The translations under genes were made by a program, and so were the position numbers. This document shows positions 1-64,000 of a DNA stretch of 64,000 bases, piece by piece. The notes below the pieces were generated by a model. The model was not told the origin of the DNA and made no database searches. It saw only the letters and a program-made list of their open reading frames with translations. The DNA comes from an uncultured Bacteroidales bacterium. GTDB taxonomy: Bacteria > Bacteroidota > Bacteroidia > Bacteroidales > Paludibacteraceae. The stretch is taken from NCBI GenBank assembly GCA_900320865.1, contig ONTT01000005.1, positions 38,365 through 102,364 of the forward strand. Reading direction: 5' to 3'. The first letter of the stretch is position 1; each line of letters starts with the position of its first letter.

Positions 1-1442
1 AAAGTGGTAAAACCTATTCTGTTACTGCTATTGGCGACAATGCTTTTGTACATTGCGTCCAATTAGCAACAGTGGTTATTCCTAGTAGCGTAAAATCGAT
101 AGGAGGTAATGCGTTTGGCTATTGTTCTTCTCTCAGTTCTATTACTATTCCAGAATCTGTAGAAAAGATAGGTGGATGCGCATTCTACGATTGCTCTTCT
201 TTGACATCTATTGTCTTACCAGATAATCTCAAAGAACTTGAGGGAGGAGTTTTTATGAAATGTGTTCAGTTGGGGGCAGTTAATATCCCTAATAAAGTTA
301 CAACTATAGGTCCTGGTGCTTTCTGGGGGTGCTGGTTCCTAAGCAAAATTACCTTACCAGATGGGGTTAAAACAGTTGAATCTACTGCTTTCAAAAATTG
401 TTTATCTCTGCAAGAAATCTCTATTGGCGCTAATGTGGCGTACTTTGGATCCGATGCCTTTCTGGATTGTTCCAACTTACAAAAAATTAATATTTCGAAT
501 CTGAGAAGATGGCTCACTACGGATTTTGCGAATGAGAAAGGAAATCCGCTCTACTATGCTAAACACTTGTATCTTGATAATTCCGAGGTGGTGGATTTAA
601 CAATTCCTGCCGACGTTCAGACTATTAATGAGCGAGTATTTATAAAGGGTGTTTTTAATACAGTAACCATTCCGCATACGGTAGATACTATCGGGAAAGA
701 CGCTTTTGCCGATGGGCAGATAAACTCCGTGAACACAGACGACCTGACGCATTGGTATAACATCTATTTCGCAAACGAGAAGAGTAATCCTATTTCTTGT
801 TCGCGAAAGCTCTTATTAAATAATATCGAAGTTAAAGAGCTGAATATTCCAGTACAAGTCACCACTATTGGACAATATGCATTTTATGGTGATGAACTAC
901 TCGAAAAAGTCATTGTCCCGCAACACGTGGAAAATATCGAATCTGGATCTTTTGGTTCATGTAGTAAGTTAGACTCTGCTATTATTGAACATATAGATAC
1001 AACCTGTGTCGTGGGGACAAGCGCTTTCCCGTTTAGAACAAAAGTGGTGCTCCAATGTGGGAATTTGAGTAAATTCAACGAATATAGCAATTGGAAGAGT
1101 TATAGTTTGTGTACGCTACATCCTTTTGAAATAACATGTACGAAGAATATAGAAGAAGCTGGTAAAATTGCAATTGTTCAAGATTGTGAAAACGTTACTC
1201 TCTCTGCAGAGGCAAATGAAAACTACATCTTTATCAAGTGGTCGGATGGTGTCACGGATGAGATAAGGGAAATAGTCTTAACAAACGACTTATCATTAGA
1301 AGCCGAGTTTGCATCTACTGAAGCCCTCGGTCAAATCACCAATGACGAGTTACCAACTACCACTAAGATCCTCTGTAACGGCCAAATCTTCATCCTCCGC
1401 GGGGATAAGACCTATACGGTAACCGGCCAAGAAGTGAGATAA
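1..1442 (+). CDS. BspA-type leucine-rich-repeat surface protein, 5' end missing
   Basis: The reading frame is open from the first bases of the window, so the gene begins upstream; about 479 residues are visible. Most of it is a string of LRR_5 repeats of the form IP-x2-V-x2-IG-x2-AF-x2-C-x2-L, as in BspA-like surface and adhesion proteins of Bacteroidota. The last 26 residues (LCNGQIFILRGDKTY then TVTGQEVR) resemble the short C-terminal tails of type IX-type secreted proteins in this phylum. Likely a secreted or surface protein; its ligand cannot be told. A hairpin terminator follows the stop codon. Confidence 0.85.
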   Translation, partial: SGKTYSVTAIGDNAFVHCVQLATVVIPSSVKSIGGNAFGYCSSLSSITIPESVEKIGGCAFYDCSSLTSIVLPDNLKELEGGVFMKCVQLGAVNIPNKVTTIGPGAFWGCWFLSKITLPDGVKTVESTAFKNCLSLQEISIGANVAYFGSDAFLDCSNLQKINISNLRRWLTTDFANEKGNPLYYAKHLYLDNSEVVDLTIPADVQTINERVFIKGVFNTVTIPHTVDTIGKDAFADGQINSVNTDDLTHWYNIYFANEKSNPISCSRKLLLNNIEVKELNIPVQVTTIGQYAFYGDELLEKVIVPQHVENIESGSFGSCSKLDSAIIEHIDTTCVVGTSAFPFRTKVVLQCGNLSKFNEYSNWKSYSLCTLHPFEITCTKNIEEAGKIAIVQDCENVTLSAEANENYIFIKWSDGVTDEIREIVLTNDLSLEAEFASTEALGQITNDELPTTTKILCNGQIFILRGDKTYTVTGQEVR

Positions 1443-1490
1443 ACCTTCGTCCATTTGCCGAGATCTCATCCGGCACCCCTTTCGTTAAGT

Positions 1491-1523
1491 TCGCGAGTCG
1501 TCAGGCTCGCGTTCTTTTTCTTG
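1491..1523 (+). terminator. Rho-independent terminator of the LRR gene
   Basis: Inverted repeat CGCGAG / CTCGCG (1492-1497 and 1506-1511) with an 8-nt loop, followed by TTCTTTTTCTT. Confidence 0.7.
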
Positions 1524-1541
1524 ATAAATTCCCCTCCAAAA

Positions 1542-1573
1542 TTTGCATATATCAAAAATTTGTTGTATCTTTG
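1542..1573 (+). promoter_or_regulatory. Bacteroidota promoter of the winged-helix gene
   Basis: TTTG at 1542-1545, 20 bp gap, TATCTTTG at 1566-1573. It lies 23 bp before the ATG at 1597, so an ATG at 1543 inside the promoter is not the true start. Confidence 0.8.
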
Positions 1574-1596
1574 CAGTCGCAAATTTTAAAGGTTAT

Positions 1597-1950
1597 ATGG
1601 CAAAGAGTTTTTATTTTTCGATACAGAGTTGGATGTTGGAGGAGATGGACCTGTCCCTTACCGACGTCGCGGTGTTCGCATATATCAACGGATTAACCAA
1701 TTCCGAGGAACTGGGCAAACAAGGATGGCACGGATCAATACGATGTCTGGCCAAAGTGCTGCATGTTTGCTCTTCTACCATGAATGATATCATAAATCGT
1801 TTAGAACAGCGAGGATTCATCCGCATCGCTAACGGCTTTATTATCAGCAACTTACACCGAGATCTACCTCCTAAAGAAGAGCCAAAAACACCCGCTGTCC
1901 AGAATCCGGACACTATTGAACAGGTAGATGGTATCGAAATGCCATTTTAA
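1597..1950 (+). CDS. Small winged-helix DNA-binding protein
   Basis: 117 residues. The N-terminal part (MAKSFYFSIQSWMLEE) and the centre (GSIRCLAKVLHVCSSTMNDI) fit a winged-helix fold like the N-terminal domains of replication-initiator or DnaD/MarR-type proteins: a helix that stays on one genetic programme (DVAVFAYINGL), a recognition helix (STMNDIINRLEQRG) and a wing (FIRIANGFIISN). The tail after residue 90 is rich in Pro, Glu and Lys. The start at 1597 is chosen because the promoter covers the earlier ATG. Directly behind its stop lies a four-unit, 21-bp array, a possible binding site. No replicase or integrase is adjacent, so its role is open. Confidence 0.6.
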   Translation: MAKSFYFSIQSWMLEEMDLSLTDVAVFAYINGLTNSEELGKQGWHGSIRCLAKVLHVCSSTMNDIINRLEQRGFIRIANGFIISNLHRDLPPKEEPKTPAVQNPDTIEQVDGIEMPF

Positions 1951-1951
1951 G

Positions 1952-2035
1952 GCGTCTTTGTAAACGGATATCGGACAGCCGTGTACGGAAATCGTTCGTA
2001 TCTGTGCGGAATCCGTGCATTATTGTGCGATAATC
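1952..2035. repeat. Iteron-like array of four degenerate 21-bp units
   Basis: Units at 1952-1972, 1973-1993, 1994-2014 and 2015-2035 align without gaps. Unit positions 10-18 follow T-G-T-G-C-G-G-A-A with few changes, and the units end in ATC or TCC. Each unit also splits into three heptamers that on the minus strand tend to end in CCG. It starts two bases after the winged-helix stop codon. On the minus strand it happens to encode a repetitive open frame, which I treat as a by-product of the repeat. Confidence 0.65.
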
Positions 2036-2221
2036 GGACAGAATTATTAAATAAACGCTAGTATGGCTGCTGCTGCAAGGCGGGGCAAGACAGGACTGAA
2101 ACATTTTGAAAGAAAGAATTTATATATATTTTCCTCGAATCTTTGTATGCACCTTATGAACCCAACCGCCAACACCTTAACAATCATAGACAGAATAAGG
2201 CATGCATAGGAGTTCTATTGG

Positions 2222-2265
2222 GTGATTATAGCGTGATTAATGCGTGATTATTGTGTGATTCGAAG
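2222..2265. repeat. Four-unit array with exact 11-bp spacing
   Basis: GTGATT begins at 2222, 2233, 2244 and 2255, always 11 bp apart; units are GTGATTATAGC, GTGATTAATGC, GTGATTATTGT and GTGATTCGAAG. The 11-bp period would put every copy on the same face of the helix. The rest of the 363-bp gap between 1951 and 2313 holds the 21-bp array, this array and the leader below; I see no gene in it. Confidence 0.8.
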
Positions 2266-2284
2266 AGGAGGAGGAAGAAGCAAA

Positions 2285-2316
2285 TTTGTTAAACAACTGA
2301 AAATCAAATATTTATG
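2285..2316 (+). promoter_or_regulatory. Conserved leader ending at an ATG, copy 1
   Basis: TTTGTTAAAC then AACTGAAAATCAAATATTT and the ATG. Apart from one inserted base and about four changes it matches 63651-63681, in front of another small gene. Both copies sit directly downstream of an 11-bp-phased array. Confidence 0.7.
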
Positions 2317-2736
2317 GCAAGAGAAAAACTTTCCGCGGGTATTGATGAAGTCAACGGAGCTACCTCTCCCGGACATATCCATCGCATCAAACGCTTTCGC
2401 GATCCACGGGGACGTATCATTGGCGTCGGAGTACAAGAAACATATGACGTCAAGCACCCTCGTAACTGGAAAAAGAAACCTGCCGTAGGGGAAGAGAAAG
2501 CGAACCAGCAGCTCTTCAAAAAAGCCTCTGAAATCATGGATAAAGCTTTGAGTGACCCTAAACTCTATGACTATTGGCAGCGGCGTTTCGAAGCGCAGTT
2601 ATTTGCCACAAAAGGCTCTAAACCCGATCGTTTTGCCCTCGCCCTGCCGAATGGTACCAAGAAGCGCTACATACGTTTCGACGCCTTTGTACGTGCCATG
2701 ATCATGCAGGAACTCAAAGCCAAACAACAAAAATAG
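2314..2736 (+). CDS. Unknown 140-aa basic protein
   Basis: I do not recognise the family. The sequence is Lys/Arg-rich with no signal peptide or membrane segment, so it is probably cytoplasmic. The N-terminal third contains GHIHRIKRFRDPRGR and a possible beta-strand region; residues 65-140 look helical with aromatic positions (YDYWQRRF) and end in a basic helix (MIMQELKAKQQK). It has its own repeat array and leader and is followed directly by the thiL promoter, so it is probably monocistronic. DNA or RNA binding would fit the composition but is only a guess. Confidence 0.6.
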   Translation: MAREKLSAGIDEVNGATSPGHIHRIKRFRDPRGRIIGVGVQETYDVKHPRNWKKKPAVGEEKANQQLFKKASEIMDKALSDPKLYDYWQRRFEAQLFATKGSKPDRFALALPNGTKKRYIRFDAFVRAMIMQELKAKQQK

Positions 2737-2755
2737 CGTTTTTTTGCTAAAAATC

Positions 2756-2786
2756 TTGCAAATTTGAAAAATTTGTAGTACCTTTG
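2756..2786 (+). promoter_or_regulatory. Promoter of thiL
   Basis: TTG at 2756-2758, 20 bp gap, TACCTTTG at 2779-2786; the coding start is 25 bp further on. No TPP riboswitch pattern is visible in this short leader. Confidence 0.8.
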
Positions 2787-2810
2787 CGCCCGATTTTATT
2801 TTGGCGTATT

Positions 2811-3830
2811 ATGGCGAAAACAGAAATAGCTTCATTGGGTGAGTTCGGACTCATCAAAGAACTGACCAAAGACATCAAGCCTGTGCAGCCCAGTACCCTC
2901 AAAGGAGTAGGGGATGACTGCGCGGTAATGAACTTTGGTAATGACTCAAAAGTGCTGATGACAACGGATATGTTGTTGGAAGGCATTCATTTCAATTTGG
3001 AATACGTGCCGCTCAAGCACCTGGGCTACAAGGCTGCGGTGGTTAATTTCTCGGATATCTATGCGATGAACGGTACACCGACTCAGATCACGGTGAGCCT
3101 GGGTATCAGTAAGCGTTTCTCGGTAGAGGACATAGAGGCTTTGTACGCGGGCGTGCGCCTGGCGTGCGAGCGTTATGGTGTGGATATCGTTGGTGGCGAC
3201 ACCTGTGCGTCGATGACCGGCCTGACCATCAGTATCACCTGTCTGGGTGTGGCCAAAGAGAAAGATATCGTCTATCGCAACGGCGCAAAACTGAACGACC
3301 TGATCTGCGTGAGCGGTAACTTGGGTACGGCTTATATGGGTTTGCAGTTGCTGGAGCGCGAGCGCTTGGCGAATGCCGAACAACCGGATTTCGCGGGTAA
3401 GGAATACTTGCTGGAGCGGCAGTTGAAACCCGAAGCGCGACGCGATATCTTAGAGGCGCTGCGCAAAGCGGGTGTCAAACCGACAGCCATGATGGACGTG
3501 AGTGACGGACTCTCGTCCGAGTTGATGCATATCTGTTCGCAGAGCGGCGTGGGTTGCTGCATCTACGAAGACAAACTGCCGATAGACTTCGAGGCTGCGG
3601 CTTTGGCGGAGGAGATGAACCTGAATATCGTCACCTGTGCACTCAATGGCGGTGAGGACTATGAACTGCTCTTCACCTGCTCGCTGGACGACTATGAGAA
3701 ACTGATCCCGATAGAGGACCTGTATATCATCGGCCATATCACGAAGGCCGAATACGGATGTAACCTCATCGGCAGAAACGGAGAAGAAATTGCATTAAAA
3801 GCACAAGGATGGAACGCTTTTAATGAATAA
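2811..3830 (+). CDS. thiL: Thiamine-monophosphate kinase
   Basis: 339 residues, usual for ThiL. It phosphorylates thiamine monophosphate with ATP to give thiamine diphosphate, the last step of vitamin B1 synthesis, in the cytoplasm. Family motifs are visible in order: GVGDDCAV, TTDMLLEGIHF, the Mg-binding NFSDIYAMNGTP, GGDTC, MDVSDGL and GGEDYELLFT. The ATG at 2784 lies inside the promoter, so 2811 is the start. The stop codon sits within a small heptamer array that runs into the next start codon, so it is probably cotranscribed with the glycosyltransferase downstream although the functions are unrelated. Confidence 0.95.
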   Translation: MAKTEIASLGEFGLIKELTKDIKPVQPSTLKGVGDDCAVMNFGNDSKVLMTTDMLLEGIHFNLEYVPLKHLGYKAAVVNFSDIYAMNGTPTQITVSLGISKRFSVEDIEALYAGVRLACERYGVDIVGGDTCASMTGLTISITCLGVAKEKDIVYRNGAKLNDLICVSGNLGTAYMGLQLLERERLANAEQPDFAGKEYLLERQLKPEARRDILEALRKAGVKPTAMMDVSDGLSSELMHICSQSGVGCCIYEDKLPIDFEAAALAEEMNLNIVTCALNGGEDYELLFTCSLDDYEKLIPIEDLYIIGHITKAEYGCNLIGRNGEEIALKAQGWNAFNE

Positions 3831-3849
3831 TTAATAGAGAATAATGAAT
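3822..3849. repeat. Heptamer array across the thiL stop and the GT2 start
   Basis: AATGAAT, AATTAAT, AGAGAAT, AATGAAT: four 7-bp units. The first two contain the thiL stop codon and the last contains the ATG of the next gene. Confidence 0.6.
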
Positions 3850-4869
3850 ATCTTTTTTTCCATAGTTATACCGGTGTATAACCGGCCGGATGAGGTAGCG
3901 GAGTTGTTGGAGAGTCTGAGTAAACAGACGGACAAAGGCTTCGAGGTGCTGGTGATCGAAGATGGCTCGAGTGTGCCGTGCGAAGAAATCTGCAAACAAT
4001 ACGAGAAGCAACTCGACCTGCATTATTACTTCAAGCCCAATTCGGGGCGCAGCGAGACACGTAATTACGGTATTGCGCGTGCTACGGGTGATTGGTTTAT
4101 TATCTATGACTCGGATGTCATCGTCCCGCCGCAGTATATCGCTACGGTGCGCGCAGAACTGGCCAAACAGCCGGAAGTGAATTGTTACGGAGGACCCGAT
4201 GCGGCGGACTCCAGTTTCTCGGACGTACAGAAAGCGATTAACTACTCGATGACTTCGATCATGACGACCGGAGGTATCCGAGGCGCTACGAAGAATAAGA
4301 AAAAGTTCTCGCCGCGTTCGTTTAACATGGGTATCTCGCGTAAGTGCTTCGAGACCGTGGGCGGGTACAAGAACATGATCGGCGAAGACATCGATCTCAG
4401 TATCCGTATTCAGCAGGCGGGTTTCAAGACGACCCTCATCTCTGAGGCCTATGTCTATCATAAGCGCCGCGTGGATCTGAAGAAGTTCTTCCGCCAAGTC
4501 AATACCTTTGGTAAAGGTCGTGTCCTCTTAGGCGAACTTCATCCGGGTAGCACGAAACTGGTGCACCTGTTACCGGCCGCTTTTGTGTTGGGCAATAGCG
4601 CACTCGTGCTGGCAGCCATCGCGTTGTTGGTCATCAGCCTTGTGACGAAAGCCTTCAGTCCTTGGTGGGCATTGCTCTGTCTGGCGCCTATCGCGCTCTA
4701 CGTGTTGGGTATCTTTACCGAATCGCTCATCAAGAATAAATCGCTGAAGATCGCTTTCCTCTCCATCGCTACGGCTTATATGCAGTTGTTCGGCTACGGA
4801 ACGGGATTCCTCGGCGAGTGCCTGACGCACAAAGCCCGTAAAGCTAAACAGGAAGAGCTTTACAAATGA
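3844..4869 (+). CDS. Membrane-anchored family 2 glycosyltransferase
   Basis: 341 residues. The N-terminal GT-A domain starts with SIVIPVYNRPDEVAELLESL, then has IEDGSS for the nucleotide and a DSDV metal-binding motif near residue 92. The acceptor-side ED motif is GEDIDLSIRI. Residues about 238-295 hold two hydrophobic helices (LLPAAFVLGNSALVLAAIAL and a second near PWWALLCLAPIALYVLG), so the enzyme should sit at the inner membrane with its catalytic domain in the cytoplasm. It begins a glycan-synthesis run with the UDP-glucuronate decarboxylase downstream; sugar and acceptor are unknown. Confidence 0.88.
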   Translation: MNIFFSIVIPVYNRPDEVAELLESLSKQTDKGFEVLVIEDGSSVPCEEICKQYEKQLDLHYYFKPNSGRSETRNYGIARATGDWFIIYDSDVIVPPQYIATVRAELAKQPEVNCYGGPDAADSSFSDVQKAINYSMTSIMTTGGIRGATKNKKKFSPRSFNMGISRKCFETVGGYKNMIGEDIDLSIRIQQAGFKTTLISEAYVYHKRRVDLKKFFRQVNTFGKGRVLLGELHPGSTKLVHLLPAAFVLGNSALVLAAIALLVISLVTKAFSPWWALLCLAPIALYVLGIFTESLIKNKSLKIAFLSIATAYMQLFGYGTGFLGECLTHKARKAKQEELYK

Positions 4870-4902
4870 TGAAATGATATAAATGATGAAAATGATAATA
4901 TG
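4867..4902. repeat. Short imperfect ATGATGAAA repeats in an intercistronic gap
   Basis: Imperfect 8-10 bp units around AAATGATG run from the GT2 stop to the next ATG. They resemble the heptamer-filled gaps elsewhere in the window but the period is less regular. Confidence 0.4.
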
Positions 4903-5841
4903 AAAAAGATTTTAGTTACAGGAGGTGCAGGATTTCTCGGTTCGCACTTATGCGAGGCCTTGTTGAAACAAGGCAATGAGGTGATCTGCATGGACAATTA
5001 TTTCACGGGCAGTAAGTCGAATATCGTTCATCTGCTCGACAACCCGTATTTCGAACTCTACCGTCATGACGTGACCATGCCGGCCCACGTGGAGGTGGAT
5101 GAGATTTACAATCTCGCTTGTCCTGCTTCGCCGATTCACTACCAGTACGACCCGATCAAGACCATCCAGACCTCTATCATGGGTGCGATAAATATGTTAG
5201 GTGTAGCCAAACGCACGGGTGCGAAGATCCTGCAGGCTTCGACGAGTGAAGTGTACGGAGATCCGCATGTGCATCCGCAGCCCGAAGAGTATTGGGGTAA
5301 TGTGAACCCGATTGGTATCCGTTCGTGCTATGACGAAGGCAAACGGTGCGCAGAGACTCTGTTCTTCGACTACCATCGTCAGAACAACGTGCGTATCAAA
5401 GTCATCCGTATCTTCAATACCTACGGCCCGAACATGCACCCGAATGACGGACGTGTGGTTTCGAACTTCATCGTGCAGGCCCTCAAAGGCAAAGATATCA
5501 CGATCTACGGCGACGGTTCGCAAACCCGCTCGTTCTGTTACTGCGACGACCTTATTCGCGGCATGATCGCCATGATGGCTACGCCGGATGAGATCACGGG
5601 TCCGATTAACTTAGGTAACCCGCATGAGTTCACCATCAAGCAATTGGCGGAATTAGTGATCGAACTGACGGGTTCGAAGTCGCAGATCATCTATGAGCCG
5701 CTTCCTTCCGATGACCCTACACAGCGTCAGCCGATCATCGATAAGGCAAAAGAGATCCTGAATTGGGAGCCTACCGTACAATTACGCGAAGGACTCGTGA
5801 AGACGATCGAATATTTTGATAAGAAGTTGAAGAATGATTAA
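4900..5841 (+). CDS. UDP-glucuronate decarboxylase (UDP-xylose synthase type)
   Basis: 313 residues, an extended short-chain dehydrogenase. It should oxidise UDP-glucuronate with NAD+, decarboxylate it and reduce it to UDP-xylose. Visible features: the Rossmann motif [10 protein letters not shown], the UXS signature [12 protein letters not shown], the catalytic TSEVYGD and Y-x3-K in CYDEGKR, and [15 protein letters not shown]. These separate it from GalE and RmlB. It lies between a glycosyltransferase and a KdsC-like phosphatase whose start overlaps its 3' end by 8 nt, indicating an operon. UDP-xylose or an arabinose-type pentose would be used in a surface glycan. Confidence 0.85.
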
Positions 5842-6319
5842 GCTTTTTTTGACGGACGTAGACGGCTGTCTGACAGACGGAGGTATGTATTACACCGCCG
5901 AAGGCGATGTGATGAAGCGTTTTTGCGTCTATGACGGCATGGGCATGGTCCTGCTCCGCAAAGCAGGTATAGCCTGTGGTATACTGACTTCCGAGAACAG
6001 TCCCATCGTGAAGGCACGGGCCGAGAAACTGAAGCTGGACTACCTGTATATGGGTGTAGGCAGTAAGGACCAGGCAGGCAGCCTGACGAAGTTAGAGGCC
6101 GCTAAACGAATCTGCGAGAAGATGGGTATCACCTTAGCGGAAGTATGCTATGTGGGCGATGATGTGAATGACATCGACCTCTTAGAAGCCGTCGGTATGC
6201 CCTGTTGCCCGCCGAATGCCCGTCCGGAAGTAAAAGCGATTCAAAACATCCGAGTTCTCCGGACAGCCGGAGGGCAAGGAGCCATTCGAGAAGTATGCGA
6301 CATATTGCTTTCATATTAG
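5834..6319 (+). CDS. kdsC: HAD phosphatase of the KdsC (Kdo-8-phosphate phosphatase) type
   Basis: 161 residues, a capless C0-type HAD enzyme. Motif I is [12 protein letters not shown] near residue 5, motif II the Ser in LTSENS, motif III the Lys in GSKDQ and motif [13 protein letters not shown]. KdsC releases phosphate from Kdo-8-phosphate in LPS core synthesis. The KdsD two genes downstream supports this, but the same fold also occurs as phosphatase or activator partner of CMP-sugar synthases. It overlaps both neighbours (8 nt and 25 nt), so translation is probably coupled. Confidence 0.75.
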
Positions 6320-6984
6320 CCGGAGGCATGGGAAGCCGTGTGGGCGGAGAGACTCCGAAGCAGTTTTTACCTCTACCGGACGGACGTTCGGTACTGGAGC
6401 ATTCGGTAGATGCCTTCGAACAGAGTCATTATATCCATGAGATCGTCATTGTGACGCATCCTGATTGGATAGAAGAGACGGAACAGTTGGTGCAACGTAA
6501 CTCATGGACCAAGGTGACGCATGTCATCAGTGGCGGAGCAGAACGATGGGAGAGTTCATGGAATGGCATTTCGCTGTACCTCAAGGATGATAAAAAAGAT
6601 CCGGATACGTTCTATTGGTTCCACGATGCGGCGCGTCCCTTCGTTTCGCAGGATATCATCGCCCGTGTGGCAGAGGCGTTACGAAACCATCTTGCGGTAA
6701 CCGTAGCTGTACCTGTTACGGATACATTATATAAAATCGAGAGTGGAAAGCAGAAAGTAAAAAGTATGCCTTCGCGTAGCGAATATATGCGTGCGCAGAC
6801 CCCGCAGGCTTTTCATTACTTAGTGATTGGTCCGGCCTATATGCGGGCAATAGAGAAAGGTAAGATTCAAGCGACCGACGATGTCGGAATTCTGATGGCC
6901 TATAACCCGGAAGTGGATGTGTATGTGGTAGCGGGCGAAGAGGCGAATCGCAAAATCACCTATAAGGAGGATCTCGAAAAGTAA
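6295..6984 (+). CDS. ispD: IspD/TarI-family cytidylyltransferase
   Basis: 229 residues from the ATG at 6295, which overlaps the end of the KdsC-like gene. The nucleotide-binding [19 protein letters not shown] and the motifs HDAARPF and AQTPQAF are those of IspD, which makes CDP-methylerythritol in the MEP isoprenoid pathway, and of its paralogue TarI, which makes CDP-ribitol. The family alone does not settle which. Position between two Kdo enzymes and near a TagF-like transferase leaves TarI-like use in a polyol-phosphate glycan possible; a second ispD elsewhere in the genome would favour that. Residues 148-159 coincide with a heptamer-like DNA stretch but without net length change. Confidence 0.75.
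   Translation: MRHIAFILAGGMGSRVGGETPKQFLPLPDGRSVLEHSVDAFEQSHYIHEIVIVTHPDWIEETEQLVQRNSWTKVTHVISGGAERWESSWNGISLYLKDDKKDPDTFYWFHDAARPFVSQDIIARVAEALRNHLAVTVAVPVTDTLYKIESGKQKVKSMPSRSEYMRAQTPQAFHYLVIGPAYMRAIEKGKIQATDDVGILMAYNPEVDVYVVAGEEANRKITYKEDLEK
6736..6770. repeat. Weak heptamer-like stretch within the ispD-like gene
   Basis: ATCGAGA, GTGGAAA, GCAGAAA, GTAAAAA, GTATGCC. It resembles the mutY and S9 stretches, but the protein is not longer than E. coli IspD here, so it is a replacement or chance. Confidence 0.3.
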
Positions 6985-6986
6985 TC

Positions 6987-7997
6987 ATGATGGAAAAAGA
7001 AACAATTATAGCAAGAGCTACGGAGTGCTTGGAGCAAGAAGCTGCGGCTATCCGAGCTTTGGTGTCTCGGCTGGATGAGTCGTTTGTGCAAGCGGTACAA
7101 GCTATCCGTGACTGCCAAGGAAAGATCGTAGTGACAGGTGTCGGTAAGTCCGGTCATATCGGTTCAAAGATAGCCGCCACTTTGGCCTCTACCGGCACAC
7201 CTGCGTTCTTCCTTAACCCGCTGGACGCCTATCATGGCGACCTGGGTATGTTGGGGGAAAACGACCTTGTGTTGGCGATCTCTTATTCGGGAGCGACGGA
7301 AGAACTGTTGCGGTTCTTACCGCTCATTCAGGCGAAGAAGATTCGTATCATCGGTATCTCCGGAAACCCGGACAGCCTGTTGGCGCGCTATTCTGATATT
7401 CACTTGAATATTGCTGTAGAACGTGAGGCAGATCCTCTCAATCTCATTCCTACGGCTTCTACGACCGCTACGCTGGCTTTAGGCGATGCCTTGGCTTGCG
7501 CGCTGATGGAAGCGAATCGTTTCCAACCGACTGATTTTGCTCGTCTTCATCCAGGAGGCGACTTGGGGCGTAAGTTGCTTGCGAAAGTGGAGGATGTGAT
7601 GTTCACGGAAAACCTGCCGTTCCTTCGTCCGGATATGCAGATGAGTGAGGCGATTGAGATAGTGACCAAAGGTACGTTAGGAATAGGAATAGTAGTGGAT
7701 AACCCATCTCCGGCTCTCCCCTCAAGGGAGAGGGAAAAGAGTTTGGTGGGTATCATAACTGATGGGGATATACGCCGTGCTATGCAGCGTTTAGGAGCAG
7801 AGTTCTTCGGGACGCGTGTGAGCGAGATCATGTCTTGTAGTCCGAAAACGATCGGCAAGGAGGCGAAGATCGTAGAGGCGGGTGAGAAGATGAACCATCA
7901 CTCGATCCACACGTTGATTGTCGTTGACGAAGGCGGAACCGTAGTAGGCGTTGTCGATTCGTTCTCATGTTTGCCGGGCACGAGGTTCTATCACTAA
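6987..7997 (+). CDS. kdsD: Arabinose-5-phosphate isomerase (SIS plus CBS domains)
   Basis: 336 residues. It interconverts ribulose-5-phosphate and arabinose-5-phosphate, the first step of Kdo synthesis. The SIS domain (about 40-180) has VTGVGKSGHIGSKIAATLAS and the DAYHGDLGM active-site stretch; a CBS pair follows from about 200 (GIITDGDIRRAMQ, HTLIVVD). Two oddities: inside the first CBS domain the palindrome-bearing segment DNPSPALPSREREKSL interrupts what is usually a short turn before VGIITDGD, and the C-terminus is VVDSFSCLPGTRFYH. Starts at 6987 and 6990 are both possible. Confidence 0.9.
   Translation: MMEKETIIARATECLEQEAAAIRALVSRLDESFVQAVQAIRDCQGKIVVTGVGKSGHIGSKIAATLASTGTPAFFLNPLDAYHGDLGMLGENDLVLAISYSGATEELLRFLPLIQAKKIRIIGISGNPDSLLARYSDIHLNIAVEREADPLNLIPTASTTATLALGDALACALMEANRFQPTDFARLHPGGDLGRKLLAKVEDVMFTENLPFLRPDMQMSEAIEIVTKGTLGIGIVVDNPSPALPSREREKSLVGIITDGDIRRAMQRLGAEFFGTRVSEIMSCSPKTIGKEAKIVEAGEKMNHHSIHTLIVVDEGGTVVGVVDSFSCLPGTRFYH
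7711..7735. repeat. Palindromic element inserted in frame in kdsD
   Basis: CTCTCCC (7714-7720), loop ctcaa, GGGAGAG (7726-7732). The surrounding bases (ccggctctcccctcaaggga) resemble a degenerate partner near 63867-63885. It translates to PALPSREREK in the CBS domain of KdsD. Confidence 0.65.
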
Positions 7998-8105
7998 AGT
8001 CTGGAAACACCCTCGGTGATGGCTAAAAATAACTAAGAATATTCAAGTACAACTAACGCTGAATTTTTGAACACAGCGTTCGAAAAAAAGATATGTCAGT
8101 ATTGA

Positions 8106-8163
8106 CAGTTTTGTCAGTTTGTAGGGCGCGAAGGCTGATAAAATCAGGAAACTGACAAAACTG
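8106..8163. repeat. 15-bp perfect inverted repeat
   Basis: CAGTTTTGTCAGTTT (8106-8120) and its exact complement AAACTGACAAAACTG (8149-8163), separated by 28 nt. Each arm itself contains the direct repeat TGTCAGTTT/TGACAG. It lies in the 306-bp gap after kdsD. Operator or cruciform; no T-run makes it a poor terminator. Confidence 0.7.
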
Positions 8164-8180
8164 ACAAAGCAAATTTTATA

Positions 8181-8280
8181 AGCCGGCATAGGATGCCGGG
8201 GCAAAGGAAGAAGAAAAAAAAACGGGATGACATCCCGCACAATAGACATAGAGCCGGCATAGGATGCCGGGGCAAAGGAA
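8181..8280. repeat. REP-like cluster of three hairpins
   Basis: Two near-identical 29-bp copies (8181-8209 and 8252-8280) each carry CCGGCAT-AGG-ATGCCGG followed by GGGCAAAGGAA. Between them CGGGATG-A-CATCCCG forms a third hairpin (8223-8237). The arrangement resembles BIME clusters of REP elements. It lies directly before the next gene; with the 15-bp inverted repeat it accounts for most of the gap 7998-8303. Confidence 0.7.
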
Positions 8281-8303
8281 AAAGAAAAAATATAAGGAAA
8301 GAT

Positions 8304-10091
8304 ATGCAAGCAATTATTTTAGCGGCGGGCATGGGAAAGCGCCTCGGGGAATTGACGCAAGGAAACACGAAGTGTATGATTCGTGTTGGCGGCGAGACGT
8401 TGATAGAGCGCGTGTTACGACAATTGGATGCGCTTCATTTGAGTCGTATAATTATCGTAATCGGTTATAAAGGCGCAGAGTTGAAGGAATATTTGGCAAA
8501 TGTATGCGTTCAGACACCTATCGTGTTTGTTGAAAATCCTATTTACGACAAGACGAATAATATTTATTCCCTTTATTTGGCGAAAGATTATATGCGTGAG
8601 CAAGATACTTTGCTGTTAGAGTCGGATATCATCTTGGAAGATGCTGTGTTGAGCAAGTTAGTCAAACATCCTTATCCTGATTTGGCTTTGGTTGATAAAT
8701 ATGAGAGTTGGATGGATGGGACTGTCGTGACGATAGATGAAGAAAATCGCATTCAGCGTTTTATTCCCAATAGCCAGTTCCGCTACGAAGAGATACCGGA
8801 TTATTACAAGACGGTGAATATCTATAAGTTCTCGCAGACCTTCTCGGAGCATATGTATGTGCCGTTTTTGGAAGCTTATAGTTCCGCTTTGGGCAATAAC
8901 GAATATTACGAGCAGGTGTTGCGTGTGATTACGATGCTGGATAACTCAACACTCCGTGCGCTACCTTTGGAAGGCGAGCAATGGTATGAGATAGATGATA
9001 TTCAGGATTTGGACATTGCCGAATCTATCTTTACGGATAAGCAGTATGATTTGCTTTGTTCGCGATATGGCGGTTATTGGCGGTATCCGCATCTGTTGGA
9101 TTTCTGCTATTTGGTAAATCCGTATTTCCCGAACCAACGTTTGAGAGATGAGTTAGCCGCCAGTTTTGAGCGTTTGTTGACAGAATATCCGTCGGGTCAG
9201 AAAGTGAATAATCTGTTAGCCGCCAAAGATTTTGGAGTGAAACAGGAGTATATATTGGTGGGCAACGGAGCTGCAGAATTGATCAAGGCGCTAACGACAC
9301 AGATGTTAGGCAAAGTAGGAATCGTTCGTCCGACCTTTGAAGAATACCCGAATCGGTTAATGCCAGAACAGGTAGTGGCGTACGAACCGCAGCGACCGGA
9401 TTTTCGTTATACGGTGGATGATTTGATGGACTATTTTGATGATAAGCAGATATGGTCATTAGTGCTGATTAATCCGGATAATCCGACCGGCAATTATATT
9501 CCTTATGATGATTGTTTGCGTTTGGTGCAATGGTGTCAAGAGCGCGAGATTGTGTTGGTGATAGACGAGAGTTTTATTGATTTCTCAAGCGAGCATCCGA
9601 CTTTCCTGAATAATGCAATATTGGCTCAAAACGACCATTTGGTAGTTGTGAAGAGTATCTCCAAATCGTACGGTGTCCCAGGTCTGCGTTTGGGCGTATT
9701 GGCGACTTCCAACCAAAGTCTGATGATGAATTTGCGTCGCGAGATGAGTATATGGAACATCAATTCGTTCGGAGAGTTTTTCTTGCAGATTATAGGCAAG
9801 TACGAGAAGGTATATGCTCAGGCTATGGATGCCTTCCGTGAGGAGCGTAGCCATTTTGTGAAGGCATTGGAAAATATACCGTATTTGCGTGTATTGCCGA
9901 GCGAGGCAAACTATGTTTTATGCGAAGTAAAGGAGCGTTTTACACCTCGCGAATTGGCAGTCCGTTTACTGCGAGAGTACGGCATTTTGATCAAAGATTG
10001 CTCACAGAAATGCAAGGGCAATTATATCCGTTTGGCTGTGCGTGATACGGATGATAATAATCAGTTGTTGATAGCTCTAAGAGAATTATGA
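8304..10091 (+). CDS. Fused LicC-type nucleotidyltransferase and PLP aminotransferase-fold enzyme
   Basis: 595 residues from the ATG at 8304; earlier in-frame ATGs lie in the REP cluster. Residues 1-240 are a LicC/PntC-type nucleotidyltransferase (IILAAGMGKRLGELTQGNTK, then LLLESDII), which usually makes CDP-choline or CDP-aminoethyl compounds. Residues 260-590 are a class I/II PLP enzyme of the HisC/CobD branch: INPDNPTGNY, VIDESFIDF, and the PLP lysine K454 in SISKSYGVPGLRLG. Such a fold may transaminate or, as in CobD and the serine-phosphate decarboxylase Cj1436, decarboxylate a phosphorylated amino acid. I infer phosphoserine to phosphoethanolamine to CDP-ethanolamine, unproven. The stop overlaps the next gene by 4 nt. 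Confidence 0.75.
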   Translation: MQAIILAAGMGKRLGELTQGNTKCMIRVGGETLIERVLRQLDALHLSRIIIVIGYKGAELKEYLANVCVQTPIVFVENPIYDKTNNIYSLYLAKDYMREQDTLLLESDIILEDAVLSKLVKHPYPDLALVDKYESWMDGTVVTIDEENRIQRFIPNSQFRYEEIPDYYKTVNIYKFSQTFSEHMYVPFLEAYSSALGNNEYYEQVLRVITMLDNSTLRALPLEGEQWYEIDDIQDLDIAESIFTDKQYDLLCSRYGGYWRYPHLLDFCYLVNPYFPNQRLRDELAASFERLLTEYPSGQKVNNLLAAKDFGVKQEYILVGNGAAELIKALTTQMLGKVGIVRPTFEEYPNRLMPEQVVAYEPQRPDFRYTVDDLMDYFDDKQIWSLVLINPDNPTGNYIPYDDCLRLVQWCQEREIVLVIDESFIDFSSEHPTFLNNAILAQNDHLVVVKSISKSYGVPGLRLGVLATSNQSLMMNLRREMSIWNINSFGEFFLQIIGKYEKVYAQAMDAFREERSHFVKALENIPYLRVLPSEANYVLCEVKERFTPRELAVRLLREYGILIKDCSQKCKGNYIRLAVRDTDDNNQLLIALREL

Positions 10092-11080
10092 AAACGATTT
10101 GTATCTGTGGTGGCGGAGCATTAGGTTTGGTAGTCGCGAGTGTGTTGTCTCATACGCGCGAAGTGGCAGTACGGGTGCTAACTGCTCATCCGCAGCAATG
10201 GAGCAAATCAATTGAAACTATCGATAGCGCAGGAAAAATCTATCAAGGGGAATTAGAGAGAGTGTCTGATAGAGCAGAAGATGTTATTCCTCAGAGCGAT
10301 ATAGTTTTGCTTTGTCTGCCGGGATTTTTGATAGAGAAGAGTTTGAGGCAGATAGCGCCATTTGTTACGAATCAGGCGATAGGCAGTATAGTGAGCAGTA
10401 CCGGGTTTTTCTTTCAGGCTCATCGGATATTCGCCAGTTCGGTTTCGTTGTTTGGCTTTCAACGCGTACCTTATATAGCACGCGTCCGCGAATACGGTCA
10501 TAGTGCTGATTTGTTAGGCTACAAACAGCAATTATATATGGCGACGGAGAATTTGCCTAAGGATTTTGAGGCAATGTGGGCGGAGTGGTTACAAACACCT
10601 ATTGCTCATTTGTCAAATTATTTGGAGGCATCGCTAAGTAATAGTAATCCGTTACTTCATCCGGCTCGTTTGTATGGAATGTGGCATGATTGGAAAGGAG
10701 AAACGTATAAAGACCAGACGCTTTTTTATGCCCAATGGGACGAATTGAGTTCGGAGGTTTATATTGCAATGGATGAAGAGTTTCAGAAGTTATGCTGTAA
10801 GGTGGGTGTGAAAATACCGAGTGTATGTGATTATTATGAAAGTACTGATGCGGTCTCTTTGACGCGTAAGTTACGCTCTATCGCGGCTTTTCAAACGATT
10901 AAAGCGCCAATGAAACAGACAGAGAAAGGCTTTGTGCCTGATTTTGAGAGCCGTTATTTCACGGAAGATTTTCCATATGGATTACAGATCGTAAAAGATT
11001 TGGCGCAAACACATCAAATAGCGACACCTGTAATAGATAGAGTGTTGTTGTGGGGAAATAAATTGATCAAAAGATGTTAG
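10088..11080 (+). CDS. Opine (octopine/nopaline) dehydrogenase-family enzyme
   Basis: 330 residues. The N-terminal Rossmann domain begins CICGGGALGLVVASVL; the C-terminal helical domain contains SNSNPLLHPARLYGMW, with H191 at the position of the catalytic histidine of this family. Opine dehydrogenases join an amino compound to a 2-oxo acid by NAD(P)H-dependent reductive amination. The overlap with the fusion gene before (4 nt) and the TagF-like gene after (7 nt) argues for a shared pathway. A plausible substrate is phosphoethanolamine or CDP-ethanolamine plus pyruvate; an amino acid cannot be excluded. Confidence 0.75.
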   Translation: MKTICICGGGALGLVVASVLSHTREVAVRVLTAHPQQWSKSIETIDSAGKIYQGELERVSDRAEDVIPQSDIVLLCLPGFLIEKSLRQIAPFVTNQAIGSIVSSTGFFFQAHRIFASSVSLFGFQRVPYIARVREYGHSADLLGYKQQLYMATENLPKDFEAMWAEWLQTPIAHLSNYLEASLSNSNPLLHPARLYGMWHDWKGETYKDQTLFYAQWDELSSEVYIAMDEEFQKLCCKVGVKIPSVCDYYESTDAVSLTRKLRSIAAFQTIKAPMKQTEKGFVPDFESRYFTEDFPYGLQIVKDLAQTHQIATPVIDRVLLWGNKLIKRC

Positions 11081-12408
11081 ATAAGATACAAGAAAAAGTA
11101 AAACAATTTGTTGGTATAAACTTTGTGGACAGTTTATACAAGGCAGTAACGTTCCGTGATTTTTTTATAGCCGCCTTTCCATCTTGTTTGCTGCGGAAAG
11201 TCCGCAAAGTAAGACAGATGCAGGAGAAAAAAATCAAGGCATTACGGCAACAAGACAAATGTCGCGTATTGTTCTTTTTGCAGACACCATCTGTGTGGAA
11301 ATATGATAGTCTCTATCGGAAATTGGAAGGATCGGAATGGTTTGAACCGCTCATCGTGGTGTCTCCCTATAATGTGCATCTTAATTATGATATGCAAGAG
11401 TGTTTCCGTGTGATGCATCAAACTGAAGACTTTGCCAGAGAGAGAGGGTATCAATACATAAGCGCATACAATTGGGAAACACGTCAATGGAGAGATATCA
11501 AGAAGATGTATCAACCTGATATTGTGTTTTTTACCAAGCCGTATAAAGATACATTGCCAGCGTATCATATCTATCACTACATGGATGTGTTGACATTATA
11601 TGTGCCGTACGGGATTAATTGTATGCATCTGTATCACAATAACTATGAACTTCCATTTCAGTCATTGCTTTGGAAATTTTTAGTAGAGACGGATTTCCAA
11701 AAGCATTATGCGGAACAATACGAACATAGTAAAGGGGACAATGTAGAAGTGGTTGGTACATTAGTGATGGAGAAACTGATGCAGGAAGAGTACGTGGCAA
11801 AAGATGTCTGGAAAAATCAGGGAAAGAAAAAGAAACGGATTATCTGGGCTCCGCATCACACGGTGGATTATCTGTTTAATTTCTCTAATTTTCTCAATTA
11901 TTGCGAGGATATGTTGCGGCTTGCAGAGAAATATCAGGATGAGATACAGATTGCTTTCAAACCGCATCCTGTGCTCAAGTTCAAACTGATCAATCTATGG
12001 GGACAGGAGAAAACGGAGGCGTATTATCACCGGTGGGAAGAAATGGAAAACGGACAGATAGAGCAAGGCGATTATATAGATTTGTTCAAGACTTCGGACG
12101 CGATGATACATGATTGTGCTTCGTTCACGGTGGAGTATTTGTATGCGCAGAAACCGGTGCTTTTCCAGATTCGGGACGAGAAAGTGAAAGATGAGTTTAA
12201 TACATTCGGGCAGATGTGTTTGGATCAACACTATCTGGCTTATTCGATTGAGGAGACAGAGAAGTTCATCCGTGAGGTGGTGATTGCAGGCAATGACCCA
12301 AAGAAAGCAGAACGAGAGCAATTCTACAAGCAATACCTCTATCCGAAAGATGGTATAATGCCTTCGGATAAGATATTTGAGATTTTAAAAACAGCAATCG
12401 GAAAATAA
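11074..12408 (+). CDS. TagF/TagB-like CDP-polyol phosphotransferase
   Basis: 444 residues. The C-terminal half is the CDP-glycerol glycerophosphotransferase fold (Glyphos_transf): WAPHHTV with H261/H262, FKPHP with H298, and HDCASFTVEYL with the H-S-E set H346, S350 and E354 that binds the CDP phosphates in TagF. The N-terminus carries an amphipathic basic stretch (LRKVRKVRQMQEKKIKAL), as in monotopic membrane-bound TagF. In Gram-positives these enzymes build teichoic acids; in a Bacteroidota glycan cluster it would transfer a CDP-activated phospho-substituent to a glycan. The region is more A+T-rich than the housekeeping genes around it. Confidence 0.82.
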   Translation: MLDKIQEKVKQFVGINFVDSLYKAVTFRDFFIAAFPSCLLRKVRKVRQMQEKKIKALRQQDKCRVLFFLQTPSVWKYDSLYRKLEGSEWFEPLIVVSPYNVHLNYDMQECFRVMHQTEDFARERGYQYISAYNWETRQWRDIKKMYQPDIVFFTKPYKDTLPAYHIYHYMDVLTLYVPYGINCMHLYHNNYELPFQSLLWKFLVETDFQKHYAEQYEHSKGDNVEVVGTLVMEKLMQEEYVAKDVWKNQGKKKKRIIWAPHHTVDYLFNFSNFLNYCEDMLRLAEKYQDEIQIAFKPHPVLKFKLINLWGQEKTEAYYHRWEEMENGQIEQGDYIDLFKTSDAMIHDCASFTVEYLYAQKPVLFQIRDEKVKDEFNTFGQMCLDQHYLAYSIEETEKFIREVVIAGNDPKKAEREQFYKQYLYPKDGIMPSDKIFEILKTAIGK

Positions 12409-12416
12409 GAAAATCT

Positions 12417-14816
12417 ATGAATAAAATTGATTGGAAAAGTATTTGGAAACAGGCGTGGCCTCACTTAGTGGCAATAGCAGCTTTTGTGCTGCTTTGTGTG
12501 GTGTATTTCGCACCTGAGTTTTTTGAAAACAAACAACTTCCTCAAGGTGATGTGACGAGTTCTCTCGGAATGGGACAGGATTCCCGTGCATATTACGAGC
12601 AGAGCGGAGAATATGCGCACTGGTCCAATGCGATGTTTGGCGGCATGCCGCATAACTATGCCTTCACGGAGCCTTCCAAGAGTGTATTCTCTAAAATAGC
12701 AGATGTCTTCTACGTAGGCTTACCTAAGCACACGGCCGGTCCGCTGTTTTTATACCTGCTGGGCTTTTATATCTTTATGCTGTGCGTGGGATGTAGTCCG
12801 TGGCTGAGTATCGTAGGAGCTATCGCTTTTGCTTTCGCTTCCTATAATATCGTGATTATTGATGCCGGACATATTAACAAATGTCTGGTCATTGCGACGA
12901 TGCCGGCGGTGTTGGGAGGTGTGATGCTATGCTATCGCAAGAAATATGTAGCAGGTATCATTGTGACCCTCATCGCTTTAGGACTGGATGTATGCTGGTC
13001 GCATCAGCAGATTTCGTATTACCTGTTAATCATGATCATCGGCTTGGTAATCGCATATATGATAGCTGCGATATACTCCAAGACGATTAAAGATTTTTGT
13101 ATTGCTTCGGCTATCTTGTTGGGAGTTGCTCTTATGGCGATTGTTCCGGCGGCGGATAAGTTGATACCTACGATGGATTATTCGAAAGAAACCATGCGAG
13201 GCGGTGCGGTGTTGCATGGTGCGGCAGATAGTGAGGCCGGAAAGTCGGGATTGAATAGGGATTATGCCTTTATGTGGAGTTATGGCGTTGAAGAGACGAT
13301 GACGCTCTTGATCCCTAATTTCTACGGTGGAAGCAGTAACTATCCGTTAGGCGATAAGAGTGAGACTTACAAGACCATTAAGAAATATGCAGGTAGTTCG
13401 CAAGCAAAGCAGTTCGTGAAGTCTGTACCGACGTATTGGGGTGATCAGCCGTTTACATCGGGACCGGTCTATGCGGGGGCAATCATCTGTTTCCTGTTTA
13501 TTCTGGGTCTGTTGGTGGTGCCTCAGAAAGAGAGATGGTGGTTATTGGTAGCGGCTGTGATCGGTGTTGTACTCTCTTGGGGACGTAACTTCCCGAGCCT
13601 TAACAATTGGCTTTTTGATCACCTGCCGCTTTACAACAAGTTCCGTACACCGAGTATGGCGCTCGTGATGACCACAACGGCTATGGCGATCATGGGAATG
13701 TTAGCGCTCAAAGAAGTGATAGACCGCAAGGTGAGCCTCAAGCAGATTGGTATCGCCGGCGGTATCACGGCGGGCTTGTGTTTGATATATGCTATCTTCC
13801 CGTCGTTGGCCGGCTCGTTCAGAGGCAGTGTAGATGCACAAATGCCGGACTGGTTAGTGAACGCTATTATTGCGGATCGTCAACACATGTTGACTGCGGA
13901 CGCATGGCGTTCGATAGCGTTTATTGTGCTGGCATTTGTCGCAATAGTTGCTTATGTCAAGACTGAAAAGTTCAAAAGTAGCATCTTGATCGCTATTATC
14001 GGTGTACTGACGCTGATAGATCTTTGGGCGGTAGATAAACATTTCCTGAATGATGATCATTTTATTCCGAAGAAGCAACAAGTATGGACGCCTTCGGAAG
14101 CTGACAAACAAATCATGGCCGATACCGATCCGGATTATCGTGTGCTGAATCTGGCATCAAATACGTTTAATGAGTCGAAGACCTCGTACTACCATAAGTC
14201 GATAGGTGGCTATAGTCCGGCTAAGTTGCGTCGCTATCAAGATATCATCGACTATTATTTCTCCGGTCGCTTAAACATGAATGTGCTGAACATGCTCAAT
14301 ACGCGCTATGTCATCACGCAGCAAGGGGTACAAGTCAATCCGACTGCATTTGGTAATGCTTGGTTTGTGAAGAATGTATCATGGGTAAATACACCGAATG
14401 AGGAGATAGAGGCTATCGGTACTGCCGATTTGCATGCTGAGGCATTCATGGATACTTGCTGGCGAAGCATGGTAAAAGGAGAAGTCGCCATGACAAAGCC
14501 TGCTTCTATTGAGTTGACGAACTATGCGAATCCGGGTAATCTGTTCTATGAGAGCGAGAGTGCTGAGAATGGATTGGCGGTATTCTCAGAGGTTTATTAC
14601 AAGACTTGGCGCGCATTTATTGATGGCGAAGAAGTACCCATCTTGCGTGCGAACTATATATTACGCGCGATAGAGATACCGGCCGGCAAACATCAAATTG
14701 AGTTCCGCTGCAAGGATGAGTTGTTGCAAAAAACGCAAATAGTGTCTATTGTCGCTTCTGCCCTTATTGTGTTGGTGATAGCATTGTTACTAGTTTTCAG
14801 AAAGAAGATAGAATAG
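12417..14816 (+). CDS. YfhO-family polytopic membrane protein
   Basis: 799 residues with about 12-14 hydrophobic helices. The first is HLVAIAAFVLLCVVYFAPEF, followed by a large loop with QGDVTSSLGMGQDSR and NAMFGGMPHNY, then many helices, a soluble beta-rich domain (about 560-765) and a final anchor before RKKIE. YfhO proteins are GT-C-like; in Firmicutes they act with a lipid-linked sugar donor to glycosylate teichoic acids outside the membrane. Next to a TagF-like gene the same kind of work on a surface polymer is a reasonable inference. Gaps to the neighbours are 8 and 3 nt. Confidence 0.82.
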   Translation: MNKIDWKSIWKQAWPHLVAIAAFVLLCVVYFAPEFFENKQLPQGDVTSSLGMGQDSRAYYEQSGEYAHWSNAMFGGMPHNYAFTEPSKSVFSKIADVFYVGLPKHTAGPLFLYLLGFYIFMLCVGCSPWLSIVGAIAFAFASYNIVIIDAGHINKCLVIATMPAVLGGVMLCYRKKYVAGIIVTLIALGLDVCWSHQQISYYLLIMIIGLVIAYMIAAIYSKTIKDFCIASAILLGVALMAIVPAADKLIPTMDYSKETMRGGAVLHGAADSEAGKSGLNRDYAFMWSYGVEETMTLLIPNFYGGSSNYPLGDKSETYKTIKKYAGSSQAKQFVKSVPTYWGDQPFTSGPVYAGAIICFLFILGLLVVPQKERWWLLVAAVIGVVLSWGRNFPSLNNWLFDHLPLYNKFRTPSMALVMTTTAMAIMGMLALKEVIDRKVSLKQIGIAGGITAGLCLIYAIFPSLAGSFRGSVDAQMPDWLVNAIIADRQHMLTADAWRSIAFIVLAFVAIVAYVKTEKFKSSILIAIIGVLTLIDLWAVDKHFLNDDHFIPKKQQVWTPSEADKQIMADTDPDYRVLNLASNTFNESKTSYYHKSIGGYSPAKLRRYQDIIDYYFSGRLNMNVLNMLNTRYVITQQGVQVNPTAFGNAWFVKNVSWVNTPNEEIEAIGTADLHAEAFMDTCWRSMVKGEVAMTKPASIELTNYANPGNLFYESESAENGLAVFSEVYYKTWRAFIDGEEVPILRANYILRAIEIPAGKHQIEFRCKDELLQKTQIVSIVASALIVLVIALLLVFRKKIE

Positions 14817-14819
14817 TCT

Positions 14820-16028
14820 ATGAACCTACTTACCATAAATAGCTTTAACTGTTCGGCGCAGGCGTCCGGCGGAGTAAACCAAACGACCGTTGCGTTGACG
14901 ACCTATTTCACACAGCAGTGTGGAATAAACTGCTATTTGGGGTTCTTTGAGGATATACCGAAGAAGTTTGAGCCCTTACCGCTATTCAAAGGACGTATCA
15001 TGCTGAATCGGCATTTTGATAAAGAGGCATTTGCAAAGTTCCTGACGACGAACCATATCGATGTCGTGCAGGTGAATTTCCTCAAGAAGCAGAACCTTGT
15101 CGTGATGCCGCAACTTTATGAGACAGCCCATCAATGCGGAGCAAAGGTGATTTATGCCTTCCATATGTGTCCTGGTTTCCAGTTGCATACGTATGGATCG
15201 TATGAGCGCACCAAATACGGATGGTTACATCATGACAATGCCTTAGCGGAAACGAAGAAATGGTTCTTAACTGTCACGCAGAAATTATGGATGCCTATTG
15301 GCAGGCGAATATTGCAGAGCAAGTATCGGATACCTTATGAGCATTGCGACAAGGCGGTGGTGCTCTCGAAATATTATTTTGAGCCGTATCTGTATTATGC
15401 GGGGGTTAAGTCAAACGATAAGATGACGGCTATATGCAATGCCCTTCGTTTTGATCAATTTGCAACGGATAAGGATATTGCGACTAAGGAAAAGACCGTT
15501 ATTGTGGTGGCGCGTTTTGATGAAGACACCAAACGTCTCTCTTTAGTGCTGCGCGCATGGAGAGAGATAGAGCAAGACACATGCCTGAAAGAATGGAAGT
15601 TGCAACTCGTTGGAGATGGTCGCGATATGCCGTTCTATCGCTATCTGGTGGATACTTGGCATCTGCAGCGCGTGGAGTTCACCGGTCAGCAAAATCCATT
15701 GGAGTATTACCGCAAGGCTTCATTGTTCCTGATGACCAGTACAGCAGAAGGATGGCCAATGGTATTGATGGAAGCAGTGCAGATGGGTGTGCCGGTAGTG
15801 GCAATGGATTCGTTCGGTTCGTTGCATGATATAGTCACGGATGGTTTAAATGGGCGCATCGTTCCTAATAATGATATCGCTGCTTTTCGCAAAGCAATGG
15901 AGGAGTTGATGTATGATGAGTTGTCACGAAACCAAATGTCAAGGAATGCTGTAGAAAGCTCCAAACGTTTTACAATAGATAGAATAGCAGATGCTTGGCT
16001 GCAGTTATTTCGCAAACTAAAATATTAA
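14820..16028 (+). CDS. Family 4 glycosyltransferase
   Basis: 402 residues, GT-B fold. The N-terminal domain opens with INSFNCSAQASGGVNQTTVA. The C-terminal donor domain has VVARFDEDTKR, QLVGDGRDM, a LFLMTSTAEGWPMVLMEA motif (the E-x7-E region) and GVPVVAMDSFGSLHDIV, all typical of GT4. The sugar is unknown. It starts 3 nt after the YfhO-like gene and is followed after 5 nt by another transferase-like gene, so it belongs to the same operon. Confidence 0.9.
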   Translation: MNLLTINSFNCSAQASGGVNQTTVALTTYFTQQCGINCYLGFFEDIPKKFEPLPLFKGRIMLNRHFDKEAFAKFLTTNHIDVVQVNFLKKQNLVVMPQLYETAHQCGAKVIYAFHMCPGFQLHTYGSYERTKYGWLHHDNALAETKKWFLTVTQKLWMPIGRRILQSKYRIPYEHCDKAVVLSKYYFEPYLYYAGVKSNDKMTAICNALRFDQFATDKDIATKEKTVIVVARFDEDTKRLSLVLRAWREIEQDTCLKEWKLQLVGDGRDMPFYRYLVDTWHLQRVEFTGQQNPLEYYRKASLFLMTSTAEGWPMVLMEAVQMGVPVVAMDSFGSLHDIVTDGLNGRIVPNNDIAAFRKAMEELMYDELSRNQMSRNAVESSKRFTIDRIADAWLQLFRKLKY

Positions 16029-16033
16029 GTAGC

Positions 16034-16969
16034 ATGGAAATTCCTATAATATTAGTACATACGGGAGATATTTTTTATTTAGAACCGGTGTTGCGCCAAG
16101 CGCGTACATTTAATCCCGATAGCCATATCTATTTGATAAGCGATGCTTCTACTATTCACTATGATTATGTTGAGCATGTGGATATATCAGAATACTCGGC
16201 ATTGGCTGATAAATTTAAAGAAGTATATGTCCATATGTCAATTAATCCATATCACTATGAGTTATTTTGTTTTCAACGCTGGTTCGTTATACTGGATTTC
16301 GTTGAGAAAAATAATATAGAGCATTTCTTATGCATGGATTCGGATGTTATGCTATATTGCAATGTGGATGAAATCTTTGGGAAATGGACGGATTACGATA
16401 TGACGATGTGCTTATTCGAAGGCCCCCAATATTCTCTTTTTAGTAAGAATTCTTTGAAAAAGTTTTGTGATTACATATATACTCACTACTCAGAAGAATC
16501 AAGATTTGAAGAAGTAAAAAAATGGAATCTTACTCATGGAGGAGTATCTGATATGCGATTCTTTACTTATTATAGTCAATGTCCTAATGTCAGTGTTTTT
16601 AATACTGGTCAAGTGTTAGATGGCTCTTGCTTTGACTTCAACATGAAGATACCACAAGGGTTTGAAATGCAAGGGCGAATTAAAAAAATATATTGGCAAG
16701 ATGGACTACCTTATGGAAAGAAAGCGGATACTGGCGAGTTCATTCGTTTTAATGCATTGCATTTTCAGGGAGGAGTCAAGCATAAATTAAATCGATATAT
16801 CTATAGAGATCTTCCTTTCTCTAAGCGTATTTGGAAAAACATATGTTGGTTTTTTAATCCCTTGCGAATAAAGAGCCGATGGGGAGAACTAAGAAAAATC
16901 CTTTCCAACCGAAGAATGTTTTTTTATTTTATACGGTCTAGGGTATTTTGGCGCACATTTAAATTCTAA
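16034..16969 (+). CDS. GT-A-like putative glycosyltransferase, A+T-rich
   Basis: 311 residues from the ATG at 16034 (an earlier in-frame ATG lies inside the preceding gene). It starts IPIILVHTGDIFYLEPVLRQ and has a DSDVM motif near residue 105 that would bind the metal and nucleotide-sugar, plus a late LHFQGG motif. This pattern resembles GT8/GT32-like transferases of capsule clusters, without a close family match that I can name. Its base composition is clearly more A+T-rich than the genes on both sides, suggesting separate acquisition. Confidence 0.65.
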   Translation: MEIPIILVHTGDIFYLEPVLRQARTFNPDSHIYLISDASTIHYDYVEHVDISEYSALADKFKEVYVHMSINPYHYELFCFQRWFVILDFVEKNNIEHFLCMDSDVMLYCNVDEIFGKWTDYDMTMCLFEGPQYSLFSKNSLKKFCDYIYTHYSEESRFEEVKKWNLTHGGVSDMRFFTYYSQCPNVSVFNTGQVLDGSCFDFNMKIPQGFEMQGRIKKIYWQDGLPYGKKADTGEFIRFNALHFQGGVKHKLNRYIYRDLPFSKRIWKNICWFFNPLRIKSRWGELRKILSNRRMFFYFIRSRVFWRTFKF

Positions 16970-16996
16970 TTATTGTTTGGAATAATCAAGATTACT

Positions 16997-17731
16997 ATGA
17001 TCTCAATCATCACTATCACATATAATGCGGAGCGCTGGTTGGAGCGGACGATGAAGAGTGTGCTGGCACAGACATGCACGGAATACGAGTATATCATTGT
17101 GGATGGCGGGTCGAAAGACGGAACGGTAGATATCGTCAAACGTTTGGAACCGCTGTTTGAGGGACGATTGTCATGGAAGTCCGAGCCGGACAAAGGACTC
17201 TATGACGCGATGAATAAAGGTATTGCTCGGGCGACAGGTGATTTCCTTTGGTTTATGAATGCCGGCGATGAGATATATGCTCCGGATACCTTGGCGCATG
17301 TAGTGGCTGCGGCTACGGATGAGACCGATATTGTATATGGCAAAGCGTGCATCGTGAATGCGGAGGGCGTAAAAGTGAGTGAGCATCATAAAGTAACGCC
17401 GTCCGATTTACAGCGCAAACATTTCCTGAATGGGTTGGTGGTGAGTCATCAGGCTATTTTGGTGCGCCGTTCGATAGCCGGTCAGTATAATACTTCTTAT
17501 CGCATCTCGGCAGATTATGATTGGTGTATACGAGCCGTGACTGCTTCGCGGAAAAATGCGTATCTGGATGAGTATATTTGTAAGTTCTTGACCGAAGGTG
17601 TTAGTCAGAAACAAAGAAAACGCTCTTGGGCGGAGCGTTTTCATATCATGCGTGCGCACTTCGGTTTGTTACGAACCCTCTGGGCGCATTTTGTGATCGT
17701 GCTGAAGTATCCGTTCTCGATTAAGTACTAA
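16997..17731 (+). CDS. Family 2 glycosyltransferase, soluble type
   Basis: 244 residues from the ATG at 16997. It begins MISIITITYNAERWLERTM, has VDGGSKDGT, the donor-site stretch SEPDKGLYDAMNKGI and the metal-binding FMNAGDE; the acceptor side has SADYDW. This is the WcaA/WfgS-like subtype common in O-antigen and capsule clusters. No transmembrane helix is present. It ends the plus-strand glycan operon; its stop codon overlaps the stop codon of the convergent MerR gene. Confidence 0.9.
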   Translation: MISIITITYNAERWLERTMKSVLAQTCTEYEYIIVDGGSKDGTVDIVKRLEPLFEGRLSWKSEPDKGLYDAMNKGIARATGDFLWFMNAGDEIYAPDTLAHVVAAATDETDIVYGKACIVNAEGVKVSEHHKVTPSDLQRKHFLNGLVVSHQAILVRRSIAGQYNTSYRISADYDWCIRAVTASRKNAYLDEYICKFLTEGVSQKQRKRSWAERFHIMRAHFGLLRTLWAHFVIVLKYPFSIKY

Positions 17732-18060
17732 GCCTTAATCATTTTACGAATCTCGCATAGTTCGTCTTTGACGCGCAGGAGGATCTCTACTGCTGCTTGC
17801 CGTTCATCCGAGCGCTTGGTATTGCTTTTCAGTTCTTTTTGAATCGCTTCAATACGGGTGATCTTCAGTTCATCGCGGATATACTTAATGCGCTTGATGA
17901 GTTCCTGATCTTCGCGCGTATAATAACGATTACCATGCCCGTCTTTGCGGGGATTTAACTCCCTGAACTGCTTCTCCCAATAGCGCAGGGTAGAAACCGG
18001 AACTCCGGTCTCTTGCTCCGTTTCACGCAGCGAGTAATATATTTTTTCTGTAGGCAACAT
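17728..18060 (-). CDS. MerR-family transcriptional regulator, short form
   Basis: 110 residues. The N-terminal winged helix is clear: YSLRETEQETGVPVSTLRYW followed by EKQFRELNPRKDGHGNRYYT and EDQELIKRIKYI. The dimerisation helix follows (residues 70-110). There is no effector domain and no cysteine cluster, so the inducer cannot be predicted. Such short MerR proteins are common in Bacteroidota next to the lytic transglycosylase and parAB genes. It is the last gene of the minus-strand run, separated from it by a repeat-filled gap. Confidence 0.85.
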   Translation of the reverse strand: MLPTEKIYYSLRETEQETGVPVSTLRYWEKQFRELNPRKDGHGNRYYTREDQELIKRIKYIRDELKITRIEAIQKELKSNTKRSDERQAAVEILLRVKDELCEIRKMIKA

Positions 18061-18119
18061 TCAGTATTCAGTATTCTTAGCCCACAAGGGGCACGATTAT
18101 TTCAGTATTCAGCGTTCAG
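18061..18119. repeat. TTCAGTA heptamers flanking a short hairpin
   Basis: TTCAGTA heptamers occur as two or three units at each end of this gap (TTCAGTA, TTCAGCG, TTCAGTT). In the middle GCCC-acaag-GGGC can form a small hairpin. The array fills the space between the transglycosylase stop and the MerR start. Confidence 0.6.
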
Positions 18120-19493
18120 TTACTTGCAGATCTTGAGTTTCTTTCCTTCGCGGATGTTATCGGATTTGAGTCCGTTCCAAGCTTTGAGTTGTTTGACCGT
18201 ACAGTGGAATTTCTTTGCGATGCCTCCTAAGGTATCGCCTTTCTTAATGGTGTAGTATGTCACGCCGTTCACGCGGTAAGCACCGGAGATTGAGGTCACT
18301 TTCGCTAAGTCTATCTCTGCGCGGCGGTTGTTGATGAGGCTGTCTGCTTTGTAAGCAAGGATGGCTTGCTCGTTCTCGATGAAGGGTCCGATCTTATCGG
18401 CAGGCAGGCAGAGCGCGTAGTTGGCTCCGCCGGGAAGTATATCCTTCGAGTACTGCGGATTGAGACGACGCAATTCGGCCATGTCAATATGCAGGTTCTC
18501 ACTAATCTGCATCAAGTGCATGCGGCGGTTCGTTCGGATTGTATCGGTGAGCAATGTCTTCTCTGCCGGAGCTTTGCATATGCCGTGCTCCTGACCATAC
18601 GTCATCGCGTAGTTGGCGGCAATGAAGATAGGCACGTAGTTCCGCGTCTCGCGGGGCAGGAAGGGGTAGATGGACCAGAAGTCCCGTTTACCTCCGGCAC
18701 GACGGATGGCTTTATTCACATTGCCGCTACCGCAGTTGTAGGCTGCTATGACGAGGTTCCAATCGTGGTATACGGCATACATACTGCTTAAGAAACGGCA
18801 GGCTGCTTCGGTGGATTTGATAGGATCCATTCGTTCGTCCACTAAAGAGTTCACTTCCAAACCGAAGAGTTTAGCAGTAGCCGGCATGAACTGCCAAAGA
18901 CCGGCCGCACCTACATGCGAGCGTGCCATAGGGTTAAGAGCCGACTCGATGATAGGCAGGTTCTTCAGTTCATAGGGCAGGTCATAGCGCGCTAATGTCT
19001 CTTCGAAGATAGGGAAGTAATACTCGCTCATACGCATGAGTTTGGCTACCTGTTTGGGGCTGCGTCGCACATACCATAATATAAACACGCGCACGCGCTC
19101 GTTATACGGCATCTCAATCACGCACGGCAGAGCCTGCAGACGGGCTTTATAAACTGCGTCAGGTAGGGTAGTGGTATCATGCGTAGCGGTGCAGTCCGTG
19201 GTATCCAGCCATCTCAGGCTCCACTCCAATGATCGCATCTCAATATCCGTCAGGTCGCTGTCGTTCCACTGGGTGTAGAACGGCGGAATGACAGGCACGA
19301 TGGTATCAATAATAGCCTCCAAACTATCTAAAGTCTCCGGTACCATGAGGGTGTCTGCTACCAGCGTATCTACTACGAGGGTATCGACTGCAATGCTATC
19401 GTTGATGCAGTGGGTGTTGAGGCTGTCTGCCACTTCTGCGCGAAGGCTCAAAGCGGCCACTAATCCAATGAATATGGTTAAAATCTTTTTCAA
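18120..19493 (-). CDS. MltD-like lytic transglycosylase with LysM
   Basis: 457 residues with a signal peptide (KKILTIFIGLVAALSLRA). A low-complexity acidic stretch with repeated DTL follows (25-70). The SLT catalytic domain (about 150-290) has the glutamate in PIIESALNPMARS, then GAAGLWQFMPATAKLFGL and AYNCGSGNVNKAI. One clear LysM domain ends the protein (YYTIKKGDTLGGIAKKFHCT). It cleaves peptidoglycan glycan strands to 1,6-anhydroMurNAc ends in the periplasm. Its start overlaps the DUF5683 stop by 4 nt. The AmgK-MurU genes elsewhere in the window act on sugars from this kind of turnover. Confidence 0.9.
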   Translation of the reverse strand: MKKILTIFIGLVAALSLRAEVADSLNTHCINDSIAVDTLVVDTLVADTLMVPETLDSLEAIIDTIVPVIPPFYTQWNDSDLTDIEMRSLEWSLRWLDTTDCTATHDTTTLPDAVYKARLQALPCVIEMPYNERVRVFILWYVRRSPKQVAKLMRMSEYYFPIFEETLARYDLPYELKNLPIIESALNPMARSHVGAAGLWQFMPATAKLFGLEVNSLVDERMDPIKSTEAACRFLSSMYAVYHDWNLVIAAYNCGSGNVNKAIRRAGGKRDFWSIYPFLPRETRNYVPIFIAANYAMTYGQEHGICKAPAEKTLLTDTIRTNRRMHLMQISENLHIDMAELRRLNPQYSKDILPGGANYALCLPADKIGPFIENEQAILAYKADSLINNRRAEIDLAKVTSISGAYRVNGVTYYTIKKGDTLGGIAKKFHCTVKQLKAWNGLKSDNIREGKKLKICK

Positions 19494-20077
19494 AATTGTA
19501 TAGCTACTTTTAGTTCAGCAGTCTTTTGCTGCTGCAAATCATAATAAATCTGTGGTTCCAAGTTTAAGCTTAGGTTTGGCGAGATATCGAAGTCAAACAA
19601 CTGCGCATCGACGTACGCATCAATGAGCGACAGGGCATACACGACGACGATGGCTAATATCGAATAGTCGCGATAGCGTCGGTAGACGCTTTGCCGATTC
19701 TTGAGCGTATTCATCCAGGTCGACGCTCCTCCTACTTGCGATAACGTGTATCCGTCCGGCAGTACAGCGATATAGGTCTTACCGGGATCTTCGCTGACCA
19801 TACCGGCTTGGATATCGTTGTATAAATCCAGATAGGCTCCCTTATAACCGCTGTAGCGCCCTTGCATCACGCTGATGGCATATCCGCAGCCCATAAATCC
19901 GCCGTAAACGATAGGCAGTTTCCAATAGGAACCGTTGTATATCTGTCCGGCACCAGGGGCAATAGCTCCTAACCAGACAGCCTTACCGGCGTCGGGTTTG
20001 CGAATAACGATGCTGTCTTGCTGCGCTTGTGCTATCAGCGGAAGAAGCATCAGTACTATGATCAGCCAGCGTTTCAA
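19490..20077 (-). CDS. DUF5683-family envelope protein
   Basis: 195 residues. A signal sequence (KRWLIIVLMLLPLIAQAQQ) is followed by the family signature AVWLGAIAPGAGQIYNGSYW, a hydrophobic stretch (IVYGGFMGCGYAI), and a second helix (SILAIVVVYALSLIDAYVDA) leading to a beta-like tail. Function unknown. The gene order ParA-ParB-DUF5683-MltD recurs in Bacteroidota, so a link to division or wall turnover is possible. It overlaps parB and mltD by 4 nt each. Confidence 0.82.
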   Translation of the reverse strand: MKRWLIIVLMLLPLIAQAQQDSIVIRKPDAGKAVWLGAIAPGAGQIYNGSYWKLPIVYGGFMGCGYAISVMQGRYSGYKGAYLDLYNDIQAGMVSEDPGKTYIAVLPDGYTLSQVGGASTWMNTLKNRQSVYRRYRDYSILAIVVVYALSLIDAYVDAQLFDFDISPNLSLNLEPQIYYDLQQQKTAELKVAIQF

Positions 20078-20901
20078 CTTATGCGTTCGATGATACGACG
20101 TAATTCGTCTTCGTCTTCAAAGGAGATGACTACTTTGTTGTTTTGAATCTTTATCTTCAGTCCGCTATTGAGACTTAATTCCTTGCCCAGAGCGACGTAT
20201 TGGTTCACTTCTCGTTTCGTCTGCGGGTTCTTACCGAGGCGATCTTCTTGCGCTAATGCTTCCACTTTGCGTACGGACAGGCCATCGCGCAAGATACGCT
20301 GATAAAGGGCTAACTGACGCTCGGGACTCGGTGTGCCCAAAATTGCACGGGCGTGCCCCATCTCAATCAGACGATCTTTGATACCTACTTGTATCTCTGC
20401 CGGTAACTTCAGCAGACGCAGGTAGTTGGCTACCGTAGCGCGTTTTTTTCCTACGCGCTCTGCCATTCGCTCTTGTGTCAGATTATAATCGTCCATCAGG
20501 CGTTGGTACGCCAAGGCGATTTCTATGGCATCCAAGTCTTCACGCTGGATATTCTCGATCAGCGCCCATTCCATCACTTGCTCATCTTTAGCCGTGCGGA
20601 TATACGCAGGGATGCGCTCCAAACCGGCTAACTTACTGGCGCGGAAACGACGTTCTCCGGCGATGATCATGTATGTTCCGTCTCCATTGTCGCGCAGGGT
20701 GATAGGCGAGATAACGCCGTGTTCGCGAATCGAATCGGCTAACTCTTGCATTGCTTCTTCATCAAACGAACGACGGGGCTGATCGGGATTCGCAAAGATC
20801 TTTGCTAACTCGATCTCGGAAATGGAACTGCTTCCATTCGTATCTACATGCGAGGTGTCAATTAATGCATCCAGACCTCGTCCTAATCCAGTTTTCTTCA
20901 T
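20074..20901 (-). CDS. parB: Chromosome-partitioning protein ParB
   Basis: 275 residues. ParB is a CTP-dependent DNA clamp that loads at parS sites. The N-terminal domain contains NPDQPRRSFDEEAMQELADS and the CTP-binding GERRFRASKLAG; the helix-turn-helix follows (LTQERMAERVGKKRATVANY) and the C-terminal dimerisation segment ends at RRIIERIS. It lies 2 nt after parA. I did not find a parS site by eye in this window. Confidence 0.95.
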   Translation of the reverse strand: MKKTGLGRGLDALIDTSHVDTNGSSSISEIELAKIFANPDQPRRSFDEEAMQELADSIREHGVISPITLRDNGDGTYMIIAGERRFRASKLAGLERIPAYIRTAKDEQVMEWALIENIQREDLDAIEIALAYQRLMDDYNLTQERMAERVGKKRATVANYLRLLKLPAEIQVGIKDRLIEMGHARAILGTPSPERQLALYQRILRDGLSVRKVEALAQEDRLGKNPQTKREVNQYVALGKELSLNSGLKIKIQNNKVVISFEDEDELRRIIERIS

Positions 20902-20903
20902 AT

Positions 20904-21674
20904 CTATCGTTTCGTATTTCTAATGATCACTTCTCTTGCTAAAGCGGTGTAGTTCTGTGCGCCTTTCGAATGCGGGTCATACTCCAATACGGATACACCG
21001 TGCGAGGGAGCTTCGCTCAGACGCACATTGCGGGCGATGACGGTATTGAACACCAAGTCTCCGAAATGACGTTTCACTTCCTCATAAACCTGATTGCTGA
21101 GGCGCAGACGATTATCGTACATGGTCAACAGGAAACCTTCGATCTTCAGGTCGGGGTTCAATTTCGACTTGATGATCTTGATGGTGTTGAGCAGTTTGGC
21201 GATGCCCTCGAGGGCAAAGAACTCGCACTGCACCGGGATGATGACGCTGTCGCTGGCAGTCAAAGCATTGATCGTGATGAGGCCTAAAGACGGGCTGCAG
21301 TCAATGAGGATGTAGTCGTACTCATCGCGCACTTGAACCAGGATATTTTTGAGCAACTGCTCACGATGTTCCATGTTGAGCATCTCAATTTCTGCGCCTA
21401 CCAAGTCAATATGACTCGGGATGAGGCTTAGGTTCTCCATACCGGTATGTATGATTGCCGAATGCGGATCAATGCCATTCACCAGACATTCATAGATGGT
21501 ACTGGTCAACTCGCGAATCTCAATTCCTAAGCCCGACGAGGTGTTTGCCTGCGGGTCGGCGTCAATGAGCAACACCCTCTTGCCTAACTTGGCTAAGGCG
21601 GCCGCTAAGTTGATAGAGGTCGTCGTCTTACCTACGCCTCCTTTTTGGTTTGCTAATGAAATAATTTTACTCAT
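20904..21674 (-). CDS. parA: Chromosome-partitioning ATPase ParA
   Basis: 256 residues from the start at 21674; an upstream in-frame ATG lies within the GT9 gene. Deviant Walker A KGGVGKTTTSINLAAAL with the signature lysine, DADPQANTS, and the Walker B-like DYILIDCSPSLG are present. It positions ParB-bound origins by its ATPase cycle on the nucleoid. The ATG overlaps the stop codon of the heptosyltransferase-like gene by 4 nt, which makes cotranscription with envelope genes nearly certain. Confidence 0.95.
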   Translation of the reverse strand: MSKIISLANQKGGVGKTTTSINLAAALAKLGKRVLLIDADPQANTSSGLGIEIRELTSTIYECLVNGIDPHSAIIHTGMENLSLIPSHIDLVGAEIEMLNMEHREQLLKNILVQVRDEYDYILIDCSPSLGLITINALTASDSVIIPVQCEFFALEGIAKLLNTIKIIKSKLNPDLKIEGFLLTMYDNRLRLSNQVYEEVKRHFGDLVFNTVIARNVRLSEAPSHGVSVLEYDPHSKGAQNYTALAREVIIRNTKR

Positions 21675-22669
21675 ATCTGTTTTATTATCGTTTCTGCTTC
21701 TATTTGCCGGCAGGCATAGTTGCCGTATCGGCAGTGATTGGTACCATGGCAGGTGCACGGGCGGCATCGTAAGTCATGGCGCTGGATTATGTCTTCCCGG
21801 TGCTGTTTCCATCCCATAAAGCCAATGATTGGGTGGGTGGCACACCAGACACTGATGGCTCGAAGTCCTACCAGGCTCGATAAGTGCTGGTTTGCGCTGT
21901 CCATACATATCATCACATCCAAGTGGCGCATCAGTTCCAGTTCCTGCTCTAACTGCAGACGACCGGCAACACTCTCTGTTCGCGGGAAGACGCTCGCCCA
22001 CTGGCGAAGCATCTCCGTCTCTATCACTCCTGCGCCGAAGAGAAAGATGCGCGTGTGTTCGTCTTTCGAGAGGTGCTCAATGATGTCTTTTGTCACGCGG
22101 TAGGGCAACATGTTCGACCGCGATTTGGCAAAAGGCGCCAGACCAATCCATCGTTCGTCTTTTTCTTTTTTGCCGACGAGTTGTTGCACTTTCTTGGCGG
22201 CAGTCTTGTTGACAGGCAGGGCTGTGAACTCTTCGTCGGTTTGTAGGCCTGCGCGACGGAAGGTATCTTCGTAGCGCTCGAACTCCGATGGTAGGGGGTG
22301 CTTAGTGCCTATTCCCCAGACTGTTATCAGGTGCTTTCGGATTCGCCCGTAATGTACTCGCGTCACACGTTTTCCGCTTAGTTTCATCAATGTCCCAAAT
22401 ACGCGAGTGCGGAGCACGGACTGCAGGTCTATTACCGCATCCACTTTATTTCGCCATTCGCGCCAAAAATCCCATACCCCCTTCCAATCCAAATGATTGT
22501 CCACTTCTGCAAATTCGACATTCTCAAACGAATCGAACATCGCGCGGAGGTTCTTCTTGCTCGCGATGACAAACCGGTCGTTCGGATAGCGACGACTCAG
22601 CGAAGCAATAACAGGAACCGTCATTGCCACATTACCGATCGTAGCCAAACGAATAATTAAGTAGGTCAT
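21671..22669 (-). CDS. Family 9 glycosyltransferase (heptosyltransferase type)
   Basis: 332 residues. The start MTYLIIRLATIGNVAMTVPV is the GT9 signature; the donor domain has IGLAPFAKSRSNMLPYRV and MICMDSANQHLSSLVGL. GT9 enzymes add heptose or related sugars to lipid A core in the cytoplasm at the inner membrane. The C-terminus has a cluster of Cys and His (CRPCTCHGTNHC then CRQ) unlike E. coli WaaC/WaaF but common in Bacteroidota homologues. It sits 1 nt after the PorT-like gene. Confidence 0.9.
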   Translation of the reverse strand: MTYLIIRLATIGNVAMTVPVIASLSRRYPNDRFVIASKKNLRAMFDSFENVEFAEVDNHLDWKGVWDFWREWRNKVDAVIDLQSVLRTRVFGTLMKLSGKRVTRVHYGRIRKHLITVWGIGTKHPLPSEFERYEDTFRRAGLQTDEEFTALPVNKTAAKKVQQLVGKKEKDERWIGLAPFAKSRSNMLPYRVTKDIIEHLSKDEHTRIFLFGAGVIETEMLRQWASVFPRTESVAGRLQLEQELELMRHLDVMICMDSANQHLSSLVGLRAISVWCATHPIIGFMGWKQHREDIIQRHDLRCRPCTCHGTNHCRYGNYACRQIEAETIIKQI

Positions 22670-22670
22670 C

Positions 22671-23378
22671 TTAGCGGTATTTTGGTTTTCGTTTAAATTT
22701 CCACATATAGGCCAGATTGATACTCAGATCCATCGGGCTGGCCATATTAAAATAGTCTGTTACAGAGGTACCGTACACACCTCCGAAGGAGTAGTCAAAG
22801 CGAATCTCCAATTGGTATATGCCGGCCTTTTTGGTTTGGAAGTAGAGTCCTGTTCCGGCAGCAATACCCCAGTCAAAGCGATGGTCGATGAGTTCGTATT
22901 CCGGTGAGGCATTACCGTTTACCAAGACGCCGTTGTTTCCTTCATCCTTTACGCAAAAACCAATCTGCGGACCGAGGTTCAAGAACCATCGGCAAAGTTC
23001 GCTACCGAAGTTCAGGTGCATGAAAATCGGCAGTTCTATATAATGCAAACTGCGATTATATCGGCCCTCATCACTCTTCTCTGCCCATCCGCGATGGAGA
23101 TAGTTCAATTCCATCTGGAAACCGCAGTATTTATGGCCGGCATAGCGGAAGACAAATCCTCCATTCCCGCCCAGCACGCAGGCATCGGTGATCGGAGACA
23201 TATTGGCTACCGACGGACGGTACATCACTGTACCAGCCGTCACACCGCCGTGCACACCGAAACAGAATTCTTTCTCTTTTAACCGCGGTTGCGCCAAAGA
23301 AGGAAGAAACTGGAAACAGAAAAGAGCCAGGACGATAAGTCCCAATCCTCTTCCGAATATGTCTCTTGTTGCCTTCAC
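22671..23378 (-). CDS. PorT-family outer-membrane beta-barrel protein
   Basis: 235 residues with a signal peptide (GLIVLALFCFQFLPSLAQP). The rest alternates as beta-strands typical of a small 8-strand barrel: FCFGVHGGVTAGTV, YCGFQMELNYLHRGW, YIELPIFMHLNFG, WFLNLGPQIGF and a final strand INLAYMWKFKRK. PorT itself belongs to the type IX secretion system, but this broad family also includes unrelated barrels, so PorT function is only possible. GldG-like and a T9SS-like tail in the same window agree with it. Confidence 0.75.
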   Translation of the reverse strand: MKATRDIFGRGLGLIVLALFCFQFLPSLAQPRLKEKEFCFGVHGGVTAGTVMYRPSVANMSPITDACVLGGNGGFVFRYAGHKYCGFQMELNYLHRGWAEKSDEGRYNRSLHYIELPIFMHLNFGSELCRWFLNLGPQIGFCVKDEGNNGVLVNGNASPEYELIDHRFDWGIAAGTGLYFQTKKAGIYQLEIRFDYSFGGVYGTSVTDYFNMASPMDLSINLAYMWKFKRKPKYR

Positions 23379-23384
23379 CGATTG

Positions 23385-24836
23385 TTAATTTACATTCTTT
23401 ACTACCACTTCCGTGCAGCCATTTTGCCATCCTCCTTCACCAATCTGTTTCCAGCAGATAGAGGACTGAAGGCCGTGAAACTCTTTTTCACCATGCAACC
23501 AAGCTACCAGCGCTTGCATCAGATCATAACCCAGTAAGTCGTAGCGAGGCATTTCGCAAACATGGTCGTTCACATAGAACTCCTCCCACAGCGCATCGTA
23601 CGCTTCGCGTCCTTCCTCATTGGTGAAGACGGTGGTATAGAGTTGCGGCAGGTTGATGGACTCTTTCTGCCAGGAGTATTGACTGATGATGCGTACGCGA
23701 TAGCCCTCATCGCGAAGTCTTTGTAGATGAGGTAATAATTGACGAACGTGCTGATATCGATCACTATGCAGGATAAAGATGTTCTCCCGCGTGGAGTCGA
23801 GCGCGTAAGCGCAAGAGTCACTGAGCAGGTCACGTAAGGGGAGGTTGGTGTATTGCAGTTCATGTGCCCGCAGTTGCTTGCGCATCACACGGGTGGACGT
23901 GGCTAATTCTGCTTCACGTACCTCGATAGCGACGCAGTGGATATCATCCGAACGTTCTGCAATCCAACTGCAGAGACTATCTGCTTCCTGTTTATCCGTG
24001 GAGTTAAACTGCAGCACTTGGGGACGATTCTCCAATCGGATATCATCGCTGAACGGCAGCAAAAGCGGTACATTGTGTGTATCGCACCAATCGGCCATCA
24101 GTTCAATCTGAATCGGGTAGACGAGACCTAGCACACCGCGTACGGCATTTAACTCGGTGCTGTCGCATAATGCGCGCACGCGCAGCTCGCTGCGCTCCGT
24201 ATCATATACGCGCAGGCGGTAGAGCGTGCTATCGTTCTGCAAATCCCTAAGTGCTAATAAAGCACCTTGATAAAACTCTAACATTCTCTCCGCATTTCCG
24301 CTGCGCTTGGTCTGTTGACTCTCAAAAGGTAACAACAAGGCCAGTTCTACGATTTCGCGGGTATCTACAATTGAATCTACTACAGCAATCGTGTCCTCCT
24401 CTATTACTGTGACCGTATCTTCCGGCACGGTTACAACAACCGGGTCAACCTCCATCATTGTATCTCGTGCCAAACGTTTCTCCCAACGTTCCAGACGTGG
24501 GTCAATGGGTTCTTTTATCGGACGCTCGGCCTGCTGCTTTACGACCGGTCGCTTGGTAGGAATGAGCAATTCCTCATCATATCGAACACCGCGTTCTTTC
24601 AGCTGCGGGTTCAGACGAATAATCTCCGCTTGCGATACATCGAAGTTCACGCCGATACGGTACAAGCCAATACTGCGCTCCACGCGGTATTTGTACACCT
24701 CCTCGCCATTCACTGTATCCAAAGGATAGTCCAACAGCTCTTGCGCAGTTGCGGGAACGAGGAATAGGAAACAAAGAGCAAGGATAAAGAAGCCTCTAAA
24801 CCCTAATCGCTCTACACTAAACTTTTTTACTTGCAT
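23385..24836 (-). CDS. LysM domain plus periplasmic-binding-protein-like domain
   Basis: 483 residues. After a signal sequence (FFILALCFLFLVPATAQ) comes a divergent LysM (YKYRVERSIGLYRIGVNFDV, ending in LLIPTKRP), then an acidic Val/Thr/Asp-rich linker and, from about 165, a type 1 periplasmic binding fold (VELALLLPFESQQT, FYQGALLALRDL, MADWCDTHNVPLLLPFSDD). This layout is found in Bacteroidota and resembles the LpoA-type fold combined with wall binding. No ABC permease is nearby, so a structural or sensing role at the wall is more likely than transport. Its 5' end overlaps the gldG-like gene by 20 nt. Confidence 0.75.
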   Translation of the reverse strand: MQVKKFSVERLGFRGFFILALCFLFLVPATAQELLDYPLDTVNGEEVYKYRVERSIGLYRIGVNFDVSQAEIIRLNPQLKERGVRYDEELLIPTKRPVVKQQAERPIKEPIDPRLERWEKRLARDTMMEVDPVVVTVPEDTVTVIEEDTIAVVDSIVDTREIVELALLLPFESQQTKRSGNAERMLEFYQGALLALRDLQNDSTLYRLRVYDTERSELRVRALCDSTELNAVRGVLGLVYPIQIELMADWCDTHNVPLLLPFSDDIRLENRPQVLQFNSTDKQEADSLCSWIAERSDDIHCVAIEVREAELATSTRVMRKQLRAHELQYTNLPLRDLLSDSCAYALDSTRENIFILHSDRYQHVRQLLPHLQRLRDEGYRVRIISQYSWQKESINLPQLYTTVFTNEEGREAYDALWEEFYVNDHVCEMPRYDLLGYDLMQALVAWLHGEKEFHGLQSSICWKQIGEGGWQNGCTEVVVKNVN

Positions 24837-26457
24837 ATTTTCGTTTTCTAATAATCCATATTACTCCTCCTATGAGGACCAAGATAGCTATCGGACTTAT
24901 TGTGCTGATAGTTTGTACACGTGCGCGTTCGTCGTGTGCGCGCTTATCATTCAGCAGTCGCAAGGCGACGGTCTTCTCGCGCAGCTGAATGAGTCCCTCG
25001 CTGTCTGTTAACCATAACAATACATTCGCTATAAAATCGCGGTTGCTGAACTGAATCTGATTATATCGGTCGTAGCCCATAGGTAGCACTTGGTTTCGTT
25101 CTACCTCATTCATGATGATGCTTCCGCTTCCTATCACGACTTGCCGCGTCGCGACACTTTGTTTACGAATGGGTTCGTCGCTTACAATACTATCGGGCAT
25201 CATACGATGGGCGAAAGCGCTGTTGAAAGTTCCTTCCAAGGATACGGCTACCGGAACGTACTGATAGCGGAAAGCCTCCAAGTCCGGTTGTAAATCATTC
25301 AGATTCACTTCGCCCGGCGTAGCCGTAACTCGTGTGGCTGTGCTCGTCGCCAATAGTACCCGTTTGTCAATACCATCTTCTCCTCCCACTGCGTCTATCG
25401 GGCTGACGAATGTACTCATCACTTGTCCCGTGTTGCGGGTGATAGGGCTGCTGTTGCTTGTGAGCAGCAAAGGTGCGTATGTCCAAGGCAGCGGTTGCAG
25501 GTTCGGTGTCTCGGGATCATCCGATACATTGACCGGAATGGTCAGACACTGCAGGTCTTGCACCAAAGCCGGATTGACGCGGATACCATATCTGAAGAGC
25601 ATGTCGGTGATTCCTAAGTCCAGCGGGATGATGGGGGTGAAACCGTCGCTTTGCAGCACATCGTTGCTGAATCGTACACCGTTGACTACCCAAAGAACCG
25701 TGCCTCCTCGCATGATATACTGGTCGATGATAAAGCGCTCAATATCGCTGAAGGCCGTCTGCGGATTCGCAATGATGATTGCCTTATATCCATCCAGAAG
25801 ATGCACGTCGACGCCTTGTTCGGGTATGACGATGGCTCCTCGATCGACATAGAAATACTGACTGAGCGTCTGCTCCAGGTCCCAGACGTATCGTTCGTCC
25901 GGTTCGCCATGGCCTTCTATGATCGCGATGCGTGGCAGTTCCGTCTGTTGCAAGCGATGCAGCGCTTCTGCGAACGCGTATTCCAACTGCTCGATACTAT
26001 TGTTCAGATTCTCTTCACCACTCAAACCGCGTGTGTTCTTGAGCAGCGTCACTACCGCTCCTCGGCCTTTGTATGAGATCAGTGCGTAGGGGTAAATAGT
26101 GGTCTGAGCTGTCTTGCCGTTTTGCTCCCGCTCGTGAATCACAATAGGTCGCAGACCGAGCGAATCTTTCGAGACCGCAAGGTCCTTGGAGGTCCGTAAG
26201 TCGCTATAGACGCTCATCTCCTCCAGCAGTTCTTCCGTCGCTTTTTTTAGACGCGTGAACCCGGCATTGAGGTCGCCGTCGAGCAGGAGCGTCACCTCGA
26301 TAGGTGCATCGGTCTGCTTGAGTAAGGTCTTCGTTGCTTCACTCAGACTATAATGGCGGTCATCCGTCAGGTCCCATCGAACCCGCCGGATGTGGCTTAG
26401 GGCCAGAAGTGCTCCACACAGCCCCAGAACTAATATGGCTTTCCAATAGCCTTTCAC
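24817..26457 (-). CDS. gldG: GldG-like gliding/transport auxiliary protein
   Basis: 546 residues. The N-terminus has one membrane helix (ILVLGLCGALLALSHI) followed by RRVRWDLTDDRHYSLSEATK, a hallmark of GldG / ABC_transp_aux proteins. The long periplasmic part includes IAIIEGHGEPDERYVWDLE and IIIANPQTAFSDIERFII. A second helix near the C-terminus (ISPIAILVLIGGVIWII) precedes a basic tail. In Flavobacterium GldA-GldF-GldG form an ABC-type complex; neither GldA nor GldF is in this window. Confidence 0.78.
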   Translation of the reverse strand: MKGYWKAILVLGLCGALLALSHIRRVRWDLTDDRHYSLSEATKTLLKQTDAPIEVTLLLDGDLNAGFTRLKKATEELLEEMSVYSDLRTSKDLAVSKDSLGLRPIVIHEREQNGKTAQTTIYPYALISYKGRGAVVTLLKNTRGLSGEENLNNSIEQLEYAFAEALHRLQQTELPRIAIIEGHGEPDERYVWDLEQTLSQYFYVDRGAIVIPEQGVDVHLLDGYKAIIIANPQTAFSDIERFIIDQYIMRGGTVLWVVNGVRFSNDVLQSDGFTPIIPLDLGITDMLFRYGIRVNPALVQDLQCLTIPVNVSDDPETPNLQPLPWTYAPLLLTSNSSPITRNTGQVMSTFVSPIDAVGGEDGIDKRVLLATSTATRVTATPGEVNLNDLQPDLEAFRYQYVPVAVSLEGTFNSAFAHRMMPDSIVSDEPIRKQSVATRQVVIGSGSIIMNEVERNQVLPMGYDRYNQIQFSNRDFIANVLLWLTDSEGLIQLREKTVALRLLNDKRAHDERARVQTISTISPIAILVLIGGVIWIIRKRKYASKKV

Positions 26458-26460
26458 CGA

Positions 26461-28260
26461 TTATTTTTTAATACGCTGCCAAACAGCATCTTTGATCTCT
26501 ACCGGATATTTCTCGCGCAACCGCTTGATCCATGCTGCCTCGAGGAAATCTTGATAGTCGGTCGTTACTTTACCCTTCTCGTCATTCCAAGCCTCCGGTG
26601 CTTTCAGTTTCTTACCAACGCATTCTACGATCGGCAATGCCTCATTGGGCGTAAACTCTGCATTCTTCGCTTTGAAACCGTATTTATCTACAGCGCTGTT
26701 CTTGCCCAGTTCCCACAAACCGTGTTGCACTTTGACGTAGGTCACGCTGTCGCAGTTGATACGTTGTGCGATATAGCTTTGAATGGAGTCGGGGTTGGCA
26801 CTCTTGATAATCGCTTTCACAGCTTTCAGACTGCTTTTATCTTTTGCCTGAATCAGATACCCTTTATAGTGCGGTTTTTCCCAGGTGTATTTCTTCTTGT
26901 TGGCTTTGAAGAAGTTCTCAAGACCGGCCGTATCTTTCGCGGCCTTATCCCATACTTCGCGCAGCGATACTTCGAACAGAAGGATACCATCGTGATATTC
27001 CTGAACGAGGTTTCTCAGTTCAGGATACTTCGACTCCAGGTGCGCGTCTGCGTAGGCTTTTACGGCCGCATCATTCATCGTCTCCGGGAGTTTATACTCG
27101 GCGCGCGTCTTGCGAATGAAACTCTTTTCAACCTCTTGCGAGCGCTCATCGCGCATCACTTGGCGCTGGATCTGCGAACGCATAGAGTCCAAAGGTTGAA
27201 TACCGCGCTCGTCCTCTTTATAGATGATATGCCATCCGTATTGCGAACGAATCGGTTTGCTGATTTCTCCGGCTTTGATGCTGAAGGCAGCTTCTTCGAA
27301 GGGCTTCACCATCATGCCGAGACCGAACCAGCCTAAGTCTCCTCCGCGCACACTGCTACCACGATCTTCCGACTCCGTCTTTGCTACTTCTGCGAAATTC
27401 TCCGGGGTAACGATGCTTGCTATTTGCTCAATCTCGGCCAATTTGGCAGCATCGAGGCTGTCGAGGTTGCTGTCTCCACGCGGTACCATCTTCATGATAT
27501 GACGTGCTTTGACTTCTTTATGGTCTTGCTCCTCTTCCACTTTCACGATATGCCAGCCGTATTGGGTGCGGAAAGGCTTGCTGATTGCACCTACTTCGGT
27601 GTTGTATACCGCCTCTTCCAAAGAGTATACATAGCGGAACGGAGTGATCCAGCCCAATTCACCGCCGGTCTCTTGTACGTTCGGATCCGTGCTCAATTCG
27701 CGAGCTACCTTATCAAAGGGCTCAACCGGCAAACGTTTCTCGATGGTTTTCCATTTTCCTTTTACTTTTTTCTTCTCCACCTTCAGTTGACCAATCGTTA
27801 CACGCTCGTAGGCTTCGTTTATCTTCGCCAACGCATCAGCCTGCGCAGCACTATCGGCATTAGCCGGACATTGGATGGCAATATGTGCTGCACGGCGATC
27901 CTTAGCAATACGTGCCCAACTCAGCGCGATGATACTATCCATCGCAGCGTCGTCCTGCATGTATTTGGGAGTAGCTTGTGCGCGGTAGCCTTTCAACTCT
28001 TTCTTGAATGCTTCGGTCGTGTCGATACCTTGCGCTTCAGCTTCTGCCACTTTCAGTTTGAAGTTAATGAACATCTCCAGATACTCATCCATCGTCTTCG
28101 GGTCCAAAGCGCCGGCCTGGTTGTTCTTCTCGTAGATATACAAGAACTCCCCGGCACTTACTGCCTTGCCGTTAATTGTCATCAGGGTCTCATCCGAACC
28201 CTGAGCCGCTGCTGTTAAAAAGCTCATCGCGGCTACCAAAAAAAGAATACTTTTTTTCAT
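26461..28260 (-). CDS. SurA/PpiC-type periplasmic peptidyl-prolyl isomerase
   Basis: 599 residues with a signal peptide (KKSILFLVAAMSFLTAAAQG). The N-terminal chaperone region (20-170) is helical; two parvulin domains follow, each ending in the same signature (FRTQYGWHIVKVEEEQ and IRSQYGWHIIYKEDE, near 225-245 and 340-355). The C-terminal half is helical. It should assist folding of outer-membrane proteins. A Bacteroidota promoter lies just upstream, and this is the first gene of the long minus-strand run. Confidence 0.88.
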   Translation of the reverse strand: MKKSILFLVAAMSFLTAAAQGSDETLMTINGKAVSAGEFLYIYEKNNQAGALDPKTMDEYLEMFINFKLKVAEAEAQGIDTTEAFKKELKGYRAQATPKYMQDDAAMDSIIALSWARIAKDRRAAHIAIQCPANADSAAQADALAKINEAYERVTIGQLKVEKKKVKGKWKTIEKRLPVEPFDKVARELSTDPNVQETGGELGWITPFRYVYSLEEAVYNTEVGAISKPFRTQYGWHIVKVEEEQDHKEVKARHIMKMVPRGDSNLDSLDAAKLAEIEQIASIVTPENFAEVAKTESEDRGSSVRGGDLGWFGLGMMVKPFEEAAFSIKAGEISKPIRSQYGWHIIYKEDERGIQPLDSMRSQIQRQVMRDERSQEVEKSFIRKTRAEYKLPETMNDAAVKAYADAHLESKYPELRNLVQEYHDGILLFEVSLREVWDKAAKDTAGLENFFKANKKKYTWEKPHYKGYLIQAKDKSSLKAVKAIIKSANPDSIQSYIAQRINCDSVTYVKVQHGLWELGKNSAVDKYGFKAKNAEFTPNEALPIVECVGKKLKAPEAWNDEKGKVTTDYQDFLEAAWIKRLREKYPVEIKDAVWQRIKK

Positions 28261-28300
28261 TTTCTATCTTGTTTTTTGTCGTTTGCCCACAAATAGCGTG

Positions 28301-28332
28301 CAAAAGTACTACTTTTTTTTGAATTATGCAAA
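28301..28332 (-). promoter_or_regulatory. Promoter of the ten-gene minus-strand run
   Basis: On the minus strand: TTTG (28329-28332), 20 bp gap, TACTTTTG (28301-28308), 40 bp before the PPIase start. Confidence 0.85.
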
Positions 28333-28451
28333 TAAAAAACGATTTTTTTTTGTTGAGTGGTACCCCTCGGAGGGGGTGCGCATAGGTAATGCCTCCGACT
28401 TAAGTCCTACTTAAGTCTTACTTTCCTCTTATAAAAGTACGATTAGTTGGA

Positions 28452-28479
28452 AATTAAAAAACCGCACCAGTGGTGCGGC
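28452..28479 (-). terminator. Terminator of nrnA
   Basis: Perfect 8-bp stem CCGCACCA / TGGTGCGG (28462-28478) followed on the minus strand by a run of T (28455-28461). Confidence 0.85.
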
Positions 28480-28488
28480 TTTGAAGGG

Positions 28489-29544
28489 TTATTTTTTGAG
28501 ATATTGTGCGAATGTTTTTTCGAAGAGTTGAACGGCTTGGTTGAGTGAACCGAAGAGTTCTCCTCCTGAGGCATTGGCGTGTCCACCGCCATGGAAGACT
28601 TCCGAGGCCCAGACGTTAACGGGTCTGTCTCCTTGTGATCGGAAAGAGATACGGATTCGGGGTTTGGGAGTACCGGGTTTCGGTCGCTCCTCGCGCATGA
28701 AGACGGAGTAGTAGACGTCGCTGATTTGCAGGGGCATGTTCACCAATCCTTCGGTGTCGCCGACTTGGTAATGATACTGGTCCAATTCGTCTGCCGAGAG
28801 GGTGATGAGCGAGAGGTGATACTCAGGATAGATGCGCATTTTACGATATAAAGCATAGCCCGTAAGTCTCACTCTATCAGTCGAATACTGATTAAAGACA
28901 GCGTTGTATATAAAGTCTTTGTCAATTCCTGCGCGGACGAGTTCGGCGATGATTTCGTATAGTTCGCAGCTGTTGGAATTGAAGGCAAAATTGCCTGTGT
29001 CGGTCATCAAACCGGTATATATCGCAGTAGCGATTTCTTTGGATATCGGCGATTGGTTTTCGAGGATTTGGGTGATGAATCGATAGACGATTTCGCAGGA
29101 TGATGTAGCCTCGGGGAAAGAGAATACGATGTTCGCGAAATCAGTAGGGTGAAGGTGGTGGTCAATGAGGATTTTTGGTGCATTGTTCGCCATGAGTCGT
29201 TCGCCTATCGGTCCGATTCTCTTGGGATCGTTGTAGTCGGTGCAGAGGAAGAGGTCCGCTTGGTTGATTAGGGTTTCGCAGGTCTTCGCATCTTTCTCGT
29301 AGATATGGATTTTTTCCGCGTCCGGCATCCAGTTAAAGAACGCGGGGAAAGCGTTGGGAACTACCACTTGGACGGATTGTGAATTGTCCGTTGTGGGTTG
29401 ATTTTTCAGCCAATGGTATAGCGCGAGCGCGGATCCCATCGCGTCGCCATCGGGCGCCATGTGAGTGGTAATAACTATATGTTTCGCCTGCGCGATATAT
29501 TCATGCGCTTGAGCGAGTTGTTCGAAGGGCAGTTCGATCTTCAT
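28489..29544 (-). CDS. nrnA: DHH-family oligoribonuclease / pAp phosphatase NrnA
   Basis: 351 residues. NrnA degrades 2-5 nt RNA fragments and dephosphorylates pAp. DHH motifs in order: THMAPDGDAMGSALAL, LCTDYNDPKRIG, LIDHHLHPTDFANI and GLMTDTGNFAF; the DHHA1 domain ends with GGGHANASGG. All metal-binding Asp and His residues are present. It is read alone from its own promoter and ends at a strong terminator. Bacteroidota lack the classical Orn, so this is probably the main nanoRNase. Confidence 0.92.
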   Translation of the reverse strand: MKIELPFEQLAQAHEYIAQAKHIVITTHMAPDGDAMGSALALYHWLKNQPTTDNSQSVQVVVPNAFPAFFNWMPDAEKIHIYEKDAKTCETLINQADLFLCTDYNDPKRIGPIGERLMANNAPKILIDHHLHPTDFANIVFSFPEATSSCEIVYRFITQILENQSPISKEIATAIYTGLMTDTGNFAFNSNSCELYEIIAELVRAGIDKDFIYNAVFNQYSTDRVRLTGYALYRKMRIYPEYHLSLITLSADELDQYHYQVGDTEGLVNMPLQISDVYYSVFMREERPKPGTPKPRIRISFRSQGDRPVNVWASEVFHGGGHANASGGELFGSLNQAVQLFEKTFAQYLKK

Positions 29545-29563
29545 AGTTCATCAAATTAGGGTG

Positions 29564-29594
29564 CAAATTTACTACATTTTCTTCAATTGCGCAA
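29564..29594 (-). promoter_or_regulatory. Promoter of nrnA
   Basis: Minus strand: TTG (29592-29594), 20 bp gap, TAAATTTG (29564-29571), about 20 bp before the start codon. It diverges from the rpmB promoter. Confidence 0.8.
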
Positions 29595-29631
29595 GAAAAA
29601 GTAAAAAATTTTGCATTTTTTTATAAAAAAA

Positions 29632-29663
29632 TTTGTCTATGTAAAAAAAAAGCAGTACCTTTG
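29632..29663 (+). promoter_or_regulatory. Promoter of the rpmB operon
   Basis: TTTG (29632-29635), 20 bp gap, TACCTTTG (29656-29663); a leader of about 60 nt precedes rpmB. Confidence 0.85.
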
Positions 29664-29732
29664 CACGCTTTTTCGTGTAAATATGCGGAAAAATGCTTGG
29701 ATTTTGAAAAATAAATAAAAATATATACTACA

Positions 29733-29969
29733 ATGTCAAAGATTTGTCAAATTACAGGCAAGAAAGCCATGGGCGGCTGCAATGTCTCTCACTCGAAGCG
29801 CCACACAAAGCGCACCTTCGATGTGAATTTGTTCCGCCGCAAGTTCTACTGGGTAGAACAAGATGTATGGATCGAGCTGAACGTGAGTGCAGCCGGTCTG
29901 AGAACGATTAACAAGATTGGTCTGGACAACGCCTTAAAGCAGGCGGCAGAGAAGGGCTATCTGTATTAA
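29733..29969 (+). CDS. rpmB: 50S ribosomal protein L28
   Basis: 78 residues. The opening [20 protein letters not shown] and [15 protein letters not shown] identify bL28, a large-subunit protein near the E site. It is first in the conserved Bacteroidota operon rpmB-rpmG-DUF4295, with 17 nt to rpmG. Confidence 0.97.
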
Positions 29970-29986
29970 ACGAAAGGAGTTAACTT

Positions 29987-30175
29987 ATGGCAAAGAAAAC
30001 AAAAGAAGCACGCGTACAGGTAATTCTGGAGTGCACAGAGCAAAAGGCCAGCGGTGTTCCGGGTATGAGTCGTTACATCACTACCAAAAACCGCAAGAAT
30101 ACTCCGGATCGTTTGGAGTTGAAGAAGTACAATCCTTATTTGAAGAAGTACACGATTCATAAGGAGATCAAGTAA
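29987..30175 (+). CDS. rpmG: 50S ribosomal protein L33
   Basis: 62 residues. [31 protein letters not shown] and the end KYTIHKEIK mark bL33. The form here has no zinc-binding CxxC pairs, so it is a zinc-independent paralogue. Confidence 0.96.
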
Positions 30176-30205
30176 TTAACCCTATTTTTAGAAAGGCTTA
30201 GAACT

Positions 30206-30358
30206 ATGGCAAAGAAAGCGGTCGCAACACTGCAAACCGGTAACTCCGGACGCGCGCACTCTAAGTGCATCAAGATGGTTAAGTCGCCTAAAACGGGTGC
30301 TTACATCTTCCAAGAAGAAATTGTACTGAACGAAAAAGTGAACGAGTTCTTCAAGTAA
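30206..30358 (+). CDS. DUF4295 small ribosome-associated protein
   Basis: 50 residues, too short for most ORF callers: MAKKAVATLQTGNSG, then CIKMVKSPKTGAY and EEIVLNEKVNEFFK. DUF4295 proteins follow rpmG throughout Bacteroidota. As I recall, cryo-EM of a Flavobacterium ribosome assigned a new large-subunit protein, bL38, to this family; the identification should be checked. A terminator hairpin follows directly. Confidence 0.9.
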   Translation: MAKKAVATLQTGNSGRAHSKCIKMVKSPKTGAYIFQEEIVLNEKVNEFFK

Positions 30359-30369
30359 AAAACCTAACA

Positions 30370-30410
30370 ATTAGCGCACTACTTATTTTGTGGTGCGCTA
30401 ATTTTATTTC
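30370..30410 (+). terminator. Terminator of the rpmB operon
   Basis: Stem TTAGCGCAC (30371-30379) / GTGCGCTAA (30393-30401), 13-nt loop, then TTTTATTTC. Confidence 0.85.
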
Positions 30411-30437
30411 GCACTATAACACCTTATACCAAACACC

Positions 30438-31361
30438 ATGCTCGGCATCATCATCAATCCGAAGTCGGGAAAAAACTATTTCCGTGCGCAGCGTATCTAT
30501 CTATGGAAACTGCTGCGTAAACGTCATCAACCTTTTGCTTATCGCGTGACGAAGTATGCAGGCCATGCTATTGAGTTAGCGCGTGAACTGGTAGAGAGGG
30601 GATACGGCGAGATATTGATTCTCGGCGGCGATGGTACGTTATCGGAGGCGATCAATGGTATTATGCGTTCGACGCTGACACCAGAGGCTCGTGCGAAGAT
30701 TCAAGTGGGCTTGATGCCACGTGGTACAGGTAATGATTGGGGACGATACTGGAACTTGACCAAGAATCACGAAGAGAGTTTAAGACGTTTCTTTGAAGGC
30801 GAAGGTCATCCTATTGATATCGGGTGTGTCACCTATTGGCGAAATAACATCGAGCATCATCGCTATTTCATTAACTCGGTGGGTTTTGGAGTGGATCCCT
30901 TATGTTGCCGCAAAGCGGAGACGCTGAAGTATTATCTGGGTTCGCATCATGTGAACTATGTAATTGGTTTGATCGGAGCTATCGCGCAGCATAAGAGTCA
31001 ACATATGGTGCTGACGGTAGATGGCAAAGTGGCGGTAGATGATTTGCTGTTTACGATGAATATCGGAAATGGTCCCTTCTCGGGCGGAGGCATTCGTCAG
31101 AATCCGGAGGCCGATCCGACGGATGGAGTGTTTCATTCGATGTTTGTTCGCAAACCGAGTTTCAAACAGATATGCAAGGCGCTGCCGAATTTGTTTAACG
31201 GTAAGTTAACAGAGTTGCCTTTTATCTATCCGATTTGCGGTAAAGAGATCGAGATCAGTTATCGCAAGCATATCCTCTTTGAGGCTGACGGTATCTTGGA
31301 GAATATCATTGGTCCCTGTAAGGTGACTTGTATCCACCATGCTCTTCAATTCCGATGCTAA
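30438..31361 (+). CDS. Diacylglycerol/sphingosine kinase-family lipid kinase
   Basis: 307 residues of the DAGK catalytic family. INPKSGKNYFR at the N-terminus, LILGGDGTLSEAINGIM with the nucleotide-binding GGDGT, and LMPRGTGNDWGRYW are diagnostic. The rest (MNIGNGPFSGGGIRQNPEAD) also fits. Substrate may be diacylglycerol or, since many Bacteroidales make sphingolipids, a sphingoid base; the sequence does not decide. Its stop codon overlaps the start of the amgK-like gene. Confidence 0.88.
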   Translation: MLGIIINPKSGKNYFRAQRIYLWKLLRKRHQPFAYRVTKYAGHAIELARELVERGYGEILILGGDGTLSEAINGIMRSTLTPEARAKIQVGLMPRGTGNDWGRYWNLTKNHEESLRRFFEGEGHPIDIGCVTYWRNNIEHHRYFINSVGFGVDPLCCRKAETLKYYLGSHHVNYVIGLIGAIAQHKSQHMVLTVDGKVAVDDLLFTMNIGNGPFSGGGIRQNPEADPTDGVFHSMFVRKPSFKQICKALPNLFNGKLTELPFIYPICGKEIEISYRKHILFEADGILENIIGPCKVTCIHHALQFRC

Positions 31362-32275
31362 TGATTCAGCAGCAGGGTAGTAATAGAGTGTATACGCGGG
31401 AGACGGATGAGACGGGAAAGACTATCATCCGCGTAGTAGGAACCAACCGCGATGAGAATCGGGCATTTATTTATATGTCGCGTCATTTCTCGCAGTTGGG
31501 TCTTCCTGTTCCGAAAGTGCTATGGGTGAGTGAGGATGAGATGAGTTATACCCAGGAGGATCTGGGCGATACCTTACTCTTCAGTTGTTTGGATAACTAT
31601 ACCTTATTAAAACGCGCTATACGCGCACTCGCGCATATGCAGATAGAAGGCGCACGCGATTTTGATTGGTCGATGTGTTTCCCTATTCCGGCTATGGATG
31701 AGCGCTCTATTCGCTGGGATTTGAATTATTTCAAGTACTGCTTTTTGAAAGGCACGAAGATCGAGTTTTCTGAACCGAAGTTAGAGGATGACTTCGATCG
31801 AATGGTATCGGTTCTCTTGGCGCAGCCGTCTGACAGTTTCCTCTATCGCGATTTTCAAAGTCGAAACGTGATGGTTAAGGACGGGCAGCCGTATTTTATT
31901 GATTTTCAGGGTGGCAGAAGAGGTCCGACCCAATACGATGTGGCATCGTTCTTATGGCAAGCGAAGGCGAATTTTGCTCCTGCATTGCGCGAAGAACTTA
32001 TAGGGGAATATCTGGATGAGTTGGAACAGCTTCTGCCAGAAGGTTTTAGTCGTTCGGATTGGAAAGCGGCTTTACCGCATTTTGTGCTGTTTCGAACGCT
32101 GCAGGTTTTAGGAGCCTATGGTTATAGGGGCTATTTTGAACGAAAACCGCATTTTCTGGAGTCCATCCCGATGGCTTTGAAGAATCTGAGTGAATTATTC
32201 GCTGCACATGGTGAATTACAAACACAATATCCGTATATCTATGCTATCAGTAACGATTTACTCTTTCTCCTTTAA
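31355..32275 (+). CDS. amgK: AmgK-like anomeric sugar kinase
   Basis: 306 residues, aminoglycoside-phosphotransferase fold. The catalytic loop FLYRDFQSRNVMVKDG and the metal-binding FIDFQGGRRGP are typical of AmgK, which phosphorylates the anomeric carbon of MurNAc and GlcNAc. The MurU-type nucleotidyltransferase one gene downstream supports this: together they lead back to UDP-MurNAc without de novo MurA/MurB. Starts at 31355 and 31361 are both possible, each overlapping the preceding stop. Confidence 0.82.
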   Translation: MLMIQQQGSNRVYTRETDETGKTIIRVVGTNRDENRAFIYMSRHFSQLGLPVPKVLWVSEDEMSYTQEDLGDTLLFSCLDNYTLLKRAIRALAHMQIEGARDFDWSMCFPIPAMDERSIRWDLNYFKYCFLKGTKIEFSEPKLEDDFDRMVSVLLAQPSDSFLYRDFQSRNVMVKDGQPYFIDFQGGRRGPTQYDVASFLWQAKANFAPALREELIGEYLDELEQLLPEGFSRSDWKAALPHFVLFRTLQVLGAYGYRGYFERKPHFLESIPMALKNLSELFAAHGELQTQYPYIYAISNDLLFLL

Positions 32276-32642
32276 ACGTGGTATTCCTGCGGATAGCTCC
32301 GGCAATGGCGGCGGGTATGTCTTTGACTGTCGTTCCACCCATAATCCCGGCAAATACGAGGAATATAAGACCTTGACGGGTTTGGATCAACCGGTGATTG
32401 ACTTTTTGGAGCAAGACGGAGAGATTCTGACATTCTTAACCCATGTAGATGCTTTGGTGGACCATCATGTGGAGCGCTTTATCGAACGCGGTTTTGAGCA
32501 TCTTCAGGTGGCTTTCGGTTGCACGGGTGGACAGCATCGCTCGGTTTATTGTGCTGAACATGTGGCGAAGCATCTTAAGGAGAAATACGAAGTCAATATT
32601 CACCTGATTCATCGAGAAAGAGGAATAGATAAGGAGTTATGA
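32241..32642 (+). CDS. Stand-alone RapZ C-terminal domain protein
   Basis: 133 residues from the ATG at 32241, overlapping amgK by 35 nt. The segment FSFKRGIPADSSGNGGGYVF, DCRSTHNP and AFGCTGGQHRSVYCAEH is the RapZ C-terminal fold, but the Walker A kinase half of RapZ is absent. In E. coli this domain binds glucosamine-6-phosphate and RNA to control GlmS. Here it lies between two cell-wall-sugar salvage genes, so a role in sensing an amino-sugar metabolite is likely. An alternative upstream ATG at 32190 would lengthen the overlap. Confidence 0.85.
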   Translation: MLSVTIYSFSFKRGIPADSSGNGGGYVFDCRSTHNPGKYEEYKTLTGLDQPVIDFLEQDGEILTFLTHVDALVDHHVERFIERGFEHLQVAFGCTGGQHRSVYCAEHVAKHLKEKYEVNIHLIHRERGIDKEL

Positions 32643-33340
32643 AAGCGATGATTTTTGCAGCGGGTTTGGGTACGCGTTTAAAACCGCTTACCGATACGAT
32701 ACCGAAGGCACTGGTGCCTCTGGCGGGTAAGCCGCTGTTGCAATGGCAGGTGGATAAGTTACGTGATGCCGGAATTACGGATATCATCGTCAATGTGCAC
32801 CATTTTCCTGATATGATCATCGACGTTATTCGTGCCAATAAGGGGTGGGGTTGTAATATCACGGTTTCGGATGAACGAGATATGCTTTTGGACACCGGAG
32901 GGGGCTTGAAGAAAGCGGTTGGTGAGGAGCCGATATTGGCCTGCAATGTGGATATATTATCCAATATAGACCTACGTGCACTCGTTGGCGCCTACGAACG
33001 GACGGGCGTTAGTCAATTGGTAGTAAGCGAAAGGAAGACGCAGCGCTATTTATGCTTTGATGATAAGGATCGCCTGTGCGGGTGGACTAATATTGCTACT
33101 GGTGAAATTAAGGGTAAAGAAGGTCGTCATTTGGCGTTCAGCGGTTTGCAGATTTTGAATGGTGAGGCCTTGTATTTGCTTCAACAGATTCCTGAGGATA
33201 AGTTTTCATTGATTTCGTTTTATTTGGATGCTATGAATAAGACGCCGCTGCAGGCCTATGTGCCAGTGGATTATCGAATGATGGATGTCGGAAAAATAGA
33301 TCAAATAGAAGAGGCCGAGCGATTCGCCGAAAGCTTGTAA
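32639..33340 (+). CDS. murU: MurU-like sugar-1-phosphate nucleotidyltransferase
   Basis: 233 residues. IFAAGLGTRLKPLTDTIPKA and LVPLAGKPLLQWQVDKL are the nucleotidyltransferase signature, and LLDTGGGLKKAVG plus ACNVDILSNIDL fit the MurNAc-1-phosphate uridylyltransferase branch. It would convert MurNAc-1-phosphate, made by the AmgK-like kinase, to UDP-MurNAc. It overlaps the RapZ-C gene by 4 nt and ends at a bidirectional terminator shared with tRNA-Lys. Confidence 0.85.
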   Translation: MKAMIFAAGLGTRLKPLTDTIPKALVPLAGKPLLQWQVDKLRDAGITDIIVNVHHFPDMIIDVIRANKGWGCNITVSDERDMLLDTGGGLKKAVGEEPILACNVDILSNIDLRALVGAYERTGVSQLVVSERKTQRYLCFDDKDRLCGWTNIATGEIKGKEGRHLAFSGLQILNGEALYLLQQIPEDKFSLISFYLDAMNKTPLQAYVPVDYRMMDVGKIDQIEEAERFAESL

Positions 33341-33345
33341 AACAA

Positions 33346-33372
33346 GAAAAGATGCCGTTTGGCATCTTTTTT
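33346..33372. terminator. Bidirectional terminator between murU and tRNA-Lys
   Basis: GATGCC-gttt-GGCATC (33351-33366) is flanked by A-rich sequence on the left and T6 on the right, so it can stop both convergent units. Confidence 0.85.
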
Positions 33373-33374
33373 GT

Positions 33375-33450
33375 TGGTGTCCCCCGAGGGACTCGAACCC
33401 TCGACCCACTGATTAAGAGTCAGTTGCTCTACCAACTGAGCTAGGGAGAC
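33375..33450 (-). tRNA. tRNA-Lys (anticodon CTT), CCA encoded
   Basis: The minus strand folds as a full cloverleaf. Acceptor stem GTCTCCC / GGGGGAC, D-arm AGCTCAGTTGGTAGAGC, anticodon arm CTGA-CTCTTAA-TCAG with CTT at positions 34-36, T-arm GAGGGTTCGAGTCCCTC, discriminator A and encoded CCA (33375-33377). Confidence 0.95.
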
Positions 33451-33473
33451 TTCGCGTTTTTCAAAAGCGGGTG

Positions 33474-33505
33474 CAAAAGTACTGCTTTTTTTTGACATAC
33501 GCAAA
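33474..33505 (-). promoter_or_regulatory. Promoter of tRNA-Lys
   Basis: Minus strand: TTTG (33502-33505), 20 bp gap, TACTTTTG (33474-33481), about 24 bp before the mature 5' end. Confidence 0.8.
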
Positions 33506-33541
33506 TATTTTTGCAAAAAAAATACAAATAGAGGTTATTTT

Positions 33542-33573
33542 TTTGCTCATATCAATTTTTTTTGTTAATTTTG
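33542..33573 (+). promoter_or_regulatory. Promoter of the histidine kinase
   Basis: TTTG (33542-33545), 20 bp gap, TAATTTTG (33566-33573). The ATG follows after only 7 nt, so the transcript may be leaderless. Confidence 0.75.
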
Positions 33574-33580
33574 CAGCCAA

Positions 33581-35599
33581 ATGCATAGAGGTTTTCGATA
33601 TATTGTAATTGTGGCAATGGCCGTGCTGTCGCTCTCGTTCTGCTCCTGTTCTTCTGAAGAGCAAGTTTTGCAGAAACGTCAAGAGCATGCTGAACGTCAG
33701 ACAGCGGCTTTGTGTGAAGCCTTGGCTCGTAACACATCCTTGGATTCCATTCGCTCTATCACAGAGCAAAATGAGGATGTGTTTTTTTATATTTTTGACA
33801 CTCGCCGAATGGTATATTGGTCCACCAATCGTTTAGCCGGGGATGAGGTTTTTGTGACGGTTTACGATACCTGGCGGGACATGCATTTTAAGAATGCGGA
33901 GACCCGTGCGAGATGGACTAGAGCCGGGATTTATAATGTACTGACCGTCATTCCTGTGAAGTATGCTGAACTGCAGGATATTCCGGATATTCAGGCCATC
34001 GCTTCGCAAACTTTCTCTTTTAGAGAAATGTTGGAGGTAGAAGAAGAGCCTTCGGCGTTTTCCATCAATCCGTATTACTATATCATTATCGGTATTTTTG
34101 TTCTGATGGTCTTCTTCGGTTTGATGGGTTTGTTGCGCTATCGGGGTATCCGTAATATGCGTCTCTCTACGCGTATTATGTATATTATTATGGCCTGTGT
34201 CTTGGCGGTGTTCATCTATTTGTTTGTGATGTCAATGAGGTATGTGAATGCGAACTTCGAGCAGCGTCAACGCAAAGAGTTGCAGACACGATCCGAATAC
34301 ATTCAGTCCTATTTGCGCTCCTTGTATTATTGGGATCAGACGCTTACCTCTACTCAAGCTTCCGGATTGTCGGTAGATCTGCACGATTTGGGATTTGATA
34401 TCAACCAGGATATACATGTTTATAGCTTGAATGGCGAGTTGTTGGCGTCTTCTTCGAGTGCCCTTTTCTCGGGCGGTGTGTTGTCGCGTAGGATGTCACC
34501 TGAGGCCTTGTATAGCCGTACACACTCGGCTGTTTGCTATGAGCAAATAGCTTCACATCAGTATCTCGTTTCGTACGTGCCTTTCTATAACGGTGCGTTC
34601 GTCCCGATAGGTTACATTGCATTACCGTATTTCTTGAGTGAGCAAACGCGCAGTGCGGAGTTGAATGACTTATTGTCGCGTCTCTTGCCACCGTATTTGA
34701 TCGTCCTTTTCTTAGCCCTTGTCTTCTCATTCTGGGCAGCCAAGAGTATGACAGCACCTATCTCGATGCTGAATGATAAGATGCGTCATTTTAAGATAGG
34801 TGCGAAGGATAATCATATTCAGTATCCATATCACGATGAGTTGGGTGCGCTCGTAGAGCGCTATAATCTATTGGTGGACCAGGTAGAACAATCTGCGGAG
34901 CAGTTAGCTCGTGCTGAACGGGAGGGGGCATGGCGCACAATGGCGCGTCAGATTGCGCATGAGATCAATAATCCTTTGACACCGATGAAGTTGTCGGTGC
35001 AGAAACTTCAACGCCTGCGCGGTTCAGAAGGTTTCGATGCGTATTTTGAGAAGGCCGCTCCGATGCTTATCTCGGAGATTGATAACTTAGCGCACATCGC
35101 GCAGTCGTTCTCTACGTTTGCAAAACAACCGGAAGTGGTGACCGATGAGGTGGATATAGCTGTGAAGTTATCGCAAGTGATCACCCTTCAGCGGGCGAAT
35201 GATGCCCACATCCCAATTCGCTACATCGGAGCCGATAGTGGTGTGATGGTGATGGCCGATCAGGAGCAGGTTGCACAGGTGTTTGTTAACATCATCCGAA
35301 ATGCGCTGCAAGCCATGGAAAATCAACCTCAGGAAGCGAATCGAACTCCCGATATCATTGTGGTGCTCAATGCGGCTTATTCGGAGCGTGAAGTGCAAAT
35401 TTCGATTTCCGATAACGGTCCCGGAATACCACTTGATATTCAACCGAAGATCTTCCAGCCGAACTTCACGACAAAGTCGAATGGTAATGGCTTGGGATTA
35501 GCCATTAGCAAGCATATTATCGAGGGAACCGGAGGCCGTATTTCCTTTGAAACCTCGGATAAAGGAACCACATTTAGGATATATTTCCTAAAAAAATGA
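33581..35599 (+). CDS. NtrY-like membrane sensor histidine kinase
   Basis: 672 residues. A hydrophobic N-terminus with FCSC, a first periplasmic domain (25-160), a helix pair near 168-220 (YYYIIIGIFVLMVFFGLMGL and MYIIMACVLAVFIYLF), a second sensor region (220-365), a further helix (PPYLIVLFLALVFSFWAAKS) with HAMP, the dimerisation/phosphoacceptor segment ARQIAHEINNPLTPMKLSVQ with H460, and an HATPase_c domain (NIIRNALQAMEN, DNGPGIP, NGLGLAISKHII). The His box is of the NtrB/NtrY type, often paired with NtrC-like regulators, yet no response regulator lies nearby. The start is chosen because a later in-frame ATG would remove the charged N-terminus. Confidence 0.9.
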   Translation: MHRGFRYIVIVAMAVLSLSFCSCSSEEQVLQKRQEHAERQTAALCEALARNTSLDSIRSITEQNEDVFFYIFDTRRMVYWSTNRLAGDEVFVTVYDTWRDMHFKNAETRARWTRAGIYNVLTVIPVKYAELQDIPDIQAIASQTFSFREMLEVEEEPSAFSINPYYYIIIGIFVLMVFFGLMGLLRYRGIRNMRLSTRIMYIIMACVLAVFIYLFVMSMRYVNANFEQRQRKELQTRSEYIQSYLRSLYYWDQTLTSTQASGLSVDLHDLGFDINQDIHVYSLNGELLASSSSALFSGGVLSRRMSPEALYSRTHSAVCYEQIASHQYLVSYVPFYNGAFVPIGYIALPYFLSEQTRSAELNDLLSRLLPPYLIVLFLALVFSFWAAKSMTAPISMLNDKMRHFKIGAKDNHIQYPYHDELGALVERYNLLVDQVEQSAEQLARAEREGAWRTMARQIAHEINNPLTPMKLSVQKLQRLRGSEGFDAYFEKAAPMLISEIDNLAHIAQSFSTFAKQPEVVTDEVDIAVKLSQVITLQRANDAHIPIRYIGADSGVMVMADQEQVAQVFVNIIRNALQAMENQPQEANRTPDIIVVLNAAYSEREVQISISDNGPGIPLDIQPKIFQPNFTTKSNGNGLGLAISKHIIEGTGGRISFETSDKGTTFRIYFLKK

Positions 35600-35616
35600 C
35601 GTAAATCACAAAAAAA

Positions 35617-35648
35617 TTTGTGTATTTCAAAAAAAAATTGTAATTTTG
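35617..35648 (+). promoter_or_regulatory. Promoter of the LPP20/PEGA operon
   Basis: TTTG (35617-35620), 20 bp gap, TAATTTTG (35641-35648), 24 bp before the start codon. Confidence 0.85.
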
Positions 35649-35672
35649 CGGCCGTTATATACTATATTCTCT

Positions 35673-37472
35673 ATGAAAGCTCGAAAATTCATAATTTTAT
35701 GGGTAGCAGCCGTGTTCTGCGGTGGTTCTCTTTTTGCACAGAGTATAGAGTCTATCAAGGCCAGCAGTAAGTGGCTTTGGGGCGAGGGAAACGGTGAGAC
35801 GTTGGAAGAGGCGGATCAGCGTGCTTTGCGGGATTTGGGTAGCCAGATTTCGTTGAGTGTGGTGAGTTCGACTCAGACGGAGATAGAGAACCAGCAGTAT
35901 GGTGATGAGGCCATCTCTTCCACGCGCACGAAAGGAACCACGCAGATTGGATCAAATGTGACGCTGAATAACTGTCAGCGAATAGTTACGAAGCATAAGA
36001 ACTCTTATCAGGTGCTGCGGTATATTGAAAAATCGGAGATCGATAAGATGTACGAGCGCCTGGAGCAGAAGATTCGGGAGCTGGTAGAGCAAGCCAAGAA
36101 GGCAGAGGCACAAGAGAAGATCGGTGACGCGCTGCGTTTTAACTACTGGGCGTTTAAGTTAATTTCCGCCCTGCCGACGGAGCGTCAGTATGCGCTGCGA
36201 GGTGAAAATGGAATGCTGATGTCGGAGTTGACCAGTGGTATTGCTGAGATGATGAATGCCGTCCAAGTGGAAGCTAAGGGTGTGATGAATGGTGAGGACA
36301 ACAAGACAGTTGAGCTGCGCTTTGTATATAAGGGTAAACCCATGGTAAATGGCGACTTCTACTATAATGATGGTTCGGATTGGATGCCTGCGAAGATCAA
36401 GGACGGAGTGGGTGTAGCGGAAATCCCGAATCACTTGAGTCGATTTAATGTGCGCCTGGAGTACGAGTATCGTTATCTTTGGAAGAGCGACCCGACGGTT
36501 CAGACTATATTGCAGCAAAACCCTCAGTTGATGCCGTTCCCCGGTAGTAGCAAGTCGGTGCTTTTGAGCAGTGCACCTAAGCAGGAGACGCAGTTTTCCA
36601 GTGTCAAAGAATTAACGAAGACGATTCGTACGGATGCAATCGGTTATGCTATCGCCCCGAAGGATATCAAGCAACAGGCTAAGATTATCTATCCGATTGT
36701 GGACGCGATAGAAACCAAACACTTCGATGCCATTCGCCCGTATTTCACGGAAGAGGGATGGAAATGGTATGAGAAGCTGGTGAAGTTCGGCAATGCGAAA
36801 ATCATCGAGAAGCCGGAGTTGCAGATCACTGCCTTTGAGGACGGCTATCTGGTGCGCGGCGTGAAGGCGAACTTCAGTTTTAAGAAGAACAACACTCAGT
36901 TTGTTGAGGATCTGGTGTTCTATCTCAAGGACGATTTGGTTCAGGCCGTTAACTTCGGATTGGAACAGTCGGCAATACAAGATATCAAAAGCCAAGGAGA
37001 CTGGAATGATACATCTCGTTTGGTGCTGATTAATTTCCTGGAGAACTACAAGACGGCTTATGCTTTGGAGCGTCTGGATTACTTGGAGGCAGTGTTCTCG
37101 GATGATGCGCTCATCATCGTCGGAAACAAAGTGCCGCAGAAACGGAAGATGGAGATACAGGCGGAAGATATGGACCTGTATAATAAGAAACGTCTTACCA
37201 AAAGCGAATATATTGCGCACATGCGGCAGGTGTTTGACAAACAGGAATTTGTGAATATCCATTTTGAGGATGCTTCGGTCAAGAAGACCAGTCGTAAAAA
37301 TGAGCGTTATCAGATTCTGATCAAGCAGATTTATTCATCGGCAACTTATGCTGATACCGGTTATTTATTCCTGTTGGCGGACTTGACAGACCCGAAGAAT
37401 CCGATCATACATGTGCGCGTGTGGGATGAACAAAAAAATAACTTGATGAATTATGGCGAATGGAATTATTAA
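35673..37472 (+). CDS. LPP20-domain secreted protein, large form
   Basis: 599 residues. A signal peptide (KARKFIILWVAAVFCGGSLF, cleavage after FAQ) precedes an LPP20/FlgO-like domain (KWLWGEGNGETLEEADQRAL, then SQISLSVVSST and IVTKHKNSYQVLRYIEKSE). A coiled coil follows (MYERLEQKIRELVEQAKKAE). The central and C-terminal parts (about 200-599) are unfamiliar mixed alpha/beta. The ATG at 35646 overlaps the promoter, so 35673 is used. It is the first gene of a four-gene operon with a PEGA protein, a small LPP20 protein and a transglutaminase-like protein; function unknown, location periplasm or outer membrane. Confidence 0.72.
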   Translation: MKARKFIILWVAAVFCGGSLFAQSIESIKASSKWLWGEGNGETLEEADQRALRDLGSQISLSVVSSTQTEIENQQYGDEAISSTRTKGTTQIGSNVTLNNCQRIVTKHKNSYQVLRYIEKSEIDKMYERLEQKIRELVEQAKKAEAQEKIGDALRFNYWAFKLISALPTERQYALRGENGMLMSELTSGIAEMMNAVQVEAKGVMNGEDNKTVELRFVYKGKPMVNGDFYYNDGSDWMPAKIKDGVGVAEIPNHLSRFNVRLEYEYRYLWKSDPTVQTILQQNPQLMPFPGSSKSVLLSSAPKQETQFSSVKELTKTIRTDAIGYAIAPKDIKQQAKIIYPIVDAIETKHFDAIRPYFTEEGWKWYEKLVKFGNAKIIEKPELQITAFEDGYLVRGVKANFSFKKNNTQFVEDLVFYLKDDLVQAVNFGLEQSAIQDIKSQGDWNDTSRLVLINFLENYKTAYALERLDYLEAVFSDDALIIVGNKVPQKRKMEIQAEDMDLYNKKRLTKSEYIAHMRQVFDKQEFVNIHFEDASVKKTSRKNERYQILIKQIYSSATYADTGYLFLLADLTDPKNPIIHVRVWDEQKNNLMNYGEWNY

Positions 37473-39738
37473 ATCGTGGTTAATCGTCCTGCTGTTGGGC
37501 ATGGCGGTTGGCATGTCGGCACAGCAATATCAGGTAAAAGCGACAGAGTGTAGCGAGGATATGATGGATTTCTCGCAGCGTTCGACGCGGGTAGTGGACC
37601 AGAACGGCGACCAATGCGCTGTGCTGCGTATAGAATCGGCTATTCCCGGTTTGCTGAAGTTTGAGCTTGGTGCACAAGATATCGAACATAAAGAGATTAA
37701 GGACGATGAAGTATGGCTGTGGGTGAGCACGAGTGTGAAGAAAATAACCATTCGTTGTGATGGCTGTAAGCCTTTAAAGGACTATCGCCCGGGTAATTTG
37801 GAAGGTGGACATATCTATCATTTTAAGGTGACGACGGGTCACCCCAAAGAGCAAGCGACTAAGCAGCATATGCACATCTTATGTCATCAGGTGCCGTTCT
37901 TCGTTTCGATAGACGGAAAGCCGGCCGTGGAGTCAACAAAGAACCAGTTCTCGCAAGAGTTGAGTTTGGGTACGCATAATATCGTTGTTTCAGCGACTCA
38001 TTATAAGTCGTTCTCCAAGGATATCAAGTTGACTCGTTCGGCGGCTTCGCGTGATACGGTGACCTTGGATCCTAACTACGGTACTGTAACTATCCGTCCG
38101 AATGTGCAGGGCTGTAAGTTGTTTATCGACAATCAGGAGTATGGCATCAATGGTGAGATAAAACTGGACGTGGGTCAGCACCAGATCTCTGTTCGTAAAG
38201 ACAAATATACCTCGCATGAAGAGAAGATAGTTGTCCATATTGGCGATAAGCATATCGTGAACGCTAATCTAACGCCTAACTTCATTTCGGTAACCATTAC
38301 GGCGAAGGAGCCGGAGACGGAGATTTATATCAATGAAGAATATAAGGGCGTTGGAAAATGTGTGTTTGAGTTTGACTACAACGAGCGTTACGATATTGAG
38401 GGGCGTCGAAAAGGCTGCCAGCCCCACATCGTAGATCGTCACGACTTCAATGCCAATTCGCCGAAAACAATTGCCATTCCGGAGTTGAAGCGTCTGTACG
38501 GAAAATTGAATATCTCTTTCTTACCGAAGGAGGCTACGTTGAAGATCGATGGTATCACCCGTCCTACGAAGAACGGTGAGTTCAGTGATTCGCGAATGCC
38601 TATTGGTCAGCATGTGATTCAGGTGCGTCATGACGACTATCGTTCGGCAGAAGAGACGGTAATTATTGAGAACGGTGAACTGACGGCAAAGAGTTATGAA
38701 CTGATTAAGGTGCCCACAGGCATTGTGACCATTAAGACGGACGAAGGTGTGGCGATTTTGCTGCGTCAAGATAACGACCTGATTTACAAGAGTTCGTCCG
38801 AATGGACAGGTAAGTTACCGATAGGAGAGAATGAGATTGTATTACGCAACACCGATGGGTTGGAATGCGAGTATAAGATTCTTGTGGATGAAGATAAGAA
38901 GATGGAGAAGAAACTGAAGTTCTTCCGTAACTTAAAAGTCTCGGCTCCTACCGGTTCAAAAGTGATGATTCAATCCGATGAGGAGAATAAGGAATACAGT
39001 GCAAATAAGAAGTTAACGCTGCAGCCTCAGGAGTATACGGTAATTGTATCTCGTAAGAACTACGCTGATTGGATCTCTACTGTGGACTTGTCTCCGGCTC
39101 GTTCCCAGTATGTGAAGCTGAATGCAGTAATGTATCGTGAAGGAGGCAGCACCTCGAGCAGTTCGAGTAGCAGTTCGTCGAGTAGTTCTACCAGTGCCGG
39201 TTCGACTCGCCGCGCATCGCGTTCAACGGACTTCCTGGATCGCTTCTATAGTTACTCGGGTGATTTCTATATCGGAGTGATGGGAATGGGTTATACGTAT
39301 AACATCGTCGATAAGACTCATTGGTTGAGTTTCAGTTTGCTGCCGATGCGTTTTAAGATGTTTGAGATGCACCTGTTTGATATCGAGACGAATATTACGA
39401 ACCCGGCCGCAGGAGGAGGACTGATGTCTCGCTGGATCTATAAACCGACGCTGCAGTTAGTCATCCCGGTTTATCAGAGCCTGAGTATCAACCTCTATGG
39501 GGGTGCAGGATTGGACATGAACTATGCGTTGAATACTATTGCAAAGAAGTCTATTGTAGCATCGAATGACTTCTATGCTGCAGCCGTAGCAGGTATCACT
39601 TTCCGTACGACAATGGCGTCTGTGATGCCAATTGATCTGTTTGCAGAATATCGCTATCCGATAGTAGGTCAAACGGATATACAGCCGCAAGGCTTCAGAG
39701 TAGGAATAAATATGAGTTTCGGAGCGCCGAAATGGTAA
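37453..39738 (+). CDS. PEGA-repeat protein with Ser-rich linker and C-terminal barrel-like domain
   Basis: 761 residues, starting inside the preceding gene (20-nt overlap). A signal peptide (SWLIVLLLGMAVGMSA) is followed by about 500 residues with several PEGA-type beta repeats (VPFFVSIDGKPAVEST, GTVTIRPNVQGCKLFIDNQE, ISVTITAKEPETEIYINEEY, LNISFLPKEATLKIDG). Residues near 565-590 form a Ser run (GSTSSSS...STSAGST). The last 150 residues look like an outer-membrane beta-barrel (FYIGVMGMGYTYNIV, FKMFEMHLFDIETNI, LFAEYRYPIV, FRVGINMSFGAPKW). PEGA repeats bind surface or wall ligands; I infer an outer-membrane anchored protein with a periplasmic arm. Confidence 0.75.
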   Translation: MANGIIKSWLIVLLLGMAVGMSAQQYQVKATECSEDMMDFSQRSTRVVDQNGDQCAVLRIESAIPGLLKFELGAQDIEHKEIKDDEVWLWVSTSVKKITIRCDGCKPLKDYRPGNLEGGHIYHFKVTTGHPKEQATKQHMHILCHQVPFFVSIDGKPAVESTKNQFSQELSLGTHNIVVSATHYKSFSKDIKLTRSAASRDTVTLDPNYGTVTIRPNVQGCKLFIDNQEYGINGEIKLDVGQHQISVRKDKYTSHEEKIVVHIGDKHIVNANLTPNFISVTITAKEPETEIYINEEYKGVGKCVFEFDYNERYDIEGRRKGCQPHIVDRHDFNANSPKTIAIPELKRLYGKLNISFLPKEATLKIDGITRPTKNGEFSDSRMPIGQHVIQVRHDDYRSAEETVIIENGELTAKSYELIKVPTGIVTIKTDEGVAILLRQDNDLIYKSSSEWTGKLPIGENEIVLRNTDGLECEYKILVDEDKKMEKKLKFFRNLKVSAPTGSKVMIQSDEENKEYSANKKLTLQPQEYTVIVSRKNYADWISTVDLSPARSQYVKLNAVMYREGGSTSSSSSSSSSSSSTSAGSTRRASRSTDFLDRFYSYSGDFYIGVMGMGYTYNIVDKTHWLSFSLLPMRFKMFEMHLFDIETNITNPAAGGGLMSRWIYKPTLQLVIPVYQSLSINLYGGAGLDMNYALNTIAKKSIVASNDFYAAAVAGITFRTTMASVMPIDLFAEYRYPIVGQTDIQPQGFRVGINMSFGAPKW

Positions 39739-39790
39739 GTATTTATATATAATTAACTAACTTTTTACTAACCCTCAAATTTTAAAAGTT

Positions 39791-40468
39791 ATGAAAAAAT
39801 TTTTGACGGTAGCAATGGCCTTAATCGTTGCATGTGGTGTTACATTCGCAGAGTCGAATGACCAGAAACAAATCCGCAAAGAGCGCCAAGAGATTACTAA
39901 ATTGGCAAAGAAAGAACTGAACACGAAAGTGGGCAAAGTCGTTAAGAAAGAAGCTAAACGTCTGAAAAAAGAAGGCTGGCAAGTAAAACCGGGTGCACTG
40001 CCCCTGGATAAACAGCTTGAGAGAGCTTACTTGATGCAGTACGAATATGATGAGGATCTGTTCCCGAAGTATATCATGGGTGAGGCTTCGTCTGTAGGTG
40101 AGAGCTATGATGCAGCTAAGACCGCTGCTTTGTCGCTGGCTATCACGAACCTTGCTGGTCAAATTCAGACCGAGGTAACTGCTTTGATCGAGAACACGGT
40201 AGCAAACAAACAATTGGATCCGGAAGATGCAGCATCCGTTGTTGAGTCTGTTATGGCAAGCAAGAACTTGATTTCTCAGTCTATCGGTCGTACGATTCCG
40301 GTAATGGAGTGCTTCCGCATCAACAGTAAGAAGAACAACGAGGTATTGGTTCGCATCGCTTACAACAGCGAGATGGCAAAGCAGGCTGCTAAGAAAGCCA
40401 TCCGTCAGGATCTGGAAGAGAAGGGCAAGAAACTGCACGGTCAGTTAGACCAAGTATTAGGCTTCTAA
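39791..40468 (+). CDS. Small LPP20-family secreted protein
   Basis: 225 residues. Signal peptide (KKFLTVAMALIVACGVTFAE), then a highly basic coiled coil (QIRKERQEITKLAKKELNTK, VVKKEAKRLKKEG), then an LPP20-like domain (YIMGEASSVGESYDAAKTAA, LAGQIQTEVTALIENTV and the end GQLDQVLGF). The cysteine in the signal is not in a good lipobox, so it is probably soluble in the periplasm. It repeats in small form the domain of the operon's first gene. Confidence 0.75.
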   Translation: MKKFLTVAMALIVACGVTFAESNDQKQIRKERQEITKLAKKELNTKVGKVVKKEAKRLKKEGWQVKPGALPLDKQLERAYLMQYEYDEDLFPKYIMGEASSVGESYDAAKTAALSLAITNLAGQIQTEVTALIENTVANKQLDPEDAASVVESVMASKNLISQSIGRTIPVMECFRINSKKNNEVLVRIAYNSEMAKQAAKKAIRQDLEEKGKKLHGQLDQVLGF

Positions 40469-40532
40469 TGGAAGCAATAGGGTAGAGGTGGCTGAAACCC
40501 GCCTCTATTCACTATTTATCTTCGTGATAGTT

Positions 40533-41975
40533 ATGCGAAAAATTTTATGTATCCTCAGTGCCGTTTTAATGACCTCAATGGTTTCGGCGCAATCCCTGGA
40601 AGAGCAATTTAATGCTTTCCGCCAAGCAGCAGAAGATCATTATGCTTCGTTCCGCGAGGCAGCGAATGCGCATTATGCTGAGTTCTTACGTTCCGCATGG
40701 GAGTATTACGAGCAGACACCTGCCATACCTCGTCCGGAAGATAACCCCACTCCTCCGGTGATTTACAAGGATGATAAGAAGAAGCACCGGGATGAGGAAA
40801 TTAAGGCCGATCCCGTACCGCAACCACTACCCGAACCGACACCTCAACCGATCGAACCGGTGATCGAGAATGATGCACCGATGGATGTTGTGCGCGTGGA
40901 GTTCTATGGTAGCACCGTCGAGGCACGTTTTCCTCAAACGGACCGTTTATCCTTAACGAGGATTAATGGCGACCGTATTGCGGAGGCATGGGAACAGGTA
41001 GCAAAAGGGAAATATGAGAACCTGCTTTACGATTGTTTGGCAGCGCGCGATACCTATCGTTTGAGCGACTGGACCTATATCCAACTCCTGCAGAAGATTA
41101 CAGAAAAGAAATACGGGCGCTCGAATGAGGCCGTTTTGCTTCAGGCTTATCTGTACGCCAACTCAGGCTATAAGATGCGTCTTGGCGCTTCTCCTGACGG
41201 GCAGATTCACCTGCTCGTAGGTAGCAACTATATTCTCTATGATAGATCTTTCTATTCCTTGACCGAAGGACGTTTCTTCCCGCTGACGGAAGTGAATGGC
41301 GGTTTAGCAATTTGTCAAGGTTCTTTTGAGGGCGAGAAACCGTTCTCTCTGCTGATGACGAAAGAACCACAGTTGGCGGCGAAGAATGAGCAGGCGCAGA
41401 CGCGCAAAGCAAGAACAGGACTGACGGCAACTTGCTCGATTAACCGCAACCTCATTGATTTATATAATGACTACCCGACGGGTCAGTACGGTGAGGATTT
41501 CGGAACGCGTTGGGCAGCTTATGCAGATGCACCGATGCCGGAGTTGGTGAAGAAAGATCTCTATCCGGCGCTGATGGAAGGTGTACGCGGTGTGCCGGAG
41601 GCTCAAGCCGTGAACAAACTGCTTAACTGGGTTCAAACGGCTTTTGAATACGAGTATGACGATAAGGTATGGGGTCAGGACCGTGCGTTCTTCCCTACGG
41701 AGTCGCTCTATTATCCGTATTGCGACTGTGAGGACCGCAGTATCCTCTTCTCGCGCATCGTGCGGGATTTACTTAACCTCGATGTGGTTTTGCTCTATTA
41801 CCCTGGTCACTTAGCTACAGCTGTTAAGTTGAATCAAGAGGTGAACGGTGACTACTTGATCGTAGGCGGTCAGAAATATATCGTATGTGATCCTACATAT
41901 ATCGGAGCTCCGATGGGTCGCACCATGCCCGGCATGGACAATAGTTCCGCTAAAGTCATTGCATTAAAACGATAA
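40533..41975 (+). CDS. Transglutaminase-like secreted cysteine enzyme
   Basis: 480 residues from the ATG at 40533. Signal peptide (RKILCILSAVLMTSMVSAQ), then a helical segment with repeated F-x2-A/F-x2-AxxHYA-type units (QFNAFRQAAEDHYASFREAA, NAHYAEFLRSAWEYY), a Pro-rich linker (PQPLPEPTPQPIEP), and a C-terminal transglutaminase-like domain with the Cys-His-Asp triad: C399 in CDCEDRS, H426 in PGHLATAV and D453 in VCDPTY. Family members act as proteases, deamidases or cross-linkers. As the last gene of the operon it might process or cross-link one of the LPP20/PEGA partners; that is inference. Confidence 0.78.
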   Translation: MRKILCILSAVLMTSMVSAQSLEEQFNAFRQAAEDHYASFREAANAHYAEFLRSAWEYYEQTPAIPRPEDNPTPPVIYKDDKKKHRDEEIKADPVPQPLPEPTPQPIEPVIENDAPMDVVRVEFYGSTVEARFPQTDRLSLTRINGDRIAEAWEQVAKGKYENLLYDCLAARDTYRLSDWTYIQLLQKITEKKYGRSNEAVLLQAYLYANSGYKMRLGASPDGQIHLLVGSNYILYDRSFYSLTEGRFFPLTEVNGGLAICQGSFEGEKPFSLLMTKEPQLAAKNEQAQTRKARTGLTATCSINRNLIDLYNDYPTGQYGEDFGTRWAAYADAPMPELVKKDLYPALMEGVRGVPEAQAVNKLLNWVQTAFEYEYDDKVWGQDRAFFPTESLYYPYCDCEDRSILFSRIVRDLLNLDVVLLYYPGHLATAVKLNQEVNGDYLIVGGQKYIVCDPTYIGAPMGRTMPGMDNSSAKVIALKR

Positions 41976-42009
41976 TTCATATCATTTACCATAAAAACAC
42001 ACAAAAATA

Positions 42010-43353
42010 ATGAAAGTACAAACTATCATGCAGCAATTAGCTGCAAAGCACCCGGGGGAAGCAGAGTACCTACAGGCGGTTCAAGAGGTATTGGAGTCGA
42101 TTGAAGAGGTGTACAACCAGCACCCCGAGTTCGAGCAAGCTAAGATCGTGGAGCGAATGGTGGAACCGGATCGTATCTTCACGTTCCGCGTAACGTGGAT
42201 CGATGACCAAGGTGAGGTACAGACCAACCTCGGTTACCGCGTTCAATTCAATTCGGCGATAGGCCCGTATAAAGGAGGCCTTCGTTTCCATCGTGCGGTG
42301 ACTCCGTCGATGCTTAAGTTCTTGGGCTTTGAGCAGACGTTTAAGAATGCCTTGACTACATTGCCGATGGGCGGTGCGAAAGGTGGTTCGGACTTTGATC
42401 CGGTAGGCAAATCCGACGCTGAGATCATGCGTTTCTGTCAGGCCTTTATGTTGGAACTCTGGCGTTGTATCGGTCCGGATCAAGATATTCCGGCAGGAGA
42501 TGTAGGTGTAGGTGGACGTGAGATCGGATTCCTGAATGGTATGTACCAAAAGCTCGCGCGCGAGTATCATACGGGCGTGCTGACCGGCAAGGGAATGACA
42601 TGGGGCGGTTCGATCCTCCGTCCTGAAGCAACCGGTTTCGGTGCTCTCTATTTCACACAACACTTGCTGCATGAAGCAGGCAAAGATATCAAAGGCAAGA
42701 CTGTGGCTATCTCCGGTTTCGGAAACGTAGCATGGGGTGCTGCTACCAAAGCTGTTGAACTGGGTGCCAAAGTTGTGGCTATCTCCGGTCCCGATGGTGT
42801 GGTTGCAATAAAGAACGGCATCACCAAAGAGATGATCGATTATATGCTCGTGATGCGTGCTTCTAACCGCAATAAAGTGCAAGATATGGCGGATAAGTTC
42901 CCGAAGGACTGCGTCTTCACAGCCGACAAGAAAGCATGGTCGATACCGTGCGACATCGCGCTGCCTTGTGCGTTCCAGAATGAGTTGAGCGAAGAGGATG
43001 CGAAGGAACTGAAGAAGAACGGTTGCTGGTGCTGCTGCGAGGTTTCGAACATGGGGTGCCAGCCCGGTGCGATTCATTTCTTCCAGAATAACGGTGTACT
43101 CTTTGCTCCGGGTAAGGCGGTTAACGCCGGAGGTGTAGCTACCTCAGGTCTGGAGATGACCCAGAACGCAGAGCACCTCAGTTGGAAAGCGGAAGAAGTA
43201 GATGCTCGTCTGCATCATATCATGGAGTCTATCCACGAGCAATGTGTGAAGTTCGGTCGTCAGGCTGACGGACATATTGACTATGTCAAAGGTGCGAACA
43301 TCGCAGGATTTATGAAAGTAGCAACTGCAATGTTAGAGCAAGGAATTATTTAA
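42010..43353 (+). CDS. gdhA: NADP-type glutamate dehydrogenase
   Basis: 447 residues, the hexameric bacterial form. It interconverts 2-oxoglutarate plus ammonia and glutamate, the main ammonium entry in many gut Bacteroidota. Catalytic and binding motifs: LPMGGAKGGSDFDP, DIPAGDVGVGGREIGFLNGM, GKGMTWGGS and the Rossmann stretch AISGFGNVAWGAA. No classic promoter is visible in the 34-nt gap, but expression from the operon before is functionally odd; a non-consensus promoter may exist. Confidence 0.96.
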   Translation: MKVQTIMQQLAAKHPGEAEYLQAVQEVLESIEEVYNQHPEFEQAKIVERMVEPDRIFTFRVTWIDDQGEVQTNLGYRVQFNSAIGPYKGGLRFHRAVTPSMLKFLGFEQTFKNALTTLPMGGAKGGSDFDPVGKSDAEIMRFCQAFMLELWRCIGPDQDIPAGDVGVGGREIGFLNGMYQKLAREYHTGVLTGKGMTWGGSILRPEATGFGALYFTQHLLHEAGKDIKGKTVAISGFGNVAWGAATKAVELGAKVVAISGPDGVVAIKNGITKEMIDYMLVMRASNRNKVQDMADKFPKDCVFTADKKAWSIPCDIALPCAFQNELSEEDAKELKKNGCWCCCEVSNMGCQPGAIHFFQNNGVLFAPGKAVNAGGVATSGLEMTQNAEHLSWKAEEVDARLHHIMESIHEQCVKFGRQADGHIDYVKGANIAGFMKVATAMLEQGII

Positions 43354-43377
43354 TTGAAGATTGAAAATTGAAGATTT
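43354..43377. repeat. TTGAAGA heptamers between gdhA and kbl
   Basis: TTGAAGA, TTGAAAA, TTGAAGA and TTT lead from the gdhA stop directly to the ATG of kbl: the whole intercistronic gap is a 7-bp array. Confidence 0.65.
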
Positions 43378-44568
43378 ATGTATCAGGATTTTCAAAAACA
43401 CCTGCAAGCTACTTTGGCGGAGATCAAGGAGGCAGGACTCTATAAGAACGAACGGGTGATTATCACGCCGCAGTCGTCCGGCATTCAAGTAGAGGGCGGT
43501 AAGGATGTGATTAACTTCTGCGCGAACAACTACTTAGGCTTGGCAGACAATAAAGAGTTGATTCAGGCAGCCAAGGACCGCATGGATGCACGTGGCTATG
43601 GCATGGCGTCTGTGCGTTTCATCTGCGGTACACAGGACACGCATAAAGAGCTCGAGCGTGTCATCTCTGATTTCTTCGGCACAGAAGATACTATCCTCTA
43701 TGCGGCTTGCTTCGATGCCAACGGAGGTTTGTTTGAACCGCTGCTGACGGAAGAGGACGCGATCATCTCTGATGCTCTCAACCATGCGTCTATCATCGAT
43801 GGCGTACGTCTTTGTAAGGCGGTGCGTTATCGTTATGCGAACGGCGACATGGCTGACCTCGAGGAACAACTTAAAAAGGCTCAGGCGCAGCGTTTCCGTA
43901 TCATCGCGACCGACGGCGTCTTCTCGATGGACGGTAATGTATGTCCGCTGGATAAGATCTACGAACTCGCGCAGAAATACAATGCGCTGGTAATGGTGGA
44001 CGAGAGCCACTCTGCCGGAGTGGTAGGTAAGACCGGACACGGTGTGACCGAGTTGTATAACATGCGCGGCAAAGTAGAAATCATCACCGGTACGCTCGGC
44101 AAGGCTTTTGGCGGTTCGGTAGGTGGTTTTACAACGGGTAAGAAAGAGATCATCGACCTGCTGCGTCAGCGTAGTCGTCCGTATCTCTTCTCGAACTCTA
44201 TTCCACCGATGATTGCTGCGGCAGGTATTAAGACTTTTGAGATCCTCACGCGCAGCAATGAACTGCAGGACCGTCTGCATGAGAACACGGCTTACTTTGT
44301 AGAGAAGATGAAAGCCGCCGGTTTCGATATCAAACCAACGCAGAGTGCTATCTGCGCAGTGATGCTGTACGATGCAAAACTGAGTCAGGTCTTTGCGGCC
44401 GAACTGCAGGAAGAGGGTATCTACGTCACTGGCTTCTATTATCCGGTGGTACCGAAGGGCCAAGCGCGTATTCGCGTACAGGTTTCCGCGGCCCACACGC
44501 GCGAGCAGTTAGATAAAGGAATAGCGGCGTTTATTAAAGTTGGCACGAAACTTGCTGTACTAAAGTAA
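43378..44568 (+). CDS. kbl: Glycine C-acetyltransferase (2-amino-3-ketobutyrate CoA ligase)
   Basis: 396 residues, alpha-oxoamine synthase family. It cleaves 2-amino-3-oxobutyrate with CoA to glycine and acetyl-CoA. Motifs: NFCANNYLGLADN, VDESHSAGVVGKTGHGVTEL and the PLP-lysine region TLGKAFGGSVGGF. The adjacent tdh gene (3-nt gap) completes threonine catabolism and argues for Kbl rather than serine palmitoyltransferase, which has the same fold. Confidence 0.93.
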   Translation: MYQDFQKHLQATLAEIKEAGLYKNERVIITPQSSGIQVEGGKDVINFCANNYLGLADNKELIQAAKDRMDARGYGMASVRFICGTQDTHKELERVISDFFGTEDTILYAACFDANGGLFEPLLTEEDAIISDALNHASIIDGVRLCKAVRYRYANGDMADLEEQLKKAQAQRFRIIATDGVFSMDGNVCPLDKIYELAQKYNALVMVDESHSAGVVGKTGHGVTELYNMRGKVEIITGTLGKAFGGSVGGFTTGKKEIIDLLRQRSRPYLFSNSIPPMIAAAGIKTFEILTRSNELQDRLHENTAYFVEKMKAAGFDIKPTQSAICAVMLYDAKLSQVFAAELQEEGIYVTGFYYPVVPKGQARIRVQVSAAHTREQLDKGIAAFIKVGTKLAVLK

Positions 44569-44571
44569 ATT

Positions 44572-45597
44572 ATGAAAGCATTAGTTAAGAGATATGCTGA
44601 ACCGGGTATCTGGATGGAGGATGTGCCGGTGCCGGAGATCGGTGTGAACGATGTGCTGATCAAAGTGACCAAAGCCGCTATTTGTGGCACGGACCTGCAT
44701 ATGTATAAATGGGACGCATGGTCGCAAGCGCATTGCAAACCGCCCTATACGATGGGTCATGAGTTTGTGGGGATTGTGGCGGACTTGGGGCCCGGTGTGC
44801 GTAATTTCAAAATAGGCGACCGTGTAACCGCCGAAGGACATATCACGTGCGGACATTGCCGTAACTGCCGTCGAGGAATGGGGCATGTATGCGAGAATAC
44901 CATCTCATTAGGTATCATGGGACGTGACGGTTGTTTTGCAGAGTTTGTCTCGGTGCCGGAGTCTAATGTGGTGAAGGTTCATCCGAGTATTCCCGATGAC
45001 TTCGCAGCTATTATGGATCCCTTTGGAAACGCTACACACACCGCTTTGGCTTTCCCGCTCTTGGGCGAAGATGTGTTGATCACGGGAGCAGGTCTCATCG
45101 GTACGATGGCAGCTGGTATCTGTCGTTTTGCAGGAGCCAAGAACATTGTCGTGACGGATATCAATCCTTTGCGCTTGGAGATAGCCAAGAAGATGGGAGC
45201 GACCTTAACGGTGGATGGCAGCAAAGGCGAGAAGATCGAAGATGCGATGTTCCAATTAGGTATCCGGGGCTTTGATGTGGGACTCGAGATGTCGGGTGCA
45301 CCGGCGGCCTTCAACGATATGATCGAACATATGTACAAAGGAGCCAACATCGCCCAACTGGGAATCCTGCCGTCTGACACTCAGGTGAACTGGTCGGATG
45401 TGATTTTCAATGCCCTGACAATTAAAGGTATCACCGGTCGGCGGATGTGGGAGACCTGGTACCAGATGGAGCAGATGTTGGTGGGAGGTCTCGACCTTAG
45501 TCCGGTCATCACACACCGCTATAACTTCCGCGATTTCCAAAAGGGATTTGACGTGATGGTAAGCGGTCAATGTGGAAAAGTATTACTAGAATGGTAA
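44572..45597 (+). CDS. tdh: L-threonine 3-dehydrogenase, zinc type
   Basis: 341 residues, medium-chain dehydrogenase. It oxidises threonine with NAD+ to 2-amino-3-oxobutyrate for Kbl. Catalytic zinc ligands are seen in CGTDLHMYKWD and MGHEFVG; the structural zinc loop is CGHCRNCRRGMGHVC; the NAD-binding motif is ITGAGLIGTMAAGI. The gene follows kbl by 3 nt, and its end is 17 nt from the start of the M16 protease. Confidence 0.94.
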   Translation: MKALVKRYAEPGIWMEDVPVPEIGVNDVLIKVTKAAICGTDLHMYKWDAWSQAHCKPPYTMGHEFVGIVADLGPGVRNFKIGDRVTAEGHITCGHCRNCRRGMGHVCENTISLGIMGRDGCFAEFVSVPESNVVKVHPSIPDDFAAIMDPFGNATHTALAFPLLGEDVLITGAGLIGTMAAGICRFAGAKNIVVTDINPLRLEIAKKMGATLTVDGSKGEKIEDAMFQLGIRGFDVGLEMSGAPAAFNDMIEHMYKGANIAQLGILPSDTQVNWSDVIFNALTIKGITGRRMWETWYQMEQMLVGGLDLSPVITHRYNFRDFQKGFDVMVSGQCGKVLLEW

Positions 45598-45614
45598 CTA
45601 AATATTTAATGGAG

Positions 45615-48524
45615 ATGAAAAAGATTTTACTTAGCGCTTTGCTGCTTGTTGGCAGCATCGCAATGTGTTCAGCTTTCACCCGCGAGGGATTGACTGAATA
45701 CAAGTTAGCTAACGGTCTGACGGTGATGTTGTGGGAAGACCACGACCAACCGGATGTGACAGGTTATGTTGTCGTACGCGCCGGTGCAGTAGATGAACCG
45801 GTAGAGTACACCGGTTTGGCGCACTACTTGGAGCACATGCTCTTTAAGGGAACGCAACGTATCGGTGCCCTGAATTGGGAGGAAGAGAAGCCCATGTACG
45901 ACTCAATTATCGCGCTTTACGACCAGTACAGCGATGCGACCGATCCGAAGGTTCGCGAACAACTGGCTACCCAGATCAATGAGATCTCTATGCGTGAGGC
46001 AAAGATCTCCTCTACCGAGGACTTCTTTAACATGTTGGATCTCATCGGTGCAGAAGGCGTGAATGCCTATACGTCCTATGACCTGACGGCTTATCACAAC
46101 TCGTTCCCTGCAGCCGAGATGTACCGCTGGTTGACTATCTTCTCCGATCGTTTGATCAATCCGGTTTTCCGTACGTTCCAAGCCGAGTTGGAGAACGTGT
46201 TCGAGGAGTATAACATGTATGCGAACGAACCCTCTTCGCAGGTTCAGAACCAACTCTTCAAGGATATCTACCAGGGCTGTCCGTACGAGCGCGACGTCAT
46301 TGGTAAACCGGAGCACCTGAAGAACCCGCGTCTGAGCAAACTGATCGAGTTCTACAACACCTGGTATGTAGCGAACAACATGGCGCTGATCATCGTTGGT
46401 GACTTTGATACGGAGAGCACCAAACCGATGATAGAAGCTACTTTCGGTCGTCTGGAAGCAAAAGAGTTACCGGCTCGTCCCGAGTATCCGGAGGTTAAAC
46501 TGACCGGTAAGAAACACTATAACCTCGGTTATAACCCGATGGTAACATGGATCTATCCGGGCGTGAAGGAAGGTGATCCGGATCAGGATGTCCTGGATTT
46601 CGTTTGCGCACTCCTTTACAACGGTCAAACAGGTCTTTTGGACAAGGTAAACACCAAGGGTGATGTACAGTTTGCAGGTGTATATAACGATGCACGCCGT
46701 AACACCGGTCGTATCATCATTGAGGCTGTGCCGTACTACGATGCGAACCAGCAGATGTTCGAGTCCGATAAGGCTACCGAGGCTATCGTGATGCGTGAGG
46801 TAGATAAAATCAAGAGCGGTAACATCCCTGATGACCTCATCGCGAACGTAAAACGCATGTATGCTCAAGGTGAAAAGCTCACCAACGAGAATTCGTCCGC
46901 TAAGATGCAAGCTCTCGTACAGTGCTTCACCTATAATCAACCGATCGATGATATCTTCACCCAGTATGCGAAGATCCAGGCCCTCACCAAAGACGAGATA
47001 GTACGTGTAGCGAAGAAATACTTCGGCGCCGATCATATGACTATCTCCTTCGACGAAGATGTCAAGACCATGAAGGCGAAGACGCTACCGAAGCCGAATA
47101 TCAAACCGCTTGATCCGGTGAAGAATGCGAAGACCGAATATGCTGCGGAGTTCCAGAAACTGCCGAAGGGTGAACTCAAACAAACCTTCAATGACTTCAA
47201 TAGCGTGAAGGTAAGTTCGCTCGGAGAGAATGTGAAGCTGCACTATACGCCGAATACCAAGAATGATATCTTCTCCCTCACCCTCCGTTATGGTATCGGT
47301 TCAGAGGAGATGCCGTTGCTGCCGTACGCAACCCAACTCATGGAGAACGCAGGTATCATGGGTGAGAAACCGCTTGAAGGTAAGGACTTCGACCAACAGA
47401 TTGCTGAGCTGGGTGGTTCTGTATCCTATGGTTGCAGTGATTCCTATTTCACGATCTCTGTATCCGGCGAGGATGAGAACATCGGAAAGATCATGAACCT
47501 CGTGAACCGCCAGTTGCTCATGCCGTATCTCGAGCAGAAGCAGTTGGATGCTGTCAAGGGTTCTGAGTTCTTCAACCGTTACAGTCGTCAGCAACGTACT
47601 GCTGTACAGAAGAGCGCACTGCTCCAATATGCCCTCTATGGCAAGAAATCCGCTTATTTGGATGAGGTGAAGTTCATCGATGTATGGAATTTGGACGGAG
47701 TGCAGGTTCAACGTCTGGTAGCTCAGGCTCGTACCTTCGCGCTGGATGTGTTCTACTGCGGTACTCTGCCCGAGGAGAAAGTGGTTGTTGAACTGCCGTT
47801 GACCGAAGGTATGCAACCGTCTAAGTCGCCGTTCATCAAGGATCGTGTCAGCTACGATAAACCGACCGTCCTCTTCTTGCCGAACAGCAATGTACAGCAG
47901 GCTGACCTCTATTTCTATATCAACGGTAAACCCTATGATATCGCAATGGATGTGGCTTCGGATGCATTCAACCAGTATATGTCCGGTGGTTTCACGGGTG
48001 TCATCATGAATGAGATTCGTGTAAAGCGCTCGATGGCTTATAGCGCATATGGCGTTAACGCTACGCCGGCTCTGCAAGGTAAGGACTGCTATTTCTACGG
48101 TTATGTAGGCACCCAGAGTGATAAGGTGGTAGATGCTATCAACGTATACATGGATATCCTCAGCGACATGCCGAAAGACTCGACCAACCTCGCTGCTCTG
48201 AAGGCTTCGCTTAAGCAGGCTTCGCAAACGGCTAAACCGTCTATGCGCTCCAAAGCTGCTACATACGAGTACTGGCAGCGTCTGGGCTACAAAGACGACC
48301 CGGCTAAGGTGAATGCCGAGGCTATCGACGCGTTGACCTTCGAGGATATCGAGAAGTTCTATGAGGAGAACATCAAGGGTAAACCCGTAACGATCATCCT
48401 CATGGGTGACCCGAAGAAGATCGACCTCAAGGCTATCCAGACCAAGTGCGGTTGCAAAGTAACCAAACTGTCGCCGGCTAAACTGTTCAACTCGACACAA
48501 GAATTGATGGATGCAATCATGTAA
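45615..48524 (+). CDS. M16 family zinc metalloprotease, double-domain
   Basis: 969 residues from the ATG at 45615. A signal peptide (KKILLSALLLVGSIAMCSAF) leads into the first M16 domain with the inverted zinc motif HYLEHMLF and the downstream glutamate in ELENVFEEYN. A second, inactive half begins near 545 (LGENVKLHYTPNTKNDI). Insulinase-like enzymes degrade peptides in the periplasm. The start overlaps nothing; its 3' end overlaps era by 14 nt. Confidence 0.9.
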   Translation: MKKILLSALLLVGSIAMCSAFTREGLTEYKLANGLTVMLWEDHDQPDVTGYVVVRAGAVDEPVEYTGLAHYLEHMLFKGTQRIGALNWEEEKPMYDSIIALYDQYSDATDPKVREQLATQINEISMREAKISSTEDFFNMLDLIGAEGVNAYTSYDLTAYHNSFPAAEMYRWLTIFSDRLINPVFRTFQAELENVFEEYNMYANEPSSQVQNQLFKDIYQGCPYERDVIGKPEHLKNPRLSKLIEFYNTWYVANNMALIIVGDFDTESTKPMIEATFGRLEAKELPARPEYPEVKLTGKKHYNLGYNPMVTWIYPGVKEGDPDQDVLDFVCALLYNGQTGLLDKVNTKGDVQFAGVYNDARRNTGRIIIEAVPYYDANQQMFESDKATEAIVMREVDKIKSGNIPDDLIANVKRMYAQGEKLTNENSSAKMQALVQCFTYNQPIDDIFTQYAKIQALTKDEIVRVAKKYFGADHMTISFDEDVKTMKAKTLPKPNIKPLDPVKNAKTEYAAEFQKLPKGELKQTFNDFNSVKVSSLGENVKLHYTPNTKNDIFSLTLRYGIGSEEMPLLPYATQLMENAGIMGEKPLEGKDFDQQIAELGGSVSYGCSDSYFTISVSGEDENIGKIMNLVNRQLLMPYLEQKQLDAVKGSEFFNRYSRQQRTAVQKSALLQYALYGKKSAYLDEVKFIDVWNLDGVQVQRLVAQARTFALDVFYCGTLPEEKVVVELPLTEGMQPSKSPFIKDRVSYDKPTVLFLPNSNVQQADLYFYINGKPYDIAMDVASDAFNQYMSGGFTGVIMNEIRVKRSMAYSAYGVNATPALQGKDCYFYGYVGTQSDKVVDAINVYMDILSDMPKDSTNLAALKASLKQASQTAKPSMRSKAATYEYWQRLGYKDDPAKVNAEAIDALTFEDIEKFYEENIKGKPVTIILMGDPKKIDLKAIQTKCGCKVTKLSPAKLFNSTQELMDAIM

Positions 48525-49416
48525 TTCTCATAAAAGCGGATTTGTCAATATTGTGGGCAACCCCAATGTTGGCAAGTCCACCTTGATGAATGCGCTGGTA
48601 GGGGAGAGGCTTTCCATCATCACATCGAAGGCTCAAACCACCCGCCATCGCATCTTAGGCATCGTTAATGGCGAGGACTTCCAGATGGTCTATTCAGACA
48701 CGCCGGGAGTCCTCTCCCCTAATTATCGCTTACAGGAGAAGATGCTGGAGTTCAGTCGCTCGGCCCTTGTGGATGCCGACGTGTTGCTCTATGTCACCGA
48801 CGTCACCGATACGGCGGACCGCAATGCGGATTTCCTGGAGAAAGTGAAGAAGATGGCTGCGGCCGGAACGAAAGTCTTCCTTATCATCAATAAGATAGAC
48901 CTGACCACCCAAGAGACACTGGAGTCATTGGTGGCTTTCTGGCATACCCAATTACCTGAAGCACAGATCTTCCCCATCTCGGCGCAGGAGCGCTTTGGAG
49001 TGGCGCAACTCTTTGATGCAATCAAAGAGGCCCTGCCTGCCGGACCGGCATTCTTCCCTAAAGATCAATTAACCGATAAGTCCGAACGCTTCTTCGTCAA
49101 CGAGATCATACGCGAGAAAATCCTGCTTACCTACGACAAGGAGATACCGTACTCCGTAGAAGTGGAAGTGGAGACGTTCCACGAGGAAGAACATATCATT
49201 CGCATCAATGCGGTGATATACTGTGAACGCGAATCGCAAAAGGGTATCCTCATCGGCAAAGCCGGCAGTGCCCTCAAACGCGTTGGATCGATGGCACGTA
49301 AGGATATCGAGGAGTTCTTCCAAAAACCTGTCTTCCTCCAGCTCTTTGTGAAGGTAGATCGGGAATGGCGCTCGAACACCAGCCGCCTCAAACACTACGG
49401 CTACGACTTATCGTAA
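48511..49416 (+). CDS. era: GTPase Era
   Basis: 301 residues. Era helps 30S subunit and 16S rRNA maturation. G1 GNPNVGKSTLMNAL, G2 around TTRHRILG, G3 DTPGVL, G4 NKIDL, and a KH domain near 205-290 with GKAGSALKRVGSMARKDIE are present. Translation starts inside the M16 gene. The C-terminal end is HYGYDLS. Confidence 0.95.
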   Translation: MQSCNSHKSGFVNIVGNPNVGKSTLMNALVGERLSIITSKAQTTRHRILGIVNGEDFQMVYSDTPGVLSPNYRLQEKMLEFSRSALVDADVLLYVTDVTDTADRNADFLEKVKKMAAAGTKVFLIINKIDLTTQETLESLVAFWHTQLPEAQIFPISAQERFGVAQLFDAIKEALPAGPAFFPKDQLTDKSERFFVNEIIREKILLTYDKEIPYSVEVEVETFHEEEHIIRINAVIYCERESQKGILIGKAGSALKRVGSMARKDIEEFFQKPVFLQLFVKVDREWRSNTSRLKHYGYDLS

Positions 49417-49433
49417 TACACCGTACACTAACC

Positions 49434-50861
49434 ATGAAAATACAATTCATTGGTGCTACCCGGGAAGTAACCGGTAGTAAGCACCTTATCACAACCGATT
49501 CAGGACATACCATCCTTTTGGACTGCGGTATGTACCAAGGTAAAGGAATGGAGACCGATGCCGCCAATAGAGATCTTGGTTTCGACCCCAAGACACTCGA
49601 CTGCATCGTGCTTTCGCATGCCCATATCGACCACTCCGGACTGATTCCTTATGTGGTGAAGATGGGTTTTAAAGGCGATATCTATTGTACGCCTGCCACC
49701 CGCGACCTGTGTTCGCTTATGCTCACTGACACGGCGTTCATCCAGGAGCAGGATGTGCGGATGTATAATAAGAAGATCGACCGCCAGCATCCGCATAAAG
49801 AGAAAGGAAAGACCTATAAGGTAGAACCACTCTATAACCAGAACGATGTTAACCGGGCGATGAAACTCTTCGTTACCTATAGTTTCGATCGTCGTTTCCG
49901 TCTCTTTGACGATGTACTATTGACGTTTACCAACTCCGGTCACATGCTCGGCGGCGCTATCTGCAGTTTGGAGATATATGAGGAAGGCCGGTGGAAAAGA
50001 GTGGCATATACGGGCGATATCGGTCGCAAGCACTGTCATATCCTGCCTCCTCCACAACTCTTCCCGCAGTGCGACTATCTTATTTGCGAGTCTACTTATG
50101 GCGACCGCTTGCATGAAGAACAATTAGTCACTGAGGAAGAACTGCTGGGTGTAGTAGAAGATACTTGCGTCTATCGTAAAGGCCAGTTATTGATTCCTTC
50201 TTTCTCCGTCGGACGTACGCAAGAGATCGTCTATGTGCTGAACCAACTCTATAACGACGGAAGGTTGCCGCAGATACCGGTCTATGTGGACTCACCGATG
50301 TCCACCAATGCTACTCAGATCTTCCGGATGTATCCCGATGAACTGAGTGACGAAGTGCGTGATACGATGCAGTTTGACTCTGATCCATTTGGTTTTAACA
50401 CCTTACGTTATATCACGGATATCTGCGATTCGAAGGCGCTGAATCATAAGGAGGACCCCTGTATCATCATTTCCGCTTCGGGTATGTTGGAGGCAGGACG
50501 CATCAAGCACCATGTGGCAAATCATATCTCTGATCCGCGGTGTACGATTCTGATTGTTGGTTACTGTGAACCCACTACGTTGGGGGCACGTATTCAGCAA
50601 CCCGGCCTGCAGTGGATATCTATCTTCGGTCTGGACCGGCGTATCAAAGCCCAGATTACAAAGATTGAAGGCTTCTCCGGACATGGTGACTACCAAGAGA
50701 TGATTGATTACCTGACCCGTAGTCTGGCTGTGGACCAGGTGCAACGAACGTTTGTGGTACATGGTGATGAGACAGCCGCCGAGGCTTATAAAGGCCATTT
50801 AGAGGAAGCCGGATTCCGACAGGTGAGTGTACCGCAGAAGGGTGAAATAGTAGAATTATAA
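49434..50861 (+). CDS. Beta-CASP metallo-beta-lactamase RNA-processing-type nuclease
   Basis: 475 residues from the ATG at 49434. The metal-binding motif LSHAHIDHSG, then DTAFIQEQD, and the beta-CASP motifs FSVGRTQEIVYVLN, YVDSPMSTNAT and ISASGMLEAGRIKHH are clear, with the late HGD in FVVHGDETAAEA. Members of this group (YSH1/CPSF73-like) are RNA endo- or exonucleases. Its position between era and DUF2520 does not reveal a target. Confidence 0.9.
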   Translation: MKIQFIGATREVTGSKHLITTDSGHTILLDCGMYQGKGMETDAANRDLGFDPKTLDCIVLSHAHIDHSGLIPYVVKMGFKGDIYCTPATRDLCSLMLTDTAFIQEQDVRMYNKKIDRQHPHKEKGKTYKVEPLYNQNDVNRAMKLFVTYSFDRRFRLFDDVLLTFTNSGHMLGGAICSLEIYEEGRWKRVAYTGDIGRKHCHILPPPQLFPQCDYLICESTYGDRLHEEQLVTEEELLGVVEDTCVYRKGQLLIPSFSVGRTQEIVYVLNQLYNDGRLPQIPVYVDSPMSTNATQIFRMYPDELSDEVRDTMQFDSDPFGFNTLRYITDICDSKALNHKEDPCIIISASGMLEAGRIKHHVANHISDPRCTILIVGYCEPTTLGARIQQPGLQWISIFGLDRRIKAQITKIEGFSGHGDYQEMIDYLTRSLAVDQVQRTFVVHGDETAAEAYKGHLEEAGFRQVSVPQKGEIVEL

Positions 50862-50863
50862 GT

Positions 50864-51598
50864 ATGAAGATTGTTATTTTGGGTGCCGGAAGTGTGGGTA
50901 CGAACCTGCACCATGGTCTGAGTTTAAATGGTATCCGGGCGGAGTTGGTGCATGCACGACCGCTGACCGCAGAGGGCGCACCCGCGAAAGCGGAAGTACC
51001 TGAAGCAGACGTCTATATCTATGCCCTAGCCGACCACGCGCTGCGGGAAGTGGTAGCGAGAGTGGATGCGCCGAAAGCGCTGCACCTGCATACCTCGGGT
51101 TCTATGCCCATTGAGGTGTTCGGACCCGATAAACCCCATGCCGGTGTGCTCTATTTCTTCCAGAGTTTCAGTAGAGAGGTCTTGATAGACGAGTGGAGTG
51201 GTATCCCTTGTTTCATTGAGGGACGGAATATCGATGATATAGCAGCTATCTATTCCTTGGCGCAGTGCCTGACGAGCAGGATATATGAGGCGAACCAGCA
51301 CGACCGCGAACGGCTGCATATAGCCGGTATCTTCGCCAATAACTATTCCAACCTCATGTACCGCATCGCGGAGGATGTTTTAAAAGGCACTCAGATCCCC
51401 TTCCAGGCACTGTTACCGCTTATTGATCAGACGGCAGCGAAGGTACATGTCATGCGACCCAAGGACGCACAGACAGGGCCTGCCCAACGCGGAGACCATG
51501 AAGTGATAAATAAACACTTGGAGATATTAAAGACTACGCCTTATGCAGAATTGTATCAAGCGCTCGCAGCGTTAATCGAGAAAGAGCATAGTCATTAA
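50864..51598 (+). CDS. DUF2520 Rossmann-fold protein
   Basis: 244 residues. The N-terminus KIVILGAGSVGTNLHHGL is a NAD(P)-binding motif; the DUF2520 C-terminal domain contains GIFANNYSNLMYRIAEDVL and TGPAQRGDHEVINKHLEIL. It resembles 6-phosphogluconate/ketopantoate-type dehydrogenases, but the substrate is not known. It begins 2 nt after the nuclease gene. The last 65 nt overlap the convergent mutY gene. Confidence 0.85.
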   Translation: MKIVILGAGSVGTNLHHGLSLNGIRAELVHARPLTAEGAPAKAEVPEADVYIYALADHALREVVARVDAPKALHLHTSGSMPIEVFGPDKPHAGVLYFFQSFSREVLIDEWSGIPCFIEGRNIDDIAAIYSLAQCLTSRIYEANQHDRERLHIAGIFANNYSNLMYRIAEDVLKGTQIPFQALLPLIDQTAAKVHVMRPKDAQTGPAQRGDHEVINKHLEILKTTPYAELYQALAALIEKEHSH

Positions 51599-52568
51599 GT
51601 TCTTCCCATTGAATACAGATAGTGCCGGGTAATGCCGGCATTTTTTGTACCTTGTGCACAATAAACCGCGCATGAATCTTCTGGTGCGACAAGACATGGG
51701 TCAACTCGATCCCTCTTTCTCCTTTCATCCTTTCATCCTCCGGTCCATCGCATTCTGTACACGGGAACTCATAGAGATGATACCAGATATCTTTGGCTTC
51801 ACGTCGTTGAATAAGCGTCTGATCGCCGCATAGATAGATATGGTATGTGAACCATCGATCGCGTACTTTAGGACGTGGCTTGCGAACAGGGAGCAGTTCC
51901 GCTGTATGATGCGCATACCCGAGACAGAACTCTTGCAGCGGACAGGAGGTGCAGTTATCGCCTAATACGGGCGTGCAGTAGAGTGCTCCGAACTCCATGA
52001 TGGCGGAGTTGAAGAGACGCGGGTTTTCGCGGTCCAACAGTTCTTCTATCTTCCGATGAAATAGTTTCTTGCCCGCCGAGGTATCGAAGGCTTCGTCGAT
52101 ATCCAATAGGCGTGCTATCACCCGATATACATTACCGTCCATCGCAGGGTAGGGTTGGTTATAGGCGAAGGAAGCAATCGCCCCGGCGGTGTAGTCCCCT
52201 ACACCCGGTAATGCCCGTATCTCCTCAAAAATTCGTGGAAAAATAGCCTCCCGACTCTCGGCTCTTGCCTCTCGGCTCTCCACAATCAGCTTCGCTGCCT
52301 TATGCAGGTTACGCGCACGACTATAATAACCCAATCCCTGCCATTCCCGCAGCACTTCCGATTCATCGGCTGCAGCCAGAGCCTCTACGGTAGGCCAGCG
52401 ATGAATAAAGCGCATATAGTAATCCAGACCCTGTGCTACACGCGTCTGTTGCAGAATAATCTCGCTTAACCAAATCGCATAGCCATCCTCCGTTTCCCTC
52501 CATGGAAGGACACGATGATTTGATTCATACCAATTGTATAAGTGGTTATAAAATAGCAAGTTGAGCAT
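51534..52568 (-). CDS. mutY: A/G-specific adenine glycosylase MutY
   Basis: 344 residues. It removes adenine mispaired with 8-oxoguanine. Catalytic Glu is in WLSEIILQQTRV, Asp in LPGVGDYTAGAIASFA, and a NUDIX-like C-terminal domain follows. The [4Fe-4S] loop reads C-x7-C-x2-C-x5-C (CTPVLGDNCTSCPLQEFC), one residue longer in the first spacing than the usual six. Residues near 96-108 (ESREARAESREA) are an in-frame heptamer-repeat insertion of about seven residues just before IFPRIFEEIRALPGVGD. The 3' end overlaps DUF2520 by 65 nt on the opposite strand. Confidence 0.92.
   Translation of the reverse strand: MLNLLFYNHLYNWYESNHRVLPWRETEDGYAIWLSEIILQQTRVAQGLDYYMRFIHRWPTVEALAAADESEVLREWQGLGYYSRARNLHKAAKLIVESREARAESREAIFPRIFEEIRALPGVGDYTAGAIASFAYNQPYPAMDGNVYRVIARLLDIDEAFDTSAGKKLFHRKIEELLDRENPRLFNSAIMEFGALYCTPVLGDNCTSCPLQEFCLGYAHHTAELLPVRKPRPKVRDRWFTYHIYLCGDQTLIQRREAKDIWYHLYEFPCTECDGPEDERMKGERGIELTHVLSHQKIHARFIVHKVQKMPALPGTICIQWEELNDYALSRLTLRALDTILHKA
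52246..52283. repeat. In-frame heptamer repeat within mutY
   Basis: On the minus strand GTGGAGA, GCCGAGA, GGCAAGA, GCCGAGA, GTCGGGA, GGC: five 7-bp units with one longer direct repeat of GAGCCGAGAG. Confidence 0.75.
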
Positions 52569-52609
52569 TTTTGTGGCGCTTTTAGAGGCTAAAAAGTTCT
52601 AAACGGGCA

Positions 52610-52640
52610 CAAAATTACGAAAAAAAACACAATTTTGCAA
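52610..52640 (-). promoter_or_regulatory. Promoter of mutY
   Basis: Minus strand: TTG (52638-52640), 20 bp gap, TAATTTTG (52610-52617), 41 bp before the start. Divergent from the HU promoter. Confidence 0.75.
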
Positions 52641-52658
52641 TTTTTTTTATGAAAAATT

Positions 52659-52688
52659 TTTGTATTTCATTTATTTATAGTAACTTTG
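52659..52688 (+). promoter_or_regulatory. Promoter of the HU operon
   Basis: TTTG (52659-52662), 18 bp gap, TAACTTTG (52681-52688), 42 bp before the start. Confidence 0.75.
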
Positions 52689-52730
52689 CACGCTTTTTTG
52701 AAATATTGTTAGGCAAACTATCTCGATTAT

Positions 52731-53003
52731 ATGACCAAAGCGGACATTATTAATGAATTGTCGATAGCTACGGGCTTTGACAAGAAAACGATCACCCTTA
52801 TTCTTGAGGGAACGATGGATTGTATAAAGAACCACCTGGCTGAAGATGAGGGTGTTTATTTGCGCGGATTTGGTACTTTTACCTTAAAAAAGCGTGCTGC
52901 TAAGACGGCTCGTAATATCAATAAGAAGTCGACGGTATTTGTTCCGGCACACCGCGTGGTAAATTTCAAGCCGGCGAAGGACTTCTCGGAAAAGGTACGT
53001 TAA
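52731..53003 (+). CDS. HU-family DNA-binding protein
   Basis: 90 residues. The opening MTKADIINELSIATGFDKK, the GVYLRGFGTFTLKKRAAKTA stretch and the DNA-binding arm RNINKKSTVFVPAHRVVNFK fit HU/IHF proteins. It bends DNA as a dimer in the nucleoid. It heads an operon with a 29-aa basic protein and RNase G. Confidence 0.95.
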   Translation: MTKADIINELSIATGFDKKTITLILEGTMDCIKNHLAEDEGVYLRGFGTFTLKKRAAKTARNINKKSTVFVPAHRVVNFKPAKDFSEKVR

Positions 53004-53050
53004 GAAGAAAAAAAATCATTTAATATTATAACAGTTTAATTATCACTATT

Positions 53051-53140
53051 ATGCCAAACGGAAAGAAGCATAAGAGACATAAGATGTCGACGCACAAACG
53101 TAAAAAACGTCTGCGTAAGAATCGTCATAAGCATAAGTAA
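53051..53140 (+). CDS. 29-aa highly basic protein, AURKAIP1/COX24-like
   Basis: MPNGKKHKRHKMSTHKRKK then RLRKNRHKHK; 18 or so of 29 residues are Lys, Arg or His. This is the tiny Bacteroidota protein usually annotated as AURKAIP1/COX24-domain, named after the mitochondrial small-subunit protein mS38. I infer a ribosomal or RNA-bound location. It is too short for standard gene callers but its place between HU and RNase G and its composition make it a real gene. Confidence 0.85.
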   Translation: MPNGKKHKRHKMSTHKRKKRLRKNRHKHK

Positions 53141-53157
53141 TTGACGGTTAGAGCTCA

Positions 53158-53214
53158 GCTTTGTGGCATGAGACTTATTCAAGTGTGGATAAGTTGCCAC
53201 AAGGCTTTTTTTAT
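53158..53214 (+). terminator. Long hairpin with T-run before RNase G
   Basis: GCTTTGTGGCA (53158-53168) pairs with TGCCACAAGGC (53195-53205), an inner stem ACTTAT/ATAAGT extends it, and a run of seven T follows. It can act as terminator of the HU unit or as an attenuator in the rng leader; no other promoter precedes rng. Confidence 0.8.
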
Positions 53215-53239
53215 TTATTGTATTAACCCCTTTTAAAGT

Positions 53240-54763
53240 ATGAAAAGCGAATTAATTGTGGACGTACAGCCGCAGGAGATCGCTATCGCGCTGACGGAGG
53301 ACGACCGCTTACAGGAAGTATCGCGTGAGAAACGCGACCAAGATAACTTCGCTGTGGGTAATATCTACTACGGTAGGGTCAAGAAAGTCATGCCGGCGCT
53401 GAATGCAGTCTTTGTGGATGTAGGTTATGAGAAAGAAGCTTTTCTGCATTATTTGGATTTAGGTTCTCAGTTTCGTACGCTGCAGTCGTATGTGACCAAG
53501 GCCGTTTCGGACCGCCGCAGGATGCCGTCTATGCAGAAGACACCTCGTCAGGCGGAAGTGGGAAAAGAAGGACAAATAGCCGATGTTCTCAAGGTAGGCG
53601 ATACCTTACTGGTGCAGGTTTCGAAAGAACCCATCAACACCAAAGGACCGCGTCTGACCGCCGAGATATCTATCGCGGGACGTAATATCGTGCTCATCCC
53701 CTTCTCCGACGGCGTGATGGTCTCCCAGAAAATCAAACGCGAGGCGGAACGCCAGCGTCTTAAACAACTGATGCTTTCCATCAAGCCCTTCGGCTTCGGG
53801 ATCATCGTTCGTACGGTAGCAGAAGACAAGCGTGCAGCGGAATTGGACAATGAATTGCGCCTATTGGTTGAGCGTTGGGAACAAACCGTGAAGACACTCC
53901 AGCAGCGCGAACCCGTCAGTCTCGTGAGCGAAGAGATGGGTCGTACGCTCGGTATCATACGCGATGTACTCAGTCCCGATTTCACCTCCATTCAGGTCAA
54001 TGACCCCGAGATATATCAGGAGGTGCGCCATTATCTGGAACTCATCGCACCCGAGAGCGCAAAGATTGTAAAGCTGTACAAAGAGTCGCAACCTATTTTT
54101 GACCATTTCGACATCACCCGCCAGATGAAGACGGGACTCGGCAGAACGGTCGGTTTCAAGCATGGTGGCTATCTCATCATCGATAAGACCGAAGCACTGT
54201 TCTCCATAGATGTCAACTCCGGCAGTAAGAAGATCTACGAGGACCAAGAAGAAAATGCCTACCAGTTCAATATGCTCGCAGCCGATGAACTGGTGCATCA
54301 GTTACGCTTGCGCGATATAGGAGGTATCATCATCGTCGATTTCATCGATATGGACTCCAAAGAACATCAACAGCAGTTGTACGAGTATGTGCGGAAGTTG
54401 ATGGATCGCGACAGGGCGAAGCATAATGTGCTACCGCTGAGTAAGTTCGGTTTGATGCAGATCACCCGTCAGCGCGTACGACCGGCCGTAGAGATGCAGG
54501 TAGAAGAGACATGTCCTACTTGCGGAGGAAAAGGTAAGATTCAAGCCTCTATCCTCTTTACCGACCAGATCGAGGAACAGATAGCACATGAGTACGAACA
54601 GCATGGACGGGGTTTGAAATTGTATCTCCACCCTTACGTGTATTCCTATGTATGCCGCGGATGGTTGAATTCCTTGAAGAATCAATGGCGCCGCAAATAC
54701 GGCATTACCGTGATGGAGAGTCAAGCCTTAGGAATGCTTGAGACTAAATTTGCAGAAAAGTAA
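53240..54763 (+). CDS. rng: Ribonuclease G/E family endoribonuclease
   Basis: 507 residues. An S1-type RNA-binding domain is near the start (NIYYGRVKKVMPALNAVFVD, GYEKEAFLHYLDL); the catalytic DNase I-like domain has GGYLIIDKTEALFSIDVNSG and IIIVDFIDMDSKEHQQ, and the zinc-link is CPTCGGKG. RNase G processes 16S rRNA 5' ends and degrades mRNA. It lacks the long C-terminal degradosome arm of RNase E. The preceding hairpin in the leader could be a site of control. Confidence 0.94.
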   Translation: MKSELIVDVQPQEIAIALTEDDRLQEVSREKRDQDNFAVGNIYYGRVKKVMPALNAVFVDVGYEKEAFLHYLDLGSQFRTLQSYVTKAVSDRRRMPSMQKTPRQAEVGKEGQIADVLKVGDTLLVQVSKEPINTKGPRLTAEISIAGRNIVLIPFSDGVMVSQKIKREAERQRLKQLMLSIKPFGFGIIVRTVAEDKRAAELDNELRLLVERWEQTVKTLQQREPVSLVSEEMGRTLGIIRDVLSPDFTSIQVNDPEIYQEVRHYLELIAPESAKIVKLYKESQPIFDHFDITRQMKTGLGRTVGFKHGGYLIIDKTEALFSIDVNSGSKKIYEDQEENAYQFNMLAADELVHQLRLRDIGGIIIVDFIDMDSKEHQQQLYEYVRKLMDRDRAKHNVLPLSKFGLMQITRQRVRPAVEMQVEETCPTCGGKGKIQASILFTDQIEEQIAHEYEQHGRGLKLYLHPYVYSYVCRGWLNSLKNQWRRKYGITVMESQALGMLETKFAEK

Positions 54764-54764
54764 G

Positions 54765-54796
54765 AAAAATAGAGACCTCCGGGCCTCTATTTTTTG
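54765..54796. terminator. Terminator of rng, usable from both sides
   Basis: Stem AAAAATAGAG (54765-54774) / CTCTATTTTT (54785-54794) with a 10-nt loop; A-run left, T-run right. Confidence 0.75.
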
Positions 54797-54800
54797 TTAT

Positions 54801-54856
54801 AAATCATAAATCAAAAATCAAAAATCAAAAATCAAAAATCAAAAATCATAAATCAC
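54801..54856. repeat. AAATCAA heptamer array 1 (eight units)
   Basis: Units AAATCAT, five AAATCAA, AAATCAT, AAATCAC, exactly 7 bp apart. The minus-strand stop codon of the neighbouring gene (plus TCA at 54846-54848) is inside a unit, and the last two residues Asp-Leu of that protein are coded by the array. Confidence 0.85.
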
Positions 54857-55346
54857 TACTTCCTTCCTCTATCTCTACTTCCGCTCCCGGGATATAGCGC
54901 TTCAGCACACGGGCCACACCGGTGGTCCAGCTGTTGATGGAGTCGTTGTCCATCTGCAGGCCGCTGATCATGTGTACCACTTGGTCGATCGGCATGCCGT
55001 AGCGCAGCACGCCTGAGATGAGGCGGGCGTAGTTCCAGAACTCACGGTCGAACTTATAACTCAGTCCCTCTACTGTGGTCTTGAACCCGCGGGTGTTGAC
55101 AAACTGGAAATCATATCGGTGGTGGCCGTCTTCTTTTGTCACCTTGATAATCTTCCCTTTTGTCACGGATTTGGGCAAGGCGATACCCATCTCGTCGTCT
55201 GCCAGACCTGTGAAGATCTCGTACGGACGACCGTCCTTCAGTCCCACGAAGGCAATCCATTTATCTTTCTGGTTCTGGAACCGAACGACGTCGCATTCCA
55301 ATTCTACCGGTCGCTTCAATAGCGTTGTGTTCTCTTGTATTTCCAT
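54846..55346 (-). CDS. Stand-alone class II ribonucleotide reductase C-terminal-like protein
   Basis: 166 residues. EIFTGLADDEMGIALPKSVT, KEDGHHRYDFQFVNTRG and ISGVLRYGMPIDQVVHMISG resemble the C-terminal region of B12-dependent (class II, NrdJ-type) reductases around the TSCPD domain. The catalytic barrel is absent here, and the open frame is intact, so it is a separate small protein, not an obvious fragment. It may regulate or reactivate a reductase encoded elsewhere. The gene is bordered on both sides by AAATCAA heptamer arrays. Confidence 0.6.
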   Translation of the reverse strand: MEIQENTTLLKRPVELECDVVRFQNQKDKWIAFVGLKDGRPYEIFTGLADDEMGIALPKSVTKGKIIKVTKEDGHHRYDFQFVNTRGFKTTVEGLSYKFDREFWNYARLISGVLRYGMPIDQVVHMISGLQMDNDSINSWTTGVARVLKRYIPGAEVEIEEGSSDL

Positions 55347-55388
55347 AAATCAAAAATCACAAATCAAAAATCAAAAATCACAAATCAC
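55347..55388. repeat. AAATCAA heptamer array 2 (six units)
   Basis: Six 7-bp units (AAATCAA or AAATCAC) fill the gap between two minus-strand genes. Again the stop codon (plus TCA at 55378-55380) lies in a unit in the same phase as in array 1, and the encoded end is again Asp-Leu. Confidence 0.85.
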
Positions 55389-56094
55389 CAATGCTCAGCT
55401 TTGCTGAGCAACTCGTCTCTCCTGCTTCGTTCTTCATCTGATATTGCACCCCATCGTCGGTAACGAGGTAATAGATCTGCATCTCTTCGCCCAGCATCGC
55501 TTCTTTGCTGTAGTTGATGTCGAGTCGTACCTTCTTACCGTAATAATCCGGCAGGTATGCGTCCGTCATCGCCTGCAGGTAACGGCAACTGTTGCAATGC
55601 CCGTTGTAGTCGATATCCGAATAGACTATTTTATGCGGCATAGAGCCGGTCGGCTCGGGAATAGTGGTCATCCGTACGCGCGGCATTTCCAGCACTTCGC
55701 CATCGATGGCATTCTCGAAGATCGGATCATCGAAATAGTTCACGATCTCGCGTTTTTGGAGATCCAATATCGCCCAGACGGTCTTACAGATACCGATAAG
55801 CCGGTCACCGGAATAGATGCGGAAATTACGGGTACTGAGCATGTGTGCATTGGATTCTATCCAGGTCTCGAACCGCACGCGCTCACAGTGGGTCGGTAAC
55901 TCGTACATCTCTACCGAAAGGCGGGTCAGGATCCATGTCAGTCCTCTCGGGTGCAGCACGGCAATACCGAAACCGAGTTCATCGGCTACCGTGCCGGCTA
56001 CTTCCAGCAGGTAGTTCTCCAGGTTAAACAGCCGCAGTCTCTTGCGCCCGTCCACTTCCTGGTATTTGATCTCATATTCGTACGAATATTTCAT
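55378..56094 (-). CDS. Acyl-ACP thioesterase
   Basis: 238 residues from the ATG at 56094; an upstream in-frame ATG lies inside a heptamer array. Two hot-dog domains in tandem: YSYEYEIKYQEVDGRKRLRL with LARLSV-like ILTRLSVEMYELP, and KIVYSDIDYNGHCNSCRYLQ with the catalytic-type DxNxH arrangement in DYNGHCNS. It hydrolyses acyl-ACP to end fatty-acid synthesis. It ends at a stop codon within the next heptamer array. Confidence 0.85.
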   Translation of the reverse strand: MKYSYEYEIKYQEVDGRKRLRLFNLENYLLEVAGTVADELGFGIAVLHPRGLTWILTRLSVEMYELPTHCERVRFETWIESNAHMLSTRNFRIYSGDRLIGICKTVWAILDLQKREIVNYFDDPIFENAIDGEVLEMPRVRMTTIPEPTGSMPHKIVYSDIDYNGHCNSCRYLQAMTDAYLPDYYGKKVRLDINYSKEAMLGEEMQIYYLVTDDGVQYQMKNEAGETSCSAKLSIGDL

Positions 56095-56095
56095 T

Positions 56096-56130
56096 AAATC
56101 AAAAATCAAAAATCAAAAATCATAAATCAA
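56096..56130. repeat. AAATCAA heptamer array 3 (five units)
   Basis: Five 7-bp units lie between the S9 peptidase stop and the thioesterase start codon. They replace any purine-rich ribosome-binding site. Confidence 0.85.
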
Positions 56131-56133
56131 AGT

Positions 56134-58269
56134 TTACTTGAGATACTTGTCAAGGAAACTTCGGAACTCTCTTTGCCAGAGAATACCGTTCTGCGGCTTG
56201 AGCACCCAGTGGTTCTCATCGGGGAAGATAAGCAGTTCTGCCGGTATGCCGCGCATCTTGGCTGCATCAAAGGCTGCCATGGCTTGGTTGGCTAAAATAC
56301 GGTAGTCTTTCTCGCCGTGGATACAGAGGATCGGTGTGTCCCATTTATCGACGAACTTATGGGGACTGTTGGCGAAGGTGCGTTGCGCGATGGCATTGTC
56401 TTTCTCCCAGTACGCGCCGCCCATATCCCAGTTGGCAAACCATTTCTCTTCGGTTTCCAGATACTGCATCTCCAGATTGAAAATGCCGTCGTGCGCAATA
56501 AACGCTTTGAAGCGGCCGTCGTGATGTCCGGCAATCCAATAGACGCTGAAGCCGCCGAAGGAAGCACCTACGCAACCGAGATGGTCTTTGTCCACATAGG
56601 GTTCGGTGCAGAACTCATCGATGGCGGTGAAATAATCGCGCATACATTGACCGCCGTAGTCGCCGGAGATCTCTTCGTTCCATGCCTTGCCAAAGCCGGG
56701 CAAACCGCGACGGTTAGGCGCTACGATGATATAATCGCCGGCAGACATCATCATGAAGTTCCATCTGAACGACCAGAACTGCGAAACAGGACTCTGCGGA
56801 CCGCCCTCGCAATAGAGGATGGTCGGGTATTTCTTAGACGGATCGAAATGCGGCGGATAGATGATCCAGGTCAACATATCCTTGCCGTCCGTCGTCTTCT
56901 GCCAACGCGGCACAACGGTGGAGCGCTCGATCTGATTGTATATATTGTCGTTCTCGTGGGTCAGTTGCGCCAGCGTGAGGAATCCGTCCGGGTTATTGGG
57001 TTCTTCGAGCAGGTCCATCCGGTATATCTCGTTCGCCTGACGCATGGAGTGACCTAAGATATATACGTAATGATCGCATACGTCGCCTAAGCCCAAGTCA
57101 TGTTGACCGCACGTCAGTCGTCCGATCCAACCGCTCAGGTTCGCCTCGTAGATATCGATCGTCCCGTTCCAAACGGCATTAAAGAGCAGGGTGTTTGCGT
57201 CTTTCCATTTAAACTCATCTACGTTGGTGTCCATCGTACGGCTTAAGAAACGTTTCTCACCTGTCTCCAGGTTCATTACCATCAGGCGGTTCTCGTCGCT
57301 CTCGTAGCCGTCCCGCTCCATGGATAGCCACGCAATCCACTTGCCGTCCGGTGAGTATGCCGGATTCGTGTCGTAGCCCTTGTTATCCGCGGTGATGTTC
57401 CTTTCATCCTTTAACCTCTTGACGCTCGACTCTCCACTCTCGACTTTTATCAAATAGATATCGCTGTTGGTGGAAACGGCATAATCCAGACCGGTCTTTT
57501 TGCGGCAGGTATAGGCGATCTCTTCGTTATTGGGATTCCATGCCAACTGCTCAATACCACCGAAGGGTTTCATCGGGCATTCGAAAGCCGTACCCTCGAG
57601 GATGTTCACGCCTTCGCCTACCTTCGCACTCTTGATGCGTTCGCCTTCGCCGTAGTAATCGATCTCCAACGGACAAACGAAGGGCTGTGGAGCGGTCTCC
57701 GTCCATTCGTCCCAGTGTTTGTACATCAGGTCCTCGTGTATATGACCGGTAGCCAAAGGCAGGTCCGGATATTTATCGGCAGTCGTCTCAACGGTCTTCA
57801 CCTGTTTGATCAGGATGATCTTATCGCGCATCGGAGAGAGCAGGAAGCCCTCGATGTCCTCCGCTCCTTCTACTTTTACTTCTTCGCCGTCGCGACGCAG
57901 GTACAGCTGTCCGCCGCGCATGTAAGCGAGCCATCCGCTGCAACCGAACCATGCCGGCTCATATCCCACGAACTCATCGAACACACCTAACTCACCTTCG
58001 ATATCGAAAGGATTGCATACGCGGATCCAAGAGGTAGAGCGGTTCTCTTCTACGCTGTAGTAACTCACGGTATAAGCCAACCAGCCGGTCTCGATATCCG
58101 ATACGACGCTGCCGATTCGGCCCATCGCCCACAAACCTTCCGGCGTCAGACGCCCGCCTTCAATCGTGATCTGCGGCTTTGTGATAGGAGCCTTACCTTC
58201 CTCTGCCTTCTGGCAACTTACACCCACTAATGTCATTGCTGCCATAATAAAAATTTTCCAGTTTGTCAT
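56134..58269 (-). CDS. S9-family prolyl oligopeptidase-like lipoprotein
   Basis: 711 residues from the start at 58269. A lipobox-like signal (IFIMAAMTLVGVSC) suggests a lipoprotein. The N-terminal beta-propeller region carries NPAYSPDGKWIAWLS; the alpha/beta hydrolase domain has the nucleophile S570 in GCVGASFGGFSVYW, the Asp in HGEKDYRI and the His in ENHWVLK. It cleaves short peptides, commonly dipeptides. Near residue 280 the run VESGESSVKRLK is encoded by heptamer-like DNA. Confidence 0.9.
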   Translation of the reverse strand: MTNWKIFIMAAMTLVGVSCQKAEEGKAPITKPQITIEGGRLTPEGLWAMGRIGSVVSDIETGWLAYTVSYYSVEENRSTSWIRVCNPFDIEGELGVFDEFVGYEPAWFGCSGWLAYMRGGQLYLRRDGEEVKVEGAEDIEGFLLSPMRDKIILIKQVKTVETTADKYPDLPLATGHIHEDLMYKHWDEWTETAPQPFVCPLEIDYYGEGERIKSAKVGEGVNILEGTAFECPMKPFGGIEQLAWNPNNEEIAYTCRKKTGLDYAVSTNSDIYLIKVESGESSVKRLKDERNITADNKGYDTNPAYSPDGKWIAWLSMERDGYESDENRLMVMNLETGEKRFLSRTMDTNVDEFKWKDANTLLFNAVWNGTIDIYEANLSGWIGRLTCGQHDLGLGDVCDHYVYILGHSMRQANEIYRMDLLEEPNNPDGFLTLAQLTHENDNIYNQIERSTVVPRWQKTTDGKDMLTWIIYPPHFDPSKKYPTILYCEGGPQSPVSQFWSFRWNFMMMSAGDYIIVAPNRRGLPGFGKAWNEEISGDYGGQCMRDYFTAIDEFCTEPYVDKDHLGCVGASFGGFSVYWIAGHHDGRFKAFIAHDGIFNLEMQYLETEEKWFANWDMGGAYWEKDNAIAQRTFANSPHKFVDKWDTPILCIHGEKDYRILANQAMAAFDAAKMRGIPAELLIFPDENHWVLKPQNGILWQREFRSFLDKYLK
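57415..57444. repeat. Heptamer-like stretch inside the S9 peptidase gene
   Basis: On the minus strand GTCGAGA, GTGGAGA, GTCGAGC, GTCAAGA, GG, similar in sequence to the mutY array. Confidence 0.5.
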
Positions 58270-58290
58270 TGTTACATCAATTTTGCGCTG

Positions 58291-58322
58291 CAAAATTACA
58301 GAAAATAAATGACATGTGCAAA
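58291..58322 (-). promoter_or_regulatory. Promoter of the S9 peptidase operon
   Basis: Minus strand: TTTG (58319-58322), 20 bp gap, TAATTTTG (58291-58298), 21 bp before the start. Confidence 0.8.
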
Positions 58323-58469
58323 TTTTGTTATACTTTTTTGTCGAAACTAATCACTAATATTATATGTTGTTCACTATTTGAGACACTATTTTATCATGCT
58401 ACCAAAGCCTTTTCAAATAGTCGATAAAGAGCCTTTTGTATTTTCCCAATAAAAATCCCAACCATGAAA

Positions 58470-58501
58470 TTTGCATATCTCATAAAAATGCAGTAACTTT
58501 G
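58470..58501 (+). promoter_or_regulatory. Promoter of the first lipoprotein gene
   Basis: TTTG (58470-58473), 20 bp gap, TAACTTTG (58494-58501), 24 bp before the start. Confidence 0.8.
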
Positions 58502-58525
58502 CACCGATTTTTAAAATTACCGGTT

Positions 58526-59122
58526 ATGAAATGCATGGTTCATCTTATGTTAAGAGGCAAGAAAAGTTCGTTTTTAATTGCTTTATGTATTCTATGTGCT
58601 GGCGCACTTCTTAGTTCTTGTGAAGAGACCATCGGTAATCCCTCGTTGGTTGAAGGAGCATGGGAAATGAAAACCGCCGAGTATGACAAAACGGTTTATG
58701 CTGATTCTAACGGACAGTCTCACCTTAAAGATTCTTCTTATGTGCGTACGTACGGTGATAAGGAGAACGTGTGGCTGTTTTATCAAAACAGCATAAGCGA
58801 GTGGAGCTCTTTCGAGTATGACGGAGAAACGCTATGGGAACCCTATATGTGTGATTGCTACCGCAATTATGTCATCGAAGGCGAAGGGAATGAGATGCAA
58901 ATTATCCAGACAGCCGGAAGTATTATTCCTGGTATGGAAGAATATCAAACAGTCACGAGGTACAAAGTAGAGAAGCTAACGCGGAAGGAGCTGATTATTT
59001 CCTACACCGATACTATGTATATCTCCGATACGCAAAGTACTGTGGATGTACAAGTTGTACTCTGTTTTCAACGCGAAAACACCTTAATGGATTTTATTCG
59101 TAATATGTACATAATTGACTGA
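58526..59122 (+). CDS. Lipocalin-like small lipoprotein
   Basis: 198 residues from the ATG at 58526 (promoter covers the earlier frame). Lipobox in IALCILCAGALLSSCEE. The mature part has the lipocalin/START-like pattern NPSLVEGAWEMKTAEYDKTV, then GEGNEMQIIQTAGS and VDVQVVLCFQ. No enzyme motif is present. It starts a series of short envelope proteins of unknown role, with a 39-aa peptide gene following after 7 nt. Confidence 0.72.
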   Translation: MKCMVHLMLRGKKSSFLIALCILCAGALLSSCEETIGNPSLVEGAWEMKTAEYDKTVYADSNGQSHLKDSSYVRTYGDKENVWLFYQNSISEWSSFEYDGETLWEPYMCDCYRNYVIEGEGNEMQIIQTAGSIIPGMEEYQTVTRYKVEKLTRKELIISYTDTMYISDTQSTVDVQVVLCFQRENTLMDFIRNMYIID

Positions 59123-59129
59123 ATGCCAA

Positions 59130-59249
59130 ATGAAAACAAGGTTTATTTTTCTTGCGCTTTGTGTCCTATTTACGCTCGGCGTGTGCCATGAAGATGCGGA
59201 ATTTCCGGTGAAGAATTACCTCAGTGTGCCTATTCATTGCGAGGATTAG
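59130..59249 (+). CDS. 39-aa secreted peptide or micro-lipoprotein
   Basis: A very small gene missed by length filters: MKTRFIFLALCVLFTLGVC is a signal with a lipobox-like LGVC, followed by HEDAEFPVKNYLSVPIHCED. The mature peptide is about 20 residues with two Cys 18 apart that might form a loop. It sits between a lipoprotein gene and a membrane TPR-HTH regulator, with the downstream GTG start 4 nt after its stop. A signal-peptide or pheromone function is a hypothesis. Confidence 0.6.
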   Translation: MKTRFIFLALCVLFTLGVCHEDAEFPVKNYLSVPIHCED

Positions 59250-59253
59250 TATA

Positions 59254-60468
59254 GTGCGAAATAGTTTTTACATAGGATGGTTGGTTCTTGCCGCATGGCT
59301 AACGGCTTGCTCCGCTCATACTGCGGAGGAGTACTACCATCAAGGACGGCGATTACGTGAAGCGGATGAACCTGTAGCGGCGATGGAGGCATTTATCGCT
59401 GCCACCCGCGTGCATTCGCGCGAGTATATTTTTAAAGCGCGTGCATTCAGCAATATGGCAACTATGTGCAGGATAGGCGAACAGCACGAAACGGCTTATT
59501 CTTTGTATGAAAAATCATTGGAACAATTTGTTCTTGCCAACGATACGCTCGCTCAAGCTTACGCGCTAAACAATATGGCCTGGGAACAGGCTGTCATGGC
59601 GAACAAGAATGCGTCGATGTCGCTTGTGGACTCCGCCCTTTCCATCTGTAGTGACACCGCTGTGCAGCGCAAAGTGCTTGAGTCTCGTGCTGCTGCATGT
59701 CTCTATGCTGCTGAATACGATTCTGCTCTTTTATATGCCAAGAAAAGTCCGGAGAAGTCGGTCTATCTTGATATTCTTTGCGCACAAGCATATACCTTTT
59801 TGCAAAATAACGACTCTGCTGTCCTCTATGCCGGGCGTGTTATCGAACAGACGGATAACCCTCGCTATCTGGATGACGTCTATTATATCCTTTCCCATTG
59901 TGACACTGTGGCGCAAGTGGCTGATGTACGCACCTTGGCAGACAAGCGGACAGACATACAGCGGACAATGGAAAGGGGAAGAACTGATTGGATATTCGCT
60001 ATGGCATTGGCGAAAGAAGCTTTGAATCCGCAGAAGCAGCCTATGAAAGTGCTCGCGTTGATGCTTGGCGCTGCTCTAATAGTAGCTCTTATAGTTTTGG
60101 TTTGGTGGCTGTGGCGGCGTAAAATTCAGATCGATTCGTTGGAACAACAATGTCGCGCCTTGCGCAAGAGTACCAATCTGCGCGAGGAACTGCATTGGAA
60201 TAACTATGCCGAGTTTACGGCCGTGTGCAATATGCGCCTTGGTGGCATCGTGGAAAAACTTGAGCAACGTGGACTGACCGAACGTGAGATCCGTCTCTCC
60301 GTTCTCGTCCTGATAGGCCTTACCTATGCCCAGATGGCAGATGTACTTATTCGTGCAGAAAATGGCATAGGAAAGGATAAATACCTCGTCGCCAAACGTC
60401 TTGGTGTCAGCGTTAAGGAATTGCAAGGTACGTTATGGAACATAGCCAACGTAAAAACACATGCGTAG
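59254..60468 (+). CDS. Membrane-spanning TPR protein with C-terminal HTH
   Basis: 404 residues from a GTG at 59254, giving an N-terminus with a lipobox-like signal (FYIGWLVLAAWLTACSA). Residues 25-265 consist of TPR-like helical pairs (AEEYYHQGRRLREADEPVAA, YSLYEKSLEQFVLAND, ALNNMAWEQAVMANK). One strong helix follows (LALMLGAALIVALIVLVWWL) and then a coiled coil and a cytoplasmic LuxR-like helix-turn-helix (LTEREIRLSVLVLIGLTYAQ, then VAKRLGVSVKELQGTL). A periplasmic TPR sensor joined to a cytoplasmic DNA-binding domain fits a one-component regulator. A GTG at 59224 would overlap the small gene and remove the signal form. Confidence 0.75.
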   Translation: MRNSFYIGWLVLAAWLTACSAHTAEEYYHQGRRLREADEPVAAMEAFIAATRVHSREYIFKARAFSNMATMCRIGEQHETAYSLYEKSLEQFVLANDTLAQAYALNNMAWEQAVMANKNASMSLVDSALSICSDTAVQRKVLESRAAACLYAAEYDSALLYAKKSPEKSVYLDILCAQAYTFLQNNDSAVLYAGRVIEQTDNPRYLDDVYYILSHCDTVAQVADVRTLADKRTDIQRTMERGRTDWIFAMALAKEALNPQKQPMKVLALMLGAALIVALIVLVWWLWRRKIQIDSLEQQCRALRKSTNLREELHWNNYAEFTAVCNMRLGGIVEKLEQRGLTEREIRLSVLVLIGLTYAQMADVLIRAENGIGKDKYLVAKRLGVSVKELQGTLWNIANVKTHA

Positions 60469-60979
60469 AATCATAGGGTATATATTATCATTATTACTTT
60501 TCTCCGTTTCCCTAACGGCGAACGACACGATACGCGTTCCGTTGAAGATGTCCACTTTTGCCTATTTACCGCAAGACGGTCCTACAGGAAGCACTCCGGA
60601 TCCTACAGATCCGAACCAATTCCGTGTTTCTCTTGTAGGAAACGTGTTACTCGTTGAGACACAGAAGGATGCGGTTTCCTATGTTGTGATTCAGGAATCG
60701 CAAAGCGAAATAATAAACGAGGATTATTTCTATGGAATCAGTTTTGGCACTATCTCTTGCCCTATCTCTCATGCGGGGCAGTATGATATCCGGATTGGTT
60801 ATTGGAAAACGAATTTTATGGGGACTTTGCTCGTGCGGAAATTTTCGTTGTTTGATTATGATGGGCGCTTTTGGGGAAACACGCTCGAACGGACAAATAC
60901 TTTGCCGATTGGTTTTTATTTCATCCGTATTGAGACACCGCAAGGTTCAACAACCGCTAAAATCTATAAATGCCAATGA
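60461..60979 (+). CDS. DUF3244-like secreted protein
   Basis: 172 residues. A signal peptide (RRIIGYILSLLLFSVSLTA) is followed by an Ig-like beta-sandwich. The end TLPIGFYFIRIETPQGSTTA then KIYKCQ resembles type IX-type sorting domains (GFYxVRI...G...KK). It overlaps the regulator by 8 nt and the next lipoprotein by 4 nt, so it belongs to that operon. Function unknown. Confidence 0.68.
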   Translation: MRRIIGYILSLLLFSVSLTANDTIRVPLKMSTFAYLPQDGPTGSTPDPTDPNQFRVSLVGNVLLVETQKDAVSYVVIQESQSEIINEDYFYGISFGTISCPISHAGQYDIRIGYWKTNFMGTLLVRKFSLFDYDGRFWGNTLERTNTLPIGFYFIRIETPQGSTTAKIYKCQ

Positions 60980-61431
60980 AAAGAAACCTTTTTATATTAT
61001 TCATTTTAGTTGCCGTCAGTTCCGCTTTTACCGGCTGCTCTCCCAAAGAAGGCCTCTATCCTATATATCCGCCTTTTGATGATGCGGGTCCCCGTCTGGT
61101 CATTAGTGGCACGGTTACTGATACGGCTGGTTGCAGTCTGCCGGGAATTTATGTTGCGGTTTATGGAGTACGCGAAGCGAATGAACCCGATATCCTTTCG
61201 TATAACTGTGCTGTCACAGACTCTGTCGGCCAATACATGATCATCCGATACAGAGGGCGGGAAGTACCTATAGAGGTGTCCGTTGTTGCAGTAGATTCCC
61301 TTGGCATCTATGAGGAACAAGTCCTCTTTGCTCCCGTAACATATGATTTTGTGCAGGATCCGTTACATCAAAGCGAAGAAGTACCCTATAATGGTTTTGT
61401 AACAGCTGATTTTGTTCTGCAAAAGAAATAA
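60976..61431 (+). CDS. Small lipoprotein with a carboxypeptidase-regulatory-like fold
   Basis: 151 residues from the ATG at 60976 (ATGA overlap with the preceding stop). Lipobox in VAVSSAFTGCSP. The segment GPRLVISGTVTDTAGCSLPG and the YNCAVTDSVGQYMIIR strand pair are of the CarboxypepD_reg/Ig type, as in the radical-SAM-associated lipoproteins of Bacteroides. No radical SAM gene is in the window, so that association is not supported here. Confidence 0.65.
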   Translation: MKRNLFILFILVAVSSAFTGCSPKEGLYPIYPPFDDAGPRLVISGTVTDTAGCSLPGIYVAVYGVREANEPDILSYNCAVTDSVGQYMIIRYRGREVPIEVSVVAVDSLGIYEEQVLFAPVTYDFVQDPLHQSEEVPYNGFVTADFVLQKK

Positions 61432-61444
61432 TGCATCATCATGA

Positions 61445-61505
61445 CAAAGGACGTTCGTCCGAGCGTCCTTTGTCCTCTCCTCATTTTTCACCCCAATTAT
61501 TTGCA
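61445..61505. repeat. Duplicated 61-bp hairpin and promoter element, copy 1
   Basis: CAAAGGACG-ttcgtccgag-CGTCCTTTG followed by TCCTCTCCTCATTTTT and the TTTGCA of the next promoter. Inside the stem GGACG-TT-CGTCC can form an alternative smaller hairpin, so two exclusive folds are possible. The same 60-odd bases recur at 63465-63526 with one indel and one or two changes. Confidence 0.85.
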
Positions 61506-61530
61506 TATATCGCAAAAAGTAGTAACTTTG
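61500..61530 (+). promoter_or_regulatory. Promoter of the second lipoprotein unit
   Basis: TTTG (61500-61503), 19 bp gap, TAACTTTG (61523-61530). Confidence 0.75.
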
Positions 61531-61570
61531 CAAACTGGAAATATTTATTAATCTTAAAATATATTTGATT

Positions 61571-62227
61571 ATGAAAAAGCATAATTACATAGCCATTATG
61601 GCTAGCTTAATTGCGATGGTCATTATAAGCCTTTCTTTCTTTGGATGTAAGCAAAACGAAGACCCCGATCCGGGACCTTTGGCTGTCGTACTTAAATTTA
61701 AGAATCCGGATTATAAAAATTATATTCTAGCTAATTATTTTGAAGGGGAAGACAAGATTCTTGGTATGCGTTACTATAGTTGCGAGGAACCAATTGGTCA
61801 AACTGGCTACTCACCCTATTGGGAACTGCCGAACGATTGGCTGTTGGTTGATTGGAATTGGCGGTATTTCCCTTATAATGCAGGATTAACACTCCTGACT
61901 GAACTTACATGGGATAAATTTGAAATAGATACTACAAAAAATTCAGGGATACCGTCCTGGCCACTTACGGAGCCTCACCTTTTTCAACCGGTAGAGCAGA
62001 TACTTTATATTAACGCCTTCCACCTGGAGAACTACTGCGGCGTCAAGTTGCCGGGAGAGTTAATTTCTTACTTATGGGGAAAGACACCTGAGTATTATAG
62101 TCCATGCGAAAATCCCGCAAAGATGGATAGCCTCTGGACAATCTTGCAAGAGAAACTCACGTTTGCCATTGAGAATGGCGATTTGGAACACATCAACGAT
62201 GAGAAATATAACCCTTACAACAAGTAG
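61571..62227 (+). CDS. Lipoprotein of unknown function
   Basis: 218 residues. Lipobox in IAMVIISLSFFGCKQ, then EDPDPGPLAVVLKFKNPDYK and a tryptophan-rich middle (LPNDWLLVDWNWRYFPYN) and an all-helical end. I do not recognise the family. It has its own promoter, and the gene after it too. Confidence 0.6.
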   Translation: MKKHNYIAIMASLIAMVIISLSFFGCKQNEDPDPGPLAVVLKFKNPDYKNYILANYFEGEDKILGMRYYSCEEPIGQTGYSPYWELPNDWLLVDWNWRYFPYNAGLTLLTELTWDKFEIDTTKNSGIPSWPLTEPHLFQPVEQILYINAFHLENYCGVKLPGELISYLWGKTPEYYSPCENPAKMDSLWTILQEKLTFAIENGDLEHINDEKYNPYNK

Positions 62228-62262
62228 CACATCCGATCGTCCCTCAAAAATACCTTTAAATC

Positions 62263-62293
62263 TTGCATAATTGAAAAAAAAGTAGTAATTTTG
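62263..62293 (+). promoter_or_regulatory. Promoter of the third lipoprotein unit
   Basis: TTG (62263-62265), 20 bp gap, TAATTTTG (62286-62293). Confidence 0.75.
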
Positions 62294-62360
62294 CATGGTC
62301 AAACGAAACCATTTACAAGGATGGAACAACTAATACAAACAAAATAATCAAATAGATATT

Positions 62361-62885
62361 ATGAAAGTGCAGCATTCTTTATTAGCCATCATGCTTACAA
62401 GTAGCATGTTGGTGTCTTGCAATCCGAATGAACCGACTCCGGAGGAATTAAAGCAAAAGGCTTTGGAATTAGCGACATATCTTTCGGACAATTATCAGGT
62501 GGGGGATTCTGTCTTTTTTGAGACGGAAACTGGAGAAACAGAAGGGTTTGTTGTTCAGGGAAACGAGTTCATTCCATTGCAGATAAGCAATGAGCCGGAC
62601 TATGGAGAAGACGTAAAGTTCATACTTGAGGGGTATTGTATAAGTACCGTATTTAAGAGTGAAAATACAAATTTCTTGGTCGAGTTGTTTCTAAAAAGCA
62701 ATGAATATCCTAAAGTGATTTGTCGTGCATCTATTAATGATTGGATGTATTTCGAAGAGCCCGTTATAACTGTCACAGAAGAGTCTATCTTCTTCTGTCA
62801 AAGCGACATCCGTTTTACCTTATCCAAGAATGTGGGATTAGTCCAAGTTTCGGGAAAAGGTCACACATGGACGCTCAAACAATAA
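62361..62885 (+). CDS. Small lipoprotein of unknown function
   Basis: 174 residues. Lipobox in LLAIMLTSSMLVSCNP, then a coiled-coil-like start (PTPEELKQKALELATYLSDN) and beta strands (FVVQGNEFIPLQISN, IFFCQSDIRFTLSKN). No match known to me. It ends 26 nt before the next lipoprotein and probably forms a unit with it. Confidence 0.6.
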   Translation: MKVQHSLLAIMLTSSMLVSCNPNEPTPEELKQKALELATYLSDNYQVGDSVFFETETGETEGFVVQGNEFIPLQISNEPDYGEDVKFILEGYCISTVFKSENTNFLVELFLKSNEYPKVICRASINDWMYFEEPVITVTEESIFFCQSDIRFTLSKNVGLVQVSGKGHTWTLKQ

Positions 62886-62911
62886 TCCGCATTTTAAAAT
62901 CTCATAACATC

Positions 62912-63463
62912 ATGAAAAAGAGATTTATTACATTCCTTATCGCGCTGAGTACAATTCTCGTCGCTATGACATTTCAATCCTGCCCGAGTCACATGGCTCC
63001 CGTGCCGGAGACGGATATGTATGCCTATGTTTATAATCCGGAAGACTCTATTTATGTACGTTTATATACCCTCGAGGATAATCAGTTGCAGAAACATGAA
63101 ATGAATCTTAGGCCATATATGACTGTGCTTCCTTTACAATGGTATAGTGGTTTTATACCATCAAACAACGAATCATATGACAGCGAAAAAAATAATTTAC
63201 ATATTCGCAAAATTAATTCTAATGCAGTAGTATATGTGCTGCGCAGTAGTGCTGTTATCATAAACGGGCAACAAATAGCATGGGATAAACTGCCCACGAA
63301 ATACGATACGGATGCACAGAGCGAACTGCCCTATTTGGAGCAAATAATAGATAGCATACTTGTTCATTTTCCAGAGACGATAGTCGTCATTGACGATTTG
63401 CAAGAACACAACATCTATAACGATAAATCATATCTCACTCCTCCTTCTATTCAAATAAATTAA
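62912..63463 (+). CDS. Small lipoprotein of unknown function
   Basis: 183 residues from the ATG at 62912; a longer frame upstream would run through the preceding gene. Lipobox in IALSTILVAMTFQSCPS. The mature part has strands (YAYVYNPEDSIYVRLYTL, AVVYVLRSSAVIINGQQIAW) and a helix near the end. Unknown function; it is followed directly by copy 2 of the duplicated hairpin element. Confidence 0.6.
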   Translation: MKKRFITFLIALSTILVAMTFQSCPSHMAPVPETDMYAYVYNPEDSIYVRLYTLEDNQLQKHEMNLRPYMTVLPLQWYSGFIPSNNESYDSEKNNLHIRKINSNAVVYVLRSSAVIINGQQIAWDKLPTKYDTDAQSELPYLEQIIDSILVHFPETIVVIDDLQEHNIYNDKSYLTPPSIQIN

Positions 63464-63464
63464 T

Positions 63465-63526
63465 CAAAGGACGTTCGTCCGAGCGTCCTTTGTCCTCTCC
63501 TCATTTTTTCACCACAATTATTTGCA
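63465..63526. repeat. Duplicated 62-bp hairpin and promoter element, copy 2
   Basis: Same sequence as 61445-61505: CAAAGGACG-ttcgtccgag-CGTCCTTTG, TCCTCTCCTCATTTTTT and TTATTTGCA. It ends the lipoprotein cluster. Confidence 0.85.
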
Positions 63527-63552
63527 CAATTGAAAAAAAAGTAGTACTTTCG
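63521..63552 (+). promoter_or_regulatory. Promoter-like site with altered -7 box
   Basis: TTTG (63521-63524), 20 bp gap, then TACTTTCG instead of TAnnTTTG (63545-63552). It is the copy-2 counterpart of a working promoter and may be inactive. Confidence 0.45.
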
Positions 63553-63591
63553 GATGGAAAATGACTAACCACACCCAGAAACAGGTGATTT

Positions 63592-63646
63592 GAGTCCGTA
63601 TTGCCTCCGAGATTACTCTGAGACGAGTCCATCTTGAGTCCGATAA
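63592..63646. repeat. Five-unit array with exact 11-bp spacing
   Basis: Units GAGTCCGTATT, GCCTCCGAGAT, TACTCTGAGAC, GAGTCCATCTT and GAGTCCGATAA start at 63592, 63603, 63614, 63625 and 63636. Positions 4-5 are always TC and positions 6-7 nearly always CG. Together with the leader it is the counterpart of 2222-2316. Confidence 0.8.
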
Positions 63647-63650
63647 CATG

Positions 63651-63681
63651 TTTGTAAACCACTGAAAATCAAATGATTATG
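63651..63681 (+). promoter_or_regulatory. Conserved leader ending at an ATG, copy 2
   Basis: TTTGTAAACC then ACTGAAAATCAAATGATT and ATG. It differs from copy 1 (2285-2316) by one missing base and about four changes. Confidence 0.7.
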
Positions 63682-63858
63682 AAAGAAGAGAAAATGCAAT
63701 GGTGCAAAGCAAGGCAGCCAGCCAATCAAAGCGGAATCACGCTGACACGGCGGAAGAATAAGCAGGGCGAGTATGTGTGTTATTTGAGCAAGAAAACCAT
63801 GCGCGCCTACTTGTGGAAAGTCTGTGGCGACATCTACGATGCTGCCCACAACGGGTAA
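63679..63858 (+). CDS. Unknown 59-aa basic protein
   Basis: 59 residues from the ATG at 63679. Lys/Arg-rich with three Cys (MQWCKARQPANQSGITLTRR, GEYVCYLSKKTMRAYLWKVC). I do not know the family and see no clear relation to the 140-aa protein at 2314, but both are preceded by the same leader and by an 11-bp-phased array. Cytoplasmic by composition. Confidence 0.5.
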   Translation: MKEEKMQWCKARQPANQSGITLTRRKNKQGEYVCYLSKKTMRAYLWKVCGDIYDAAHNG

Positions 63859-63866
63859 AACCACCC

Positions 63867-63885
63867 GGCCCCTAAAAGGGGAGAA
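63867..63885. repeat. Short palindromic element similar to the kdsD insertion
   Basis: CCCCT-AAA-AGGGG within ccggcccctaaaaggggag. It resembles the CCGGCTCTCCC...GGGAGAG element at 7711-7735. Confidence 0.45.
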
Positions 63886-63903
63886 TGAGAGAGCGACCTT
63901 TCG

Positions 63904-64000
63904 TGTAATGAACCCCAAAAGTTGAACAAAAAACTTTTGGGGTTTTATTATGAAACATTCTTATGAAAAAAGGTTACTAGCTGTTAAAAAATGTCTTAAA
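63904..64000 (+). mobile_element. Left end of an IS3/IS150-like insertion sequence
   Basis: TGTAATGAACCCCAAAAGTT at 63904-63923 is typical of IS3-family ends. A 13-bp inverted repeat AACCCCAAAAGTT / AACTTTTGGGGTT (63911-63923, 63932-63944) forms a hairpin just before the transposase start, as in elements that block read-in translation. The rest lies beyond the window. Confidence 0.7.
63950..64000 (+). CDS. IS3-family transposase orfA, N-terminus only
   Basis: Starts at 63950 with MKHSYEKRLLAVKKCLK and runs out of the window. Such openings (xxYSYExKLxxVxxxL) are typical of the helix-turn-helix orfA of IS3-like elements. Only 17 codons are visible. Confidence 0.6.
   Translation, partial: MKHSYEKRLLAVKKCLK

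Follow-up and report, generated by a model that had tools for sequence, protein, structure and literature searches.

The 64,000-nucleotide stretch analysed here, which we call the window, carries two small plus-strand genes, each preceded by an array of short units repeated every 11 bp, and a third array of the same period.

2138 to 2145, plus strand: weak -7-like box AATCTTTG, an uncertain assignment; relatives have TACCTTTG or TATCTTTG there.
2222 to 2265, plus strand: array of four 11-bp units, GTGATTATAGC GTGATTAATGC GTGATTATTGT GTGATTCGAAG, from the window sequence and a period scan.
2285 to 2313, plus strand: A-rich leader similar to 63651-63678, of a type also found before unrelated genes.
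2314 to 2736, plus strand: A1 gene, encoding a basic protein of 140 aa that belongs to a genus-restricted multi-copy family, from profile searches.
28368 to 28448, no strand assigned: third period-11 array, with CTTAAGTCCTA-like units, scoring 27/44 (best stretch at 28377) and absent from the initial annotation.
63592 to 63645, plus strand: second period-11 array, with GAGTCCG-like units, scoring 25/44 (best stretch at 63587).
63679 to 63858, plus strand: second small gene, 59 aa, with an N-terminal part of family B and a last 23 residues that match family A3.

Exact copies of GTGATT stand at 2222, 2233, 2244 and 2255, confirming the 11-bp spacing first noted at this locus. The core is intact in all four units of the array, and two of the four have T at position 9. 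In a fixed-lag scan the top period-11 score of the window was 32/44, at 2206, compared to maxima of 27 in 100 base-shuffled windows and 25 in 60 first-order Markov windows; the first array exceeds chance. Like the long simple sequence repeats of 5-11 nt, it consists of a short unit repeated head to tail over a greater length than expected by chance. The third array lies between minus-strand ORFs at 26461-28260 and 28489-29544, 107 bp upstream of the former. At 1597-1950 there is a gene of 117 aa with a weak MarR-type match (23.5 bits, against a curated cut-off of 24.6).

The A1 family is confined to the genus of the window, an uncultured group of gut bacteria within the Paludibacteraceae. In a sample with one genome per species, a profile built from 30 members matched 111 of 121 genomes of this genus, with 1-15 matches per genome; 97 genomes had matches at 1e-12 or better, 14 had weak matches only and 10 had no A1. 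When 393 genomes of the order were searched with the profile, A1 was found in only one of 206 genera: three genomes of the same genus were positive and three same-family genomes of other genera were negative. Most members are about 130-185 aa long, and those of the array-bearing set are 30-81% identical to the window protein. The proteins are basic (median net charge +11, range 4 to 20, 62 members), and the residues invariant among the 30 profile members include R24, K26, E42, R50, P56, E61, R91, Q95 and Y119. The window protein had no match in Pfam or NCBIfam, and the 30 members searched against Pfam up to 0.1 gave four single-member hits, the best at 0.02, with no ribbon-helix-helix and no transposase among them. 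The profile matched nothing in the PDB, the window protein had no relatives in PHROGs, plasmids or phages, and a search of viral contigs with this protein and one other member found no relative. Structure prediction was poor (pLDDT 52).

Nearly every A1 gene is preceded by a period-11 array. After removal of duplicates we compiled 62 distinct A1 genes that matched at 1e-10 or better, whose start was usable and whose upstream sequence ran to 150 bp or more. An array scoring 22/33 or better lies within 300 bp upstream of 58 of the 62, or of 54 of 58 when four genes retrieved via the array pattern (L049, L056, L062 and L068) are left out. Other periods gave arrays in 0-5 of the same 62 upstream regions, except for period 22, the double of 11. 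As background, an array precedes 42 of 867 sampled ORFs of the genus (at least 90 aa, some A1 genes included) and 1 of 266 ORFs in other families. The A1 genes lacking an array are L051 and three from a single genome, G059 (L022, L075 and L077); the three have a common upstream sequence that by eye resembles an insertion-sequence end. Two weaker members in the sampled stretches, outside the set of 62, divided evenly, L078 having an array and L083 having none. All four A1 genes of the window genome, G000 (1.97 Mb in 65 contigs, 83% complete), have arrays: that of the window, L349 (GTGATTACGGG-like), L352 (AAGAACTAAAT-like) and L354 (GAACAACGAAG-like).

The position of the array is also regular. 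Using what we take to be the Bacteroidetes-type -7 box, we found that the box precedes the array in 45 of 58 A1 loci and falls between the array and the ATG in 2; the same promoter pattern gave no match at the A1 locus of the window. The arrays start a median of 10 bp past the box and end a median of 46 bp ahead of the ATG. The period, whose loss in relatives would have spoken against a phased array, is kept at A1. A partial exception is L018, where the gene-proximal GTGATT words have a spacing of 14 bp and a period-11 stretch of another word lies further upstream.

Despite the wide range of protein identity, 48 of 58 A1 array consensus units differ from GTGATT by no more than one change, and GTGATT pairs at A1 are oriented 44 sense to 1 antisense. 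In 45 A1 arrays the unit reads GTGATT, A or C, any base, T, any base, any base (GTGATT-M-n-T-n-n). Positions 7 and 9 hold 0.79 and 0.76 bits, while positions 8, 10 and 11 hold 0.07, 0.19 and 0.07; positions 1-6 served for selecting the arrays, so their conservation is partly built in, but positions 7 and 9 did not. The same constraint is seen in 36 non-A1 GTGATT arrays, with 0.67 and 0.78 bits at positions 7 and 9 and 0.16, 0.22 and 0.20 bits at positions 8, 10 and 11. Shared descent may add to this constraint, yet change has occurred at the free positions and not at 7 and 9. Four units are the commonest number at A1 (23 of 45 arrays) and five at non-A1 arrays (14 of 36). The association, the position, the motif constraint and the genus restriction are all direct observations.

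The units of the arrays are specific to their loci, as had been proposed from the window, and words differ among A1 loci and among those of family B. Even proteins that are 65-66% identical (L018 and L020 compared to L021) have different array words. Co-evolution of word and protein was unsupported, since nearest-neighbour agreement was 0.74 compared to 0.71 in shuffled data. Selection for helical phase, read from missing indels, was likewise unsupported: according to TRF, indels are no rarer in period-11 arrays (27 of 70) than in period-7 arrays (23 of 113).

Comparison of flanking sequences suggests that A1 probably disperses. Eleven records, representing eight distinct loci with three pairs possibly duplicate, carry an A1 that is 71-82% identical to that of the window. 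None of them has the MarR-like, thiL, glycosyltransferase-like or following gene of the window within 1.5 kb or in up to 10 kb of flank, and the sole overlap in neighbours is a set of leucine-rich-repeat-like matches (29-45%) in L070 and L071; the names of these neighbours are in part presumed. Most of the recent copies have promoter, array and gene in common and no flanks, in agreement with the mobility suggested earlier as a possibility. The copies L235 and L236 of one genome are 92.7% identical over a match that spans -199 to +492 from the start. In this pair and in L237/L238 (one genome, 93.8%), L237/L248 (two genomes, 95.7%) and L247/L250 (85.5%), similarity begins at the promoter and gives out near the stop codon or at the next promoter; by eye, the ends showed neither terminal repeats nor target duplications. 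L244/L253 (91.7%) differs in that similarity runs 400 bp beyond the gene, and the close pair L239/L240 is cut by contig ends. Among 30 thiL upstream regions, three of which have little or no sequence, A1 is present in that of the window and in L281, where it is divergent and cut by a contig end; in the four nearest relatives of the window the thiL upstream region is otherwise unlike that of the window. A 45-residue open stretch matching A1 at 10767-10901 of L095, with the array still upstream, is an apparent decayed cassette.

The second array of the window, with units TCCG, TCCG, TCTG, TCCA and TCCG at 63595, 63606, 63617, 63628 and 63639 (counted by hand), is marginal alone, its score of 25 equalling the best of 60 Markov windows. 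It gains support because period 11 ranks high across the loci of family B, a 51-aa family with seven loci, that of the window among them, in 6 of 121 genomes: the period ranks first in six of the seven and second in one. Five of the seven reach 22/33, the window copy scoring 19 and L317 scoring 21. The words differ between these loci and the leader is similar. The claim of phased arrays before small genes is thus borne out in both families, and the second array is supported through its relatives though marginal on its own score. The two window loci do not represent one gene family, as A1 and B differ. When the 59-aa protein was used as a query, nearly all matches were due to its last 23 residues, which lead to A3, a family of about 128 aa present in 22 of 61 genomes. 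Across its first 97 columns A3 shows a distant relationship to A1 (hhalign 94.6%, E 6.5e-8). Of 23 upstream regions from the A3 search, one has an array at 22/33, and it belongs to a family B gene (L286). The A3 loci L287-L313 are multi-copy and often near contig ends, and may belong to repeats or clusters. By eye, a possible insertion-sequence start (AACCCCAAAAGTTGAAC...) was noted just past the second small gene, at 63900-64000.

The likeness between the leader at 2285-2313 and the sequence at 63651-63681, on which the initial annotation built a shared regulatory leader, holds up, at 82% over 44 bp (E 2.2e-4 within its own genome). The corresponding pattern, TAAAMHACTNAAAATN{4,12}ATG, has 25 matches in 121 genomes, compared to 10 for the reversed pattern. 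Eight of the 25 have a period-11 array (six at 22/33 or better, two being the same sequence on two contigs) and precede A1, B and one transporter-like gene. The other 17, one with only 73 bp upstream, stand before ordinary-looking genes with no array, which removes the leader as the regulatory element in common. A relaxed form was matched by 3 of the 62 A1 genes and by 12 of the 867 ORFs, and the leader is missing from 5 of 9 aligned A1 leaders. It is a common type and not the shared module. The proposed two-copy module also gives way to a larger picture, in which A1 has up to 15 matches per genome in 111 genomes and arrays precede ordinary-looking genes as well; the window had revealed one corner of a real, genus-wide phenomenon.

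The GTGATT pattern, allowing at most two mismatches, has 12 hits in the window genome and up to 158 in another. At least one hit was found in 65 of 73 genomes of the genus, and in 7 of 47 genomes of other genera, with one hit each; the reversed pattern is not an independent control, because units with the spacer CTTTA match it. The median number of hits was 1 in the 10 genomes without A1, 6.5 in the 14 with weak matches only and 14 in the 97 with strong matches. When three hits per A1 copy were subtracted, the correlation of hits with A1 number was gone (rho -0.06), so GTGATT is chiefly the word of A1, and a genome-wide A1 regulon is not supported. One genome with no A1 detected, G161, has 18 hits. 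Non-A1 GTGATT arrays between co-oriented genes are divided equally, 10 sense and 10 antisense. A first count of promoters around arrays looked biased (41 pointing away, 34 expected, matched P 0.016), but as a general rule of upstream sites this was not upheld in the GTGATT set, where the promoters around 39 arrays numbered 20 pointing toward and 38 away, close to the ratio expected at random.

A pitch of 11 bases characterises the genus as a whole. With any word allowed, 864 kb of the genus contain 34 period-11 arrays scoring 28/44 or better, in a sample for which 3 of the 20 stretches of one subset were chosen because of arrays; 28 are intergenic, 4 are in ORFs and 2 are at edges. At the same threshold none was found in 334 kb of other families and one, AT-rich, in 331 kb from three other Paludibacteraceae genera. 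Permissive TRF separates less well, with 70 period-11 arrays in 1.18 Mb of the genus compared to 10 in 334 kb of control; all 10 control arrays have indels, and their mean match is 64%, compared to 78% in the genus. The 28 intergenic arrays comprise 17 in tandem, 9 in divergent and 2 in convergent intervals, compared to base-pair expectations of 19.5, 5.4 and 3.1. The words are diverse, and pairs within two changes make up 12% within a genome, 3% between genomes and 0.3% at random. A1 is excluded as the maker of all period-11 arrays, as seven genomes without A1 contain 15 in 319 kb (one G-rich and of low complexity; two of the seven have none), including the word CATCGCACGTT at three places in G139. 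Arrays scoring 28/44 or better lie upstream of an S12-like gene in 11 of 30 species, 230-480 bp from the start; for the most part their words are unlike one another, three resemble GTGATT, one in reversed orientation, and two arrays score exactly at the threshold.

Periods other than 11 are also informative. The fixed-lag scan peaks at periods 7 and 11, with 8 and 9 intermediate and 10 and 13 almost absent; permissive TRF found 28 and 9 arrays of periods 10 and 13. Period-7 arrays numbered 113 in 1.18 Mb of the genus compared to 2 in 334 kb of control according to TRF, and heptamer arrays are enriched at least as much as 11-base arrays. The window itself has period-7 arrays of the AAATCAA type at gene boundaries (54776-54880, 55326-55408 and 56079-56149). 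Some arrays occur as dispersed copies in single genomes. In G130 (L225-L232 and L234), nine dispersed GTGATTAGTAG arrays have only short flanks in common (CCGCTGTC... and CAGCCGACA...) and no A1 directly downstream, and are perhaps a small repeat element. In G146 (L215-L220), six places share an intergenic stretch, about 60-250 bp long, that surrounds a GTGATTTCCGG array, and at several of them a promoter on the opposite strand appears by eye to read into it.

One interpretation of these findings, to which we assign a probability of roughly 0.43, is that about four binding words between the promoter and the ATG of a dispersing cassette are covered by a cooperative binder, most likely A1 or else a partner, that controls A1. 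GTGATT-M-n-T-n-n would be the candidate protein-binding word, presented once per helical turn, and a binder would meet it on one face of the helix, as the initial annotation proposed. Cooperative coverage of the array by a DNA-binding protein, in the likeliest case A1, would repress or meter A1 transcription. A1, promoter and array would move as a cassette of about 620-690 bp, and same-word arrays elsewhere would be secondary sites. The combination of a word with a free spacer, one word per turn, a short row, a promoter-side place and near-universal pairing with A1 suggests a tandem operator. From this arrangement we infer protein binding, with A1 as binder and autoregulation as its effect; to take A1 as the binder is the most economical assumption, and searches of Pfam, NCBIfam and the PDB placed it in no known DNA-binding family. 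Several observations count against a tandem operator: the low pLDDT, the related A1 proteins with different words, an agreement of protein and word no better than in shuffled data, the pitch at L018, the GTGATT hits that no longer follow A1 number once three per copy are subtracted, the lack of indel depletion and the result of the permissive TRF control, as well as the non-A1 GTGATT arrays with no clear promoter or orientation preference and the hits in G161.

Alternatively, the arrays may reflect a mutational habit. Slippage in this genus would generate 7- and 11-base intergenic repeats, A1 cassettes would have inherited one of them, and copying would keep words alike within a genome. Slippage with hitchhiking is a serious explanation and the main rival, and we regard it as tentative but quite possible. 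Slippage-type repeats are common in the genus, and MacGregor 2015 relays the view of Mrazek that such repeats are possible slippage products. The enrichment of period 7 alongside period 11, the varied words upstream of S12-like genes, the persistence of arrays in genomes without A1 and an intergenic distribution near the base-pair expectation are all consistent with it. Slippage does not readily explain why the fixed-lag scan favours periods 7 and 11 and nearly lacks 10 and 13, why 58 of 62 A1 genes come with an array, or why the same positions are constrained and free in A1 and non-A1 arrays.

We consider it unlikely, though worth stating, that the 11-base pitch is kept more than the sequence. 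A1 and B would each carry arrays that they recognise themselves, the words would drift among species and among paralogues, solo arrays would spread in intergenic DNA, and each species would come to have its own set of marked genes.

Control at the RNA level is improbable. Transcribed GUGAUU repeats in the 5' leader would be contacted by a protein or by the ribosome, and translation of A1 would be adjusted in this way, much as an RNA-level role has been suggested for the TAACTGA repeats of Beggiatoaceae. The sense orientation of the A1 arrays in the leader fits such a role, as do the ATG 12-18 nt past the last core in five aligned loci and the family B arrays that by eye follow close behind an upstream frame at several loci. 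RNA control is made less likely because the same word is used both ways round elsewhere. Moreover, 58 array segments folded as RNA were no less structured than their shuffles (mean z -0.77), and a consensus fold of nine leaders had a two-sided change at 1 of 22 pairs.

A role for the array as a recombination or recognition site that moves the A1 cassette, with A1 as a minimal mobility protein, is more doubtful still. The four copy pairs matching only from promoter to about the stop codon could be explained in this way, as could the nine G130 arrays that share only short flanks with no A1 nearby. Against this stand the ends of the four pairs, where no terminal repeats or target duplications were seen by eye, the lack of a transposase match, the similarity reaching 400 bp past the gene in L244/L253, and the A1 upstream of thiL in L281, which indicates that the position is not always new; the unlike thiL upstream regions of the four nearest relatives mean that ordinary rearrangement may suffice. 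We rejected a translation-restart chain (period 11 as 12-1 with GTGA overlaps), which suits GTGATT only and not AACGAGACGAA or GGGATACGCAA; a coding repeat, as the frames hold stops and the arrays are mostly intergenic; an unstructured RNA spacer, as shuffles have, if anything, a little less structure than the array RNA; and a Rho site, as on inspection the GTGATT strand is almost without C.

If A1 reads its own array, the genus would hold a large natural series of proteins and sites with a near-fixed pitch and a drifting sequence, and such a series would be a direct test of how the specificity of tandem DNA binding evolves. If it does not, the genus shows with unusual clarity that repeats of 7 and 11 bases can be favoured, and raises the question of what in replication sets these lengths.

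In the literature on 11-bp arrays, heptamer repeats and simple repeats, mostly from non-subscription sources, we found no report of an A1-array system; the closest known systems include two from plasmid partition. The omega protein of pSM19035 is described as binding arrays of WATCACW (TGTGATT on the other strand) that overlap its own promoter, with four contiguous repeats or more for full ParA activation (PMC9499535). As far as that account goes, omega/parS resembles A1 in joining a small protein with tandem AATCACA/TGTGATT words, and differs in its 7-bp pitch, mixed orientation and plasmid location with ParA, whereas the A1 arrays have an 11-bp pitch and one orientation. The A1 arrays are therefore not contiguous 7-bp WATCACW repeats, although the core word agrees. 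Omega is described as a ribbon-helix-helix (RHH) ParB, and no family of this fold was among the Pfam matches of 30 A1 members; the A1 model itself has a pLDDT of 52. By eye, no ParA partner was recognised among the immediate neighbours in the window, of which the 117-aa MarR-like ORF was searched. ParR of plasmid R1 is stated to require two 11-bp repeats, and titles in the reference list of the same source speak of ten repeats flanking the parA promoter and of autoregulation by ParR (PMC9426499). The A1 locus has, like ParR/parC as described there, 11-bp direct repeats adjoining the gene for a small protein; binding is known for ParR and only predicted for A1. Unlike ParR/parC, the window A1 has no actin-like gene (ParM) recognised by eye beside it, and no sequence relation between the two systems was shown.

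The binder of the PHO box, PhoB, is a response regulator and not the product of an adjacent gene, and the word that it binds is of the CTGTCAT type. The A1 word, GTGATT, is not of this type. In its layout the PHO box is comparable, being described as direct repeat units of 11 nt with seven well conserved and four less conserved positions (PMC4415409); the A1 unit, also of 11 nt, has eight constrained and three nearly free positions. A PHO box is two units by the definition given there, whereas A1 arrays commonly have four. A different parallel is provided by the intergenic TAACTGA heptamers reported from Beggiatoaceae, Cyanobacteria and Bacteroidetes, with two heptamer sets listed for Paludibacter propionicigenes (PMC4679880). 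As described, they are short tandem repeats before unrelated genes, ribosomal genes included, with a patchy taxonomic distribution, and in these respects they are like the arrays of this genus. They consist of one fixed 7-mer, whereas the arrays of this genus have a pitch of 11, a changing word and a dedicated gene family. Heptamer arrays are of an already known kind, and the A1-linked 11-base arrays appear to resemble known tandem operators.
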